From positions 44,443 to 96,188 of the forward strand of contig NZ_JAKZKX010000007.1 of the NCBI RefSeq assembly GCF_022808715.1: DNA of 51,746 bases. The letters are read 5' to 3'. The notes under the pieces were generated by a model. The model was not told the origin of the DNA, ran no database searches, and saw only the letters and a list, made by a program, of their open reading frames with translations. This DNA comes from Fundidesulfovibrio agrisoli (GTDB taxonomy: Bacteria > Desulfobacterota > Desulfovibrionia > Desulfovibrionales > Desulfovibrionaceae). This document shows positions 1 to 51,746 of this stretch, piece after piece. Each line of letters opens with the position of its first letter. Positions within the stretch are counted from its first letter, which is position 1. The translations under genes were made by a program, and so were the position numbers.

Positions 1-79
<79 letters not shown>

Positions 80-137
80 CTTGCGCTCCAAAGCCCGAGA
101 AGCTAAAGACCTGTGGTTCGCATCCAAGGAGCCCCGC

Positions 138-428
138 ATGAAATTCACGCCCCAACAGGCCGCCAAGGTTGCCGCGCTGGCCCGCCTGCGCCTGCCGGAA
201 GAGAAGCTCGAACGCATAGCCTCGCAGATCGGCGACATCCTGAACTATATGGAGGCACTCGAGGCCTGCGACACCGCCGGGGTGGAGCCGCTCTACAGCC
301 CCGTGGAGCACCCCACGCCGCTTCGCGCCGACGTGGCCGAAAAGACCTTCCAGCGCTCGGACATCCTCTCCGGCGCGCCCGAAACCGACGGGACGTACTT
401 CATCGTGCCCAAGATCGTCGCCGGATAA
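138..428 (+). CDS. gatC: Asp-tRNA(Asn)/Glu-tRNA(Gln) amidotransferase subunit C
   Basis: GatC is the small structural subunit of the GatCAB amidotransferase, which converts mischarged Glu-tRNA(Gln) and Asp-tRNA(Asn) to the amide forms in the cytoplasm. The product is 96 aa, the usual family length, and contains the typical segments AALARLRLPEEKLE, ILNYMEALEACDT and the proline-bearing SPVEHPTPLRADV stretch. I chose the ATG at 138 because it has a clear AAGGA Shine-Dalgarno 7 nt upstream and starts with the family-like MKFTPQQAAKVA. An earlier TTG at 81 would add a meaningless leader next to the poly-C tract. gatA follows after 21 nt, so the two are surely co-transcribed. gatB is not in the window. 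Confidence 0.95.
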   Translation: MKFTPQQAAKVAALARLRLPEEKLERIASQIGDILNYMEALEACDTAGVEPLYSPVEHPTPLRADVAEKTFQRSDILSGAPETDGTYFIVPKIVAG

Positions 429-449
429 GGATAAGGAAAGGATACGCTC

Positions 450-1913
450 ATGTCCGACATTCTCTCGCTCTCCCTGGCCGGGCTGCGCGCCAGACTGGCC
501 GACCGCTCCGTGAGCGCCACCGACGCCGTCTCCTCCTGCCTGGAGCGCATCGCCGACACCGAACCCGCCATCGAGGCCCTGCTCACCGTCACGGGCGAGG
601 CGGCCCTCACCCAGGCCCAGGCCATGGACGCCGCCGGGCCGGACGCCTCCAAGCCGCTGTGGGGCGTGCCCGTGGTGGTCAAGGACGCAATCTGCACCAA
701 GGGCGTGGCCACCACCTGCGCCTCGCGCATCCTGGAAAATTTCGTGCCCTTCTACGACGCCACCTGCGTGGCGCGCCTCAAGGAGGCCGGGGCCATCCTG
801 CTGGGCAAGGCCAACATGGACGAGTTCGCCATGGGCTCCTCCACGGAGAACTCCGCCTTCCAGAAGACCCGCAACCCCTGGAATCTGGACAAGGTTCCGG
901 GCGGCTCCAGCGGCGGCTCCGGAGCCACCGTGGCCGCCGGGCAGTGCTTCGCGGCTCTGGGCACGGATACGGGCGGCTCCATCCGCCTGCCCGCCTCCTT
1001 TTGCGGCGTCACGGGCATCAAGCCCACCTACGGGCGCATCTCGCGCTACGGCGTGGTGGCCTACGGCTCCAGCCTGGACCAGGTGGGCCCGCTGGCCCGC
1101 ACCGCCGAGGACTGCGCCGTCATGCTGCAGGTGATGTCCGGCCACGACGCCAAGGACTCCACCTCCGCCCCGCGCGAAGTGCCCGACTTCGCGGCCCAGA
1201 CCGCCACCCGCAAGGATTTGAAGGGCCTGCGCCTGGGCCTGCCCGAGGAGTACTGGGGCGAAGGCCTCACCGCCGAGGTGCGCGCCTGCTGCGACCAGGC
1301 CGTGGACGCCGCCAAGGGGCTCGGCGCGGTGGTCGTGCCCGTGAAGCTGCCCCACACCAAGTACGCCATCGCCACCTACTACATTGTGGCCATGGCCGAG
1401 GCCAGCTCCAACCTGGCGCGCTTCGACGGCGTGCGGTACGGCTTCCGCCACCCCGACGCCAAGGACCTGCGCGACCTCTACGAGATGTCGCGCTCCGAGG
1501 GCTTCGGGGAGGAGGTGCAGCGCCGCATCGTGCTGGGCACCTACGTGCTTTCGGCGGGCTACTACGACGCCTACTACCGCAAGGCCGCCCAGGTGCGCCG
1601 CCTGATCCGCCAGGACTTCCTGGATGCCTTCCAGGCCTGCGACGTGATCGTGGGGCCCACCTCGCCCTTTACCGCCTTCGGTTTGGGGGAGAAGGCGGAC
1701 GACCCGCTCCAGATGTATCTCGCGGATATCTTCACGATCTCGCTGAACCTGTCCGGGCTGCCGGGCCTGTCCATGCCCGTTGGTTTGGGCCAGGAGAGCG
1801 GCCTGCCCGTGGGCTTGCAGATGTTCGGCAAGGCCTGGGACGAAGGGACCATCCTGGGCGCGGCCAATGCCCTGAGCGGCGCGCTGCCGCAGATCGGGAT
1901 GCCGAAAATCTAA
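450..1913 (+). CDS. gatA: Asp-tRNA(Asn)/Glu-tRNA(Gln) amidotransferase subunit A
   Basis: GatA is the glutaminase/amidase subunit that releases ammonia from glutamine for GatB. The 487-aa product matches full family length. The amidase-signature triad is visible: Lys78 in [11 protein letters not shown], the cis-Ser at 153 in [10 protein letters not shown] and the nucleophile Ser177 in [16 protein letters not shown]. The ATG at 450 follows an AAGGAAAGG ribosome-binding site and the downstream partner is intact. It forms a two-gene unit with gatC and is followed by a 10-bp stem hairpin (1941-1963) before the transporter gene. Nothing suggests damage. Confidence 0.98.
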
Positions 1914-1930
1914 GAGCCGAGGCGAAGAAG

Positions 1931-1970
1931 CCTCCGGCGGCCGGGGGGAGGGCCTCCCCCCGGACCCCGG
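1931..1970 (+). repeat. intergenic hairpin element, copy 1
   Basis: After the gatA stop lies CCTCCGGCGG followed by a perfect 10-bp stem, CCGGGGGGAG (1941-1950) and CTCCCCCCGG (1954-1963), with a 3-nt GGC loop. The same architecture recurs at 6361-6400 with a stem that differs by three compensated base pairs. There is no T-run, so a classical intrinsic terminator is doubtful. It could be a dispersed repeat or a transcript-end or attenuation element before the transporter gene. Confidence 0.6.
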
Positions 1971-1986
1971 CGATAGGAGACCGTTC

Positions 1987-3228
1987 ATGCTTCACAGCCT
2001 CCTCGGCCTTTTCGTCCTCATCTTCACGGGCTGGCTCCTCAGCTCCAGCCGCCGCGCTGTGCCCTGGCGCATGCTCCTGGGCGGGGTGGCGCTGCAGTTC
2101 GCCATCGCCGGGCTCATGCTCAAGGTCCCCGCGTTCTCCGGCCTCTTCATGGCCCTGAACAAGGTGGTCCTGGGCATGGAGGAGGCCACCCGCGCCGGGA
2201 CCAGCTTCGTCTTCGGCTACCTGGGCGGCGGCCCGGTCCCCTTCCCCGAGCCCAAGCCCGGGCAGAGCTTCATCCTGGCCTTCCAGGCGCTGCCGCTGGT
2301 GATCGTCATCGGTGCGCTGACCTCGCTGCTCTTCTATTGGCGCATCCTGCCCCACGTGGTGCGCGGCTTCTCCTGGGTGCTCTCCAAGACCATGGGCCTG
2401 GGCGGAGCGCTGGGCGTGGCCGCGGGCGGCACCATCTTCCTGGGCATGATCGAGGCCCCGCTGCTCATCAAGCCCTACCTCACCCGCCTGACACCAAGCG
2501 AGATGTTCGCGCTCATGGCCACGGGCCTCTCCTGCATCGCGGGCACCATGCTCATGCTCTACGCGGCGGTTCTCGGGCCTGTGATCCCCGACGCCCTGGG
2601 CCACATCCTCACGGCCTCGGTGATCCACGCCCCGGCGGCCCTGGCCATGGCCGCGCTGATGCTGCCAGAATCGGGCAAGCCCACCCTGGGCCGCGAGATA
2701 CCGCCCTCCCCGGCCACCGGCTCCATGGACGCCGTGGCGCGCGGCACCTGGGACGGCCTGCAGCTCTATTTGAACATCCTGGCCATGCTCATCGTGTTCC
2801 TGGCCCTGGTGAAGATCGTCAACCTGGGGCTGGGCTCCGCGCCGGACCTCTGGGGCGCGCCCCTGACCCTGCAGCGCATCCTGGGCTGGGTCATGTCGCC
2901 GGTGGCCTGGCTCATCGGCGTGCCCTGGGCCGAGGCCCAGACCGCCGGGAGCCTGCTGGGCACCAAGATCGTGCTCAACGAGTTCATCGCCTTCATCGAC
3001 ATGGCCAACCTGCCCCCGGACGCGCTCTGCCCCCGCTCGCGCCTGATATTGACCTACGCCATGTGCAGCTTCGCCAACCTGGGCAGCGTGGGCATCATCA
3101 TCGGCGGGCTGGGCGCGCTCTGCCCCGAGCGCCGCGCCGAGGTGGCCAACATGGGCCTCAAGGCCCTGGCCGCCGGAGCCCTGGCCTCGCTCATGACCGG
3201 GGCCGTGGTGGGCGTGCTTTTCCCCTGA
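1987..3228 (+). CDS. concentrative nucleoside transporter (CNT/NupC family)
   Basis: This is a polytopic inner-membrane symporter expected to take up nucleosides with H+ or Na+. The 413-aa protein has many hydrophobic spans and CNT-type segments: the GALTSLLFYWRILP region near residue 100, the EAPLLIKPYL block followed by TPSEMFALMATGLSCIAG (about residues 157-187), and NEFIAFIDMANL near residue 330, which corresponds to the conserved NEF motif of the substrate site. The ATG at 1987 is preceded by AGGAGA. It stands between gatA and a hydantoinase-type gene with no nucleoside-catabolic neighbours, so the exact substrate is not visible. The family call is firm, the substrate is not. Confidence 0.92.
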   Translation: MLHSLLGLFVLIFTGWLLSSSRRAVPWRMLLGGVALQFAIAGLMLKVPAFSGLFMALNKVVLGMEEATRAGTSFVFGYLGGGPVPFPEPKPGQSFILAFQALPLVIVIGALTSLLFYWRILPHVVRGFSWVLSKTMGLGGALGVAAGGTIFLGMIEAPLLIKPYLTRLTPSEMFALMATGLSCIAGTMLMLYAAVLGPVIPDALGHILTASVIHAPAALAMAALMLPESGKPTLGREIPPSPATGSMDAVARGTWDGLQLYLNILAMLIVFLALVKIVNLGLGSAPDLWGAPLTLQRILGWVMSPVAWLIGVPWAEAQTAGSLLGTKIVLNEFIAFIDMANLPPDALCPRSRLILTYAMCSFANLGSVGIIIGGLGALCPERRAEVANMGLKALAAGALASLMTGAVVGVLFP

Positions 3229-3347
3229 GGCCGAACCGGCCGGAAAGAAGCGCATTTTTCGACGAACGGCAGGAATTCCTCGGCTAACAGCGCCCGTAAG
3301 GGCTCTTTGGCAATGGTGTTCCCGGTGGGCATGTGCTAGGTTTACGC

Positions 3348-5027
3348 ATGCTGCTGGGTATCGACGTGGGGGGCACGCACACCGACGCGGTTCTTGTCGG
3401 TGCGGAGGGCCTGCTGGCCTGGGCCAAGGCCAAAACGAACCGCACCGATCTGCTTTCTTCGATCCGCGAGGTTCTGGGCCGCATCGTGCCCGAGGCCGGG
3501 GCCGGGCGCATCAGCCGCCTGAACCTCTCCACCACCCTTTCCACCAACGCCATCGTCGAGGGCCTCACCGAGCCGGTGGGCGTGTTCGTGGTCTCCGGGC
3601 CGGGCATCGACCCGGCGGCCTACTCCATCGGCGAGCACTACCGCGTCATCCCCGGCTGCACCGACCACCGGGGCCGCATCACCTCCCATCTGGACCTGGC
3701 CGCCGCGCGCGAGCACGCCGGGGCCTGCCGCCGCGCCGGAGTGAGCGTCTACGCCTGCGTGGGCAAGTTCTCGCCCCGCAACACCGATTTCGAGGAGACC
3801 CTCAAGGAGCTGGTGCACCCCCAGGCGGACTTCGTCACCCTGGGGCACGAGTTCTCCGGCCAGTTGGGCTTCGGCCGCCGCGTGCACACCGCCGCCTTCA
3901 ACGCGGCGGTCTGGCGGGTGTTCAACCGCTTCGCCGACGCGGTGCAGCGCTGCGCCGTGAGCCTGGGCATGAGCGCGCGGGTGAACATCCTCAAGGCCGA
4001 CGGCGGCACCATGCCGCTCTCCATGTCGCGCATGTTCCCGGTGGAATCCATCCTCTCCGGCCCGGCCGCCTCGGTCATGGGCATCATGGCCGTGTGCGAC
4101 ATCCAGGAGGACTCGGTCATCCTGGATATCGGCGGCACCACCACCGACATCGCCCTCTTCGCCGACGGCGCGCCCCTGACCAGCCCCGAGGGCGCGGTGA
4201 TCTCCGGGCGGCCAACCCTGGTGCGCGCCCTCAAGACGCGCTCCATCGGCATCGGCGGCGACTCGGCCATCAGTTTGGTGGACGGCCAGGTGCGCGTGGG
4301 CCCGCGCCGCCTCGGCCCGGCCATGTGCGAGGGCGGGCAGACCCCCACCCTCACCGACGCTTTGAACGTGCTGGGCGCGGCGGACCTTGGCGACACCGCG
4401 GCCTCGCGCCGGGGCCTGAACGAGCTGGCCGCGAAGCACAACACCGACGGCCCCACCCTGGCCCAGGACGCGGCTCTGGCCGCCGTGACCTCCATCCGGG
4501 CCGCCGTCATCGACCTGACCCGCTCCGTCAACGACCGCCCGGTCTACACCATCTACGAGCTGCTCGAAGGCAAGCGCGTCACGCCCAAACGGGTCTACGT
4601 CATGGGCGGCCCGGCCCGGGCCATGTCGGGGCTTTTGGCCGAGGCCTTCCCCGAGGAGGTCTTCGTGCCCGAGAGCTACGCCGTGGCCAACGCCATCGGC
4701 GCGGCGCTCTCCCGCCCCACGCTCTCGGCCGAACTCTTCGCGGACACCCAGCGCGGCCGGATGCTCATCCCCGGCCTTGACGTGGAGGAATCCGTGAACG
4801 GCAGCTACAAGCTGGAGCAGGCCGAGGCCGACGCGGCCCGCCACCTGCGCGGCTACCTGGAGCACCTGCGCATCCCCGACCCCGACGCCCTGGTGGAGAC
4901 CGTGGAGGCCCAGAGCTTCAACATGGTCGAGGACGACATGCTCGTGGGCCGCAGCATCCGCGTGAAGTGCCAGATCCGGCCCGGCGTGCTGCCCGGCTAC
5001 CGCAAGGCGGTGGGCTGCCGATGCTGA
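3348..5027 (+). CDS. hydantoinase/oxoprolinase family protein (HyuA-like)
   Basis: The product belongs to the ATP-dependent hydantoinase A/5-oxoprolinase family in the actin-like ATPase fold, which opens cyclic amides or activates carboxyl or ketone substrates. The N-terminal phosphate loop is GIDVGGTHTDAVL (residues 4-16) and the second is LDIGGTTTDIALF (about 261-273); NLSTTLSTNAIVEG is the usual Hydant_A_N motif. At 559 aa it is shorter than many HyuA proteins. I chose the ATG at 3348 over the in-frame GTG at 3333 because MLLGIDVGG starts the fold directly. Its stop overlaps the next gene by 7 nt, so the two are translationally coupled and likely act together. No HyuB partner is present and the substrate is unknown. 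Confidence 0.88.
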   Translation: MLLGIDVGGTHTDAVLVGAEGLLAWAKAKTNRTDLLSSIREVLGRIVPEAGAGRISRLNLSTTLSTNAIVEGLTEPVGVFVVSGPGIDPAAYSIGEHYRVIPGCTDHRGRITSHLDLAAAREHAGACRRAGVSVYACVGKFSPRNTDFEETLKELVHPQADFVTLGHEFSGQLGFGRRVHTAAFNAAVWRVFNRFADAVQRCAVSLGMSARVNILKADGGTMPLSMSRMFPVESILSGPAASVMGIMAVCDIQEDSVILDIGGTTTDIALFADGAPLTSPEGAVISGRPTLVRALKTRSIGIGGDSAISLVDGQVRVGPRRLGPAMCEGGQTPTLTDALNVLGAADLGDTAASRRGLNELAAKHNTDGPTLAQDAALAAVTSIRAAVIDLTRSVNDRPVYTIYELLEGKRVTPKRVYVMGGPARAMSGLLAEAFPEEVFVPESYAVANAIGAALSRPTLSAELFADTQRGRMLIPGLDVEESVNGSYKLEQAEADAARHLRGYLEHLRIPDPDALVETVEAQSFNMVEDDMLVGRSIRVKCQIRPGVLPGYRKAVGCRC

Positions 5028-6340
5028 AAGCGCGCAACTCTCTGGGAGTGGTCTTCTTCCCGGCCTTCGACTGGGCCATCAGCCCCACGCACCCCGAGCG
5101 CCAGGAGCGCCTGCTCTACACGCAGGACCAACTCCGCGAGGAGGGCCTCTTCGACGTGGCGGGCATCCGCGAATACAAGCCCGACCTGGCCCGCGTCCCC
5201 GACGTGGACTTGGCCCACTTCACCTTCCCGGACGTGGAGCACGTTGTCACCAACTCGCACCTGGTCAGCGCGGGCGGAGCCATGCGCGCCGCGCGGCTGG
5301 TGATGGAGCGCGAGGCAGAACGCGCCTTCGCCCTGGTGCGCCCGCCCGGCCACCACGCCATGTCCGTGGTGCACGGCACGCGCGGCTTCTGCACCATCAA
5401 CATCGAGGCCGTGATGGTGGAATACCTGCGGGAGCGCTACGGCGTGCGCCGCATCGCCATCGTGGACACCGACTGCCACCACGGCGACGGCACCCAGGAC
5501 ATCTACTGGCACGACCCGGACGTGCTCTTCATCTCCATGCACCAGGACGGCCGCACCATCTACCCCGGCACCGGCTTCCCCTACGAGCTGGGCGGCCCCA
5601 CGGCCATGGGCGCCACCTGCAACATCCCCCTGCTGCCCGGCACCGGGGACCAAGGCTTCCTGCACATGCTCGACCACGTGGTCATGCCGCTCCTGGAGCG
5701 CTTCAAGCCCGAGATCGTGATCAACTCCGCCGGGCAGGACAACCACTTCTCCGACCCCATCACCAACATGGCCTTCTCCGCCCAGGGGTACGCCGAGCTG
5801 ACACGCCGCCTGGGCGCGCAGATCGCCGTGCTGGAGGGGGGCTACTCCATCCAGGGCGCTTTACCCTACGTGAATCTGGGCATCTGCCTGGCCATGGCCG
5901 GGGTGGACACCTCCAACGTGCGCGAGCCCGACTTCGACCCCGAGCGCGTCAAGCAGGAGAAGCGCATCACCGAGTACACCGAGTCCCTGGCGGACCAGCT
6001 GCTGGAGTACTTCACCGCGCCGCCCGCCCTGCCCAAGCACGGGCGCGTGGAGGGCGAGTGGTTCGTGCGCGACAAGGAGATCCACTACGACACGGACTCC
6101 ATCTTCGAGCGCCAGCTCGAGAAGGTGCGCATGTGCGGGGAGTGCGGCGGCACGGTGGTCATCGAGAGCCGGGCCGGTTCCGACCCGGTGTGCCTGGCCG
6201 TGAGGATACCCGTGGGCGCGTGCCCGGAGTGCGTGAAAAAGGGCCACGAGGTGTTCGAGCTGGGCCAGCGCTCCAGGAACTACCGCCGCGCCATGCTGGT
6301 GGACAGGCCCGGCAAGAGCGTGAAGCGGGTGTTGATTTAA
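5021..6340 (+). CDS. histone deacetylase-like amidohydrolase with C-terminal zinc-ribbon-like tail
   Basis: This is a Zn-dependent hydrolase of the HDAC/acetylpolyamine amidohydrolase/acetoin-utilisation family, acting on N-acyl amines. Family motifs are intact: RPPGHHAMS with the catalytic His pair 111-112, DTDCHHGDGTQD with probable zinc ligands Asp151 and His153, third ligand Asp240 in SAGQDNHF, and LEGGYS with the catalytic-position Tyr. The core is followed by about 100 extra residues ending in two CxxC pairs (372/375 and 401/404), a probable second metal site. The ATG at 5021 lies inside the hyuA stop region; an upstream in-frame start would run far into hyuA. The coupling suggests a shared pathway on a cyclic or N-acylated amide. 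The real substrate is unknown. Confidence 0.92.
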   Translation: MLKARNSLGVVFFPAFDWAISPTHPERQERLLYTQDQLREEGLFDVAGIREYKPDLARVPDVDLAHFTFPDVEHVVTNSHLVSAGGAMRAARLVMEREAERAFALVRPPGHHAMSVVHGTRGFCTINIEAVMVEYLRERYGVRRIAIVDTDCHHGDGTQDIYWHDPDVLFISMHQDGRTIYPGTGFPYELGGPTAMGATCNIPLLPGTGDQGFLHMLDHVVMPLLERFKPEIVINSAGQDNHFSDPITNMAFSAQGYAELTRRLGAQIAVLEGGYSIQGALPYVNLGICLAMAGVDTSNVREPDFDPERVKQEKRITEYTESLADQLLEYFTAPPALPKHGRVEGEWFVRDKEIHYDTDSIFERQLEKVRMCGECGGTVVIESRAGSDPVCLAVRIPVGACPECVKKGHEVFELGQRSRNYRRAMLVDRPGKSVKRVLI

Positions 6341-6360
6341 GGGAAGGCGGAGAGGGAAGA

Positions 6361-6400
6361 CGCCTCCGGCGGCCAAAGGGAGTTCCTCCCTTTGGAATCC
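6361..6400 (+). repeat. intergenic hairpin element, copy 2
   Basis: Positions 6361-6372 read CGCCTCCGGCGG and lead into a perfect 10-bp stem, CCAAAGGGAG (6373-6382) and CTCCCTTTGG (6386-6395), loop TTC. Relative to copy 1 at 1931-1970, GGG in the left arm becomes AAA and CCC in the right arm becomes TTT, so pairing is kept. It follows the HDAC-like gene as copy 1 follows gatA. Confidence 0.6.
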
Positions 6401-6451
6401 CATTCCGCTTCGCGTTCACGACGATAAATTTGCACTGCCTGGCGACTTTTT

Positions 6452-6473
6452 CCCCACATAGCCCTATGTGGGG
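6452..6473. promoter_or_regulatory. perfect inverted repeat upstream of accessory genes
   Basis: CCCCACATA (6452-6460) and TATGTGGGG (6465-6473) form a 9-bp dyad with a 4-nt spacer. A T-run precedes it on the plus strand, so it does not look like a plus-strand terminator. A TATGAT box at 6495-6500 could be a -10 element, which would put the dyad near -45, a usual activator or repressor position. No good -35 is visible, so its role as an operator is only a suggestion. Confidence 0.45.
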
Positions 6474-6497
6474 AGACAGCGATCCTTTCTTGAATAT

Positions 6498-6546
6498 GAT
6501 GCGTCCCATTACCCGGCTGACCGGGAAATCCACAAAAGGACGCATC
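6498..6546 (+). promoter_or_regulatory. leader hairpin covering the ribosome-binding site
   Basis: GATGCGTCC (6498-6506) is complementary to GGACGCATC (6538-6546), which ends immediately before the ATG at 6547 and includes the 3' half of the AAAGGA Shine-Dalgarno. A nested CCCGG/CCGGG stem with a CTGA loop lies between the arms. If the mRNA begins upstream of 6498, translation of the following gene could be gated by this fold. If the TATGAT at 6495-6500 is the -10 box, the left arm would not be transcribed and the repeat would have to act as DNA. Confidence 0.45.
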
Positions 6547-7167
6547 ATGAGAAGCGAACAGGAACTCCAGGCCAATCTGGCCGCCTATTGGCGGCGCTTG
6601 AACGCTGCTTGCGGCGTACCCGCGGGCACCCACCCCGACGACCCCAACCCGCCCAGATCTGAACATCGGCAGGCCGCGCCCACGTACCGGGTGAGGCAGG
6701 CTGCATTCATGCCCGAGAACGAGCACATCCACGCCTCGTTGATGAGCGACCCCGAAGTGCTCGCAATCCTCCAGGACCACTGGAACGACACGTTCATCCC
6801 CAACGATCTAGGCCCCGCTCCAGCCGACCCGGCCGCCCAGCTCCGCTGGTACACCCTGCGCGACCTCAACGCCTTCCACCACAGCCGCCACCGCGCCGAC
6901 TTCGAGGACGCCCGCAAGCACCGCACCAGAAAGCGCGTGGACATGCTCTTCGCCAGGCTGGCTCACCACGACCCGCTGCACGCCGGAACCATGCAGGTGA
7001 TGAATCATGTGCTGAAGACCCTCCCGGAGTCCGCCAGGAAGGCGGTGACGAAGGTGTTCTCGCGCTGCCCGCTGGAAACGCTGGAGTTCTACAAGGAACT
7101 CCGTGGCGCGGCGGGGAAGGTCATGGGCGCGAATCACCACCGCCGCCGCAGGCGCGATGGCCGCTAG
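6547..7167 (+). CDS. hypothetical protein, 206 aa, accessory region
   Basis: I do not recognise this protein. It is 206 aa, soluble, and rich in His and Arg: the tail ends HHRRRRRRDGR. Visible segments are an acidic N-terminal helix (MRSEQELQANLAAYWRRL), a Pro-rich linker with HPDDPNPP, a MSDPEVLAILQDHWNDTF stretch, and a helical C-terminal half. No signal peptide or membrane span is seen. The ATG at 6547 has AAAGGA 6 nt upstream, inside a potential hairpin. Codon use is still GC-rich but less extreme than in the flanking genes. It precedes a second unknown gene by 63 nt, and the pair plus the tiny genes downstream looks like acquired DNA. A phage or mobile-element origin is a guess only. Confidence 0.75.
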   Translation: MRSEQELQANLAAYWRRLNAACGVPAGTHPDDPNPPRSEHRQAAPTYRVRQAAFMPENEHIHASLMSDPEVLAILQDHWNDTFIPNDLGPAPADPAAQLRWYTLRDLNAFHHSRHRADFEDARKHRTRKRVDMLFARLAHHDPLHAGTMQVMNHVLKTLPESARKAVTKVFSRCPLETLEFYKELRGAAGKVMGANHHRRRRRDGR

Positions 7168-7188
7168 TCAGGCTGAAACGGAATAACC

Positions 7189-7214
7189 GCGCCGGAGGGG
7201 CTGACCTCCGGCGC
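7189..7214 (+). promoter_or_regulatory. intercistronic hairpin
   Basis: GCGCCGGAGG (7189-7198) pairs perfectly with CCTCCGGCGC (7205-7214) around a 6-nt loop. It ends 4 nt before the AAGGAG Shine-Dalgarno of the next gene. It may stabilise or partly terminate the transcript between the two accessory genes. It has no T-run. Confidence 0.5.
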
Positions 7215-7230
7215 TATCAAGGAGATGACG

Positions 7231-7878
7231 ATGGATTCCAATGACGCGATCGCCGAAAGCTACCTGCGCCAGCAGGAACTTGATGGCGACCCCTACGGCG
7301 AGAAGTTCAATGGGGGGTTGGACCTGATCCCCGTTTCCAACATGTCCGGCCCGGACTCGAACCGGACGGATTTCGACACCGCCCATCCCGTCGGAGGACG
7401 GGATGACGATCTCGAACCCGGAAAGCTGAACAAGGTCGTCACCACGAACCCAGTCCCGGACGCGGACGGAGTTTACCGGCAGAAAATCGACTGGGGACAG
7501 CTCCATGCCGATGAAGACCCGCTGTTCAAGCAAATCGCAGGCGACAGCAATGAATTCGTCGGCGGCATCCCCAAGCAGGTCTGGGATGGTTTGAGCCAGG
7601 AGCAGAAGGACCGGTTCGTCCGTGGGACAGAGGAGGACCGGAGGGCTGCAGCATATGCAGGTGCAGTTACAGGCGGAGTCGCAGGCTTTACTGCTGCTCT
7701 TCCTGCCATGTCCTCTGGCCCTATAGGCTGGGGTCTGGCAACGTCAGGCTTGTCGACTTTAGGAGGTGTTGTGGGCTATAACACAGGCTATGACCTGCTG
7801 GATAAGGCTACTCCGCCGCAACCGTCGCCGCGCGACAGGCTCCGCGAGCAATTCGAACGAGCAAAGGACCACGATTAA
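7231..7878 (+). CDS. hypothetical protein, 215 aa, with Gly/Ala-rich hydrophobic C-terminal region
   Basis: I do not recognise this protein. The first ~130 residues are polar and Asp-rich (PDSNRTDFDTAHPVGG, KIDWGQLHADEDPLFKQI). Residues about 145-200 form a long Gly/Ala/Ser-rich hydrophobic stretch with small-residue spacing (AGAVTGGVAGFTAALPAM, GWGLATSGLSTLGGVVGY), which could be a membrane-inserting hairpin. The tail is charged. The ATG at 7231 was chosen because AAGGAG at 7219-7224 abuts the earlier ATG at 7225 with no spacing. A strong terminator follows at 7884-7908. A polar N-terminus with a glycine-zipper-like C-terminus is compatible with a pore-forming or membrane-active protein, but there is no direct evidence. 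Confidence 0.75.
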   Translation: MDSNDAIAESYLRQQELDGDPYGEKFNGGLDLIPVSNMSGPDSNRTDFDTAHPVGGRDDDLEPGKLNKVVTTNPVPDADGVYRQKIDWGQLHADEDPLFKQIAGDSNEFVGGIPKQVWDGLSQEQKDRFVRGTEEDRRAAAYAGAVTGGVAGFTAALPAMSSGPIGWGLATSGLSTLGGVVGYNTGYDLLDKATPPQPSPRDRLREQFERAKDHD

Positions 7879-7883
7879 GTAAT

Positions 7884-7908
7884 AGCCCCTGCGCGAGCAG
7901 GGGCTTTA
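7884..7908 (+). terminator. Rho-independent terminator
   Basis: AGCCCCTGC (7884-7892), GCGA tetraloop, GCAGGGGCT (7897-7905), then TTTACTTT. This is a 9-bp GC-rich stem with a U-rich tail, 6 nt after the stop of the 215-aa gene. It separates that gene from the tiny ORFs downstream. Confidence 0.85.
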
Positions 7909-7969
7909 CTTTACCAGATATATGTATAAATATTACACCGAACAAATACGCTTGAACCAGGTGAGGCCA

Positions 7970-8122
7970 ATGAACAAATTCATCGGTAAATTCATTAATA
8001 ACATCAGAGGGAGCAAACCTTTTCCTATTTGGAAAATGCTTATCCTTGTCATTATCTACTCACTCGCCCTAGCTTATTTTTTCGGCGATTATATCAGAAC
8101 GATCAGTTGGCTCAGATGGTAG
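7970..8122 (+). CDS. small single-span membrane protein A (50 aa)
   Basis: The 50-aa product starts MNKFIGKFINNIRG (basic N-terminus), has one hydrophobic segment around residues 23-39 (MLILVIIYSLALAYFFG) and ends in YIRTISWLRW. The start at 7970 has an AGGTGAGG Shine-Dalgarno; an upstream in-frame ATG at 7922 lacks one. The DNA is AT-rich compared with flanking genes. Its last codons plus 10 nt are repeated as a degenerate copy 254 nt downstream (8347-8386), where VRMMSSFRW and a stop can still be read. This suggests that a second copy of this gene once existed. The function is unknown. Size and topology resemble type I toxins, holins or small regulatory membrane proteins. Confidence 0.6.
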   Translation: MNKFIGKFINNIRGSKPFPIWKMLILVIIYSLALAYFFGDYIRTISWLRW

Positions 8123-8132
8123 CCGGGCGGCC
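8093..8132 (+). repeat. tandem duplication marker, copy 1
   Basis: The 40-nt block covering the 3' end of small gene A and the bases after it matches 8347-8386 at 32 of 40 positions without gaps. With the paralogous genes at 8183 and 8438 offset by 255 nt, it defines a tandem duplication of roughly 255 bp. Confidence 0.75.
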
Positions 8133-8182
8133 TGCCCAATGTGCATATCCAACGCCAACGTGAACAGACCAAAGGCATTCAC

Positions 8183-8317
8183 ATGAAAAGGTTGTCCTTC
8201 TCCGAATCACACCGCAAATTCGTCCATTGGGCGCTGGAAAAACCCTACCGCCTCCTCATCCTAAGTGTCGCCATTGCGCTTCTCATAACCAGCATCAGGG
8301 AGTGCAGAAGGGGCTGA
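8183..8317 (+). CDS. small single-span membrane protein B (44 aa), paralogue of the 8438 gene
   Basis: The ATG at 8183, with AAAGG 7 nt upstream, opens a 44-aa frame. The core RKFVHWALEKPYRLLILSVA is shared with the gene at 8438 (RKFTHWLVEKPYRLILFGVA); about 23 of 43 aligned residues are identical. Codons differ mainly at synonymous positions in the invariant EKPYRL block, which argues that both are translated and under selection. A basic amphipathic N-terminal helix is followed by one membrane span (about residues 24-37) and a charged tail RECRRG. No known family is recognised. It lies in tandem with the paralogue at a 255-nt period. Confidence 0.6.
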   Translation: MKRLSFSESHRKFVHWALEKPYRLLILSVAIALLITSIRECRRG

Positions 8318-8346
8318 CATTGCGACTTGGCGGTTAGTCCGGTGCT

Positions 8347-8386
8347 GTCAGAATGATGAGTTCGTTCAGATGGTAGTCAGGCAGCC
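8347..8386 (+). repeat. tandem duplication marker, copy 2 (remnant of small gene A 3' end)
   Basis: This block matches 8093-8132 at 32 of 40 positions. In the frame matching gene A it reads VRMMSSFRW followed by TAG, compared with IRTISWLRW and TAG in gene A. It therefore looks like the surviving 3' end of a second, decayed copy. No start codon or intact reading frame remains between 8318 and 8347. Confidence 0.7.
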
Positions 8387-8437
8387 GGTTCGCTTCTGAA
8401 TGGCCAGCGGTAGAAGCAATAGCCCAAAGGCACTCAT

Positions 8438-8575
8438 GTGAACAAAGTTTCCTTTTTTCAATCCCTCAGAAAATTCACACATTGGCTGGTCGAAAAGCCA
8501 TACCGTCTCATCCTCTTCGGAGTCGCAACGGCGATTCTTCAGTCCATCATCCGGGAGTTCAGATCAGGCGGTTGA
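8438..8575 (+). CDS. small single-span membrane protein C (45 aa), paralogue of the 8183 gene
   Basis: A GTG at 8438 lies exactly where the ATG of the 8183 gene aligns, after the same CCAAAGGCAN leader, and gives a 45-aa protein with RKFTHWLVEKPYRL, a single span (about residues 24-37) and the tail IREFRSGG. The overlapping ATG at 8436 is followed at once by TGA, so GTG is the only workable start in this frame. Conservation with the 8183 product through synonymous changes supports coding. The function is unknown. It could be a toxin-like or holin-like peptide, or part of a two-peptide membrane system. Confidence 0.55.
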   Translation: MNKVSFFQSLRKFTHWLVEKPYRLILFGVATAILQSIIREFRSGG

Positions 8576-8644
8576 CGCATCGGCTGGCACGACGCGCAAC
8601 CCCTGACACCATCACGCAGCGGCGGCCTCGGCCCCGCTCCCCGC

Positions 8645-8869
8645 TCATCCCCTCTCGTCCCCCCGCTCCTCCGGGCAGCGCGCCCCGCGCAGCTCCCACC
8701 GCTCGCAGGAGAAATCCGGCCCAACCCGGGTGTAGTTCCTGCCGCGCTCCGAGTACGGCCATTGCATCCCGATGTTCAGGCAACGTCCCATGCTGGCCTT
8801 GATGTCCATGAAGAAGAAATACTTGCAGGTGCAGCAGAGTTGGCGCGGGGCTGGCGAGGGCTGGCTCAT
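8645..8869 (-). CDS. small cysteine-containing protein (74 aa)
   Basis: The frame encodes MSQPSPAPRQLCCTCKYFFF, then GRCLNIG and DFSCERWE. Four cysteines arranged CCxC...C...C around aromatic residues suggest a small metal-binding or disulfide fold, similar in style to short hypothetical proteins with a CKYF motif. The ATG at 8869 is preferred over a GTG three codons upstream; the Shine-Dalgarno is weak for both. It is convergent with the tiny plus-strand genes and separated from the TPR gene by a strong hairpin (8907-8936), so it probably has its own transcript. I cannot assign a function. Confidence 0.6.
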   Translation of the reverse strand: MSQPSPAPRQLCCTCKYFFFMDIKASMGRCLNIGMQWPYSERGRNYTRVGPDFSCERWELRGARCPEERGDERG

Positions 8870-8906
8870 GGCGATCACCCGTTGGCGTGGCCGTTTGGGG
8901 AAATGA

Positions 8907-8936
8907 CAAGGGCCGCCGGTCGCCCGGCGGCCCTTG
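8907..8936 (-). terminator. hairpin downstream of the O-acylation operon
   Basis: CAAGGGCCGCCGG (8907-8919) and CCGGCGGCCCTTG (8924-8936) form a perfect 13-bp stem with a 4-nt loop, 13 nt after the TPR-gene stop. Read on the minus strand it is followed by TCATTTCC, only mildly T-rich. It is the likely transcript end of the 14208-8949 operon. Confidence 0.65.
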
Positions 8937-8948
8937 CCTGAATCGAGT

Positions 8949-9683
8949 CTATTTGGAGAGGTCCTTCACCGCGTCGGCCACCTTGCGCCCGTCGGGCATC
9001 TTGGCCCCGGGGTTGATGGCCACCAGCTGGTTCCAGGCCTCGGCCGCTCCGGCCTTGTCCCCCAGGTCGTAGAGCTTCACCACGCCGATGTTCATGCGGG
9101 CGATCTCATGGTTGTTCTGCAGCGAGACGGCCTTCTGGAAGGCCTTCAGGGCCTCCTGGGGTTTCTTTATGGCGCGCAGCATCACGCCCATGTCCGTCCA
9201 GACGTCGGGCTGCCCGGCGTCCAGGGCAAGGGCCTTCTCGTAGGCGGCCACGGAGCGCTCGGGCAGGTCCGCGTCGAAGTAGAGGTTGCCCAGATCCACC
9301 CAGACCTTGACGTCGTTGGGGGTCTTCGCGGCCTTGTCCTCCAGGGTCTTGGCCTGGGCCATCAGGTTGGTCATCATGGGGTTCTGGCCGCCGCCCATCA
9401 TGGCGTTCATGCCGCCCTGAGGCATCCCCTGAGGAGGCATGCCCTGCGGGGGCATTCCGGCCTGGGGCTGCTGGCCGTGCTCCTGCCCGGCGCCCCTTCC
9501 GGCGACGGTCTCCTGGTTGAAGACGATCACCGCGCCCTGCCAGCCCATGAAAACCCCCGCCAGGAGCATGATCGCGCAGAGCAGCACGGCGCTCTGCTTG
9601 CGCACCATGCCGGCGGGCACTTGGCCCGGTGCGGATTTGGCGGAGGGATTGGAGGCCGGGGTCTTCTGCTTGGCTTTGGACAT
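8949..9683 (-). CDS. membrane-anchored TPR protein
   Basis: The 244-aa product has a short basic N-terminus, one transmembrane segment (residues about 33-54, SAVLLCAIMLLAGVFMGW), a Met/Gly/Pro/Gln-rich linker built from GMPPQ-type repeats, and a C-terminal TPR domain with at least two clear repeats (VWVDLGNLYFDADLPERSVA and VWTDMGVMLRAIKKPQEAL). The architecture resembles CcmI/NrfG-type or envelope-assembly scaffolds. The ATG at 9683 follows AGGGAGA; a start seven codons earlier is less likely. It is last in the MBOAT/SGNH operon, 79 nt after the secreted-protein gene, so it probably scaffolds or recruits the envelope acylation enzymes. That role is inferred. Confidence 0.85.
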   Translation of the reverse strand: MSKAKQKTPASNPSAKSAPGQVPAGMVRKQSAVLLCAIMLLAGVFMGWQGAVIVFNQETVAGRGAGQEHGQQPQAGMPPQGMPPQGMPQGGMNAMMGGGQNPMMTNLMAQAKTLEDKAAKTPNDVKVWVDLGNLYFDADLPERSVAAYEKALALDAGQPDVWTDMGVMLRAIKKPQEALKAFQKAVSLQNNHEIARMNIGVVKLYDLGDKAGAAEAWNQLVAINPGAKMPDGRKVADAVKDLSK

Positions 9684-9762
9684 GGATTCTCCCTGATGGG
9701 TCATGCCGCGCGAGGCGCGGCGGTGCGTTACGATGCCTTCGACGTCCTTGTTGCCGGGTGTG

Positions 9763-10626
9763 CTACTGCGGCCCGGCGGAGCCCGCGCCCTTGCCGTACT
9801 TTGGGTTCAGCGCGGCCTTGCTCAGGAAGTAGTCCAGCTTGATCTTGCGGTTCTTGAGGATGCGGTCGAAGTAGTAGTTGGGCGGCTCCTTGAGCACCAG
9901 CCTGTCCTTGGCGCCGTCCAGGAAGACGGCCTCCAGGGCCGGGTCGGGGCAGTCGGCGGTGCCGTCGGGGTGCAGGGTGATCTGCGCCACGAAGGTGATG
10001 GACTTGAAGGTGTCCTGCACGTTCGGGGATTTGAGCCGTGCGATGAAGCGGCTGTCCGTCTGGCTGACGCTGGAGAGGTCGATGTCCGCCTTGAACTCGG
10101 CCTTGCTGGCGCTGAGCACCTGCCAGCTCCTGGAGGTGAAGAAGGCGTAGGCGTCCAGGGCCTGGCCCAGCGGCGCGGACTTGTCGAAGCGCAGCTTGGC
10201 GGCCTTGAAGGGGGCGGCGTCGCCTGATTGCTGCTCCGGCGCGGAGGCCGCAGGGGCCTGGGCCGCGACCTGAGTCGTGGACGGGGCCTGGGCCGAGAGC
10301 CCGCGCACGTCCATCTTCTCCAGAGGGAGCGTGAACATGGGCGGCTGGTCGTTGTGGATGAGCAGGTGCCCGGATATCTCCACGGTGAGCTTGCGCTCCG
10401 CGGCCTGGTCCAGGGCGGCGCGCCCGGCCGGGCCGAAGAACTCCCTGTCGCCGATGACGATCATCTTGCCGTTGTCGAGCATGAGCCGGTAGACGGTGAC
10501 CTGGTCCTCCGTCACGGTTGCCACCTTGCCCGTGCGGGTGACCTGCATCTCCTTGACCACCCTGGCTTGCACGGGCGCGGCCAGGAGCAGCGCCGCCAGA
10601 GCCGCCAATACGCATGTGCGCGTCAT
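9763..10626 (-). CDS. secreted protein of unknown function in O-acylation operon
   Basis: A Sec signal peptide is evident (MTRTCVLAALAALLLAAPVQA, cleavage near residue 22). The 287-aa mature region begins VVKEMQVTRTGKVATVTEDQ, includes a small domain about residues 30-110 with IVIGDREFFGPAGRAAL, an Ala/Pro/Gln-rich linker about 112-136, and a second domain about 140-275 with FFTSRSWQVLSASKAEFKAD and PNYYFDRILKNRKIKLDYFL. I do not recognise the fold. Position between the SGNH lipoprotein (22 nt upstream) and the TPR gene implies a periplasmic accessory role in polymer modification or export. Confidence 0.8.
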   Translation of the reverse strand: MTRTCVLAALAALLLAAPVQARVVKEMQVTRTGKVATVTEDQVTVYRLMLDNGKMIVIGDREFFGPAGRAALDQAAERKLTVEISGHLLIHNDQPPMFTLPLEKMDVRGLSAQAPSTTQVAAQAPAASAPEQQSGDAAPFKAAKLRFDKSAPLGQALDAYAFFTSRSWQVLSASKAEFKADIDLSSVSQTDSRFIARLKSPNVQDTFKSITFVAQITLHPDGTADCPDPALEAVFLDGAKDRLVLKEPPNYYFDRILKNRKIKLDYFLSKAALNPKYGKGAGSAGPQ

Positions 10627-10648
10627 GTCATGAATCCTTTTGTTGGGG

Positions 10649-11527
10649 TCAGGCGCCGGACTTGCCCTGGGAGGCCTGATCCTGTTTGGGCTGGCTGGGC
10701 GGGTCCCAGTAGATCCGGTTCTCCAGAACGGCCATGCAGAACCCGGCCAGGGCCTGGGCCCCTGCCGTGGTCATGTGGATGCCGTCGCGGGCGCGCAGGG
10801 TGGCTCCGTTCTCCACATCGGGCTTGGAGAAGGCGAACCCGCCGTCCTGGGAGGAGAACAGGCTCCAGGTGTCCACGTAGTAGCAGTCCTTCTGGGAGGT
10901 GACGGTCCTGCGCACCAGGGCGTTGATGTGGCGCAGGTCGCGGTTGAGGTCGCTGTCGGCGGTCACGGGCGAGCCCATCCAGAACACCGTGACGTCCGGG
11001 TTCTGGGCGCGGCAGATCTCGATGATGCGGCGCACGCGGGCGGCGTAGCCCTTCTCCCACTCCGGGGAGCGGTAGGTCACCTGGGAGCCGTCGGGGTTGC
11101 GCAGGTGCTTGTTGTCGTTGGTTCCGAGCATCACCACCACGGCGTCGGGCCGGTAGCGGCGGGCCATATCCTCCATGTGGCGATCCCAGTCGAAGAAGTC
11201 GGGCCGGGCCAGGCCGGATGAAACCTTGCCCAGGCGCGCGAAGCGCAAGCCCGGTTTTTCGGCCACCATCTTCTCCAGTTCGGAGCCGAGGCTGATGGAT
11301 ATGGAGTCGCCCACGACGACGAGCGACTGGATGCGCCGCTTGGGCGCCTGCGGATCGAAAAGGCCCTTGGGACCGAGCTTGGGCCGGTCCAGGGCGGCCA
11401 GTGCCTTGGATTTGCTGTCGCTCCCGGCGTGGGCGGAGCTTTCGCCGCCACCCAGCCCGGCGCAGCCGGTGACGGCCAGCGCCATGAGCAACACGCACAT
11501 TTTCAGAATGAGCTGAATAAAGCGCAT
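10649..11527 (-). CDS. SGNH/GDSL hydrolase-family lipoprotein
   Basis: The 292-aa protein begins with a lipoprotein signal (lipobox AVTGC, Cys22). The SGNH core has block I VVVGDSISIS with nucleophile Ser76, block III GTNDN near residue 145, and the block V pair Asp248/His251 in RDGIHMT. It resembles DUF459-type SGNH proteins that work with MBOAT acyltransferases, such as the AlgJ/AlgX and PatB/DltD logic: transfer or removal of O-acyl groups on extracytoplasmic polymers. The motif KVSSGLARPDFFDWDRHM has a counterpart in the upstream gene (KVASGLQNPQYYDWEQAL), so the two are paralogues. Lipidation suggests the periplasmic face of a membrane. Confidence 0.88.
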   Translation of the reverse strand: MRFIQLILKMCVLLMALAVTGCAGLGGGESSAHAGSDSKSKALAALDRPKLGPKGLFDPQAPKRRIQSLVVVGDSISISLGSELEKMVAEKPGLRFARLGKVSSGLARPDFFDWDRHMEDMARRYRPDAVVVMLGTNDNKHLRNPDGSQVTYRSPEWEKGYAARVRRIIEICRAQNPDVTVFWMGSPVTADSDLNRDLRHINALVRRTVTSQKDCYYVDTWSLFSSQDGGFAFSKPDVENGATLRARDGIHMTTAGAQALAGFCMAVLENRIYWDPPSQPKQDQASQGKSGA

Positions 11528-11669
11528 GGTCCCCGTTAGGACGCAACAGGGGCCTCCGTCAAGCCGGAAGAAAGGCTCGCCACACTCGCAACACCTCGCC
11601 GGTGTTCACTGAACATCCCAAAGCGGAGGCCGATCCCGCCGAGCGGGCATGACCCTGGAGCGCTTGGTT

Positions 11670-12785
11670 TCAGGGCGTCGCGGTGGCGGGCGCCGGGTGG
11701 GCGGCGGCCACTTCCTTGCTGTCCTTGGGTTTGAGCTCGATCATGGAGCCTACGTCCGTCAGGAAAGCCTTGGCGATGATGTCGCCCCCGGCGGGCGAGA
11801 AGTGGATCTTGTCGCCCTCGCGCACCTTCACCCGCTTGCCGGAGCCGTCCACCATGTGCTGGGCGTAATTGCCCCCCGCGTCGGCCAGCAGGCTCCAGGT
11901 ATCAAGGAAGCGGGAGTGGGCCGTGCCCGCGCAGGCCTGCGCGACGATGGCGTTGAGGGCGTGGCTCTTGGCGGAGAGGTCCTGGTCGCCCATGACGGGC
12001 AGGCCGATCCAGAAGCTGGCGACGCCCTTCTCCTCCAGGACGGAGAGGAAGCGGCCCAGCCTGGTTTCGTAGACGCCGCGCCGCTTGTCCGCCACGGCGC
12101 AGGGCTCGGGGGCCTGGGGGTCCAGGGTCAGGTACTTGGCGTCGTTGGCGCCCATCATCACCACCACGAGGCCCGGGTTGTACTCCTTGAGGAACTGCCG
12201 CAGGGCCTGCTCCCAATCGTAGTACTGGGGGTTCTGCAGGCCGCTGGCCACCTTGCCCTTGGGGATCATGGTCAGGCCGTCGTAGCGCTTGAAGATGCGC
12301 TCCAGGCTGCCCGACAGGGCGATGGCCAGGGAGTCGCCCACCACCAGCACGTCGCAGGGCAGGTGCAGCCGGGGCGGGGCGGCCTTGGGCTTGGCCTGGA
12401 GTGCCGGGGCGGTCGCCGTGGCCAGCGCGGCCTGCTCGGCCTGCCCCTGGGCCTGCGCGGGCGGGCAGGCCAGGGCGGCCTGAACGCCGCCGGAGGCCTC
12501 GGGGGCCTGTCCGTCCAGCTCGGCCAGCACGGGCTGCTCGCAGCGGTAGGTGTTCTTGTAGGTGCCGCCGAACAAGGGCGCGGTGGCGCAGTCCAACTCA
12601 AGCCCGGCGGCCGCCAGGCCCGTGCCCTGGTAGAGGGCGTCGACATTCAGGACGAGTTCGTGCGCCCAGCCGGGCAGGCCCTGCTCGAAGCGGGAGCCGA
12701 GCCAGCTCTCCACGCGGTCGAACTGCACGAGCACGGCCACGGCCAGGGCCAGGGCGTATATTCCGATGATGCGTCCACCCTTCAT
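11670..12785 (-). CDS. membrane-anchored SGNH-family protein, probable O-acyltransferase partner of MBOAT
   Basis: A single N-terminal anchor (residues about 5-21) precedes a periplasmic region with a Pro/Ala/Gln-rich linker (about 95-138) and an SGNH domain: VVGDSLAIALSG with Ser152, MMGANDAKY, and the Asp325/His328 pair in GDKIHFSPAG. At 371 aa it fits the DUF459-like family. It sits 19 nt after the MBOAT gene, the usual pairing in which MBOAT moves the acyl group across the membrane and the SGNH protein passes it to the polymer. Four cysteines in the N-terminal half of the periplasmic region (66, 82, 107, 144) could form disulfides. The polymer and acyl group are not known from the sequence. 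Confidence 0.88.
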   Translation of the reverse strand: MKGGRIIGIYALALAVAVLVQFDRVESWLGSRFEQGLPGWAHELVLNVDALYQGTGLAAAGLELDCATAPLFGGTYKNTYRCEQPVLAELDGQAPEASGGVQAALACPPAQAQGQAEQAALATATAPALQAKPKAAPPRLHLPCDVLVVGDSLAIALSGSLERIFKRYDGLTMIPKGKVASGLQNPQYYDWEQALRQFLKEYNPGLVVVMMGANDAKYLTLDPQAPEPCAVADKRRGVYETRLGRFLSVLEEKGVASFWIGLPVMGDQDLSAKSHALNAIVAQACAGTAHSRFLDTWSLLADAGGNYAQHMVDGSGKRVKVREGDKIHFSPAGGDIIAKAFLTDVGSMIELKPKDSKEVAAAHPAPATATP

Positions 12786-12804
12786 GGGTCCGTCGTCCTT
12801 TTAC

Positions 12805-14208
12805 CTAGAAAGAGAAGTATATGAACGGCAGCATGCCGTCTGGTCCCATACGAACGATCAACGCCGCCAGCAGGCCCAGCGCGGCCGCGAAGGCCGGGGC
12901 GGGCAGGCGCTCCAGCCAGGCCGGGCAGGCGCGCAGCACGTCCAGGCGCAGCCCCTGCAAGGCGATCACGGAGACGGTGATGACGGCCAGGGTGAGGCCG
13001 GGGCCGGTGCCCTCCCCATCCAGGGAGGCTATGCGCGCAAGCACGTCCATGGCGGTGGCGAAATCCGGGGCCGCGAAGAACACCCAGGCCAGGGTGACGA
13101 AGCCGAAGGTGCACGCCCACTTGAGGGCGTCGCAGGCCTTGCCCATCCAGCCCTCCGCGGGCAGCTTGAGCCGCCCGCCCAGGTGGTGCGTGGCCACGAG
13201 GCCCGCGCCGTGCAGCAGGCCCCAGGCCAGGAAGTTCAGGCTGGCCCCGTGCCAGAAGCCGCCCAGGCCCATGGTGGCCAGCAGGTTGAAGTCCCGCCGG
13301 ATGGCGGAGCAGCGGCTGCCGCCGAGGGGGATGTAGAGGTAGTCCCTGAGCCAGGTGGAGAGGCTTATGTGCCAGCCCTGCCAGAACTCCTGGAGGTTGC
13401 GGGCCTTGTAGGGGCTGTGGAAGTTGTCGGGCACCCGCAGACCCAACAGCCCGGCCAGGCCCTGGGCCAGGTCGGAGTAGCCGGAGAAGTCCAGGTAGAT
13501 CTGCGCGCTGTAGGCCAGCACGCCCATGAGCGCCCCCAGGCTGGAGAAGCCCTCGGGCGCGCTGAAGAGCTGGCGCGTGACGTGCTCCGAGAGGTAGCTG
13601 GAGAGCGCCACCTTCTTGAACAGGCCCACCGCGATGAGCCAGAAGGCCTGGTTGGAGTCGGTCCAGGCCGGACGGAGGTCGTGCAGTTGGGGGATGAAGT
13701 CCCTGGCGCGCAGGATCGGGCCGGACATGACCGTGGGGAAGAAGGCCATGAACAGCAGCACGTCCATGAACTGCCAGCGGGGGCCGTCCGGGTTGCGGTA
13801 GGCGTCCATGACGCAGCCGATGCCCTGGAAGGTGAAGAAGGAGATGCCCACCGGCATGAGCAGGGTGATCTCCGGCAGCAGGCCCGTGAGGTCGGAGGCC
13901 AGTCCGTAGTACTTGAAGAAGCACAGCTCGCCCAGAACCACGACCAGGTAGGTGGCCAGGATGGCGCGGCGCGAAGGCCCCAGGGGCAGCGCGTCGGCGG
14001 CGGGCCGGGCCAGCAGGCGCGCGGCCGCCCAGGTGGCGGCGCTCACCCCGAACAGCAGCAGGGCGAAACCCGGGTGGAAAGAGGCGTAGAAAATATAGGA
14101 GGCGGCCAGCAGCAGGAACCGCCAGGCCGTGTTGCGCTCCCGGAGGGTCCAGGAGAGCGCCAGCACGCCCAGGAAGAAGAAGGCGAACTCCAGGCTAAGC
14201 AGCTGCAT
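12805..14208 (-). CDS. MBOAT family O-acyltransferase (AlgI/PatA/DltB-like)
   Basis: The 467-aa polytopic membrane protein carries MBOAT hallmarks: YKARNLQEFWQGWHISLSTW (about 267-286), RDYLYIPLGGSR (289-299) and the invariant His320 in GLGGFWHGASLNF. FFPTVMSGPILRARDF and AYSAQIYLDFSGYSDLA are also classic. It should transfer acyl groups from a cytoplasmic donor to an extracytoplasmic acceptor. The ATG at 14208 starts MQLLSLEFAFFFLGV directly at the first span; a longer frame upstream lacks family similarity. Shine-Dalgarno is weak. It is the first gene of a five-gene minus-strand operon with two SGNH proteins, so an acetylated polysaccharide or peptidoglycan is the probable product. Confidence 0.93.
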   Translation of the reverse strand: MQLLSLEFAFFFLGVLALSWTLRERNTAWRFLLLAASYIFYASFHPGFALLLFGVSAATWAAARLLARPAADALPLGPSRRAILATYLVVVLGELCFFKYYGLASDLTGLLPEITLLMPVGISFFTFQGIGCVMDAYRNPDGPRWQFMDVLLFMAFFPTVMSGPILRARDFIPQLHDLRPAWTDSNQAFWLIAVGLFKKVALSSYLSEHVTRQLFSAPEGFSSLGALMGVLAYSAQIYLDFSGYSDLAQGLAGLLGLRVPDNFHSPYKARNLQEFWQGWHISLSTWLRDYLYIPLGGSRCSAIRRDFNLLATMGLGGFWHGASLNFLAWGLLHGAGLVATHHLGGRLKLPAEGWMGKACDALKWACTFGFVTLAWVFFAAPDFATAMDVLARIASLDGEGTGPGLTLAVITVSVIALQGLRLDVLRACPAWLERLPAPAFAAALGLLAALIVRMGPDGMLPFIYFSF

Positions 14209-14450
14209 AGGAAGCGAAGGCGGAATGCATGATGGCTCCGGATCAGGACGGGCTTGACGCGGCCTGCGCCCTGTTACACTCTCACACGCGCCCGGACACA
14301 GTCCGCTCGGCACGCACTCGATAAAAATTAATTGTAATATCGGATGATTGGGCAGTGACTTCGCCGAAGCGCGCTTTCACCCCCCCGGATGTCCGGCATT
14401 CTATCCCTCGGCCCGAAAAAGGCAACCGCCAACAGGGCCCCGGAGGCCAC

Positions 14451-14771
14451 ATGCAAGAGCTTTTGCAGGAATTGATCGTCATCAACAGGGAGATGCTCAC
14501 GGAGCTGCGCCTGATCCGCCAGGCCATGGGTGCCGCACCCGCCGAGGATCGAGCCGCCCCGCCCCGCGCAGAGGCCGCGCAGCCCGCTTTCGCGCCCGGC
14601 CAGGAGGAGCCCACCTTCGACATCCAGGAGGCCCCGCGCACTCCCCCGCCCCGCTTCACCCCGCAGGATCTGGAGGACATCCACGGCAGCCTGCTCCAGG
14701 GGCTCAAGCAGCGCAACAAGCAGAAGAGCGACGCCTTCGACCAGTTCCAGAAGCGCCACAAGGACTGGTAG
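14451..14771 (+). CDS. hypothetical protein, helical ends with Pro-rich centre (106 aa)
   Basis: The ATG at 14451 with CGGAGG upstream gives MQELLQELIVINREMLTELR, an amphipathic helix likely to oligomerise as a coiled coil. Then comes a Pro/Ala/Glu-rich linker (about 35-75) and a C-terminal helix LEDIHGSLLQGLKQRNKQKS. There is no signal peptide or membrane span. The coding case rests on the ribosome-binding site, composition and conservative layout. It is divergent from the MBOAT operon (242 nt apart) and convergent with the RNase-H-like gene. No function is recognised. Confidence 0.7.
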   Translation: MQELLQELIVINREMLTELRLIRQAMGAAPAEDRAAPPRAEAAQPAFAPGQEEPTFDIQEAPRTPPPRFTPQDLEDIHGSLLQGLKQRNKQKSDAFDQFQKRHKDW

Positions 14772-14800
14772 CCGATCCCGCCGCCCAGCCCATGCGCCTC

Positions 14801-15640
14801 CTAGAAATGGTGCAGGGCGCAGGCCGCGCGCACCTTCTCCACCACCTCGGGGTCGGGCTGGAAGGGGTTCGCGGCCATGGGCGGAACGGGCGGAGTAAGC
14901 TCCGCGCCGAAGGGGGTGGCGGCCAGCAAGTCGCCCAGGGCGTGCGCCAGGAGCACCTCGAGGCTGAGCACGTCGGCCGCGTTGTAGGCCAGCAGGGTAT
15001 CCATCACGCGCTCGTCCCCGTGGCGCTCCCACTCGCGCCAGAGCACCACCGCGCCCCAGCCGTCCACGCCGTCCAGCTCCCTCCGGGAGAGGCCGTAACG
15101 CTTCTCGCAGGCCTTGAGGCCCCCGCCCACGCCCAGACTCTTGAGCACGAAGCGCAGGTCCACGTGGGCCTTGGGGGCGCGCACGCCGAGCACGCGCTCC
15201 AGCACGGGGATGTCGAAGCACTTGCCGTTGAAGGTCACCAAGAGCTTCACCCCTGCCAGATCCTCATGGAGTTCCTCCATGTTGCGACCGTGGACGTAGC
15301 TGCGCAGGCGGCCCTTGTGGTACAGGGCCACGGCCGTCACCGTTGGGAATGCCTCGCCGTCGGTCTCGATGTCGAGGTAGCCCGCCTCGGGCAGGAAGTG
15401 CGGCAGAAGCCGCCAGGCGTTGCCGGAGCGCAGGCGCGCGGCGAACCAGTCCGCGTCGCCCAGGGCCAGGGCTTCGGCAGAGCGTTCAAGCTCCGGGCGC
15501 AGCAGGGCCGCCTTGGCGGCGGAGACGGGCGGTTTGGGGGCGCAAAGAAAATCCTCCCAGGTGCGGATGCCCGCATTCCACAGGGAGGATTCGCTTTTTG
15601 GACCTACGCCAGGCAGATGGATGAATGTGCGCCCGAGCAT
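14801..15640 (-). CDS. ribonuclease H-like (YprB-type) 3'-5' exonuclease-fold protein
   Basis: The 279-aa protein starts with a helix-hairpin-helix-like motif (HLPGVGPKSESSLWNAG, about 8-24) and continues into a DEDD exonuclease fold: DIETDG with Asp90/Glu92, TFNGKCFDIPVL with Asp143, and YNAADVLSL with Tyr219 and Asp223, a complete DEDDy set. This matches the YprB RNaseH-like family of predicted nucleases associated with DNA or RNA processing. It is 17 nt downstream of tatA on the same strand and presumably shares its transcript. Substrate unknown. Confidence 0.88.
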   Translation of the reverse strand: MLGRTFIHLPGVGPKSESSLWNAGIRTWEDFLCAPKPPVSAAKAALLRPELERSAEALALGDADWFAARLRSGNAWRLLPHFLPEAGYLDIETDGEAFPTVTAVALYHKGRLRSYVHGRNMEELHEDLAGVKLLVTFNGKCFDIPVLERVLGVRAPKAHVDLRFVLKSLGVGGGLKACEKRYGLSRRELDGVDGWGAVVLWREWERHGDERVMDTLLAYNAADVLSLEVLLAHALGDLLAATPFGAELTPPVPPMAANPFQPDPEVVEKVRAACALHHF

Positions 15641-15657
15641 GGCTCCAGAAAAGACCG

Positions 15658-15900
15658 TTAAACCTTGGTCTTGTCGGAAGGGGCCGCAGTGGTGGTCGTG
15701 GTCGTGGAGGCGGTGGTCGTCGTCTTGGAGTGATCGCTTTCGATCTTCTCCGGAGTGACGTCCGTGTCGTTCATGGCGCTTTTGAATTCCTTGATGCTCT
15801 TGCCCAGGTCACGGCCGAGGTTGCCGAGGCGGCCGGGGCCGAACAGCAGAAGAATGATTGCCAGAACGATGATCCAATGCCAGATGGAAAAGGCTCCCAT
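15658..15900 (-). CDS. tatA: Sec-independent protein translocase TatA/E
   Basis: TatA forms the protein-conducting element of the twin-arginine pathway in the inner membrane. The 80-aa product has the N-out span ([19 protein letters not shown], about 7-25), the FGPGRL hinge and the amphipathic helix [18 protein letters not shown]. The C-terminal tail is unusual: a nearly continuous Thr/Ala/Ser stretch (about 59-73) instead of the more charged tail usually seen. The ATG at 15900 follows GGAGACGCTC. tatB and tatC are not nearby, which is common in this group. Confidence 0.95.
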
Positions 15901-16003
15901 GAGCGTCTCCTTGTCTCGTTGCGCTGGGGATATACCCGCACGGGGAAACTAAGCTCGGCATTGGTGTTTGGCAATTGAAAACTTTTTAATGAGGCTCACT
16001 CCA

Positions 16004-16678
16004 ATGTGTGGACGCTTCGCCCTGGGCATACCCCGAAAGCTTATTCGAGAACGTTTCCAGATGGAAACGGTTCCTGATGCTCCCGCGCGCTACAACATCG
16101 CGCCGGGGCAACTTGTCGAGGCCGTCACCGAAAACGAGCACGGCAGGCAGATGGGCCTCTATCGCTGGGGCCTGGTTCCCTTCTGGGCCAAGGACCCCGA
16201 CATAGCCGCCAGGACCATCAACGCCCGAGCCGAGACGGCGGCCGAAAAGCCCGCCTTCCGAGCCGCCCTGCGCCACCGCCGCTGCCTGGTGCCCGCCCAG
16301 GGCTTCTACGAGTGGACCGGCCCCCCGAAGAAGCGCCAGCCCTGGTTCATCACCCCGGAGGACGGCTCGCTCATGGCCCTGGCCGGGCTGTGGGAGCACT
16401 GGGAGTCCCCCCTGGGGGAGGAGTTGCTCACCCTGACCATCATCACCTGCGAGGCCAACGAGTTCGTGGCCCCGCTGCACACCAGGATGCCCGTGGCCGT
16501 TCGCCCCGAGGACGACGCCCGCTGGCTGGACCCGGCCCTGGACGACCCCAAGGAGCTGGCGGACATCCTGGCCCCGCGCCCCTGGCCCGGCATGGCCCGC
16601 TGGATGGTGGGCACGGCCGTGAACGCCTCCGGGCACGAGGGGGAGGGGCTGATCGAACCGTTACGGACGCTTGGCTGA
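16004..16678 (+). CDS. SOS response-associated peptidase (SRAP/YedK/HMCES family)
   Basis: SRAP proteins form a covalent thiazolidine link through Cys2 to abasic sites in single-stranded DNA and protect them. The product starts MCGRFALG with the essential Cys2, and shows the other active-site elements: Asn in INARAET, Glu in QGFYEWTG, and His in LHTRMPV. The length of 224 aa is normal. The ATG at 16004 is fixed by the need for Met-Cys; an upstream in-frame ATG at 15968 would destroy this. Divergent from tatA and 65 nt upstream of a GNAT gene. No LexA box was identified with confidence. Confidence 0.95.
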   Translation: MCGRFALGIPRKLIRERFQMETVPDAPARYNIAPGQLVEAVTENEHGRQMGLYRWGLVPFWAKDPDIAARTINARAETAAEKPAFRAALRHRRCLVPAQGFYEWTGPPKKRQPWFITPEDGSLMALAGLWEHWESPLGEELLTLTIITCEANEFVAPLHTRMPVAVRPEDDARWLDPALDDPKELADILAPRPWPGMARWMVGTAVNASGHEGEGLIEPLRTLG

Positions 16679-16743
16679 ACCGGACGGGCGCTTCAAGCAC
16701 CCACAGCCGGCCCACCGAACGTCCGCGCACAAGGAGCGCCGCA

Positions 16744-17259
16744 ATGCGAATCAGGGACGAACAACCCGGGGACGCGCCCCGCATCACGGAAATCCAGTAC
16801 GCCGCCTTCAAGGGGCACCCCAGGCATCCGCCCGGAGCCGGGCCGTTCGAGCATCATATCGTGGAAAAACTGCGCGCCTCGGGGGCGCTCACGCTCTCGC
16901 TGCTTGCCGAGTTGGATGGGCAGGCCGTGGGGCACATCGCCCTCTCGCCCGCCGCCGTGGGGCAGGACGAGGAAGGCTGGCTCCTGCTGGGGCCGGTGGG
17001 CGTGCTGCCGGAAATGCAGGGCCGGGGCGTGGGCTCCGCCCTGGTGAGGGAGGCGCTGGCCAGGATGCGCGGTGCGGGAGCCTCCGGCGTGGTGCTGGTG
17101 GGCGATCCGGGCTACTACGCGCGCTTCGGGTTCTTAAGCCTGCCCGGCCTGGGCTACCCCGGCGTGCCGGGGCAATACGTGCTGGCGGTGAGCTTCGGCG
17201 GCAACCCGCCCCAGGGCGATATCGCCGCCCATGAGGCGTTCGACGCGGGCGGGCACTAG
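16744..17259 (+). CDS. GNAT family N-acetyltransferase
   Basis: A 171-aa acyl-CoA-dependent acetyltransferase. Motif A with the acetyl-CoA pyrophosphate loop is GVLPEMQGRGVGSALV (about 97-112), preceded by the beta-strand LLLGPVGVLP. The C-terminal VVLVGDPGYYARFGFLSL is typical of the YhbS-type subgroup. The ATG at 16744 follows AAGGAG; upstream in-frame sequence overlaps the SRAP gene in another frame and is ignored. Substrate unknown. Confidence 0.9.
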   Translation: MRIRDEQPGDAPRITEIQYAAFKGHPRHPPGAGPFEHHIVEKLRASGALTLSLLAELDGQAVGHIALSPAAVGQDEEGWLLLGPVGVLPEMQGRGVGSALVREALARMRGAGASGVVLVGDPGYYARFGFLSLPGLGYPGVPGQYVLAVSFGGNPPQGDIAAHEAFDAGGH

Positions 17260-17323
17260 GGCGCGTTCAGCCGCATTCGGTGCTCCCGGATCGCCGGGAG
17301 TCCCTTGCTGAAAACGAGCAAAT

Positions 17324-17351
17324 GCGGCTTGCACCAGATGGTGCAAGCCGC
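17324..17351 (-). terminator. probable terminator of tesA
   Basis: GCGGCTTGCACC (17324-17335) and GGTGCAAGCCGC (17340-17351) form a perfect 12-bp stem with a 4-nt loop, 40 nt beyond the tesA stop. On the minus strand the stem is followed by ATTTGCTCGTTTT. A second small hairpin, CTCCCGG/CCGGGAG, lies at 17283-17300 and could serve the convergent GNAT gene. Confidence 0.65.
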
Positions 17352-17391
17352 TGAAATCCATCTCCGTTTCTCAACAGAATCCCGTCACACA

Positions 17392-18024
17392 TCACTTCCC
17401 AATCGTATCCAGCCACTTCTCCACTGTCGGCAGCGTGCCCCGCACGATCTCCCGGATTCCTTCGTGGTTGGGGTGCAGGCCGTCCGGCAGGTTCAGCGCC
17501 GGGTCGCCCGCCACGCCCTCCAGGAAGAACGGATAGAGCGTCAGGCCGTATTTCTGGGCCAGCCTGGGGTAGATGGCCGCGAACTCCTCGCCGTAGCGCT
17601 TGCCCATGCCCGAAAGCGTCCTCATGCCCATGAGCAGCACGGGCACGCCGCGCTCCTTGCAGGCCGCGATGATCCTGTCCAGGTTGGCCTCGGCCTGGGC
17701 CGGGTCCAGGCCGCGCAGGCCGTCGTTGGCCCCGAGCTCCAGGATCACCCCGTCCGGTGACGAAGCCAGCACCGACTTCACCCGCGACACGCCGCCCGCG
17801 GTGGTGTCCCCGGAGACGCCGAAATTCACCACCGCCACGTCGCGCCCGCGCGCGCGCAGCTCCTTCTCCAGAACAGCCGTGAAGGACTGCCCCCCCGGCA
17901 GCCCGAACCCGGCGGTCAGGCTGTCGCCCAGGGCGGCGATTGTCAGGGCCTTGGCCTGAACGTCCATGAAGCCTCCCAGCAGACATATCACAAGGGACAG
18001 AAATCCCAGACATTTCGCGTACAC
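17392..18024 (-). CDS. tesA: periplasmic arylesterase / acyl-CoA thioesterase I-like (TesA, SGNH)
   Basis: The 210-aa protein has a signal peptide (about 1-24) and the SGNH blocks: ALGDSLTAGFGLPGG with Ser35, NFGVSGDTTAGG, LELGANDGLRG and DGLHPNHEGI with Asp181/His184. These are the hallmarks of the TesA/lysophospholipase L1/arylesterase subfamily. It is divergent from a LolD/YbbA-type ATPase gene with 36 nt between start codons, the same arrangement as tesA-ybbA in E. coli. Confidence 0.93.
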   Translation of the reverse strand: MYAKCLGFLSLVICLLGGFMDVQAKALTIAALGDSLTAGFGLPGGQSFTAVLEKELRARGRDVAVVNFGVSGDTTAGGVSRVKSVLASSPDGVILELGANDGLRGLDPAQAEANLDRIIAACKERGVPVLLMGMRTLSGMGKRYGEEFAAIYPRLAQKYGLTLYPFFLEGVAGDPALNLPDGLHPNHEGIREIVRGTLPTVEKWLDTIGK

Positions 18025-18060
18025 GTTGCCATCCCCGCGCCTGTCGTGCCATGAGGGCCC

Positions 18061-18735
18061 ATGGACGACTTGATCGCACTTTCCGACGTTACGCTCACCC
18101 TACCGAGCCAGGCAGGGCCGGTCAACATTCTGCGGGGAGCCAGCCTGCACGCCAAGGCCGGGGAACATCTGGCAATCGTCGGCCCCTCGGGCGCGGGCAA
18201 GACCACCCTGCTCATGCTCCTGGCGGGGCTGGAGAAGCCCAGCTCCGGGCAGGTGCGCGTGGCCGGGCTGGAGCTCTCCGGCCTGGACGAGGACCACCTG
18301 GCCCGCTTCCGCCTGGAGAACGTGGGCATCGTGTTCCAGAGCTTCCACCTGGCCCCGGCCATGACCGCGCAGGAGAACGTGGCCCTGCCCCTGGAGTTCG
18401 CCCGCAAGCCCGAGGCCATGCGCCTGGCCGCCGAGGCCCTCACGCGCGTGGGGCTGGGCGGGCGGCTCACGCACTACCCGGCGCAGCTCTCCGGCGGGGA
18501 GCAGCAGCGCGTGGCCCTGGCCCGGGCCGTGGTCAACAACCCGCGCCTGATCCTGGCGGACGAGCCCACCGGCAACCTGGACCACGAGACCGGCGAGATG
18601 GTGGTCTCCATGCTCTTCGACCTGGCGCGGCAATCCGGCGCGACCATGGTGCTCGTCACCCACGACATGGGGCTGGCCGCCCGCTGCGGGCGCACCGCCC
18701 GCATGGAGGACGGCGTGCTCTCGGACCATCCGTGA
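18061..18735 (+). CDS. ABC transporter ATP-binding protein, LolD/YbbA type
   Basis: The 224-aa nucleotide-binding subunit has Walker A GPSGAGKTT (41-49), Q-loop VFQSFHL (91-97), signature LSGGEQQR (143-150), Walker B LILADEP (163-169) and the H-loop VTHD. It belongs to the MacB/LolD/YbbA group, which normally pairs with a large FtsX-like permease. Here no permease follows; the next frame overlaps by 4 nt and encodes a short single-span protein. The divergent tesA neighbour supports the YbbA assignment. A permease encoded elsewhere is possible. Confidence 0.93.
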   Translation: MDDLIALSDVTLTLPSQAGPVNILRGASLHAKAGEHLAIVGPSGAGKTTLLMLLAGLEKPSSGQVRVAGLELSGLDEDHLARFRLENVGIVFQSFHLAPAMTAQENVALPLEFARKPEAMRLAAEALTRVGLGGRLTHYPAQLSGGEQQRVALARAVVNNPRLILADEPTGNLDHETGEMVVSMLFDLARQSGATMVLVTHDMGLAARCGRTARMEDGVLSDHP

Positions 18736-19232
18736 CCCGGCTGGACCTCGATTCCACTCCGCCACGGATCGGGATGCGCCCAACCCTGGCCCGGCTGGCC
18801 CTGCTGGGGCTGGTGGTACTGGGCACGCTCTGGGGATTCAACAAACATTTCGAGAACGTGGCCACGCGCCTCCAGGCCCAGGAGGCCATTTCCGACGAGA
18901 CCGGCCAGCTCCCCCCGGAGCGCCTGGCCCTCTTGCGCGAAGCGTCCTCGGCGCTGCGCGAGGCCTACGGCGTCCACCTCGCAATCGTGGTGCGCCCAGG
19001 CACAGTCGCCGCCCCGGCGCCCGACCCCAAGACGCTCTTCATCGGGCTGGACACCGCCTCCAACGCCGCCGTGGTCCAGCTGCCGCCCCTGCTGGCCAAG
19101 GCCCTGCCCCCGGAGCTTGCCCAAAGCCTCGCGAGCGGATACTTCGACGCCTACCTCGCCGCCGGGGCCTGGCCCGAAGGGCTCGACGCCGGCGTGCTCG
19201 CCATACTGGAGGCATTACGTGACCAACGCTGA
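18732..19232 (+). CDS. single-span membrane protein with TPM-like soluble domain
   Basis: GTG at 18732 overlaps the ABC stop (GTGA) and gives 166 aa; ATG at 18774 ([12 protein letters not shown]) is an alternative start right at the membrane span (about residues 18-35 of the long form). The rest is a soluble domain with [36 protein letters not shown] and a C-terminal [18 protein letters not shown], which resembles the end of TPM/YgcG-type domains. I am only moderately sure of that likeness. The gene occupies the place where a YbbP permease would be expected and overlaps rnhA by 14 nt. Confidence 0.75.
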
Positions 19233-19692
19233 GACAGTCATCATCCACTCCGACGGGGCCTGCCTGGGCAACCCCGGGCCCGGCGGCTACGGCGCCATCC
19301 TGACCCGGGGCGGGCAGGACGTGGAGTTTTCCGGGGGCTACAAGCTCACCACCAACAACCGCATGGAGATACTGGGCGTCATCGTGGCCCTGGAGGCCCT
19401 GGAGGCCGCCAGCGACGTGCGCGTGGTGACCGACTCCATGTACGTGCGCGACGCCATAGAGAAGCGCTGGCTGGCCAACTGGAAGCGCAACGGCTGGCGC
19501 ACCGCCGCCAAGACCGCCGTGAAGAACCGCGACCTCTGGATGCGCCTGGACGGCCTGCTGGCCAAGCACCGCGTCAAGTTCGAGTGGGTGCGCGGCCACA
19601 ACGGCCACCCCGAGAACGAGCGCTGCGACGAGCTGGCCCGCCGCGCGGCCCAGGCCCGGCCCCAAGCCGTGGATGAGGGCTACGTGAACTAG
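19219..19692 (+). CDS. rnhA: ribonuclease HI
   Basis: RNase HI cleaves the RNA strand of RNA-DNA hybrids. The 157-aa product has the full catalytic set: Asp12 in [14 protein letters not shown], Glu50 in NNRMEILG, Asp72 in VTDSMYV and Asp137 in NERCDELA, plus the basic handle around [16 protein letters not shown] at 19219 with GGAGG 7 nt upstream is the start, inside the 3' end of the preceding frame, so the two are translationally linked. Confidence 0.96.
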
Positions 19693-19752
19693 AACCGCCG
19701 GGGCTGGCCACCGCCGGCCCCATCCCTCCCCCCTCCGCAAAGGATGCAGGGC

Positions 19753-20967
19753 ATGTCCGCAGATTCACCAGACGCTCCCGGTCAGCCCGCCGTCAACCCG
19801 GCCCGTTTCAAGGTGCTCTCCACGGCCTGCCTGGCGCACATCGTCCAGGACGGCCTCACGGACATGCTCTACGTGTTCTTCCCGGTCTGGCAGCAGCTCT
19901 TCGCCCTGAGCTTCTCCGAGGTGGGACTGCTCAAGACGCTGTTCTCCGGCACGCTGGCGGCCTTACAGATTCCGGCCGGGGCGCTGGCCGCGCGCCTGGG
20001 CGTGCGCACCACCCTGGCGGGCGGCACTGTGCTCACCAGCCTGCTGCTCTTCTGCACCAGCTTCGCCGCCACGCCGCTCGCGCTCTGGGCCCTGCTGATC
20101 CTGGGCGGGGCGGGGGCCAGCGCCCAGCACCCCGTGGGGGCCTCGGCCATCGCCCAGGCCTACACCGGCAAGGCATCCCGCAACGCGCTCAGCGCCTACA
20201 ACTTCACCGGCGACCTGGGCAAACTGCTCTTTCCGGCCGTGGCCGCGCTGCTCATAGCGAGCTGGGGCTGGCCCGCGGCCATGCGCGGCATATCGGGCGG
20301 GGCCGCGCTGCTGGGCGCATTCATGTTCCTAGTGATGCGCGGCACCGGTTCCGGCCCCGATTCTAGTGGCGCGATTCAGGCCAGACAGCCCGCCGCCGCC
20401 GACCGCGCCCGGAATGGGCTGGGCCTGCCCTTCTGGTCCATGGCCGTGATCGGCATCCTGGACAGCGCCACGCGCATGGGGTTTCTGACCTTTCTGCCCT
20501 TCGTGCTGCGCGACAAGGGCGCGGACATGCCCACCCTGGGCCTGGCCCTGGGGCTGATCTTCGCGGGCGGAGCGGCCGGGAAGCTGCTCTGCGGCATGGT
20601 TGCCTCGCGCGTCGGCATCCTGCGCTCGGTCATCATCACCGAGGCGGCCACCGCGCTGATGATCTACCTGGAGACCGCCTCCCCGCTCTGGCTGGCCCTG
20701 GGCGTGTGCCCGCTCTTGGGCGTGGTGCTCAACGGAACGTCCTCCATCCTCTACGGCAGCGTACCGGAGCTGGTGGAGCAGGAGGCGCGCGGCCGGGCCT
20801 TCGCCTGCTTCTATACAGGGACCATCGGGGCCGGGGCCGTTGCGCCCCTGATCTACGGGGCGCTGAGCGACATGATCGGGGTGGAGCTTTCCGTGAAGCT
20901 GGTGGCGGCGATGGTCATGCTGGCCGTGCCGCTGACGCTGCCGCTGAGGGGGAAGATGCGGGGGTGA
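19753..20967 (+). CDS. major facilitator superfamily transporter (fosmidomycin-resistance-like)
   Basis: A 404-aa protein with about 12 hydrophobic spans. The first span region HIVQDGLTDMLYVFFPVW and GASAQHPVGASAIAQ resemble the Fsr-like MFS subgroup. IPAGALAARLGVRTT corresponds to the MFS motif-A loop. It is expected to be an inner-membrane exporter with unknown substrate. ATG at 19753 is favoured because AAAGG lies 9 nt upstream; the ATG at 19744 is too close. It ends at a strong bidirectional terminator. Confidence 0.88.
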   Translation: MSADSPDAPGQPAVNPARFKVLSTACLAHIVQDGLTDMLYVFFPVWQQLFALSFSEVGLLKTLFSGTLAALQIPAGALAARLGVRTTLAGGTVLTSLLLFCTSFAATPLALWALLILGGAGASAQHPVGASAIAQAYTGKASRNALSAYNFTGDLGKLLFPAVAALLIASWGWPAAMRGISGGAALLGAFMFLVMRGTGSGPDSSGAIQARQPAAADRARNGLGLPFWSMAVIGILDSATRMGFLTFLPFVLRDKGADMPTLGLALGLIFAGGAAGKLLCGMVASRVGILRSVIITEAATALMIYLETASPLWLALGVCPLLGVVLNGTSSILYGSVPELVEQEARGRAFACFYTGTIGAGAVAPLIYGALSDMIGVELSVKLVAAMVMLAVPLTLPLRGKMRG

Positions 20968-20991
20968 GGGGGGAGAGCGCCTCGATGAGCT

Positions 20992-21032
20992 AAAAGCGGG
21001 ACACCCGCCCAGGCGGGCGTCCCGCTTTTTAT
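20992..21032. terminator. bidirectional Rho-independent terminator
   Basis: A stem of about 15 bp with one mismatch, AGCGGGACACCCGCC against GGCGGGCGTCCCGCT (20995-21026), has TTTTT on its right and TAAAA on its left. It can end the MFS transcript (plus) and the GHKL-nuclease transcript (minus), which converge here. Confidence 0.88.
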
Positions 21033-21102
21033 ATTCTATTTAAAACGGTTACGTCACTAGATGCCGACGAACAAGCTGAATTGGTTCAAGACAGCCTTGC
21101 CG

Positions 21103-23106
21103 TTATATTCCAAGCTTCTCAAAGAATATTTGATTACGCATTTTAGCATCTCTCAGAACTTTGTCCCAACTGACAACCTCAATGTAAAGGTTGATGTTTC
21201 CCATCCAATTAAACCACCCCATCCGGTCGGGCATGGGCTTAAAGTCCTTCTCGCGATGTAGCCAAACTTCTACCTTGGGAGTCAGATCACACACCACATA
21301 TCCATAGAACGGCGTATTGTCCGCTACAAGCATCTTACGACCCTCTGGCGTCTTATACCTACCATCACGGATCTCATTCACATATCTGACAATTTGTTGC
21401 ACCGGATCTTCGCGCGAAGATGGGTTTACAAAGTCATCACGTTGCGGCTTTTTGAATTCAAAGATTACGATTGGATTGCTCGCTTCATTGTCACCACGGA
21501 ATAGTACACGCTTGTTATAAACTAAAAGATCTGGGCGATCCGTGTTCGTCCCGTTGAGAGGGATATCTGATGACACCCATTTCGTAAAATTTAAACGCTC
21601 ATCGACAATCCAAAGATTGTGATCTTTAAACGGCGTTGCATCAGAGTCGCCTTTGCGCGGAAAGATTATATCGTGTACAACGCCTTCAGAAGAATATGCA
21701 CCGGACTCGTCCGTTTCCAGACTCTTGCCAAAGATATCGAGTATAGCACGTCGCATCGCGATGTAATGAATCAAGTCGTTCTTACTTGTGCCAGAAACCC
21801 TTTCGACGATCTCTGTCACTCGCTCATGCGTTTTCTCGAAGTTCTTCTCAGCTAGCAGCCTTGCGACATCTTTACGGATTGCAACCTCCTGCCAAAACTT
21901 TTCCTTCTGAAGACGCACTTCAATATCTTCTTTTGAAGCATTATACGGCATACTACTCAAGTCAACACTCTCTAAAAGTGCTTTGTGCCAAGGCGCTTCT
22001 TCATCTACATAAGACTGTACACGTTCCTTCTTGCGCTGCTGTCGCAAAGTGATATCCTCGCCCACCGCCTTTCGTGCAATCAATGCGGCGCACTGTTCTA
22101 TCTGGCTCTGCGCAATGCCATAGACGAGATCTCTTTCCATCTGAAACTCGAACCCGCCACGTTCCAAAGAGACATGCCGATCTAGGTAAGCTCCGAACAC
22201 ATAAGCTCTGACGATGTAGTTCCGATCACGGTCGTTTTCACTAGCTCCACCTCTCTCAACAAACTCGTCTTCAAACTCTGGAATGTATTTGTGAATCAAC
22301 GAACCAGATACTTCCCGTTTGTGCGCAACCAAGCTGACCTTACTTTTCTGGTTGCGCGGAGAAAACAGTTTAAAGACGCGGACAGAAAATACTTCGTCAG
22401 ATTCATGCGCTTTAAGAGTAAATTCCTTGCCCTCTATACCGATCTCATAAATGACGGCAGACAACTGGTTGATAACGAAATCATTGAGGTGAATCTCGTC
22501 ACTGCCATCCTGTTCTGCAAGAACAATATCAGGGCAAACATAGTCCTGCGTGATAAAGTATGGGAGAAGATGCTCCACAAGGATACGGGCAATTGTTGGT
22601 AGCTTTTTGTCGAACCCACGCCCGCCCTTAAGGCCGACAAGGGATACTGTCGATCCGGTGTTGATCTCCTTGGACGGGCCAATCTTCTCGCGAACGATGA
22701 TATCGTGCTCCTTGCCCATTGAGAAACTACGGAACTTGAACACGTCCCCATCGCGATAGACGCTCTTGACATGCACGTCCTCAAAATACTTGAGACTGAT
22801 AAAGCGGCCAAACCCTTTAGCGCCTTCCGCAATCTTAAGATCTGTGTATAAAGTATCGAAGGACTTGCGGTGAGCTTCGTTGAAGCCCACGCCATTATCC
22901 ACAATGTCGAAGCCCACGATCTCCGGAAGGCTACCGTCATACTCGACTTGGCGGCTACGCTGTACGTGCACGATCACCTTGCCATCATTTCTTCCGGTTT
23001 CGTCGATGGCCTGAATACCATTTACAATCATCTCGATGACGGGACTGTAGGCGGTCGTATTAGCGCGAATATTTTCAACTGCCCGCTTGATATTGACATT
23101 ACTCAT
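21103..23106 (-). CDS. GHKL ATPase fused to PD-(D/E)xK nuclease-like domain, candidate defence protein
   Basis: The 667-aa protein has an N-terminal GHKL (HSP90/MORC-type) ATP-binding domain: N-box Glu25-xxx-Asn29 in IEMIVNGIQAID, G1 box DNGVGF (70-75) and G2-like GAKGFGRF (95-102). A long middle region (about 180-480) with Lys/Glu-rich helices around 355-440 follows. The C-terminus carries a nuclease-like signature: PDLLVY (Asp526), IFEFKKP (Glu550 and Lys552) and a QxxxY motif (Gln571, Tyr575), as in RecB-family PD-(D/E)xK enzymes. The gene is markedly AT-richer than all neighbours and stands alone between terminators, so it looks acquired. ATG at 23106 is preferred over TTG two codons earlier. 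Function in DNA defence or repair is inferred. Confidence 0.85.
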   Translation of the reverse strand: MSNVNIKRAVENIRANTTAYSPVIEMIVNGIQAIDETGRNDGKVIVHVQRSRQVEYDGSLPEIVGFDIVDNGVGFNEAHRKSFDTLYTDLKIAEGAKGFGRFISLKYFEDVHVKSVYRDGDVFKFRSFSMGKEHDIIVREKIGPSKEINTGSTVSLVGLKGGRGFDKKLPTIARILVEHLLPYFITQDYVCPDIVLAEQDGSDEIHLNDFVINQLSAVIYEIGIEGKEFTLKAHESDEVFSVRVFKLFSPRNQKSKVSLVAHKREVSGSLIHKYIPEFEDEFVERGGASENDRDRNYIVRAYVFGAYLDRHVSLERGGFEFQMERDLVYGIAQSQIEQCAALIARKAVGEDITLRQQRKKERVQSYVDEEAPWHKALLESVDLSSMPYNASKEDIEVRLQKEKFWQEVAIRKDVARLLAEKNFEKTHERVTEIVERVSGTSKNDLIHYIAMRRAILDIFGKSLETDESGAYSSEGVVHDIIFPRKGDSDATPFKDHNLWIVDERLNFTKWVSSDIPLNGTNTDRPDLLVYNKRVLFRGDNEASNPIVIFEFKKPQRDDFVNPSSREDPVQQIVRYVNEIRDGRYKTPEGRKMLVADNTPFYGYVVCDLTPKVEVWLHREKDFKPMPDRMGWFNWMGNINLYIEVVSWDKVLRDAKMRNQIFFEKLGI

Positions 23107-23451
23107 GATCAAACACCCCGCATGTCCCCTAACTTACCGGGATTCTCTACTGACCTGACATGCTACAAGCTGCATGGTCCAGCATTGCCGACAACACTTC
23201 TCCAACGATATTCTATGATTAAAAAAATGGAAAGGACTGGTTTGTCGGTTTTTCGACCCCCCACCACCAGTCCGTAATGGAAAAAGCTCTAGCGTTTCCA
23301 TCCCCGCCAGAACTAACGCCATTATCTATTTATTCCCCAGGCTCACGAAAACCAGCGCGGTTACAAATCCTAAAGCGCCTAGCCCGCTCACGGGGGACAT
23401 GAAGGGGAAGGAAAGCGCTGGGTTAGGCCCCGCGCTTTCCTGTATCTCCTC
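23107..23451. other. 345-nt intergenic region upstream of the GHKL-nuclease gene
   Basis: No coding frame is convincing here. The stretch is AT-rich in its left two thirds and contains a dyad GGACTGGT (23234-23241)/ACCAGTCC (23266-23273) with a 24-nt interval, and short repeats of ATGGAAA. A TAGAAT hexamer on the minus strand near 23210 could be a -10 box, but no -35 is seen at proper spacing. The right end holds the terminator of the Lon-like gene at 23408-23440. Confidence 0.6.
23408..23440 (-). terminator. probable terminator of Lon-like protease gene
   Basis: AGGAAAGCGC (23408-23417) and GCGCTTTCCT (23431-23440) make a perfect 10-bp stem with a 13-nt loop. Read on the minus strand it lies 11 nt after the stop and is followed by TCCCCTTCAT. 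The pyrimidine-rich tail is weak. Confidence 0.65.
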
Positions 23452-25944
23452 TTACTTATCCTTCTTAGGCTCAGCCTTCTTACTCTTGTCCTTCTTGTCC
23501 TTCTCCCCTTCCTGCGCGAAATCCCTCAGCCCTTCGGCCAGTTGCCTCAGCCGGGCGTCGGCCAGGGCGTTCACGCTGCCCTCGGGGTATTTGCCGTCCT
23601 TGCCGCGTTCCCCGGCGGGAACGCCGGTGAGCACCTCCACGCCTTCGTCAATGCTGGCCACGGCCCAGATGTGGAACTGGCCCTCCCGCACGGCCTCGAT
23701 CACCTCCTCGCGCAGCATGAGGTCCTTCAGGTTGGCTTTGGGGATCATCACGCCCTGCATGCCGGTGAAGCCGCGATCCTTGCAGCAGAGGAAGAAGCCT
23801 TCGATCTTCTCATTGACGCCGCCGATGGGTTGCACGCGCCCCATCTGGTTCACGGAGCCGGTCACAGCCACATCCTGCCGCAGGGGCACGCCCGAGAGGC
23901 TGGAGAGCAGCGCGTAGAGCTCCGTGGAGGAGGCCGAGTCGCCGTCCACGCCGGAGTAGGCCTGCTCGAAGGCGATGCTGGCCGTGAGCGAGAGGGGCCT
24001 GTCCTGCGCGAACCTGCGGCGCAGGTAGCCCGCCAGGATGAGCATGCCCTTGCTGTGGATGGGGCCGGAGAGGTCGGCCTCGCGCTCGATGTTGATGATG
24101 CCCTCGCGGCCCATGGCCGTGGTCGCCGTGATGCGCGAGGGCATCCCGAAGGCGTGGCCGCCCATGCTGTACACGGCCAGGCCGTTGACCTGGCCCACGG
24201 CCGCGCCGTCCACGTCCACGAAGAGGCTGCCACGGGCGATCATCTCGCGCAGGATGTCCTGTATGCGGCTCAGGCGGCCGATGCGCGCGGCGAGGGCCTC
24301 GCGGGCGTGCTCCTCCTGCACGGTGTCGGACCCGGCGCGCTTGGCGTAGAGGTCGGCCTCGCAGAGCAGGTCGGTGTGCAGGGGGAAGGCCGTGGAGAGC
24401 TTCTCAACGCGCCCGGCCATGCGCACGGCGTGCTCCACCACCACGGCCACGGCCCCGGCCGTGAAGGGGCGCAGCTTGTGCTCGGCCGCCTCCCCGGCGA
24501 TGAACCGGGCCATCTGCGTGACGGCGGTCCCGGTTTTGTCCATGGTGCGGGAGAAGTCCGCCCGGACCTTGAAGATCTTGGGCAGGTCCTGGTCGTAGTA
24601 GCGCAGCAGCTGGTAGAGCCGCTCGTCCCCGAGCACCACCACCTTCACCTCCATGTCGATGGGCTCGGGCTTGAGCCCCGTGCCGGAGATGAAGTAGAAC
24701 GGGTCGTAGGTCTGTATCTCGATGCTCTCCGTCTTGAGGGAACGTTTGAGCGTCTGCCAGACGCCCGGCTCCATGATGGCGTCCATGAGGTTGAGCACCA
24801 GGTAGCCGCCGTTGGCCTTGACGAACGCCCCGGCTGTGATCTTGGAGAAGTCCGTCTGCCATCCGCCGTAGGGGCCCACCACGCGGTCCACCCCGCCGAA
24901 GAGGTTGCGGTAGGTGGGGTAGGATTCGATGACCACGGGCGGCCCGGCCTGCTCGGCGTTGTCCACCAGGAGGTTGATGTCGTAGGGGTGCAGGACCGCC
25001 TCGGGGGACGGGGCGGAGAAGGGCATCCCGGGCATCATGCCCTGGGGCTTGGCCCCGATGGTCTTGATCTCCTCCAGGTTGTCCACCATGTGCTCCACCA
25101 TGGCCTCCAGGTGGGCGCGCACCTTGGGGTCCTGGTGGGCTTCGCGCAGGGGGCCCTGGAGGTCGGTGGCCATGGTGCGGAACATGATCTTGTCCACATC
25201 CTCCAGCTTGCGGTCCACCTCCTTTTGCAGGTCGCGCACCTCCTGGACGATGTGGTCCACATCCTCCTTGACCTCGGCCCGCTTGGCCCGCAGCCGCTCG
25301 AACTCGTCCTTGGGGAAGCGGCCGTTGGCCACCATGGCCTCCAGGTCGATGATGCGCTTGGGCTCGCCGTCCACCACGGGCAGCACGTCCGGCCGGGTGT
25401 ATGGCCCCACCTCCATGCGCACCATGGCCAGGCCGGTGTTTTTGACCTTCTCCTCCACGGCCTTGTAGAACTCCATGACCTTCTTTTCGTGGAGCTCGAT
25501 GATCTCGTTCTTGCGGGCGATGTACTCCTCGCTCTCGAAGAGCTGGGGGATCTCCTTTTTCAGGCGCTCCAGGAACTCGTGCACGTCCTTCTTGAACACC
25601 GAGCCCAGCCCGGCCTTGAAGCGCAGCAGCACCGGGGCCTCGGGGCGCTTGAAGTTGTTGACGTAGCAAAGGTCGTCGGGGATGCGGTCGGCCTTGGACC
25701 TCTCCTGGAGCAGCTTTTTGACCGCGGAAAGCCGCCCGTGCCCGGGGTCGCCCGTGACGAACACGTTGTAGCCCTTACGCAGCATGTCCATGCCGAAGCC
25801 CAGTGCTTCCAGGCCCCTCTCCTGCCCGATGACGGCGTCCAGGGGGGTGAGCTGCGCGGTGGTCTCGAAAGCGAGGGAAGCCGGGTCGAGCCTCCAGCGA
25901 AGGCTTTCCGGGGGTACTTCGAAATATGGTGAGGTCGCGGTCAT
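23452..25944 (-). CDS. Lon-like AAA+ ATP-dependent protease (S16 family)
   Basis: The 830-aa protein has a degenerate Walker A (VTGDPGHGRLSA, about 64-75), a long helical insertion about residues 190-290 typical of this Lon-like group, an AAA+ module, and a C-terminal S16 protease domain. The catalytic dyad is Ser670 in DGDSASS and Lys713 in GGVNEKIEGF, 43 residues apart as in E. coli Lon (679/722). It lacks the Lon N-terminal substrate domain. The tail is a Lys/Asp/Glu-rich stretch. Walker A has Arg where the conserved Lys would be expected, so ATP use may be altered. It is 67 nt downstream of hsp20, fitting a protein-quality-control pair. Confidence 0.93.
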   Translation of the reverse strand: MTATSPYFEVPPESLRWRLDPASLAFETTAQLTPLDAVIGQERGLEALGFGMDMLRKGYNVFVTGDPGHGRLSAVKKLLQERSKADRIPDDLCYVNNFKRPEAPVLLRFKAGLGSVFKKDVHEFLERLKKEIPQLFESEEYIARKNEIIELHEKKVMEFYKAVEEKVKNTGLAMVRMEVGPYTRPDVLPVVDGEPKRIIDLEAMVANGRFPKDEFERLRAKRAEVKEDVDHIVQEVRDLQKEVDRKLEDVDKIMFRTMATDLQGPLREAHQDPKVRAHLEAMVEHMVDNLEEIKTIGAKPQGMMPGMPFSAPSPEAVLHPYDINLLVDNAEQAGPPVVIESYPTYRNLFGGVDRVVGPYGGWQTDFSKITAGAFVKANGGYLVLNLMDAIMEPGVWQTLKRSLKTESIEIQTYDPFYFISGTGLKPEPIDMEVKVVVLGDERLYQLLRYYDQDLPKIFKVRADFSRTMDKTGTAVTQMARFIAGEAAEHKLRPFTAGAVAVVVEHAVRMAGRVEKLSTAFPLHTDLLCEADLYAKRAGSDTVQEEHAREALAARIGRLSRIQDILREMIARGSLFVDVDGAAVGQVNGLAVYSMGGHAFGMPSRITATTAMGREGIINIEREADLSGPIHSKGMLILAGYLRRRFAQDRPLSLTASIAFEQAYSGVDGDSASSTELYALLSSLSGVPLRQDVAVTGSVNQMGRVQPIGGVNEKIEGFFLCCKDRGFTGMQGVMIPKANLKDLMLREEVIEAVREGQFHIWAVASIDEGVEVLTGVPAGERGKDGKYPEGSVNALADARLRQLAEGLRDFAQEGEKDKKDKSKKAEPKKDK

Positions 25945-26011
25945 GGTGCGCTCCGGTGGAGTTGGCGACGCCGCCCGCCGTGGCCCCGGCGGCTCGCGTG
26001 GGTTGCCGGGC

Positions 26012-26410
26012 CTAGCTCTTGCGGACTGGGATGCTGCGGACGGGGGGGAGCCCCTGGCGGCGCAGGCGAACGGTGAGCGTGCCGCCGGAGAAGCCCGCCT
26101 CGGCCGCCTCGATTGCGAAGGGCAGGGTCAGCTCGCGCGCCATGCGCAGGCTGCCGCCACCGCCCCGCTCCCGGGCGGCCGAAATGGAGAGCACCCGGCC
26201 GGTGACGCTCACGGCCACCTCCTCCGGCTCGAACCCGGAGAGGGGGCAGGTGACGAGCCAGTCGTCGCCGACGGCCTCCAGGTGCATGCCGCCCTCGGGG
26301 CACACGGCCCTGGGCAGGCCGAAATCCTCGAAGAGGGCGCAGAAGCGCCTGTCCATGTCGTCCTTGAGCTTGGCGAGCTCGGTGGTTCCCCAGGAAATGA
26401 GGTCGGGCAT
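26012..26410 (-). CDS. small heat-shock protein (Hsp20/alpha-crystallin)
   Basis: A 132-aa holdase chaperone. After a helical N-terminus (ELAKLKDDMDRRFCALFEDF) comes the alpha-crystallin beta-sandwich: MHLEAVGDDWLVTCPLSGF, VAVSVTGRVLSISAARE, and FSGGTLTVRL. It ends with RSIPVRKS, whose I-P-V fits the C-terminal IxI/V motif used for oligomerisation. ATG at 26410 has GGAGG 7 nt upstream. An upstream start at 26485 is not needed. It probably shares a transcript with the Lon-like gene. Confidence 0.9.
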   Translation of the reverse strand: MPDLISWGTTELAKLKDDMDRRFCALFEDFGLPRAVCPEGGMHLEAVGDDWLVTCPLSGFEPEEVAVSVTGRVLSISAARERGGGGSLRMARELTLPFAIEAAEAGFSGGTLTVRLRRQGLPPVRSIPVRKS

Positions 26411-26510
26411 TGTCGCGCCTCCGGAAGGGGTTTCGCCGCACGGCCCAGGCGGGCCGGAAAGGCCGGGAAGGTACTTTCGCCCCATATACCAAGAGGCTGG
26501 GTTTATGGCG

Positions 26511-26543
26511 ACAAAAAAAGCCCCGGCGCGTGCGCGCCGGGGC
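26511..26543 (-). terminator. Rho-independent terminator of DRTGG gene
   Basis: GCCCCGGCGCG (26520-26530) and CGCGCCGGGGC (26533-26543) form an 11-bp stem. On the minus strand the stem is followed by TTTTTTTGT. It lies 25 nt beyond the stop of the 26569 gene. Confidence 0.9.
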
Positions 26544-26568
26544 CGGAAGAGGCTGCGGGAGGCCGGGG

Positions 26569-27633
26569 CTACTTCAGCCCGATGCCCTTCTTGATGAACT
26601 CGAAGTCGATGTTGGAGCTCACCAGCTGCGCGCCCTGCTTGATCTTGATGATGTCGCGCAGCTTGTGGCGCTGCAGGATGGTCTCCATCTTCTTGGCCAC
26701 GGAGAAGGTGTCGTCGCGCACCACGATGATGGGTATCTCCAGCACCTCGGAGCGGGTGAGGATGATGTCGTTGGGGTAGAGGTTGCCGGTGAGCACCAGG
26801 CAGGGGCTGTCGCCCTCCAGGGCCACCAGCTGCACGTCGGAGCGGTCGCCGCCCACGATGACGGCGGCGTTCTTGTTCTTGCGGAAGTGGGTCAGGAAGT
26901 TCTCCACCTGCATGGTGCCGATGAGGAAGCTCTCCACGATGCGCTCCGCCTTGTGCTGGGCGGAGATCACCTTGCCGCCCAGGCGCTCGGCCAGGTCGGC
27001 CACCTTGATGGCGCCCATGAGCGGGTCCTTGGGGATGATGCCGAGCACGCGCACGCCCTTGCGGTTCAGGAAGGGCACGATGAGCGACTCCACCTCGTCC
27101 AGGAAGTTGGGGGTGATGTCGTTCAGGATCACTCCCAGCAGGTTGTCGCCGAGCGTCTCCTTGAGCACCACGAGGTAGTCGTAGTTGAGCTCTTTCTGGA
27201 AGCGGTCGATGACGATGGCCGGGATGTTCAGGCGTTTGACCACGCTCACGCCGTCCACGTTGCAGTAGGTGCCCGAGTACATGGAGCCGGAGCCGGCCAC
27301 CAGGGTCACGTCCTTGCCGGCGGAAAGTTTTTCGTAGCCTTTGACGATGATCTCCATCAGGTCAGGGCACTGGCCGGAGAAGGCCTTGACCTTGAAATCC
27401 TGCGTGACCACCACGGGCGTCACCTCGGAGGGGTCCTCCTCGAGGCCCAGCACGCCCTGGACGAAGTTGGCGTCGTCGTCGCCCAGCTTCCCGGCCACTT
27501 CCTTGGGCATGGCACCCACGGGCTTGTAGTAGCCGACGTTGAAGCCTTCCTTCTGGAACTTGAGCCCAAGGCCCATGATGACCATGTTCTTGCCGGAATA
27601 ACCGGAAGTGGAACCCACGTAGATGCCAGCCAT
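26569..27633 (-). CDS. AAA_26/DRTGG domain protein (phosphotransacetylase N-terminal-like)
   Basis: The 354-aa protein resembles the regulatory N-terminal half of long phosphotransacetylases. It has a dethiobiotin-synthetase-like P-loop (GSTSGYSGKNMVIMGLGL, about 6-23), the GYYKPVGA segment and a DRTGG-type domain in the C-terminal third (GDRSDVQLVALEGDSPCLVL and LYPNDIILTRSEVLEIPIIV). No phosphotransacetylase catalytic domain is attached. ATG at 27633 has GGGGAGG upstream. It lies 139 nt downstream of the ADP-forming acyl-CoA synthetase on the same strand, so a role in sensing or regulating acetyl-CoA/acetyl-phosphate metabolism is likely. Confidence 0.88.
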   Translation of the reverse strand: MAGIYVGSTSGYSGKNMVIMGLGLKFQKEGFNVGYYKPVGAMPKEVAGKLGDDDANFVQGVLGLEEDPSEVTPVVVTQDFKVKAFSGQCPDLMEIIVKGYEKLSAGKDVTLVAGSGSMYSGTYCNVDGVSVVKRLNIPAIVIDRFQKELNYDYLVVLKETLGDNLLGVILNDITPNFLDEVESLIVPFLNRKGVRVLGIIPKDPLMGAIKVADLAERLGGKVISAQHKAERIVESFLIGTMQVENFLTHFRKNKNAAVIVGGDRSDVQLVALEGDSPCLVLTGNLYPNDIILTRSEVLEIPIIVVRDDTFSVAKKMETILQRHKLRDIIKIKQGAQLVSSNIDFEFIKKGIGLK

Positions 27634-27772
27634 GCTGCCTCCCCGACCTTGCGTCACTGTGATCCCGCCGCGAGCCGCACGCTCACCGGCCTCCGGCGGG
27701 AGGGCCATTGCTTGAATCCGCTGGTTAGGGCCGCCCGGAAGCGGCCATGGCCCGGGCTGGTCCCGGGCGATT

Positions 27773-29890
27773 TCAGTCGCCGTTCGATCGCCTGCCCAGG
27801 ATGAAGTGGGCGTCCACCACCAACGCCCCGCCCGGATGGGCCATGATCGGGTTGAAGTCGCACTCCACGATCTCCGGGAAATCTACCGCTATCTGCGAAA
27901 GGGTCAACAAAACATCCTCGATGGCCCGGAAATCCACGGGCGGCTCGCCGCGCACGCCGCGCAGCAGGGGGTAGGTGCGTATCTCGCGCACCATCTCGCC
28001 CACGTCCAGGAGCGACAGCGGGGCCAGCCTGCTGGAGACGTCCTTGAGGACCTCCACGTAGAGCCCTCCCAGGCCGAACATCACCAAGGGGCCGAACTGC
28101 GGGTCGCGCTTGAAGCCAGCGAACACCTCGCGGGAGCCGGGAGGCGCCATCTGCTGCACCACGCAGCCCATGACGTAGGCCTCCTTGATGCGGCTTGCCC
28201 GGTTGGTCACGTCCATGAAGGCGCGGCGCACGTCCGCCTCGCCCTTGATGTTCAGCACCACGCCGCCCATGTCGGACTTGTGGGCGATCTGGGGCGAGGC
28301 GATCTTGAGGGCCACGGGGTAACCGATGGTCTTGGCCGCCTGGGCCGCCTCGTCGGAGGTGCGCGCCAGCACCGTTTTGGGCACGGGCAGGCCGTAGGCC
28401 TTGAGCACGTCCATGGCCTGGAACTCCACCAGCTCGGAGAAGCCCCTGGACTTGGCCTTGGCCAGCACGTCCTTGGCCTGGAACGTGTTGGACATGTAGC
28501 AGATTTCCACGGGCAGGGGCCGCTTCATCCACTCGGAGTGCCTGAACAGGGCGTCCAGGGCGCTCACCGCGTCCTCCGGGGAGCTGTAGAAGGGCACGCC
28601 CGCCTTGCGCAGCACCTCGCGGGCCGGGGCCGTGGCCGCGTCGCCCAGGAAGCAGGCCGCCACGGGCTTGGCGCACTCGCTGGCCTGCCGGGCGATGGCC
28701 CAGGCCACCTGCTCCAGGTCGGCGTGGCAGCTGGGGGTGACCACGGGCAGGAGCATGTGCACCAGCGGGTCCTGCGCGGTGGCGGCGAGGGCCTTGGCGA
28801 AGGTCTCGGCGTCGGAGGTGCCCAGGATGTCCACGGGGTTGTAGAAGGAGGCGTGGCTCGCCAGGAAGCGCTTGAGCTCGTCCACGGTCTGGCCGCGCAG
28901 CGGGGCCATCACCAGCGACGAGCGCACCAGGGCGTCGGCCGCCAGGATGCCCGCGCCGCCCGAGTTGGTGACCACGCAGATGTTGGGCCCGTCGGGCTGC
29001 GGCTGGCTGGAGAAGGCCACAGCGAGGTTGAACATCTCCCGCAGGCCGCCCACCCGCATGATGCCGGACTGGCTGAACACGGCCTGGCAGGCGTCCTCGG
29101 AGCCGGCCATGGCCCCGATGTGGCTGGAGGCGGCGCGGGCGCCCTCGGGCGTCGCGCCGGACTTTATCATGATGACGGGCTTTTCAAGCGTGGCCTCCTG
29201 GGCGGCGCGCAGGAAGGCCTGGCCGTCCTCGATGTTCTCCACGTAGCCCAGGATCACCTTGGTGGCCGGGTCGTCCTTGAGGTAGCGGATGACGTCCGTC
29301 TCATTGACCACGGCCTTGTTGCCAAGGCTGATGAAATGGGAGAAACCGACCCCCTTGCCCGCGGTGGCGTCCAGGATGGCCATGCCCAGCGACCCGGACT
29401 GGGTGAAGAACCCGATGTTGCCGGGCGCGGGCGCGGCGGGCACGCCCAGGGCGTTGCAGTTCAGGGCGGCGTTGTAGAGGCCCAGGCTGCTGGGGCCGAG
29501 CATGGCGATGCCGTGCCGGCGGCAGACCTCCACGGCCTCCATCTCGAAGTAGTAGCCTTCGCGCCCCACCTCCTTGAAGCCCGTGGAGGTGACGCACACG
29601 CTGCGCGCGCCCACGCCACCGAGGCGTTCCAGGGTGGGGGCCAGCTGCTCGCGGGGCAGGCAGACCACGGCCAGGTCGATGCCGTGGGGCAACTGCTCGA
29701 TGGCGTGCAGGGCCGGGACGCCCAGGATTTCATCGGCAAAGGGGTTGACCGGAAAAATTTTCCCCTGATACCCGGCGGAGAGCAGGTTGGCCACGACCAC
29801 GTTCCCGATCTTGCCGGAAGTGCGCGAGGCCCCGACGACCGCCACGGTCCGGGGTTGGAGAAGGGAGAGCAAATGGTCGTTTCGTTCCAT
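27773..29890 (-). CDS. acetate--CoA ligase family protein (ADP-forming acyl-CoA synthetase, alpha-beta fusion)
   Basis: The enzyme interconverts acyl-CoA + ADP + Pi with acid + CoA + ATP. Domains in order: CoA-binding Rossmann fold ([20 protein letters not shown], 9-28), succinyl-CoA-ligase-like domains with the phospho-His257 in SSHIGAMAG and FFTQSGSLG (161-169), and a C-terminal ATP-grasp domain (about 490-705) with [20 protein letters not shown]. The start at 29890 ([11 protein letters not shown]) begins close to the fold. An ATG at 29911 adds seven residues and would leave only 4 nt to the divergent rnc start; neither has a good Shine-Dalgarno. It fits energy conservation from acetyl- or aryl-CoA in an anaerobe. 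Confidence 0.93.
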
Positions 29891-29915
29891 GCGGCCGCCG
29901 AAGGAAGGCATTGTA

Positions 29916-30647
29916 ATGACGGAAGATGCGTTGGATAGCCTTCAGGAATGTATTTCCTATCGCTTTGGGCAAGTCAAGCTGTTGACTACCGCCCTCACCC
30001 ACAGCTCATACGCCAACGAGCAGGGCTGCACCCACAACGAACGTTTGGAATTCCTGGGTGATGCGGTATTGGAGCTTACCGTTTCCGAGGAACTTTTCAA
30101 CCGTTTTCCAGATGCTCCGGAAGGAGCTTTGACCAAGCTTCGCGCACGGCTGGTGAGCATGCCGGGCCTTGCCGAGATGGCCCGTGCGATCCGTCTGGAC
30201 TCCTTCGTGTACCTGGGCAAGGGCGAGCAGTCCCAGGGCGGGGGCAGCCGGGACTCGCTTTTGGCCGACGCCTTCGAGGCGGTTCTGGGGGCCGTGTTCG
30301 TGGACGGCGGCTTCGAGGCCGCCCGGGGCGTGGTGCGCCGCCTGTTCGCCCAGCGCTGGCCCGAAGGCGTGGAGCAGCCCAAGGTGCGCGACTACAAGAG
30401 CAGGCTGCAGGAGCTGACCCAGCAGAGCCACCGCTCGCGGCCCATCTACAGGCTGCTGGGCAGCCACGGCCCGGAGCACGAGAAGGTGTTCGAGGTGGAG
30501 CTTGTGCTCCCCGAAGGCGGGACGCTTCTGGCCACTGGGGCCAGCGTGAAGAAGGCCGAGCAGAACGCGGCGCGCATGGCGCTCGAATCCTACCAGAATA
30601 ATCAGGGCCAAAAAGATCAGGGGCCGGAAAAATCAGGGCCGGAATAA
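29916..30647 (+). CDS. rnc: ribonuclease III
   Basis: RNase III cleaves double-stranded RNA in rRNA and mRNA maturation. The 243-aa protein has the signature [15 protein letters not shown] with active-site Glu42, Glu45 and Asp49, the second acidic pair Asp118/Glu121 in [12 protein letters not shown], and a C-terminal double-stranded-RNA-binding domain (about 158-229) ending in the [13 protein letters not shown] helix. ATG at 29916 follows AAGGAAGG. The tail is polar ([17 protein letters not shown]). It is head-to-head with the acyl-CoA synthetase gene with almost no intergenic space. Confidence 0.97.
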
Positions 30648-30663
30648 TCCGGTTTGATGCAGG

Positions 30664-30701
30664 CCAGGGGTGGGAGCCACTCCCGGCTCCGCCCCCCCTG
30701 G
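30664..30701. terminator. hairpin between convergent rnc and flagellin genes
   Basis: CCAGGGG (30664-30670) pairs with CCCCTGG (30695-30701), with an inner GGGAG/CTCCC stem (30672-30684). It sits between the rnc stop at 30647 and the flagellin stop at 30734. No T-run is present on either side, so a terminator role is only likely by position. Confidence 0.35.
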
Positions 30702-30733
30702 TCCCGTCAATCACGCTATCGGCGTCAGGATGG

Positions 30734-31627
30734 CTAGCCCTGCAGCAGCTGGGTGGCCATCTTGGGCAGGCTGTTGGCCTGCGAGAGCATCGCGACCGCG
30801 GACTGCGTGAGAATCTGCTGACGGACGAACTCCGTCATTTCGGTGGCGACATCCACGTCCGAAATCTGCGATTCGGCGGCCTGCAGGTTTTCCGCCTGGA
30901 TCTGCAGGTTCTGGATGGTGTTGGACAGGCGGTTCTGGGTGGCGCCCAGGTTCGCGCGGATCTTGTCCTTGGAGACGATGGCGTTGGACAGCGCGGCCAG
31001 GGCCTTCTGGGCCAGATCCTGCGTGGAGATGGAGCGGCCGGCCTTGCCCGCGCCGGCGGACATGCCGATGCCCAGGCCGGATGCGGTGGCGTTGCCGATG
31101 CTGATGAAATAGTAGTCCTCGGCGCTGGAGTTGCCGGAGCCGAAGTGGATCTTGATCTTGCCCGTGGGGTTCAGCCCGGTGCCGTCGTGGGTGGGGCTGG
31201 AGAGGTTGCCGTTGAGCAGGTAGATGCCGTTGAAGTTGGTGGCGCTGGCGATTCGGGTGATTTCCGAGCACATGGCCTGGTATTCCGAGTCGATGATCAG
31301 GCGCTGGTCCGAGGTGTAGGTGCCAGTGGAGGCCTGGGTCGCCAGTTCCTTGAGGCGGATGAGCTTCTCGTCCACGACCTGGAGCGCGCCGTCGCCGGTC
31401 TGGATCATGGAGATGGCGTCGTTGGCGTTGCGCACGCCCTGGTTCACGGACGCGATGTCCGCGCGCATGAGCTCGCGGATGGCCAGACCCGCGGCGTCGT
31501 CGGCGGCGGTGCCCACGCGCAGGCCCGACGACAAGCGGCGGGTCGCTACGGACAGCTTGCCGTACGAGTTGTTGAGGTTTCGAGAGGCGTTCATCGCCAT
31601 CATGTTGTGATTGATGACCAGGGACAT
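30734..31627 (-). CDS. fliC: flagellin
   Basis: Flagellin is the filament subunit, exported by the flagellar type III apparatus. The 297-aa protein has the conserved D0/D1 ends (MSLVINHNMMAMNASRNLNN, LSSGLRVGTAADDAAGLAI; C-terminal LGATQNRLSNTIQNLQIQAENL and ILTQSAVAMLSQANSLP) around a short variable centre (about 135-200). It is a compact flagellin. Cys120 in EYQAMCSEITRIA is unusual, because external flagellar proteins rarely contain cysteine. A perfect AAGGAGGT Shine-Dalgarno (31634-31641) and a sigma-54-like promoter lie upstream. A GT-C-like gene is next to it, and other glycosyltransferase genes lie further upstream. Confidence 0.97.
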   Translation of the reverse strand: MSLVINHNMMAMNASRNLNNSYGKLSVATRRLSSGLRVGTAADDAAGLAIRELMRADIASVNQGVRNANDAISMIQTGDGALQVVDEKLIRLKELATQASTGTYTSDQRLIIDSEYQAMCSEITRIASATNFNGIYLLNGNLSSPTHDGTGLNPTGKIKIHFGSGNSSAEDYYFISIGNATASGLGIGMSAGAGKAGRSISTQDLAQKALAALSNAIVSKDKIRANLGATQNRLSNTIQNLQIQAENLQAAESQISDVDVATEMTEFVRQQILTQSAVAMLSQANSLPKMATQLLQG

Positions 31628-31677
31628 GGGATTACCTCCTTGTGGTAAGGCAACTTTCCTTGTTGTTGTCCTCCTTA

Positions 31678-31693
31678 TGCTTCATCCGTGCCA
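31678..31693 (-). promoter_or_regulatory. sigma-54-type promoter of flagellin gene
   Basis: On the minus strand TGGCACG (31693-31687), four bases, then AAGCA (31682-31678) matches the -24/-12 pattern TGGCACG-N4-TTGCA with the key GG and GC dinucleotides at correct spacing. Transcription would start near 31667 and give a leader of about 40 nt before the ATG at 31627. The -24 half is an exact match; TT in the -12 box is replaced by AA. Confidence 0.7.
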
Positions 31694-31703
31694 AAACGAA
31701 TTT

Positions 31704-31721
31704 ATGCTGCAATTGCAGCAT
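31704..31721. promoter_or_regulatory. 18-bp perfect palindrome upstream of flagellin promoter
   Basis: ATGCTGCAATTGCAGCAT is fully self-complementary. Its proximal edge is 10 nt upstream of the -24 box at 31693, so it lies at roughly -37 to -54 relative to the start site. This is close for a classical NtrC-type enhancer. It could be an operator for a repressor or an activator site. Confidence 0.55.
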
Positions 31722-31857
31722 ATTGAAAATTGGCATGGGATTTTTTTCCGCGTTCCGGGGTCCTTGAGGCCAAACTTGCCCCCTCGCGGCGGTGATTTTC
31801 CGACGCCCACGCGGCAAGAAAAGCGCGCCCCGGAAGACGGCCCGAACCGGGGAATTT

Positions 31858-33999
31858 TCAACGGCCTGCCGGGCGGACCTCTAGAGCCTTGATGCTCAGG
31901 CCGAGCCTGCGGGTGTCCCGCCCTGCGCCCAGCTGGGCGGGGCTGGCCGGAGCCGGGGGGATGATCGTGATTTCGCGCAGGCCGCCCTCCGTGACGAACC
32001 GCCTGGCCACGGCCTGATATCCCCCGGCGTCGCCGAAGACGTATTCGCGCTCCACGCCTCCGGCGCGCACGGCCACGGGCCTGCCCGCGTTGGGGCCGTA
32101 GGGCCTGGCCTCCAGCACCAGCTCGAAGCGGGGCGGCAGGGGGCGCGAGAAGATGATCGTGGCCTCGGGAGCCAGGTTGGCGTCGGTCCAGCGCCCCTGG
32201 GGCTCAGGTTGGGAGAAGCCCACCGCCGCGTCCACCTCGGGGGGAAAGCATCCTCCTGTCAGATCCGCGCGCCACGGCGCATCCCCGCCCTGCTCCGCCG
32301 CCTCGGTCGTGGGAACGGCGGCTGATCCCGCGCCCCTGGGCGGCAGCATGCGCCCCATGAGGCGGCCGCCGCCGTGGAGGCAGACCCAGCGCTCAAGCCC
32401 CCCCTGAACGTCGCCGCGCAGCAGGAACAGGTCCTCGGGGTAGCCCGGCGGGAAGTGCCCGCTGTAGCCGTTGACCGTGGGGATGTTCATGTCCTGCGAG
32501 GCCAGCATGGCGTCGAGCTGCACGACGTAGAAGGGCTCGCCCGGGGCGCGCGCCGCGTCCAGGAAGAGCACGGAATCGGGCCTTGCGGGTCCGAAGCCGC
32601 TTTCCACTGCCTCCAGCCTGGCTCTGGCCTCGGCCAGGGAATAGGAGGCCAGCGGCAGGTGCGCCTGCTCCAACAGGACAAGGCCGGCCAGGGCCGCGAC
32701 GAGAACGACCGAGAATCGCGAGCCCGCCGCTGCGCGCTGGCGAAGCCGCCGCTCCAGCGCGGTGACGCCCACGGCCAGGGCCACGGCCAACGGGAACAGC
32801 AGCACCAGCGCGATGCGCGTCACCGAGCGGATGGCCCCGACTCCCGGCGCGGCCGAAACCAGCAGCATGTACAGGCTGTGCCCGCCCGCGTGCAGCGTCA
32901 GGATGGCCGCCAGGGCGAAGCACCACCAGAAGGGCATGGCCCGCCGCGCCAGGGAGTCCCGCCCGATCAGGGCCAGCAGCGGCAGGGCCGCCAGGGCCAG
33001 CAGGGGGGCGAGCCCGGGAAACAGCGGGTGCTCGTGGGCCAGGGGCAGCCGGGAGCTGAAATCCGTCGCCCAGGACCACCAGAGGCTCTGCGGCGCGTTG
33101 AACCAGGAGAGCAGGCGCGGCAGCATGGCCTCGATCTCGGAGGCCTGGCGCATTCCAAGAGCCCGGGACGCCCGGATGTAGGGCGCGAACAGCGGGACGA
33201 GCGCCGCCCCGGCGGCCAGCAGCAGGGCGAGGCGCGCCGGAAGCCCCCGCCAGCCCCCGCTGATGACCGCCAGCCGCGCCGCGAACCCGGCGCGCCAGGC
33301 GGTTGCGGGCTCGCCGCCGCCCGCAAGCAGGTGGGCCGCCGTCATCAGGCCCAGGCACAACCCCAGGAAATAGCCCAGGTAGATGCCGCAGTACGTCTGC
33401 CAGACCAGCGCCCCCAGGGCCAGGGCCAGCGGCCCGGCTGCCCCGCCCCGCAGGAAGGCCGCCCAGGCGGCGAAGGCGATCGGAACGCAGAAGCGCGGGA
33501 GCAGTTGGGCGTGGTTGAGCTGCCCGGCCACGGGCAGGCCGAAGGCGAAGACCCAGGCCCCGGCCGCGGCCCCGGCCAGGCCCGCGCCCAGCCTGCGCAG
33601 CGCGCCGTAGCAGGCGAAGAAGCTGAACGCCGAGCACAGCGCCATCCAGGCCGGGAACGCGGCCTCGCGCCCCAGGCCCGCCCAGCGCAGCGCGGCGTAG
33701 AAGGGCAGCGTGCCCAGGTGGCTGTCGGAATAGGCCGTGACATCCGGCGCGGGATAGTAGAACGGCGCGGACCAGAAGGACGGGGCCTGCCCCGTGAGCC
33801 AGCGCCAGCCGTGCTCCAGGATGTACATGTTGAAGCGGCTGTCGCCCAGGTCGCCCGGTATGCGCCCGGGCGTGAACAGGGAGTACAACCCCGCCGCCAG
33901 GGCCGCCAGGAGCAGGAGCGTGCGGAAAAGGGAGCCTGATCCTCCGCCATGGGAAGTGGAAGGTTGGGAAAGGCCGGGCCCGGCGGGAGAGGAAGTCAT
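31858..33999 (-). CDS. GT-C-like polytopic membrane protein (putative glycosyltransferase)
   Basis: The 713-aa protein has about 10-12 membrane spans in residues 25-460 and a C-terminal soluble region. The first loop contains PGDLGDSRFNMYILEHGW, an acidic motif typical of GT-C polyprenyl-phosphate-sugar transferases. The C-terminal domain (about 575-710) has GFSQPEPQGRWTDANLAPEA, a beta-sandwich-like segment seen in phosphoglycerol/sugar-transferase relatives. It is expected to modify a lipid-linked glycan or protein on the periplasmic side. Its place between flagellin and hook genes hints at surface glycosylation. Substrate unknown. Confidence 0.8.
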   Translation of the reverse strand: MTSSPAGPGLSQPSTSHGGGSGSLFRTLLLLAALAAGLYSLFTPGRIPGDLGDSRFNMYILEHGWRWLTGQAPSFWSAPFYYPAPDVTAYSDSHLGTLPFYAALRWAGLGREAAFPAWMALCSAFSFFACYGALRRLGAGLAGAAAGAWVFAFGLPVAGQLNHAQLLPRFCVPIAFAAWAAFLRGGAAGPLALALGALVWQTYCGIYLGYFLGLCLGLMTAAHLLAGGGEPATAWRAGFAARLAVISGGWRGLPARLALLLAAGAALVPLFAPYIRASRALGMRQASEIEAMLPRLLSWFNAPQSLWWSWATDFSSRLPLAHEHPLFPGLAPLLALAALPLLALIGRDSLARRAMPFWWCFALAAILTLHAGGHSLYMLLVSAAPGVGAIRSVTRIALVLLFPLAVALAVGVTALERRLRQRAAAGSRFSVVLVAALAGLVLLEQAHLPLASYSLAEARARLEAVESGFGPARPDSVLFLDAARAPGEPFYVVQLDAMLASQDMNIPTVNGYSGHFPPGYPEDLFLLRGDVQGGLERWVCLHGGGRLMGRMLPPRGAGSAAVPTTEAAEQGGDAPWRADLTGGCFPPEVDAAVGFSQPEPQGRWTDANLAPEATIIFSRPLPPRFELVLEARPYGPNAGRPVAVRAGGVEREYVFGDAGGYQAVARRFVTEGGLREITIIPPAPASPAQLGAGRDTRRLGLSIKALEVRPAGR

Positions 34000-34075
34000 C
34001 CCCGGAGCCTAGGGCATAAGCCGACGCCCTTCAAGAGCGCCGGGAGTCACGGCTGCGCCCTCCCATGAACGCAGA

Positions 34076-34108
34076 AGCCCCCCTGCCGGGCGTGCCGGGA
34101 GGGGGGCT
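34076..34108 (-). terminator. probable terminator of hook operon
   Basis: AGCCCCCCT (34076-34084) and AGGGGGGCT (34100-34108) form a 9-bp outer stem with a GC-rich interior. It is 20 nt beyond the flgE stop. No long T-run follows on the minus strand. Confidence 0.6.
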
Positions 34109-34128
34109 GCATTTTCTGCCTAGCCGGG

Positions 34129-35766
34129 CTAGCGCTTGAGCTGGATGACTTCCGAGAGCATGGAGTCGGCCGTGGTGATGATCTTGGAGTTGGCCTGGAA
34201 GCCGCGCTGGGTCTGGATCATCTGAACCATCTCCCGGGCCATGTCCACGTTGGAGGTCTCCAGGGAGTTGCTGGCCACGGCGCCCAGGCGGCCGGTGTTG
34301 GCCCTGCCCGTCACCGCGTCGCCCGACTCGCGCGTCTGGGAGAAGAGGTTTGATCCCTCCCGCTTGAGGCCCCAGGGGCTGGAGAAGTCCGTGAGCGCGA
34401 TGACGTAGAGCTCCTGCACCTGGCCGTTGGAGAAGTGGCCCGAGAGCACGCCGTCGCTGTCCACGCTGATGCTCTGCAGGGTTCCCGGGGGATAGCCGTT
34501 CTGCGAGAGGTACAGGTTGGAGGACGAGGCCTCGTAGTTGGTGGTGGAGAGGTTGTTGCGCGTGAGCGTGGAGGGCACGAAGCCCTGCAGCAGCGGCGAG
34601 TTGGTGAGGAAGTTGAAGCCGATCTGCGAGGCGTCCGTGGCAGCGGAGGCGTTCCACTGGGTGGAGGCGCTGCGGATGCCGAAGTTCAGCGACATGCTCA
34701 CCGCGTTGGAGGCCGTGGTGACGCTGGCCCCCGAGACGCTTCGGAAGTTGGCCGTGAACACCGGGTAGCCCGAGCCCGAGATGCGGGCCTGGGTCCAGTT
34801 GGAGAGGTCGCTGACGCTGCCCGTGATCGCGTTGTTGTTGAGCGTGAAAGCGGTCTGGTTCTCCAGGGCGCCCGAATCTGAGAAGGTCATGGTGCCGATC
34901 ATCAGCACGCCCGCGTGGGCGTTGGAGGCCATGTTCACGGGCTGGCCGTTGACGGTGAAGGTGCGGCCGTCGGCAGTGGGATCGGTGGTGACCATGTACT
35001 CCCAGTACTCTTTGCCGTTCACGTCCGAGATCTTGTCGTAGTAGACCGTGAGGTTGTGGGAGCCGCCGCGCTGGTCGTAGACCTTGATGGTGGTCTGGAA
35101 CCCGAAGGCGGTGTCCGGCAGGGGGGAGTCCTGCGGGCGGGTCGGGTTGAAGCGGTAGTTCTGGAAGAGCGAGAAGGCCGGATTCGTCGTGGCGGTGGAC
35201 TTGCTGCCGGTGCGCGGGTCCAGGTTGGTGACCACGGTGACGTTGTCCGTGGGCTGGGCGGCCAGGGCCAGGGTGTCCAGCCGGACGTCGGTGACGGAGC
35301 CCCTGGTGGGGATCTTGGTCACGGTCTGGCCGTTGGCCCGCTCGGCGCGCAGGTTCAGGGTGTCCACCTGCCAGCCCTGCACGGTGTAGTGGTTGGGGTC
35401 GGTCAGGAATCCGTTCTGGTCGAAGCGGAAGTTGCCGGCGCGGGTGTAGTAGGTGGCCTGGTTGTTGCGGTCGCGCACGGTGAAGAAGCCCTGGCCGGAG
35501 ACGGCCATGTCCGTGACCTCGTTGGAGGTCTCGAAGCCGCCCTGGGAGAAGTCGCCCAAGATGGCCTCGGGGCGCACGCCCTGGCCCAGCTGGCTGGTGC
35601 CCACGCCGGTGCCGATGTTGGCGTACACCAGGTCTTCAAAGTCCATGCGCTGTGACTTGAAGCCCACCGTGTTCACGTTGGCCAGGTTGTTGCCGATGAC
35701 GCCCATCTTCTCGCCGTGGGCCATGAGGCCGGTGACGCCCGCCCACATTGAAGTCGAGAGACCCAT
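34129..35766 (-). CDS. flgE: flagellar hook protein FlgE
   Basis: FlgE polymerises into the hook outside the cell. The 545-aa protein starts MGLSTSMWAGVTGLMAHGEK with the rod/hook N-terminal motif NNLANVNTVGFKSQR, has the AVSGQGFFTVRD segment of the FlgE/F/G family, a long variable central part and the C-terminal coil SNVDMAREMVQMIQTQRGFQ. It is longer than E. coli FlgE (about 400 aa), with the excess in the central D2/D3 region. GGAGG precedes the ATG. It is last in fliK-flgD-flgE. Confidence 0.96.
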   Translation of the reverse strand: MGLSTSMWAGVTGLMAHGEKMGVIGNNLANVNTVGFKSQRMDFEDLVYANIGTGVGTSQLGQGVRPEAILGDFSQGGFETSNEVTDMAVSGQGFFTVRDRNNQATYYTRAGNFRFDQNGFLTDPNHYTVQGWQVDTLNLRAERANGQTVTKIPTRGSVTDVRLDTLALAAQPTDNVTVVTNLDPRTGSKSTATTNPAFSLFQNYRFNPTRPQDSPLPDTAFGFQTTIKVYDQRGGSHNLTVYYDKISDVNGKEYWEYMVTTDPTADGRTFTVNGQPVNMASNAHAGVLMIGTMTFSDSGALENQTAFTLNNNAITGSVSDLSNWTQARISGSGYPVFTANFRSVSGASVTTASNAVSMSLNFGIRSASTQWNASAATDASQIGFNFLTNSPLLQGFVPSTLTRNNLSTTNYEASSSNLYLSQNGYPPGTLQSISVDSDGVLSGHFSNGQVQELYVIALTDFSSPWGLKREGSNLFSQTRESGDAVTGRANTGRLGAVASNSLETSNVDMAREMVQMIQTQRGFQANSKIITTADSMLSEVIQLKR

Positions 35767-35805
35767 ATTCCACCTCCGAAATCTGCTGCCGGAAAATTCT
35801 GCCCG

Positions 35806-36486
35806 CTACGAGGCCGAGGCCGCGGGAGTGACGATCCCCTTGATGTCCGTGAAGGGCACCTGCCTGCCGTCCGTCGTGGAGAGGACGTACTGGCCGGAAG
35901 AGTCCGTGGTGACCCCGCTGACGATGCCCGTCACGCAGGTGCTCACCATCATGGACGTGCCGTCCACCTTGGCCGTGGTGACGCCTATCGAATAGTAGCC
36001 GTCGTCCACGGTCTTGCCGTTGTAATCCTTGCCGTCCCAGCTGTAGGCGTGCTCGCCCGCGGTCTGCGCGCCCAGGGGCGTGCTGCGGATGATGTTGCCG
36101 CTGGCGTCCATGACGTTGATGGTCACGGAGGCCGCGTCGCCCGGGATGGTGTAGTAAAGCTTGCTGACGCTCGTGCCGGTCTTGGAGAGCGTGTCGCCCG
36201 AGGCCTTCACTTCCTTGCCGATGAAGCCCACCGCGCTCATCATCTCCTGGCGGCCCTGGGCCTGGATCAGGCCGTCGATGCCGGAGCTGATGTTGGTGAG
36301 CTGCTCAAGGCTTGAGAACTGGGCCAGCTGGGCCACGAAGTCCTTGTCGTCCATGGGGTTGAGGGGATCCTGGTACTGGAGCTGCTTCACCAGCAGGTTC
36401 AGGAAGTCCTGCTTGCCGAGCTGTTTGGAGCTGCCAGCGGCCTGGGTCAGGCTGCTGCCGGTGGCTGAAACTGCGGAAGTGCTCAT
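35806..36486 (-). CDS. flgD: flagellar hook assembly (capping) protein FlgD
   Basis: FlgD caps the growing hook. The 226-aa protein carries the conserved N-terminal region [20 protein letters not shown] and [20 protein letters not shown], and a C-terminal FlgI-like/tudor part with [20 protein letters not shown]. The gene is 16 nt downstream of fliK and 39 nt upstream of flgE, an ordinary operon order. Confidence 0.96.
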
Positions 36487-36502
36487 CGGATCCTCCTGCG
36501 GA

Positions 36503-38215
36503 CTAGGCCACTATGTCCAAGCCGCGCTGGGTAATTTTTGCCTCTGCACCCACACTTTGCATCTGCTGGGCCAAAGACTCCCCGCCGGAGGAAAGAAGCG
36601 TGTTCGCGCGCAGGCGCTCCAAGGCGTCGCGGCGCTGCTGGAACTCGTTGTGCTTCTCGGAGCCGCCCGCCCACTGCTGACCCAGGCCCGCGTCCTGCGC
36701 GGCCTGGTGCTGCACTTCGAGCTTGGCCACGGAGAGGCCCTGGTCCTCCAGGTTCTTCTTGAGCTGGCCCAGGTTCTCCGAGAGCATCTTTTCGGCCTCG
36801 GGCGTGTCGGCCTTGATCATGGCCTGCACTTCCTTGCCCTTCACCGTGAGCACCACGTTGAGCTTGCCCAGGCCCTCGGGGGTCAGCTCCAGGGTGAGCT
36901 GCTTCACGCCCTGGCCCATGTTCTTGAACACGCCCGACTCCACCTGCTCGAGCAGCTGGCTGGCCTGGGTGCGCGCGGCCTGTGGGTCGGCGGCGCGGGC
37001 CTGCGCGGCCTGAGCGCCCTGGCCGGGCTGGCCCAGGCCGAAGAGCGACGCGCCCGTGGGGTTCGCCCCGCTCTCGGTGCGGATCTTGCCGCCCAGGTCG
37101 GCCACGGTCTGCTCGCCCGCGCCCTTGCCGGAAGATTGCTGGTTCTGCTGGCCCGCGCCCTGGTTGCCCGCCTGGCTGTTCGCCTGGTTGCCGGGCTGCG
37201 CTCCGGGCTGGACTCCGGGCTTGGCCCCGGCCGCGTTGGCTCCGGGCGTCCCGGAGGAGGCCTGGGCCTTGGCGTCGGCCGCCGCCACCTTGGAGGAGTC
37301 TTCCTTGCCCGCGCCCAGGTCCTGCGGGTCCTTGAGCAGGGAGGATGCCCGCACCCCGGCGGGGCTCGCCTTGGCGGCCGTCCCGGCCTTGTCCTTGGCC
37401 TGGGCCATGGCCTGTTCGAGCACCTGGCGCACGGGCTGGAGCCCGGCCTCGGCCTGGCCCTTCTGGGCGGTCACTTCCTGCTGCACGGCGGAGAGCATGG
37501 TCTTGAGGCCCGCGCCGGTGAGGTCGGCCCCTTCCACCTTGGCGCCCAGCGTGGCCAGGCGGTCGCGGGCCTCCTGGGGCAGGCGCAGGGCCTTGGCCAG
37601 GGTGGCCATCTCGTCGCGGGACATGCTGAAGCTGCCGGAGGAGCCCTGCTCCGAGAGCTGGGCCGAGACCTGCCGCCAGACGTGCTCCGTGCGGCCGTTG
37701 GCCAGGGCGTCGGTGAGCTCCTTGGCCTTGGCCTCGCTGAAGCCCATGTGCGAGAACAGGGAGGCCAGGGTCTGGCGGTCCTGGTCGGAAAGGTCTTCCT
37801 TCTTCACCTGCTTGGACACCGTGGCCTGCTCCACCTCGTGGGTGAACTGGCCCCAGGTGACGCCCTGGGGGCTGTCGGCCTTGGCGGTCAGCTCGTCCAG
37901 CTTGGTCTTGGGCACGCCCGCCTCTTCCAGCTTGGGGGCAAGCTGCAGGATGTCGTCGCGGGTCATCTTCACGTCGCGCATGGGGTCGCCCGCCGTGGAG
38001 CGGGAGCTCTCAGGCTCCGTGGACGGCTGGGAGAACGGATCCTTCACGGGCAGTGGGGCGCCCAGGGCGTCGTCGACGATGGCGCTGGCGCTCATCTTGT
38101 AGCTGTTGAGCAGCCCGGCGAACATGTCCGCGGCGCTCGCGGATGTAGCCCCGGAGAGGGATGAATCCTTGGGGACGAACCCAAGGCGGGCGATCGAAGT
38201 GGGAAGGATTTGCAT
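36503..38215 (-). CDS. fliK: flagellar hook-length control protein FliK
   Basis: FliK measures hook length and switches export specificity. The 570-aa protein has a low-complexity centre (about 285-370) rich in Gly/Gln/Ala with runs such as [19 protein letters not shown], and the conserved FliK C-terminal domain: [38 protein letters not shown] and [17 protein letters not shown] (about 435-505). AGGAGG is 6 nt before the ATG. A sigma-54-like promoter lies 38-53 nt upstream. Confidence 0.94.
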
Positions 38216-38253
38216 GTCTTTCCTCCTGACGGCCCTGATTGTTCAAAAGCCGT

Positions 38254-38269
38254 TCCAACTTGCGAGCCA
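38254..38269 (-). promoter_or_regulatory. sigma-54-like promoter of fliK-flgD-flgE
   Basis: Minus strand TGGCTCG (38269-38263), four bases, then TTGGA (38258-38254): two mismatches to TGGCACG-N4-TTGCA, one of them in the GC of the -12 box. Spacing is correct and the predicted start is about 25-30 nt before the ATG. The match is weaker than at flagellin. Confidence 0.5.
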
Positions 38270-38388
38270 CGCAATTACGAGCACTTGCGGCCATCTGTCG
38301 GCGGCATGAATTTCCCGGGCGGCACAATCGGCAGCCCGGCGGGGAGGAAATTGATGGGGATTCCGGCCCGTTGGGCCAGAGGAGGCGA

Positions 38389-39885
38389 TCAAACGGAAGC
38401 AGGAGAGACTGAGGCGAGCACGGCCCCCAGCAGGCCCTGGCATTCGGCCCTGGCCTCCTGGGAGTAGTCGGCGTTCTCCAGGGCCATCTGGACGTATCCC
38501 GCCGCCGGGCGCAGCATGGGCGGCCAGGACTCCAGGAAGGCGGGGGGAAGCGGGCCGCCCGCCGCGAGCAGAGCCTCCACGCGCCCGTAGAGCCGGGCAG
38601 CACCGCGCGCGAAGGAGCGCGCCAGCTTCGGGTGCGCCCCGGCCAGGGCCAGCCAGTCCCGCCGGGGGACGTCCTGCCCCCAGAGCCCGAAATGCGCGCC
38701 GAAAACCCCGCGCCAGAACTCGCCCAGGCCGTCTCCGGCCCTTGGCCTGGCGCGCCCCACCGCTTCAAGCTGGTAATATCCGGCGGCGCCGCGCCCGGTG
38801 CGGTACAGGCGCATGCCCGGCGGGGCCATGGGCCGCCCTCCCCTGGCCAGCTTCCAGGCCAGGTAGGCCACTTGCTCCGGGTCGAAACGCTCCCGGCAGC
38901 GCGGTTCGGCGAAGCGGCACTGCCAGCAGCCCTGGCAGGAAATCCCGGCGCGCAGCACGTAGTGCCCGGGGCTGAACGGCCCCGTCTCCCAGGGGTTCAC
39001 CGGCCCCATGGAGAGGTTCAGGGTCAGCAGGCCGGACCAGGCCGCCACGTGCATGGGCCCCGTATCCGGCGTTATCATCAGCGACATGGTCTGCCCGGCG
39101 GCCATGAACTGCTCCAGGGAGAGCTGCCCGCTGAAATCCGCCAGGGTGCCGCCGTGCAGGGCGCGCACCTCGGCGGCCAGCGCCTGCTCGGCCGGACCGC
39201 CCAGCAGCGCCACGGCCAGCCCCCGGCGTTGCAGGGCGTGGGCCAGCGCGGCCCAGAAGGCGGCGGGGGGTCGCTTCTCCTCCTGGCTGGCCCCCAGGAA
39301 CAGGCCCACGCGGTCCTTGCCGGGGGCGGGGGTGCGAGGGGTGTCGAAGACGGTGGAGGCGATCTGGCGGGGGTCCACGCAGTCCAGGGCGTTGAGCTCC
39401 ACCCAGTGGAAGCGGTTGTGCCGGTTGTTGCCCGTGAGCGCGGCCCGGTAGAGCTGCCAGCGCCCGCCCACGCGCAGGTGGTCCTCCTGGTCGCGGTAGG
39501 GGCCGAGGCGGGTGGCGGCCCGCAGCCCGCCCGCCAGGATGGCGGCCTCGGGCCTGTGGCTCAGGTTGACCAGCAGGGAGTATTCGCTGGCGGGCAGGTG
39601 GTCCACGGCGGTCCAGGGCGCGTAGACCACCGGCGGGGACACGGCCTTGAGCCCCTGGTAGAACTGCTCCTCGGCCACCACCCACACCGGGCGGGCGGGC
39701 TGGGCGCGCTTCAGCCACAGGAACAGCGGGAATGAGAGCACGATGTCCCCCATGCGCTGCATCTGCAGCACCAGCGCCGGAGCCGGAGCTGGAGCCTGGG
39801 CCGAAGCTTCGCCGGAAGTCTGGCCGCCAGTCTGGCAGCCGCTCTGGCCGCCGGTCTGGCACATGCTGTGGGGGGAACCGATCAC
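38389..39885 (-). CDS. glycosyltransferase family 9 (heptosyltransferase-like)
   Basis: The 498-aa protein has the GT9 start LVLQMQRMGDIVLSFPLFLW (about 39-58), GLFLGASQEEKRPPAAFW in the middle and the nucleotide-sugar motif ITPDTGPMHVAAWSG (about 270-284). A cysteine cluster CQGCWQCRFAEPRC follows (about 319-332), common in this subgroup. The GTG at 39885 overlaps the GT2 stop. The first ~35 residues are a non-conserved extension made of CQTG/GQTS-type 4-residue repeats, so an internal start such as M42 is possible. The C-terminal 130 residues form an extra domain. Acceptor unknown; lipopolysaccharide or flagellin glycan are candidates. Confidence 0.9.
   Translation of the reverse strand: MIGSPHSMCQTGGQSGCQTGGQTSGEASAQAPAPAPALVLQMQRMGDIVLSFPLFLWLKRAQPARPVWVVAEEQFYQGLKAVSPPVVYAPWTAVDHLPASEYSLLVNLSHRPEAAILAGGLRAATRLGPYRDQEDHLRVGGRWQLYRAALTGNNRHNRFHWVELNALDCVDPRQIASTVFDTPRTPAPGKDRVGLFLGASQEEKRPPAAFWAALAHALQRRGLAVALLGGPAEQALAAEVRALHGGTLADFSGQLSLEQFMAAGQTMSLMITPDTGPMHVAAWSGLLTLNLSMGPVNPWETGPFSPGHYVLRAGISCQGCWQCRFAEPRCRERFDPEQVAYLAWKLARGGRPMAPPGMRLYRTGRGAAGYYQLEAVGRARPRAGDGLGEFWRGVFGAHFGLWGQDVPRRDWLALAGAHPKLARSFARGAARLYGRVEALLAAGGPLPPAFLESWPPMLRPAAGYVQMALENADYSQEARAECQGLLGAVLASVSPASV
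39819..39866 (-). repeat. 12-nt tandem repeat in the 5' end of the GT9 gene
   Basis: TCTGGC recurs at 39819, 39831, 39843 and 39855, an exact 12-nt period with variable last bases. On the minus strand it encodes the units CQTG, GQSG, CQTG and GQTS. A matching set with the same period is found in the adjacent GT2 gene at 40796-40831. Confidence 0.75.
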
Positions 39886-41501
39886 CGGGCCAGCTCCAGC
39901 GCGGCCCGGCGGGCGCGAAGGTCCTCCAGGGCGGCCTCAAGGGCCGTGGCGGCGGCGCGACGGAACTCGACGGCCTCGAACTTCTGGTGCAGCTTGTACT
40001 GGTTGGCCCAGCCAAGGCCCCACTGGGCCTGCCCCACCCCGCCCTGGCTGCCGGTGCTCTTGAAGTGGCGCACCCGCAGGCGGCCCTGGTACACCGGCGT
40101 GAGCCCGGCCAGAAGCAGGCGCACGTCGTGATCCAGGTCGTCGTACTGGGTGGGGGAGTAGCGCAGGTCGAACCCGCCCCGGGCCAGCAGGCGCCCGGTG
40201 CGGAACATGTGGCAGCAGCCCGTGACCGTGGCGCAGGGGCGCACGTAGCCGAACTGGCCCATGTCCAGGGTCTGGTGGTGGCAGTCGGACAGGGCGAAGC
40301 GCCTGGCTCCCGGGGCCTGGGCCTGTTCCTCGGGCTCGGGCAGCAGGAAGGTGTCCGCCGACTGGATGCGCACCGGCGCGGCGTGGTCCACCACCCTGGC
40401 CCCCCAGACCCCGGCCTCGGGATAGAGGCGCTGGGCCGCGCCCAGCAGGCCCAGCCAGTCGCGGGGCAGCTCCACGTCGTCGTCGAGATAGACCGTAAAG
40501 TCCGCACTGCGTGTCAGCGGGAGGGCGGCCAGCCAATTGCGCGCCGCCGGAGCCCCCACGTTCACCGGCAGGGAGACGATTTCCAGGCGCTCCGGCCCCA
40601 GGCGGCCGCGCCAGGCCGTAAGCACCTGGGCGGTGTCGTCGGTGCTGCCGTTGTCCAGCACGGCCAGGCGGGCCTGGCCAAGGTCCGAGGCGGCGAGGCT
40701 GGCCAGGGTGGCGTCGATGTCGCGGGACTTGTTGAAGGTGTAGAGCAGCACGGCCACTGACCCGAAGTTGGGGCCGGGGGTGGACGCGGCCCGGGCCTGG
40801 CCCGAAGTTTGGCCCGGTGTCTGGCGCAGCGCCTCGCTCGCCAGCAGCAGGGGGGTGGGGTTCCAGGGCTCGGCCGCGAGCCAGCGCCGGGAGCCCGTTT
40901 CGTCCCCCCGAGCCAGGGCCGCGCGCCGGGCGGTCAACAGTTCCGGCAGCTCCGCCAGGGAAAGAATCTCCAGCGCGCGCCCGCCCTCCCCCGCCGTGAG
41001 GGCCGCGTCCGCCCCGGCAAGGGCGGCCAGCAGGGGCTGGCCCCAGGCGGCAAGCAGCGCGGCCAGGGCCTCGGCCCAGTCCTGGTCCATTTCGGCCAGG
41101 GCGTGGCTCAGGGCCAGGCGGACCCAAAACAGGCAGCCCTCTTCGGCCTGGAGCCGGGAATCGAGATAGGCCTTGATCCGGGCGTGGTCGCGGCCATGGT
41201 CGGGACTGGAGGCCAGGCGGGCGTATTCGGCGGCGTCCCCGGGCTGGCGGGCGTAGCGGGCCGCGAGCATGGCCGCGCGCGCGGCCAGGGGCCAGGCCGT
41301 GAGCAGCGGGGCCGCCTGGAGGGCCAGGGCCGCATCCAACGGGGACTGGGACCAGGCCGCCACGGCCAGTCGCTCCGCCAGCTCGCCCTCCCCGGCCTCC
41401 GCGGCCAGTCGGGAGCAGCGGGAAAGATGGGCCGCGCCCTCCCCGCCGCAGACGAGCAGGGAGCGCAAGGGCTCGGGCAGGTTCTCCAGGGGCGTGCTCA
41501 T
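39882..41501 (-). CDS. glycosyltransferase family 2 with N-terminal helical domain
   Basis: The 539-aa protein has an Ala/Leu-rich helical N-terminal region (about 1-220) that looks like a degenerate repeat or TPR-like scaffold, a linker with QTPG/QTSG repeats (about 228-244), and a GT-A domain: VLLYTFNKSRDIDATLASL, AVLDNGSTDDT, VYLDDDVELP (DxD-type metal site) and RVRHFKS. It overlaps the CgeB-like gene by 4 nt and the GT9 gene by 4 nt. It is likely involved in assembly of a surface or flagellar glycan. Confidence 0.9.
   Translation of the reverse strand: MSTPLENLPEPLRSLLVCGGEGAAHLSRCSRLAAEAGEGELAERLAVAAWSQSPLDAALALQAAPLLTAWPLAARAAMLAARYARQPGDAAEYARLASSPDHGRDHARIKAYLDSRLQAEEGCLFWVRLALSHALAEMDQDWAEALAALLAAWGQPLLAALAGADAALTAGEGGRALEILSLAELPELLTARRAALARGDETGSRRWLAAEPWNPTPLLLASEALRQTPGQTSGQARAASTPGPNFGSVAVLLYTFNKSRDIDATLASLAASDLGQARLAVLDNGSTDDTAQVLTAWRGRLGPERLEIVSLPVNVGAPAARNWLAALPLTRSADFTVYLDDDVELPRDWLGLLGAAQRLYPEAGVWGARVVDHAAPVRIQSADTFLLPEPEEQAQAPGARRFALSDCHHQTLDMGQFGYVRPCATVTGCCHMFRTGRLLARGGFDLRYSPTQYDDLDHDVRLLLAGLTPVYQGRLRVRHFKSTGSQGGVGQAQWGLGWANQYKLHQKFEAVEFRRAAATALEAALEDLRARRAALELAR
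40796..40831 (-). repeat. 12-nt tandem repeat in the GT2 gene linker
   Basis: CCTGGC, TTTGGC and TCTGGC start at 40796, 40808 and 40820, period 12. Minus-strand translation gives QTPG, QTSG and QARA. The core resembles the repeat at 39819-39866 in the next gene. Confidence 0.6.
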
Positions 41502-42724
41502 GCGCCGGCAGGCTCGCAGTATGATAACCCGAATGTCTCGCGCACGGTGCGCAGCAGTTGGCCCATGCGGGCCACGTAGGTGTGCTGGGCCAGCACGCGC
41601 TTGCGCGCGGCCTGGGCGATGCGGGCGCGCTCCGTGGGGTGGGCCAGGAAGTGGCGCACCATGTCCGGGATTTCGTCCGGGTCGCCGTAGAGGGCCACCT
41701 CCCTGCCCGGCTCGAACAGGTTCTCGATCTGGGCGCGGTAGTCCGTGAGCAGGAAGGCCCCGCAGGCGGGCACGTCGAACACGCGCTGGTTCACCGCGCC
41801 CTTCATCTGCAGGCTGGTGCAGTTGAAGTTGATGTCGGAGAGCGGATAGAAGCCGGGCAGGTCGTCGTAATAGGACAACTCCGACAGCCGCCGCCAGCGC
41901 CCGCCGGGCTGCGCGCCCTCCTTGCCGAAGGTGGTCAGCCAGCCCTCGTCGCCCACGATGGTGGGGCTGAACTCCATGAGCTTGCCCAGGCAGCGCGCCC
42001 GGTACTGGCGGGTGGATTCCCAGATCACGGCCGTCTCGTAGGAGAGCTGCCGGTCCGGCGTCTCCAGGGCCTCGAAATCGGGGGCCAGGGCGGGGAAGCG
42101 CTCCCGCAGGAAGGCCCGCACGCTGCCCTCGGGGTGCTCGCCGAAGGCCTGGGCCAGACGGGGCATGGCCGCGCGCAGCCTGCGGGAGGGGCGGGCGTGG
42201 TCCAGGCGCAGGCAGGTCTTGATGACCATGGAGTTGCCCACGAAGCTCACGGCGCTGCGCCAGGGGCTCGCGGTCTGGAGCTCGGCCGGGGGGGCGAAGC
42301 GGCGCTCGTCCGCGGCCAGGGGCAGGTGGAAAACATGGTCGAAGCCCATCTGGCGCAGAGGGGCCATGTTGTCCGCGTCCCAGGTGAACATGGCCGTCTT
42401 GGCGGCGGCCGGGCGGGAATACAGGGCCAGGCCCAGGGCCGGGTTGTCCACGAACCAGGAGGCCAGGGGGATGTCCAGGCGGGAGAGCAGCCCGGTGAGC
42501 AGGCCCTCGTGGTCCACCCCCAGGTGGTTCACGGTGAGCAGAAAATGGGGGCGCAGCCGATCCATCCCCTTGAGCAGGGGCCGCAGGTACTCCTCGCTGT
42601 CGAGTTCGTCCCCGCCGGTGTCCAGGTAGGCGTATTCGACCCCCATGCGCCTGAAGGCGGTCATGATCTCGCCCAGCAGGAAGAACCGGCTGGTGACCAG
42701 CAGCACCCGGGGGGACTGCGCCAT
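41498..42724 (-). CDS. CgeB-like glycosyltransferase
   Basis: The 408-aa protein resembles the CgeB/DUF3880-type GT4-like enzymes: RVLLVTSRFFLLGEIMTAF at the N-terminus, PLASWFVDNPALGLALY and MFTWDADNMAPLRQMGFDHV in the first Rossmann domain, then YYDDLPGFYPLSDINFNCTS and RVFDVPACGAFLLTDYRAQI in the second, where nucleotide-sugar binding is expected. The gene starts 4 nt after the STAS stop and ends overlapping GT2. It fits a three-gene glycan cassette. Confidence 0.87.
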   Translation of the reverse strand: MAQSPRVLLVTSRFFLLGEIMTAFRRMGVEYAYLDTGGDELDSEEYLRPLLKGMDRLRPHFLLTVNHLGVDHEGLLTGLLSRLDIPLASWFVDNPALGLALYSRPAAAKTAMFTWDADNMAPLRQMGFDHVFHLPLAADERRFAPPAELQTASPWRSAVSFVGNSMVIKTCLRLDHARPSRRLRAAMPRLAQAFGEHPEGSVRAFLRERFPALAPDFEALETPDRQLSYETAVIWESTRQYRARCLGKLMEFSPTIVGDEGWLTTFGKEGAQPGGRWRRLSELSYYDDLPGFYPLSDINFNCTSLQMKGAVNQRVFDVPACGAFLLTDYRAQIENLFEPGREVALYGDPDEIPDMVRHFLAHPTERARIAQAARKRVLAQHTYVARMGQLLRTVRETFGLSYCEPAGA

Positions 42725-42728
42725 CGCG

Positions 42729-43082
42729 CTACTTGCCGCCCTTGGCGGTCATGGACTCCAGGTCCACGTCGGATTCGGCCACCGCGAAGAAATCCATAAG
42801 CTGCACCAGGCCCAGGGTCTTGCGCACCTGCTGGCTGGGGCTCATGAGCACCAGGCGCTTGCCCAGGCTTTGCAGCCGCGTGTTGCAGGAGACCAGGAAG
42901 CCGATGCCGGAGGAGTCCATGAAGCTCACCTCGGAGAGGTCCAGGGCCAGGGCCGGGGTGTCTTCCTTCTCCAGGGCCTGCTCCACGGCGTGCTTGAAGT
43001 CCTGGGTGACCTCCATGGTGATTTCCCCCGAGAACTTGGCCAGTAGACACGCGCCCTTGCGCAGCCAGGTTAGGTTTTCCAC
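42729..43082 (-). CDS. STAS-domain anti-sigma factor antagonist
   Basis: The 117-aa protein is a SpoIIAA/RsbV-type STAS domain. The phosphorylation loop is FMDSSGIGFLVS with Ser57/Ser58 (Ser58 by comparison with SpoIIAA). The core strands LALDLSEVSF and RLVLMSPS fit the fold. It overlaps the upstream REC-phosphatase-kinase gene by 13 nt, so the two form a partner-switching pair. The phosphorylation state of this protein would gate an unknown target. Confidence 0.93.
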   Translation of the reverse strand: MENLTWLRKGACLLAKFSGEITMEVTQDFKHAVEQALEKEDTPALALDLSEVSFMDSSGIGFLVSCNTRLQSLGKRLVLMSPSQQVRKTLGLVQLMDFFAVAESDVDLESMTAKGGK

Positions 43083-44617
43083 AGTTCCTTCCTTATCTGT
43101 TTGACCACCCGCAGGACGTTCTCCCTGCCGCGGCGCTTGAGTTCACACTGGTCGGACAGCTTGCAGATGATGAACATGCCCCGCCCGCACTCGGAGTCGG
43201 GGGCCGCGTTCTCGAACTTCACGGCGTCGCCGAAGCCCTTGCCCCAGTCCACCACTTCCATGTCCACGGACTGGCCGGGCCGGATGCGCAGACGCACCTC
43301 CATGGGGCCTTCGCCCCCGCCGTAGGCGTGCCGGGTGATGTTGGCGCAGGCCTCGGTGAGCAGGATGTCCAGGTCGTGGAGGATGTCGGGGTCCTCCATG
43401 TAGGCCTTCACTGCCGCGACCACGTCCTTGGCCAGGGCCCGGCTGGCCTGCGGGGTGGACCGGCCCGAGAACACCCGCGAGAGCGGGCTGCCCGCGCAGA
43501 CCCACAGCCCGGTCACGTCGTCGCTGAACACCGGCCCGGCCTTCTCGCCGCAGAGGTTCTCCAGCAGGTTCTGCAGGCTGAAGCGGTCCGAGCGCATGAG
43601 CCCGGAGGCCAGCTCCGTGAAGCGCTCCAGCCCGAACATCTCCTTCTCCAGGGTGTGCCACTCGTACCAGCCGTCGGTGTAGAGCAACAGCCCGGCGGGC
43701 TTCTCGAACTCGATGGTGCGCATGGGGTATTTCTGGTCGAAGAACCCCAGCACCGAGGAGGTGGGGGCCAGCTCCATGATCCTGTCGCCGGTGTAGAGCA
43801 AGGGGGGGCAGTGCCCGGCGTTGACGTAGGTCAGGGTGCCCTCGTCCGGGTCGATGTCCACGGCGGCCAGGGTGACGAAATCCGGCTCCTGCCCGATGGA
43901 TGAGAGCAGGTGGTGGTTGGCCAGGCTCAGCATCTCCGCCAGGGAGAGGTAGTGCGTCTGGGTGACCCGCACCAGGGTGCGCACCACGGCCATGAGGAAC
44001 GCCGCCCTGGCCCCGTGGCCGGACACGTCGGCCATCACGGCGCGGATGCAGCCGTCTGGCAGCGTGAAAAAGTCGTAGTAGTCGCCGCTGGCGCGCCCGG
44101 AGGGGCGGTACAGGCACTCCACCAGGGTGTCGCCGAAGAGCGGCGAGCAGTCCGGGAGCAGGCGCTTCTGCAGGCCCGCCACGGTGTCGATCTCGCGGCT
44201 GATGCGGTTGTAGGCCTGGCGCAGCCGCCTGGTCAGGGTGACCTGCCTGGCCGCCGCGCCCACGCGGGCCAGCAGCTCCTCGCGGTCGAAGGGCTTGGCC
44301 AGGAAGTCGTTGGCCCCGGCGGCGAAGGCCCGGGCCTTGAGCACCTTGGTGTCCTGCGCGGTGAGCACCACGATCTGCACGTCGTGGTCCTGCGCGACGC
44401 CCCGGATGTGCTGCATCACCTCCAGCCCGGACTTCACGGGCATGTTCATGTCCAGGATGATGACGTCGGGCTTGAAGGAGGCGTGGGCCTCGATGGCCTC
44501 CTGCCCGTCCTCGGCGGATTCGAGGCGGTAGAGCTTGCCCAGGATGAAGGTCAGCAGCCGAAGGACCGTTTTGGAGTCGTCCACCACCAGGACGCGGATG
44601 TCGTCCCCGGCGGCCAT
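43070..44617 (-). CDS. response regulator with PP2C (SpoIIE) phosphatase and HATPase (RsbW-like) domains
   Basis: The 515-aa cytoplasmic regulator has three domains. REC: Asp13/Asp14, phospho-acceptor Asp56 in ILDMNMP, Thr86 and Lys108. PP2C/SpoIIE (about 165-365): GRASGDYYDFF, MADVSGHGARAAF and LLLYTDGWYE with metal-binding Asp residues. HATPase anti-sigma kinase (about 395-510): N-box LLTEACANITRHAYGG, DWGKGFG and ECGRGMFI. The same polypeptide could thus phosphorylate and dephosphorylate the adjacent STAS protein under control of REC phosphorylation. This is the architecture of Pseudomonas HsbR, which with HsbA controls flagellar gene expression and surface behaviour. The cognate histidine kinase is not in the window. 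Confidence 0.93.
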   Translation of the reverse strand: MAAGDDIRVLVVDDSKTVLRLLTFILGKLYRLESAEDGQEAIEAHASFKPDVIILDMNMPVKSGLEVMQHIRGVAQDHDVQIVVLTAQDTKVLKARAFAAGANDFLAKPFDREELLARVGAAARQVTLTRRLRQAYNRISREIDTVAGLQKRLLPDCSPLFGDTLVECLYRPSGRASGDYYDFFTLPDGCIRAVMADVSGHGARAAFLMAVVRTLVRVTQTHYLSLAEMLSLANHHLLSSIGQEPDFVTLAAVDIDPDEGTLTYVNAGHCPPLLYTGDRIMELAPTSSVLGFFDQKYPMRTIEFEKPAGLLLYTDGWYEWHTLEKEMFGLERFTELASGLMRSDRFSLQNLLENLCGEKAGPVFSDDVTGLWVCAGSPLSRVFSGRSTPQASRALAKDVVAAVKAYMEDPDILHDLDILLTEACANITRHAYGGGEGPMEVRLRIRPGQSVDMEVVDWGKGFGDAVKFENAAPDSECGRGMFIICKLSDQCELKRRGRENVLRVVKQIRKELWKT

Positions 44618-45108
44618 CAGCCCTCCCCCGCCGTGGCGGGCCGGGTGAAGTCCGCGCTGTCCAGAATGATGGTCACGGGGCCCTGGTTGGTCAGGCTCAC
44701 GGCCATGTCAGCCCCGAAGACGCCCGTGGCGGTGCGCCCGGGCAGGCGGGCCTCCACGTCCCGCGCGAGGCGGTCGAACAGGGCGCGGGCGGTGTCGGGC
44801 GGGCACGCGCGGGAGAAGCCGGGGCGCATGCCCTTGCGGCAGTCGGCGTAGAGCGTGAACTGGGAGACCAGCAGCACCTCCCCCCCCGTGTCGGCCAGGC
44901 TCAGGTTCATCTTGCCCTCGGAGTCGGAGAACACGCGCAGTCCGGCGAGCTTGTCCAGCATGGCGCGCCAGGCCTGGCTCGCGGGCAGGTCCGGGCCGTC
45001 GTCCGGGCCGAACCCGGCCAGCGCCAGGAAGCCCTGGCCGATTGCGGCCACGCGCTCCCCGGCCACGTCCACCGAGGCGTGCGACACGCGCTGGACCACC
45101 AGCCTCAT
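44617..45108 (-). CDS. dtd: D-aminoacyl-tRNA deacylase
   Basis: Dtd removes D-amino acids and glycine mischarged onto tRNA. The 163-aa product has the two cross-subunit signatures: LLVSQFTLYADCRKG and the C-terminal LTNQGPVTIILDS. The start MRLVVQRVSHASV at 45108 is the family start. It overlaps queD by 4 nt and shares one base (TGATG) with the regulator gene. A 14-residue insertion-like segment, GFGPDDGPDLPASQ, near residue 33 is common in Dtd. Confidence 0.96.
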   Translation of the reverse strand: MRLVVQRVSHASVDVAGERVAAIGQGFLALAGFGPDDGPDLPASQAWRAMLDKLAGLRVFSDSEGKMNLSLADTGGEVLLVSQFTLYADCRKGMRPGFSRACPPDTARALFDRLARDVEARLPGRTATGVFGADMAVSLTNQGPVTIILDSADFTRPATAGEG

Positions 45109-45524
45109 GACAGCTCGGTGTAGGTGGCCTTGCTGGTGGCCTTCTCGAACACGCTGATCTCGGCCACCTGGGCGGGCATGCCTTCCAGCAGCCTGCCCAG
45201 CTCCCAGTAGATGTAACGGGCCAGGTTCTCGGCCGTGGGGTTGCGGCGCTGGAAATAGGGCAGATCGTTCAGGTGCTTGTGGTCGAGCCTGTCCAGCACC
45301 TGCTTGAGCAGGGCCTTCAGGTCCTTGAAGTCCATGAGCATCTCGGTGTCCTGGGTGAGGCGCTCGCCCTGGAACACCGCCTCCACCAAAAAGTTGTGCC
45401 CGTGCAGGGCCTCGCAAGGCCCGTTGTAATTGCGCAGGCAGTGCGCGGAGGAGAAGTCGTCCGTGATGGTCAGCTTGAACAGGCCCCGGCGCAGGACCGG
45501 GCGTTCGCCGTGTTGCATGGTCAC
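45105..45524 (-). CDS. queD: 6-carboxy-5,6,7,8-tetrahydropterin synthase-like protein
   Basis: QueD makes the CPH4 precursor of queuosine and other 7-deazaguanines. The 139-aa protein has zinc ligands His28, His41 and His43 in SSAHCLRNYNGPCEALHGHN, the catalytic Cys37 in the same stretch, the DHKHLND motif and Glu in ISVFEKATSKATY. A GTG at 45524 with GGGGA 5 nt upstream is the start; ATG at 45518 is possible. It is 14 nt downstream of dnaE and overlaps dtd. Confidence 0.93.
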   Translation of the reverse strand: MTMQHGERPVLRRGLFKLTITDDFSSAHCLRNYNGPCEALHGHNFLVEAVFQGERLTQDTEMLMDFKDLKALLKQVLDRLDHKHLNDLPYFQRRNPTAENLARYIYWELGRLLEGMPAQVAEISVFEKATSKATYTELS

Positions 45525-45538
45525 AATAGTCCCCTTTG

Positions 45539-49012
<3,474 letters not shown>

Positions 49013-49068
49013 AATTCAATCACCTGTAAATATTGAACAAAACGTTTATCCGCATCTCGGGCGGTTGT

Positions 49069-49097
49069 TCCCTAGTACATTTCATCGGGGTTGCCAA
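49069..49097 (-). promoter_or_regulatory. possible sigma-70 promoter of dnaE
   Basis: Minus strand TTGGCA (49097-49092), 17-nt spacer, TAGGGA (49074-49069). The -35 is good and the spacing ideal; the -10 matches only three positions. It lies about 57 nt upstream of the dnaE ATG. Confidence 0.3.
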
Positions 49098-49217
49098 CCG
49101 CCCGGGGGAGTGGCCGCCTGCGCTTTACAATATCGGACAATTATACTAATTTTGCTCACCGAAATCTGGTGAACGGATAACCACAGCTTTTCCGCCGCAC
49201 ACCACCAGGGAGCCGTC

Positions 49218-49544
49218 ATGACCGTGGCCTTGACCATCGCCGCCGTGGAGGATCAGGGATATCGCCTGATACTCACCCATGCAGGGCGGCAACTGCTCTG
49301 CGGGCCGGTGCGCCCTGAGCCTCACGAAGCCCGGAGCGACGCCGAGGCCCTGCGCCGCGCCGTGGCCATGGACGGCCGCTACCAGTTGGAGCGCGACGGC
49401 TCCGGCGGGTTCTGCTTCCGCGTGCTGGGCGAGGGCGGCTGCACACTGGCGGTGAGCACCCCCCACCCCACGCCCTACAGCCTGGGCCAGGCCATCGCCA
49501 CCATCAAGGAGCTGATGCCCCAGGTGGAGCTGGTGCTGCCCTGA
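49218..49544 (+). CDS. small protein, possibly DUF1508/YegP-like (108 aa)
   Basis: The 108-aa protein has the layout of two short beta-rich halves, AVEDQGYRLILTHAGRQLL and YQLERDGSGGFCFRVLGEGG, followed by a helix QAIATIKELMP. This resembles the YegP/DUF1508 tandem fold in outline but I am not certain. There is no signal peptide. ATG at 49218 follows AGGGAG. It is divergent from dnaE with 205 nt between, and convergent with modA. Confidence 0.72.
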   Translation: MTVALTIAAVEDQGYRLILTHAGRQLLCGPVRPEPHEARSDAEALRRAVAMDGRYQLERDGSGGFCFRVLGEGGCTLAVSTPHPTPYSLGQAIATIKELMPQVELVLP

Positions 49545-49704
49545 AGCGCGGCGCAACCCGCGGCCCCTTCTTTCCCGCGATAACAGATTTCCCTCCTGCT
49601 GGCGATATCCGGCGGTGGTGTTAAGGCTTACCGGCGAAGCGGCGCGCACGGCGACATCGTCGTGGATAGAACCTGATCCTGCCGTTGCCCCCTGGATACG
49701 AAAC

Positions 49705-49745
49705 AAGGCCGGACCTCCGCCCATACTTGGCGCAGGCCCGGCCTT
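49705..49745 (-). terminator. probable terminator of modA
   Basis: AAGGCCGG (49705-49712) pairs with CCGGCCTT (49738-49745) and the inner parts continue with imperfect pairing. On the minus strand GTTTCG follows. It is 35 nt beyond the modA stop. Confidence 0.6.
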
Positions 49746-49779
49746 TCATCATCTGCGGCCGGTACGGCTTAACTGCGGC

Positions 49780-50535
49780 CTATTCGGGCTTCTGGAACCC
49801 GTACTTGGCCAGGATCGCCTGGCCTTCGGGACTCAGCACGAAATCAACGAAGGCCTTGGCGTCGGCGTTGTCCTTGGAGCGGGCCACGATGGCCAGGGGG
49901 TAGCTCACCTTGGCCTTGGTGGGGATCTCGGCCACAACGTCGATCTTGGCGGCGGCGATCTTGGCGTCGGTGGCGAAGATGAACCCGGCGTCGACCTCGC
50001 CCCGGCTGATGTAATCCTGCACCTGCTTCACGGAATCGCCGAAGACCAGCTTGGGGGTCAGCTTCTCGTACAGCCCGGCTGTGGTCAGGGCCTCGCGGGT
50101 GTAGCGGCCCACGGGCACCGTCTCGGGGTTGCCCAGGCCGATGCGCTCCACGGCCTTGTCCTCCAGCGACTGCATGGAGGTCACGGCCGCCTTGCCGCCC
50201 TTGGGCTTGCACAGCACCAGGGCGTTGGCGACGAAATTCCTGCGAGAGGCCGTGTCGATGAGGTTCTTGGCCTGGGCGCGGTCCATGGTCTCCTGGTCGG
50301 CGGAGGCGAACACGTCCACGGGCGCTCCCGACTCGATCTGGGAGAGCAGGACCCCTGAAGCGGCGAAATTGGTGTTCACGGTGACGCCGGGGCGTGCCTT
50401 CTCAAAGGCTTCCTTCACTTCGGTGAAGGCGGCGGTGAGGCTCGCGGCCCCGGAGACGGTGACGCTCCCGGCCCGTGCGATGAGGGGCATGGCCAGCATG
50501 GCGGCCAGGGCGATGGTTGTCAGGATGCGTTTCAT
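49780..50535 (-). CDS. modA: molybdate ABC transporter substrate-binding protein
   Basis: ModA binds molybdate or tungstate in the periplasm. The 251-aa protein has a signal peptide (MKRILTTIALAAMLAMPLIARA) and the ligand-site segments SGAASLTAAFTEVKEAFEK, NFAASGVLLSQIESGAPVD and PVGRYTREAL, plus QVQDYISRGEVDAGFIFATD. ATG at 50535 follows AAGGAG at 7 nt. No modB or modC is adjacent: the downstream neighbour is convergent and the upstream one is a hydrolase. The permease and ATPase must be elsewhere or beyond the window. Confidence 0.92.
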   Translation of the reverse strand: MKRILTTIALAAMLAMPLIARAGSVTVSGAASLTAAFTEVKEAFEKARPGVTVNTNFAASGVLLSQIESGAPVDVFASADQETMDRAQAKNLIDTASRRNFVANALVLCKPKGGKAAVTSMQSLEDKAVERIGLGNPETVPVGRYTREALTTAGLYEKLTPKLVFGDSVKQVQDYISRGEVDAGFIFATDAKIAAAKIDVVAEIPTKAKVSYPLAIVARSKDNADAKAFVDFVLSPEGQAILAKYGFQKPE

Positions 50536-50626
50536 CACTTCACTCCTTGTATGTTTGCGGTGAGCGGAAAATTTCCAAGGCCTGGCTGCCACCCGGCCCA
50601 CGTTTCCCGCTCCCGGTTTCAGGGGA

Positions 50627-51409
50627 TCAGGAGGTGTCGGCCTCCGGCTCCTGCCCGCGCGCCTTGCAGCGGACGGGCCGCGCCCGCCTGCGCGGGGTGG
50701 GCGGCTCTGACGGCCGCATCTCCAGCGCCAGGGAGGAGAGCGCCTGCGCCAGCCTGCCGGGGCTGGTTATCATGGGCAGCGGCCCCAGGGGCAGTTCCAC
50801 CACGGGCATGCTGCTGAGCGCCGCACGGGCGGCCTGCGACTTGGCGGGCCGGTCATCACGCGCGGTGGTGCGCAGGAACACGCCTGGCAGCTGCCGATCC
50901 CGGTCGCCGTAGGCGTAGGCGTCCTCCAGGCAGGCTCGCGGGAAGGGCTGCAGCCGAACCGAGAGCCAGCGCCCCAGCTCCCGGCAGGAGACGCCGAGGC
51001 TCTCCGCCGTGGGCGGGGGGATGAGCCAGTCGCCGCCGTCGCCCCTGCCGGGGGCGGCGCGCCCGCACATCTGCGAGAAGCTCTTGCCGCGCTCGGGCAG
51101 CACCCCGTCCAGGTGCACCACCCCGGCCACCTTGCCGCTGTGGCGGTGGGCCACCGCGGCGGCGATCATGCTGCCGTAGCCGTGGCCGACGAGCACCACG
51201 CGCTCCAAATCCTCGTGGAAGAGGGCCTGGGCCACGTCCTCCACATGCCAGGCCAGCGAAATCTCGGGGCGCAGCAGGTGCGAGCGCTCGCCGCAGCCCG
51301 TGAGGGTGGGGCGCAGGCAGTCGTGCCCGAACCCCGCCAGGGTCGAGGCCATGCGCTGCCAGACCCAGCCGCCCATGAACGCTCCGTGGATCAGCACGAA
51401 GGCCGCCAT
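50627..51409 (-). CDS. alpha/beta-hydrolase fold protein lacking catalytic Ser and His
   Basis: The 260-aa protein has the fold of the hydroxynitrile-lyase/esterase-type hydrolases: FVLIHGAFMGGWVWQRMAST with the oxyanion loop and RVVLVGHGYGSMIAAAVAH as nucleophile elbow. The expected Ser is Gly77 (G-H-G-Y-G). Near the C-terminus, where relatives have G-H-x-P-M, this protein has GPLPMITSP with Pro210 in place of His. It is therefore likely to be non-hydrolytic, such as a binding or lyase-type protein, or a decayed enzyme. The tail (about 231-260) is Arg/Pro-rich. The frame is intact. It lies 91 nt upstream of modA on the same strand. Confidence 0.85.
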   Translation of the reverse strand: MAAFVLIHGAFMGGWVWQRMASTLAGFGHDCLRPTLTGCGERSHLLRPEISLAWHVEDVAQALFHEDLERVVLVGHGYGSMIAAAVAHRHSGKVAGVVHLDGVLPERGKSFSQMCGRAAPGRGDGGDWLIPPPTAESLGVSCRELGRWLSVRLQPFPRACLEDAYAYGDRDRQLPGVFLRTTARDDRPAKSQAARAALSSMPVVELPLGPLPMITSPGRLAQALSSLALEMRPSEPPTPRRRARPVRCKARGQEPEADTS

Positions 51410-51746
51410 GTCAGCCTGCCCTCCCCGGCCGCCGCGCCGGGGCTTGTTGCCGGTGCCTGCCTGTTTTCATCCGCATCCTCCCGGGCCGTGTCGTCGGCCC
51501 AGGGTGTGCCAGCAAACACCCTGCCACGCGCAACAATCTGAAATAATGCAATATTAACCAGAGGCCCGGCTGAATGCGTACAAAAATGAAAACAACCTTA
51601 CATATTTGTACGCCCGCTCAGATTAAAAAAAGGCCCGGCTGCGTTCCGCCGGAAACTATGCGAGGGCCGCAAAAAAGTGGAGCGGGGGGCCGGGGGCGAA
51701 GCAAAACAGTCACCCCGCCCCACAAAATAAACAAAAAAGGGTGAGC
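51410..51746. other. 337-nt intergenic tail with inverted repeat
   Basis: No convincing gene is present. The segment 51540-51640 is AT-rich and contains the inverted repeat GCGTACAAA (51576-51584)/TTTGTACGC (51605-51613), flanked by direct copies of AGGCCCGGCTG (51562-51572 and near 51631). The remainder is purine-rich with A-tracts to the window end. It may be a regulatory region for the hydrolase gene or for a gene beyond the edge. Confidence 0.6.
51576..51613. promoter_or_regulatory. inverted repeat, possible operator
   Basis: Perfect 9-bp arms GCGTACAAA and TTTGTACGC with a 20-nt AT-rich interval, in the region upstream of the alpha/beta-hydrolase gene (start at 51409). It does not match the known ModE box. 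Confidence 0.45.

Follow-up and report, generated by a model that had tools for sequence, protein, structure and literature searches.

What does a lone AT-rich gene between a lon-like protease gene and a convergent MFS-type gene do, and how did it arrive there? We addressed this question for a 667-residue open reading frame within 51,746 nucleotides of the Fundidesulfovibrio agrisoli genome (the window). The frame begins at an ATG at 23106 and occupies 21103–23106 of the minus strand, with the same start as in the four closest plasmid relatives (the longest start option gives 21103–23112), and its genome carries a single copy. The lon-like gene (23452–25944) lies upstream on the same strand and the MFS-type gene (19744–20967) downstream on the opposite strand. 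The labels lon-like, MFS and rnhA are read off translations rather than taken from a family search, whereas a GDSL lipase and an ABC transporter farther along were identified with Pfam. No defence gene was found among ten window proteins scanned with Pfam. We judge, with a probability of about 0.8, that the gene was acquired horizontally and encodes an ATP-gated nuclease of the paraMORC3 kind that acts alone against phages (or plasmids).

The protein comprises, in order, a GHKL ATPase domain, a transducer, a helical stalk and a C-terminal nuclease domain (Table 1). The original prediction had recognised a full GHKL N-terminus from its N-box, DNGVGF and GAKGFGRF motifs, all of which are present where it placed them. 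The alignments A2 (51 rows, the window protein and 50 relatives) and A3 (52 rows) are hand-picked, and both include the window protein. The ATP-binding residues E25, N29, D70, G72, G74, G95, G98, G100 and R101 are found in all 51 sequences of A2, and R316, D526 and K552 are likewise without variation. The Pfam family HATPase_c matches residues 24–124 of the window protein with an E value of 0.0024, under its curated cut-off, and is matched in 45 of the 51 sequences at E ≤ 0.1. An AlphaFold2 model of the whole protein (mean pLDDT 84.9, pTM 0.72) places an S5-like transducer C-terminal to the GHKL domain, and a Foldseek comparison with the PDB, a check that had been proposed beforehand, bears out the predicted fold of this part: ATPase and transducer match TopoVI-B, Hsp90, GyrB and SMCHD1 with E values down to 2e-11, at TM scores of about 0.3 of the whole protein. 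MutL also has the GHKL and transducer fold. To our knowledge, none of the MutL, TopoVI-B, Hsp90 or SMCHD1 modules carries the C-terminal nuclease of the window protein. A family profile, A1, weakly matches the Mlh1 transducer region (PDB 4p7a, E 0.014), a match not repeated with the larger profile A2.

Table 1. Positions in the window of the gene, its domains and conserved residues, and the flanking non-coding features.
Feature	Position	Strand	Basis
CDS, GHKL ATPase + transducer + helical stalk + PD-(D/E)xK nuclease (paraMORC3 kind)	21103..23106	minus	ORF; full-length relative 80% identical
GHKL ATPase domain, residues about 20-185	22552..23049	minus	Pfam HATPase_c; Foldseek TopoVI-B/Hsp90/GyrB, E to 2e-11
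N-box E25xxxN29	23020..23034	minus	E25, N29 in 51/51 sequences, window included
D70-N-G-V-G74 ATP-binding motif	22885..22899	minus	D70, G72, G74 in 51/51
G95-A-K-G-F-G-R101 ATP lid motif	22804..22824	minus	G95, G98, G100, R101 in 51/51
Transducer (S5-like) domain, residues about 193-330	22117..22530	minus	R316 in 51/51; Foldseek
R316, candidate arginine finger	22159-22161	minus	invariant in 51/51
Helical stalk, residues 333-462	21721..22110	minus	AlphaFold2 model secondary structure
PD-(D/E)xK nuclease domain, residues 474-667	21106..21687	minus	conserved residues; profile-profile; weak Foldseek
D526	21529-21531	minus	51/51
E550	21457-21459	minus	50/51
K552	21451-21453	minus	51/51
Q571	21394-21396	minus	50/51
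Hairpin, candidate bidirectional terminator between gene and convergent MFS-type gene	20992..21029	both	folding energy
Non-coding spacer, lon-like stop to GHKL gene start	23107..23451	minus	ORF map

The C-terminal domain had been predicted to be a PD-(D/E)xK nuclease from the motifs PDLLVY, EFKK and QxxxY, which are indeed present in that order. The residues E474, E550, Q571 and Y575 each vary once among the 51 sequences, and E474 (50/51) would be the first E of an E-D-ExK signature completed by D526, E550 and K552. The best Pfam nuclease match is HSDR_N (residues 512–581, E 0.0068, under its curated cut-off), which is matched in 13 of the 51 sequences at E ≤ 0.1. Profile–profile comparison with hhalign gave 93.4% to 14 HsdR-N sequences, aligned over 72 columns, and 92.1% to 13 Shedu cores over 144 columns reaching the final strand and helix; 30 column shuffles each for HsdR-N and Shedu gave at most 2.5%. 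Comparison with four Shedu sequences only gave 52.8%, and single HsdR and lon sequences 0.4% and 0.7%. Because the profile scores lie far above the shuffles, the PD-(D/E)xK fold is well supported. The equal scores suggest a nuclease of either Shedu or HsdR type.

A separate AlphaFold model of residues 425–667 has a pLDDT of 83.5, and in both models confidence within the nuclease is lowest from about residue 511 to 540, the stretch that holds D526. Foldseek pointed in the predicted direction for this part too, although weakly: the top ten matches are McrBC, FokI and BspD6I entries, which we take to be PD-(D/E)xK enzymes, at TM scores of 0.25–0.45 by query length and a best E value of 0.0037, with none reaching 0.001. 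No Shedu-titled entry occurs among the best 50 of the 231 matches. The RecB-like label originally given to this domain stands as regards the PD-(D/E)xK class and can be refined as regards RecB: no RecB-type family is found among the Pfam matches of the window protein at E ≤ 1, and the matches obtained are to HsdR-N and Shedu in sequence and, weakly, to McrBC, FokI and BspD6I in structure, although RecB-family matches are on record for this domain (PMC2292703).

The domain can be set against both of its nearest nuclease types. The core layout is like that of Shedu SduA proper (DUF4263/SduA_C), with the D, the ExK, the Q helix and the final strand with its D-x-L-helix all aligning, but the window protein differs by its GHKL N-terminus and by failing the SduA_C profile. 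This Pfam family is not among the 16 that match any of the 51 A2 sequences at E ≤ 0.1; it matches one of 17 family sequences at E 0.15, and nothing in the window's genome at E ≤ 0.01. With the N-terminal nuclease of HsdR the window protein shares the HSDR_N match but not the SF2 translocase. Two Pfam SduA_C proteins of 710–729 residues from the same taxonomic order (L148 and L149) were considered as bridges between the GHKL family and Shedu and rejected, the sole blastp match to the family being a chance 12-residue piece in L148.

The original prediction assigned the gene to no named system. The caution was right, but the family does have a name. The study of Iyer, Abhiman and Aravind 2008 (PMC2292703) defines paraMORC3 proteins as GHKL and S5 domains followed by a C-terminal restriction-fold domain with E-D-ExK, reports RecB-family matches for that domain, and describes a nuclease-bearing subset that stands alone without conserved neighbourhoods. 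The domain order, the E-D-ExK residues, the sporadic and mobile spread and the stand-alone position all recur in the window gene and, judged from sequence and model, the protein is of the paraMORC3 kind by the 2008 definition.

That GHKL ATPases combined with nucleases recur in anti-phage systems, as had been proposed, agrees with Adams et al. 2025 (PMC12137116). There VcSduA, a Vibrio protein built in the same way and reported to work as a single gene, stops phages. It protects robustly at every phage dose tried, and E27A (the GHKL glutamate) and K557A (the nuclease lysine) each abolish this protection; the authors treat proteins of this kind as equivalent to paraMORC3 and Shedu type I-D. As a single gene with a GHKL glutamate near 25–27, a middle domain and a nuclease lysine near 552–557, VcSduA resembles the window protein, a likeness that rests on architecture, residue numbering and the words of the paper rather than on letter-by-letter alignment. 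Two Vibrionaceae relatives (L009 and L020) carry the corresponding glutamate and lysine as E27 and K556. They are 30% identical to the window protein, so target and trigger may differ.

Existing resources do not recognise the gene. PADLOC returned nothing for the window protein at E ≤ 1, and filing it there was rejected; over 17 family sequences three models each match one member, with a best E of 0.0028. No curated NCBIfam cut-off was passed, and searches of PDB sequences and viral records with the single window protein, and of PHROGs, gave nothing or weak matches. The gene is thus invisible to PADLOC and to every curated Pfam and NCBIfam cut-off, yet a protein of the same architecture has already been tested.

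Transferred cargo had been proposed on the grounds of a sharp difference in composition and of bracketing by a terminator and a non-coding spacer. The gene is indeed AT-rich (GC 0.467) and its GC3 of 0.510 is the lowest of 32 window ORFs, some of which, at 0.64–0.73, may be antisense miscalls; the three nearest genes have values of 0.912–0.955. However, a bias towards AT relative to the flanking DNA is also seen in 79 of 80 relatives (mean difference −0.076), so AT-richness is partly a family trait, which weakens composition alone as proof of recent transfer. A second, milder AT-rich stretch (GC 0.57–0.58) lies at 7001–9000 of the window; at E ≤ 0.001 Pfam gave no match for three small ORFs called within or next to it. 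The spacer is non-coding as predicted, and a consensus scan found no sigma-70-like promoter in it. The terminator is borne out by its folding: the hairpin has a 17-bp stem on the minus strand, folding energies of −34.0 and −31.2 kcal/mol (z −6.8 on the minus and −6.6 on the plus strand) and short T runs at its ends on both strands, and transcription from either direction could end there, although a consensus scan of the region gave no excess of terminator-like sites (3 against a shuffle mean of 4.3).

Better evidence of transfer comes from comparison of genomes. In G399, of the same genus, about 300 bp separate the matching parts of rnhA and lon, and searches of that genome found neither the GHKL gene nor the MFS-type gene; the rnhA–lon gap without the GHKL gene is an empty site. 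In 11 loci with a DNA match over the gene, similarity begins and ends no more than a few bases from the ORF boundaries. The idea of single-gene cargo has stronger evidence here than in composition, and the window gene was probably acquired horizontally. G397 is closer to the window's genome than G399 (its lon protein is 97% identical) and also yielded neither gene; its contigs break at the rnhA–lon spot, with ends that overlap by 156 bp with one mismatch, which fits an empty site and could also be a repeat. By eye, the gap in G399 (L107:7411–7710) seems to contain a separate hairpin terminator, which resembles the one at 20992–21029 of the window without being identical to it. The MFS-type gene has a host-like GC3 of 0.91 though not found in G399 and G397, and genes 56–58% identical to it are present in G395, G398 and G405; the rnhA–lon gap may be a repeated insertion site.

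The distribution of the gene is patchy. Only the window's own genome, among 59 searched, has a close copy; three others have copies 27–39% identical in the matched pieces, one split over two frames, and a wider sample of the phylum gave 3 matching genomes of 395, the window's own included. The closest protein, 80% identical, is from Humidesulfovibrio, and relatives 78–79% identical come from Thiomonas and a Spirochaetes bin (a tree of 69 rows was obtained by a quick LG+G4 search). Homologues occur on 58 of 72,556 plasmid records, at 27 IMG/VR loci and on 1 of 50,697 phage records, where the gene adjoins an integrase. This phage copy (vB_RanS_PJN03, L010:2485–4509) is annotated as an N-acetylmuramoyl-L-alanine amidase, apparently a misnomer. 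Loci from Thiomonas (L022) and Eoetvoesiella (L025) have 18.5 kb in common at 99.98% identity, which points to recent movement. Three matched regions (L088:10001–12000, L095:1279–3284 and L086:10001–11996) contain 11, 11 and 1 internal stops in frame, so those copies are broken or frameshifted in their assemblies.

We examined the surroundings of homologues, which the original prediction had suggested surveying for defence genes. Of 16 loci from annotated collections, 14 carry annotation, and in nine of these the product names within 8 kb include an R-M, Abi, SAVED, SIR2, TIR or Shedu gene (L005, L007, L009, L011, L012, L013, L016, L018 and L020). These include type I R-M in Salinivibrio (L009), type I R-M with an annotated Shedu gene just upstream in Vibrio fluvialis (L020), AbiE in Hymenobacter and SAVED in Acinetobacter. 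No gene of those kinds appears by name in L006, L008, L010, L014 and L017, some of which hold PIN, HEPN or VapBC genes. PADLOC gave a mild signal of enrichment: the most frequent of the type I methylase models matched 6 near and 2 far genes and the specificity model 5 and 2, counting matches rather than distinct proteins. The genes compared were drawn at random from 41 loci, 100 out of 151 near and 100 out of 139 far, with ORFs called by a simple script and 25 families among the matches listed (of 396 and 220), and the far genes may still lie in islands.

Coupling to upstream genes was counted over 77 loci, consisting of 73 of 80 genome loci and 4 of 27 viral loci, with seven set aside as fragments (L048, L067, L077, L085, L087, L089 and L096) and two pairs kept whose members match almost or completely over long distances (L022/L025 and L063/L118). 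As the 80 are the best of 555, the counts describe close relatives. A same-direction upstream gene of at least 150 residues overlaps the GHKL start by 4–8 nt in 24 of the 77 and is no more than 16 nt away in 30; seven loci gave no such gene within 1.2 kb. We sorted the 24 overlapping partners into five groups using blastp clusters and Pfam-scanned representatives (1–3 members per group): a GIY-YIG protein (n = 10, L043 type, preceded in L043 by a DEAD/ResIII helicase), an SMC-like AAA_13 ATPase (n = 5, L022 type), type I HsdM/HsdS (n = 4, L023 and L027 type), an Eco57I-type methylase of about 1374 residues (n = 4, L040 type) and a type ISP specificity domain (n = 1, L035). This contrasts with the stand-alone paraMORC3 subset, for which PMC2292703 gives no conserved neighbourhoods. 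Close without overlap are type III Res genes (14 nt in L032, 15 nt in L033, 66 nt in L070) and a NADAR DarT1 antitoxin gene (16 nt, L044). Elsewhere an AraC regulator (L021) or a WYL protein (L065) lies upstream, the upstream proteins of L037 and L100 match no Pfam family, and the upstream region of L122 holds nothing of note.

The partners change between closely similar proteins. The GHKL proteins of L022 (AAA_13 partner) and L023 (HsdMS partner) are 84.9% identical, with a DNA match that coincides exactly with the GHKL ORF from start to stop, and those of L040 (methylase partner) and L043 (GIY-YIG partner) are 84.2% identical; no single partner is therefore needed. We also considered the nuclease as a replacement for HsdR in type I operons and rejected this for L009, L020, L027 and L091, where HSDR_N matches lie, by their coordinates, elsewhere in the locus (the R subunits annotated in L009 and L020, an 852-residue ORF upstream in the L027 operon, and a 794-residue ORF two genes downstream in L091), so that the GHKL gene is an extra there; the contig of L023 starts too near the gene for that locus to count among them.

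How such a protein might work can be proposed from its homologues. As in MutL, TopoVI-B and Hsp90, the GHKL domains of two subunits would close around DNA like a clamp when ATP binds. R316, a putative transducer finger by its invariance and position, and the helical stalk would relay clamp closure to the C-terminal PD-(D/E)xK domains, with the result that ATP gates cutting. The closed clamp would present DNA to two nuclease domains, which would nick or cut it where held. Our best guess for the sensed signal is DNA ends, by analogy with the type I Shedu protein EcSduA, which senses them via an N-terminal clamp according to a 2026 report (PMC12904381). Invading DNA would presumably be sensed in this way in Fundidesulfovibrio agrisoli, and the window copy would defend its host; the phage would be restricted while the host survives, which is how the authors of the VcSduA study read their growth data (PMC12137116).

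Three other accounts were considered. The protein might be an auxiliary R-M subunit dependent on a methylase or helicase, the window copy being stranded and working with unlinked genes or not at all. The overlap with an upstream gene in 24 of 77 relatives, partners that include HsdM/HsdS, the Eco57I-type methylase and, within 14–66 nt, type III Res, and the model of Iyer et al. (PMC2292703) all speak for this, and yet partners switch between proteins 84–85% identical, VcSduA is reported to act as a single gene (PMC12137116), a search of the window's genome for HSDR_N gave no match at E ≤ 1e-10, and the stand-alone window copy keeps its conserved residues. We therefore regard it as unlikely.

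A role in DNA repair, in which a MutL-like ATPase that brings its own nuclease would be recruited to mismatch or end processing, seems to us more doubtful still. The MutL-like domain order, the stand-alone position and the unrepeated A1 match to Mlh1 would suit it, and a mismatch-repair role was suggested for versions outside R-M contexts by Iyer et al. (PMC2292703). A close copy in just 1 of 59 genomes, homologues on plasmid, phage and IMG/VR records, the overlaps seen in relatives with genes of restriction or of other defence types, and the anti-phage action of VcSduA (PMC12137116) argue otherwise. The account to which we give the least credence is that of an inert recent insertion, neither expressed nor selected; it would explain a spacer in which a consensus scan sees no promoter-like site, a single copy and a composition far from that of the neighbours, but sits poorly with an intact ORF that retains its catalytic residues and is 80% identical to the Humidesulfovibrio relative.

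Under the preferred reading of a stand-alone ATP-gated defence nuclease, the gene is an intact, well-preserved and otherwise ordinary example of a family described in 2008, a protein of the same architecture having been tested in 2025; what the present analysis adds is the switching of partners among relatives. We suggest tentatively, with the odds somewhat against it, that the GHKL-nuclease is a partner-independent plug-in effector that moves as one ORF between defence-type partners and stand-alone sites. It would be attached downstream of unrelated defence-type genes, in most cases through an overlap of 4 nt: type I HsdM/HsdS, type ISP, Eco57I-type methylase, helicase with GIY-YIG, SMC-like AAA_13 ATPase and, within 14–66 nt, type III Res. 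If so, any upstream system, or none, would share one nuclease that senses DNA ends or DNA topology under ATP control. Partner-switching makes it possible to ask, in testable form, whether one ATP-gated nuclease module is common to restriction and other defence systems. Among the titles and abstract openings listed in a literature search that leaves out most subscription papers, none presents the GHKL-nuclease as the overlapping last gene of several kinds of defence operon.

Two of the upstream families can be listed by locus. The GIY-YIG (T5orf172/MUG113) family upstream in L043 is found in 11 loci (L043, L054, L055, L057, L058, L061, L069, L071, L074, L075 and L076). In L022, L024, L025, L031 and L099 (near 7061–12157), the gene of an 872-residue SMC-like AAA_13 ATPase runs 4 nt into the GHKL-nuclease gene, and the pair is common to these loci as a block of about 5 kb, making it a candidate two-gene defence system; in L031, integrase-like and DUF1016-like genes, read off translations, lie upstream of it.
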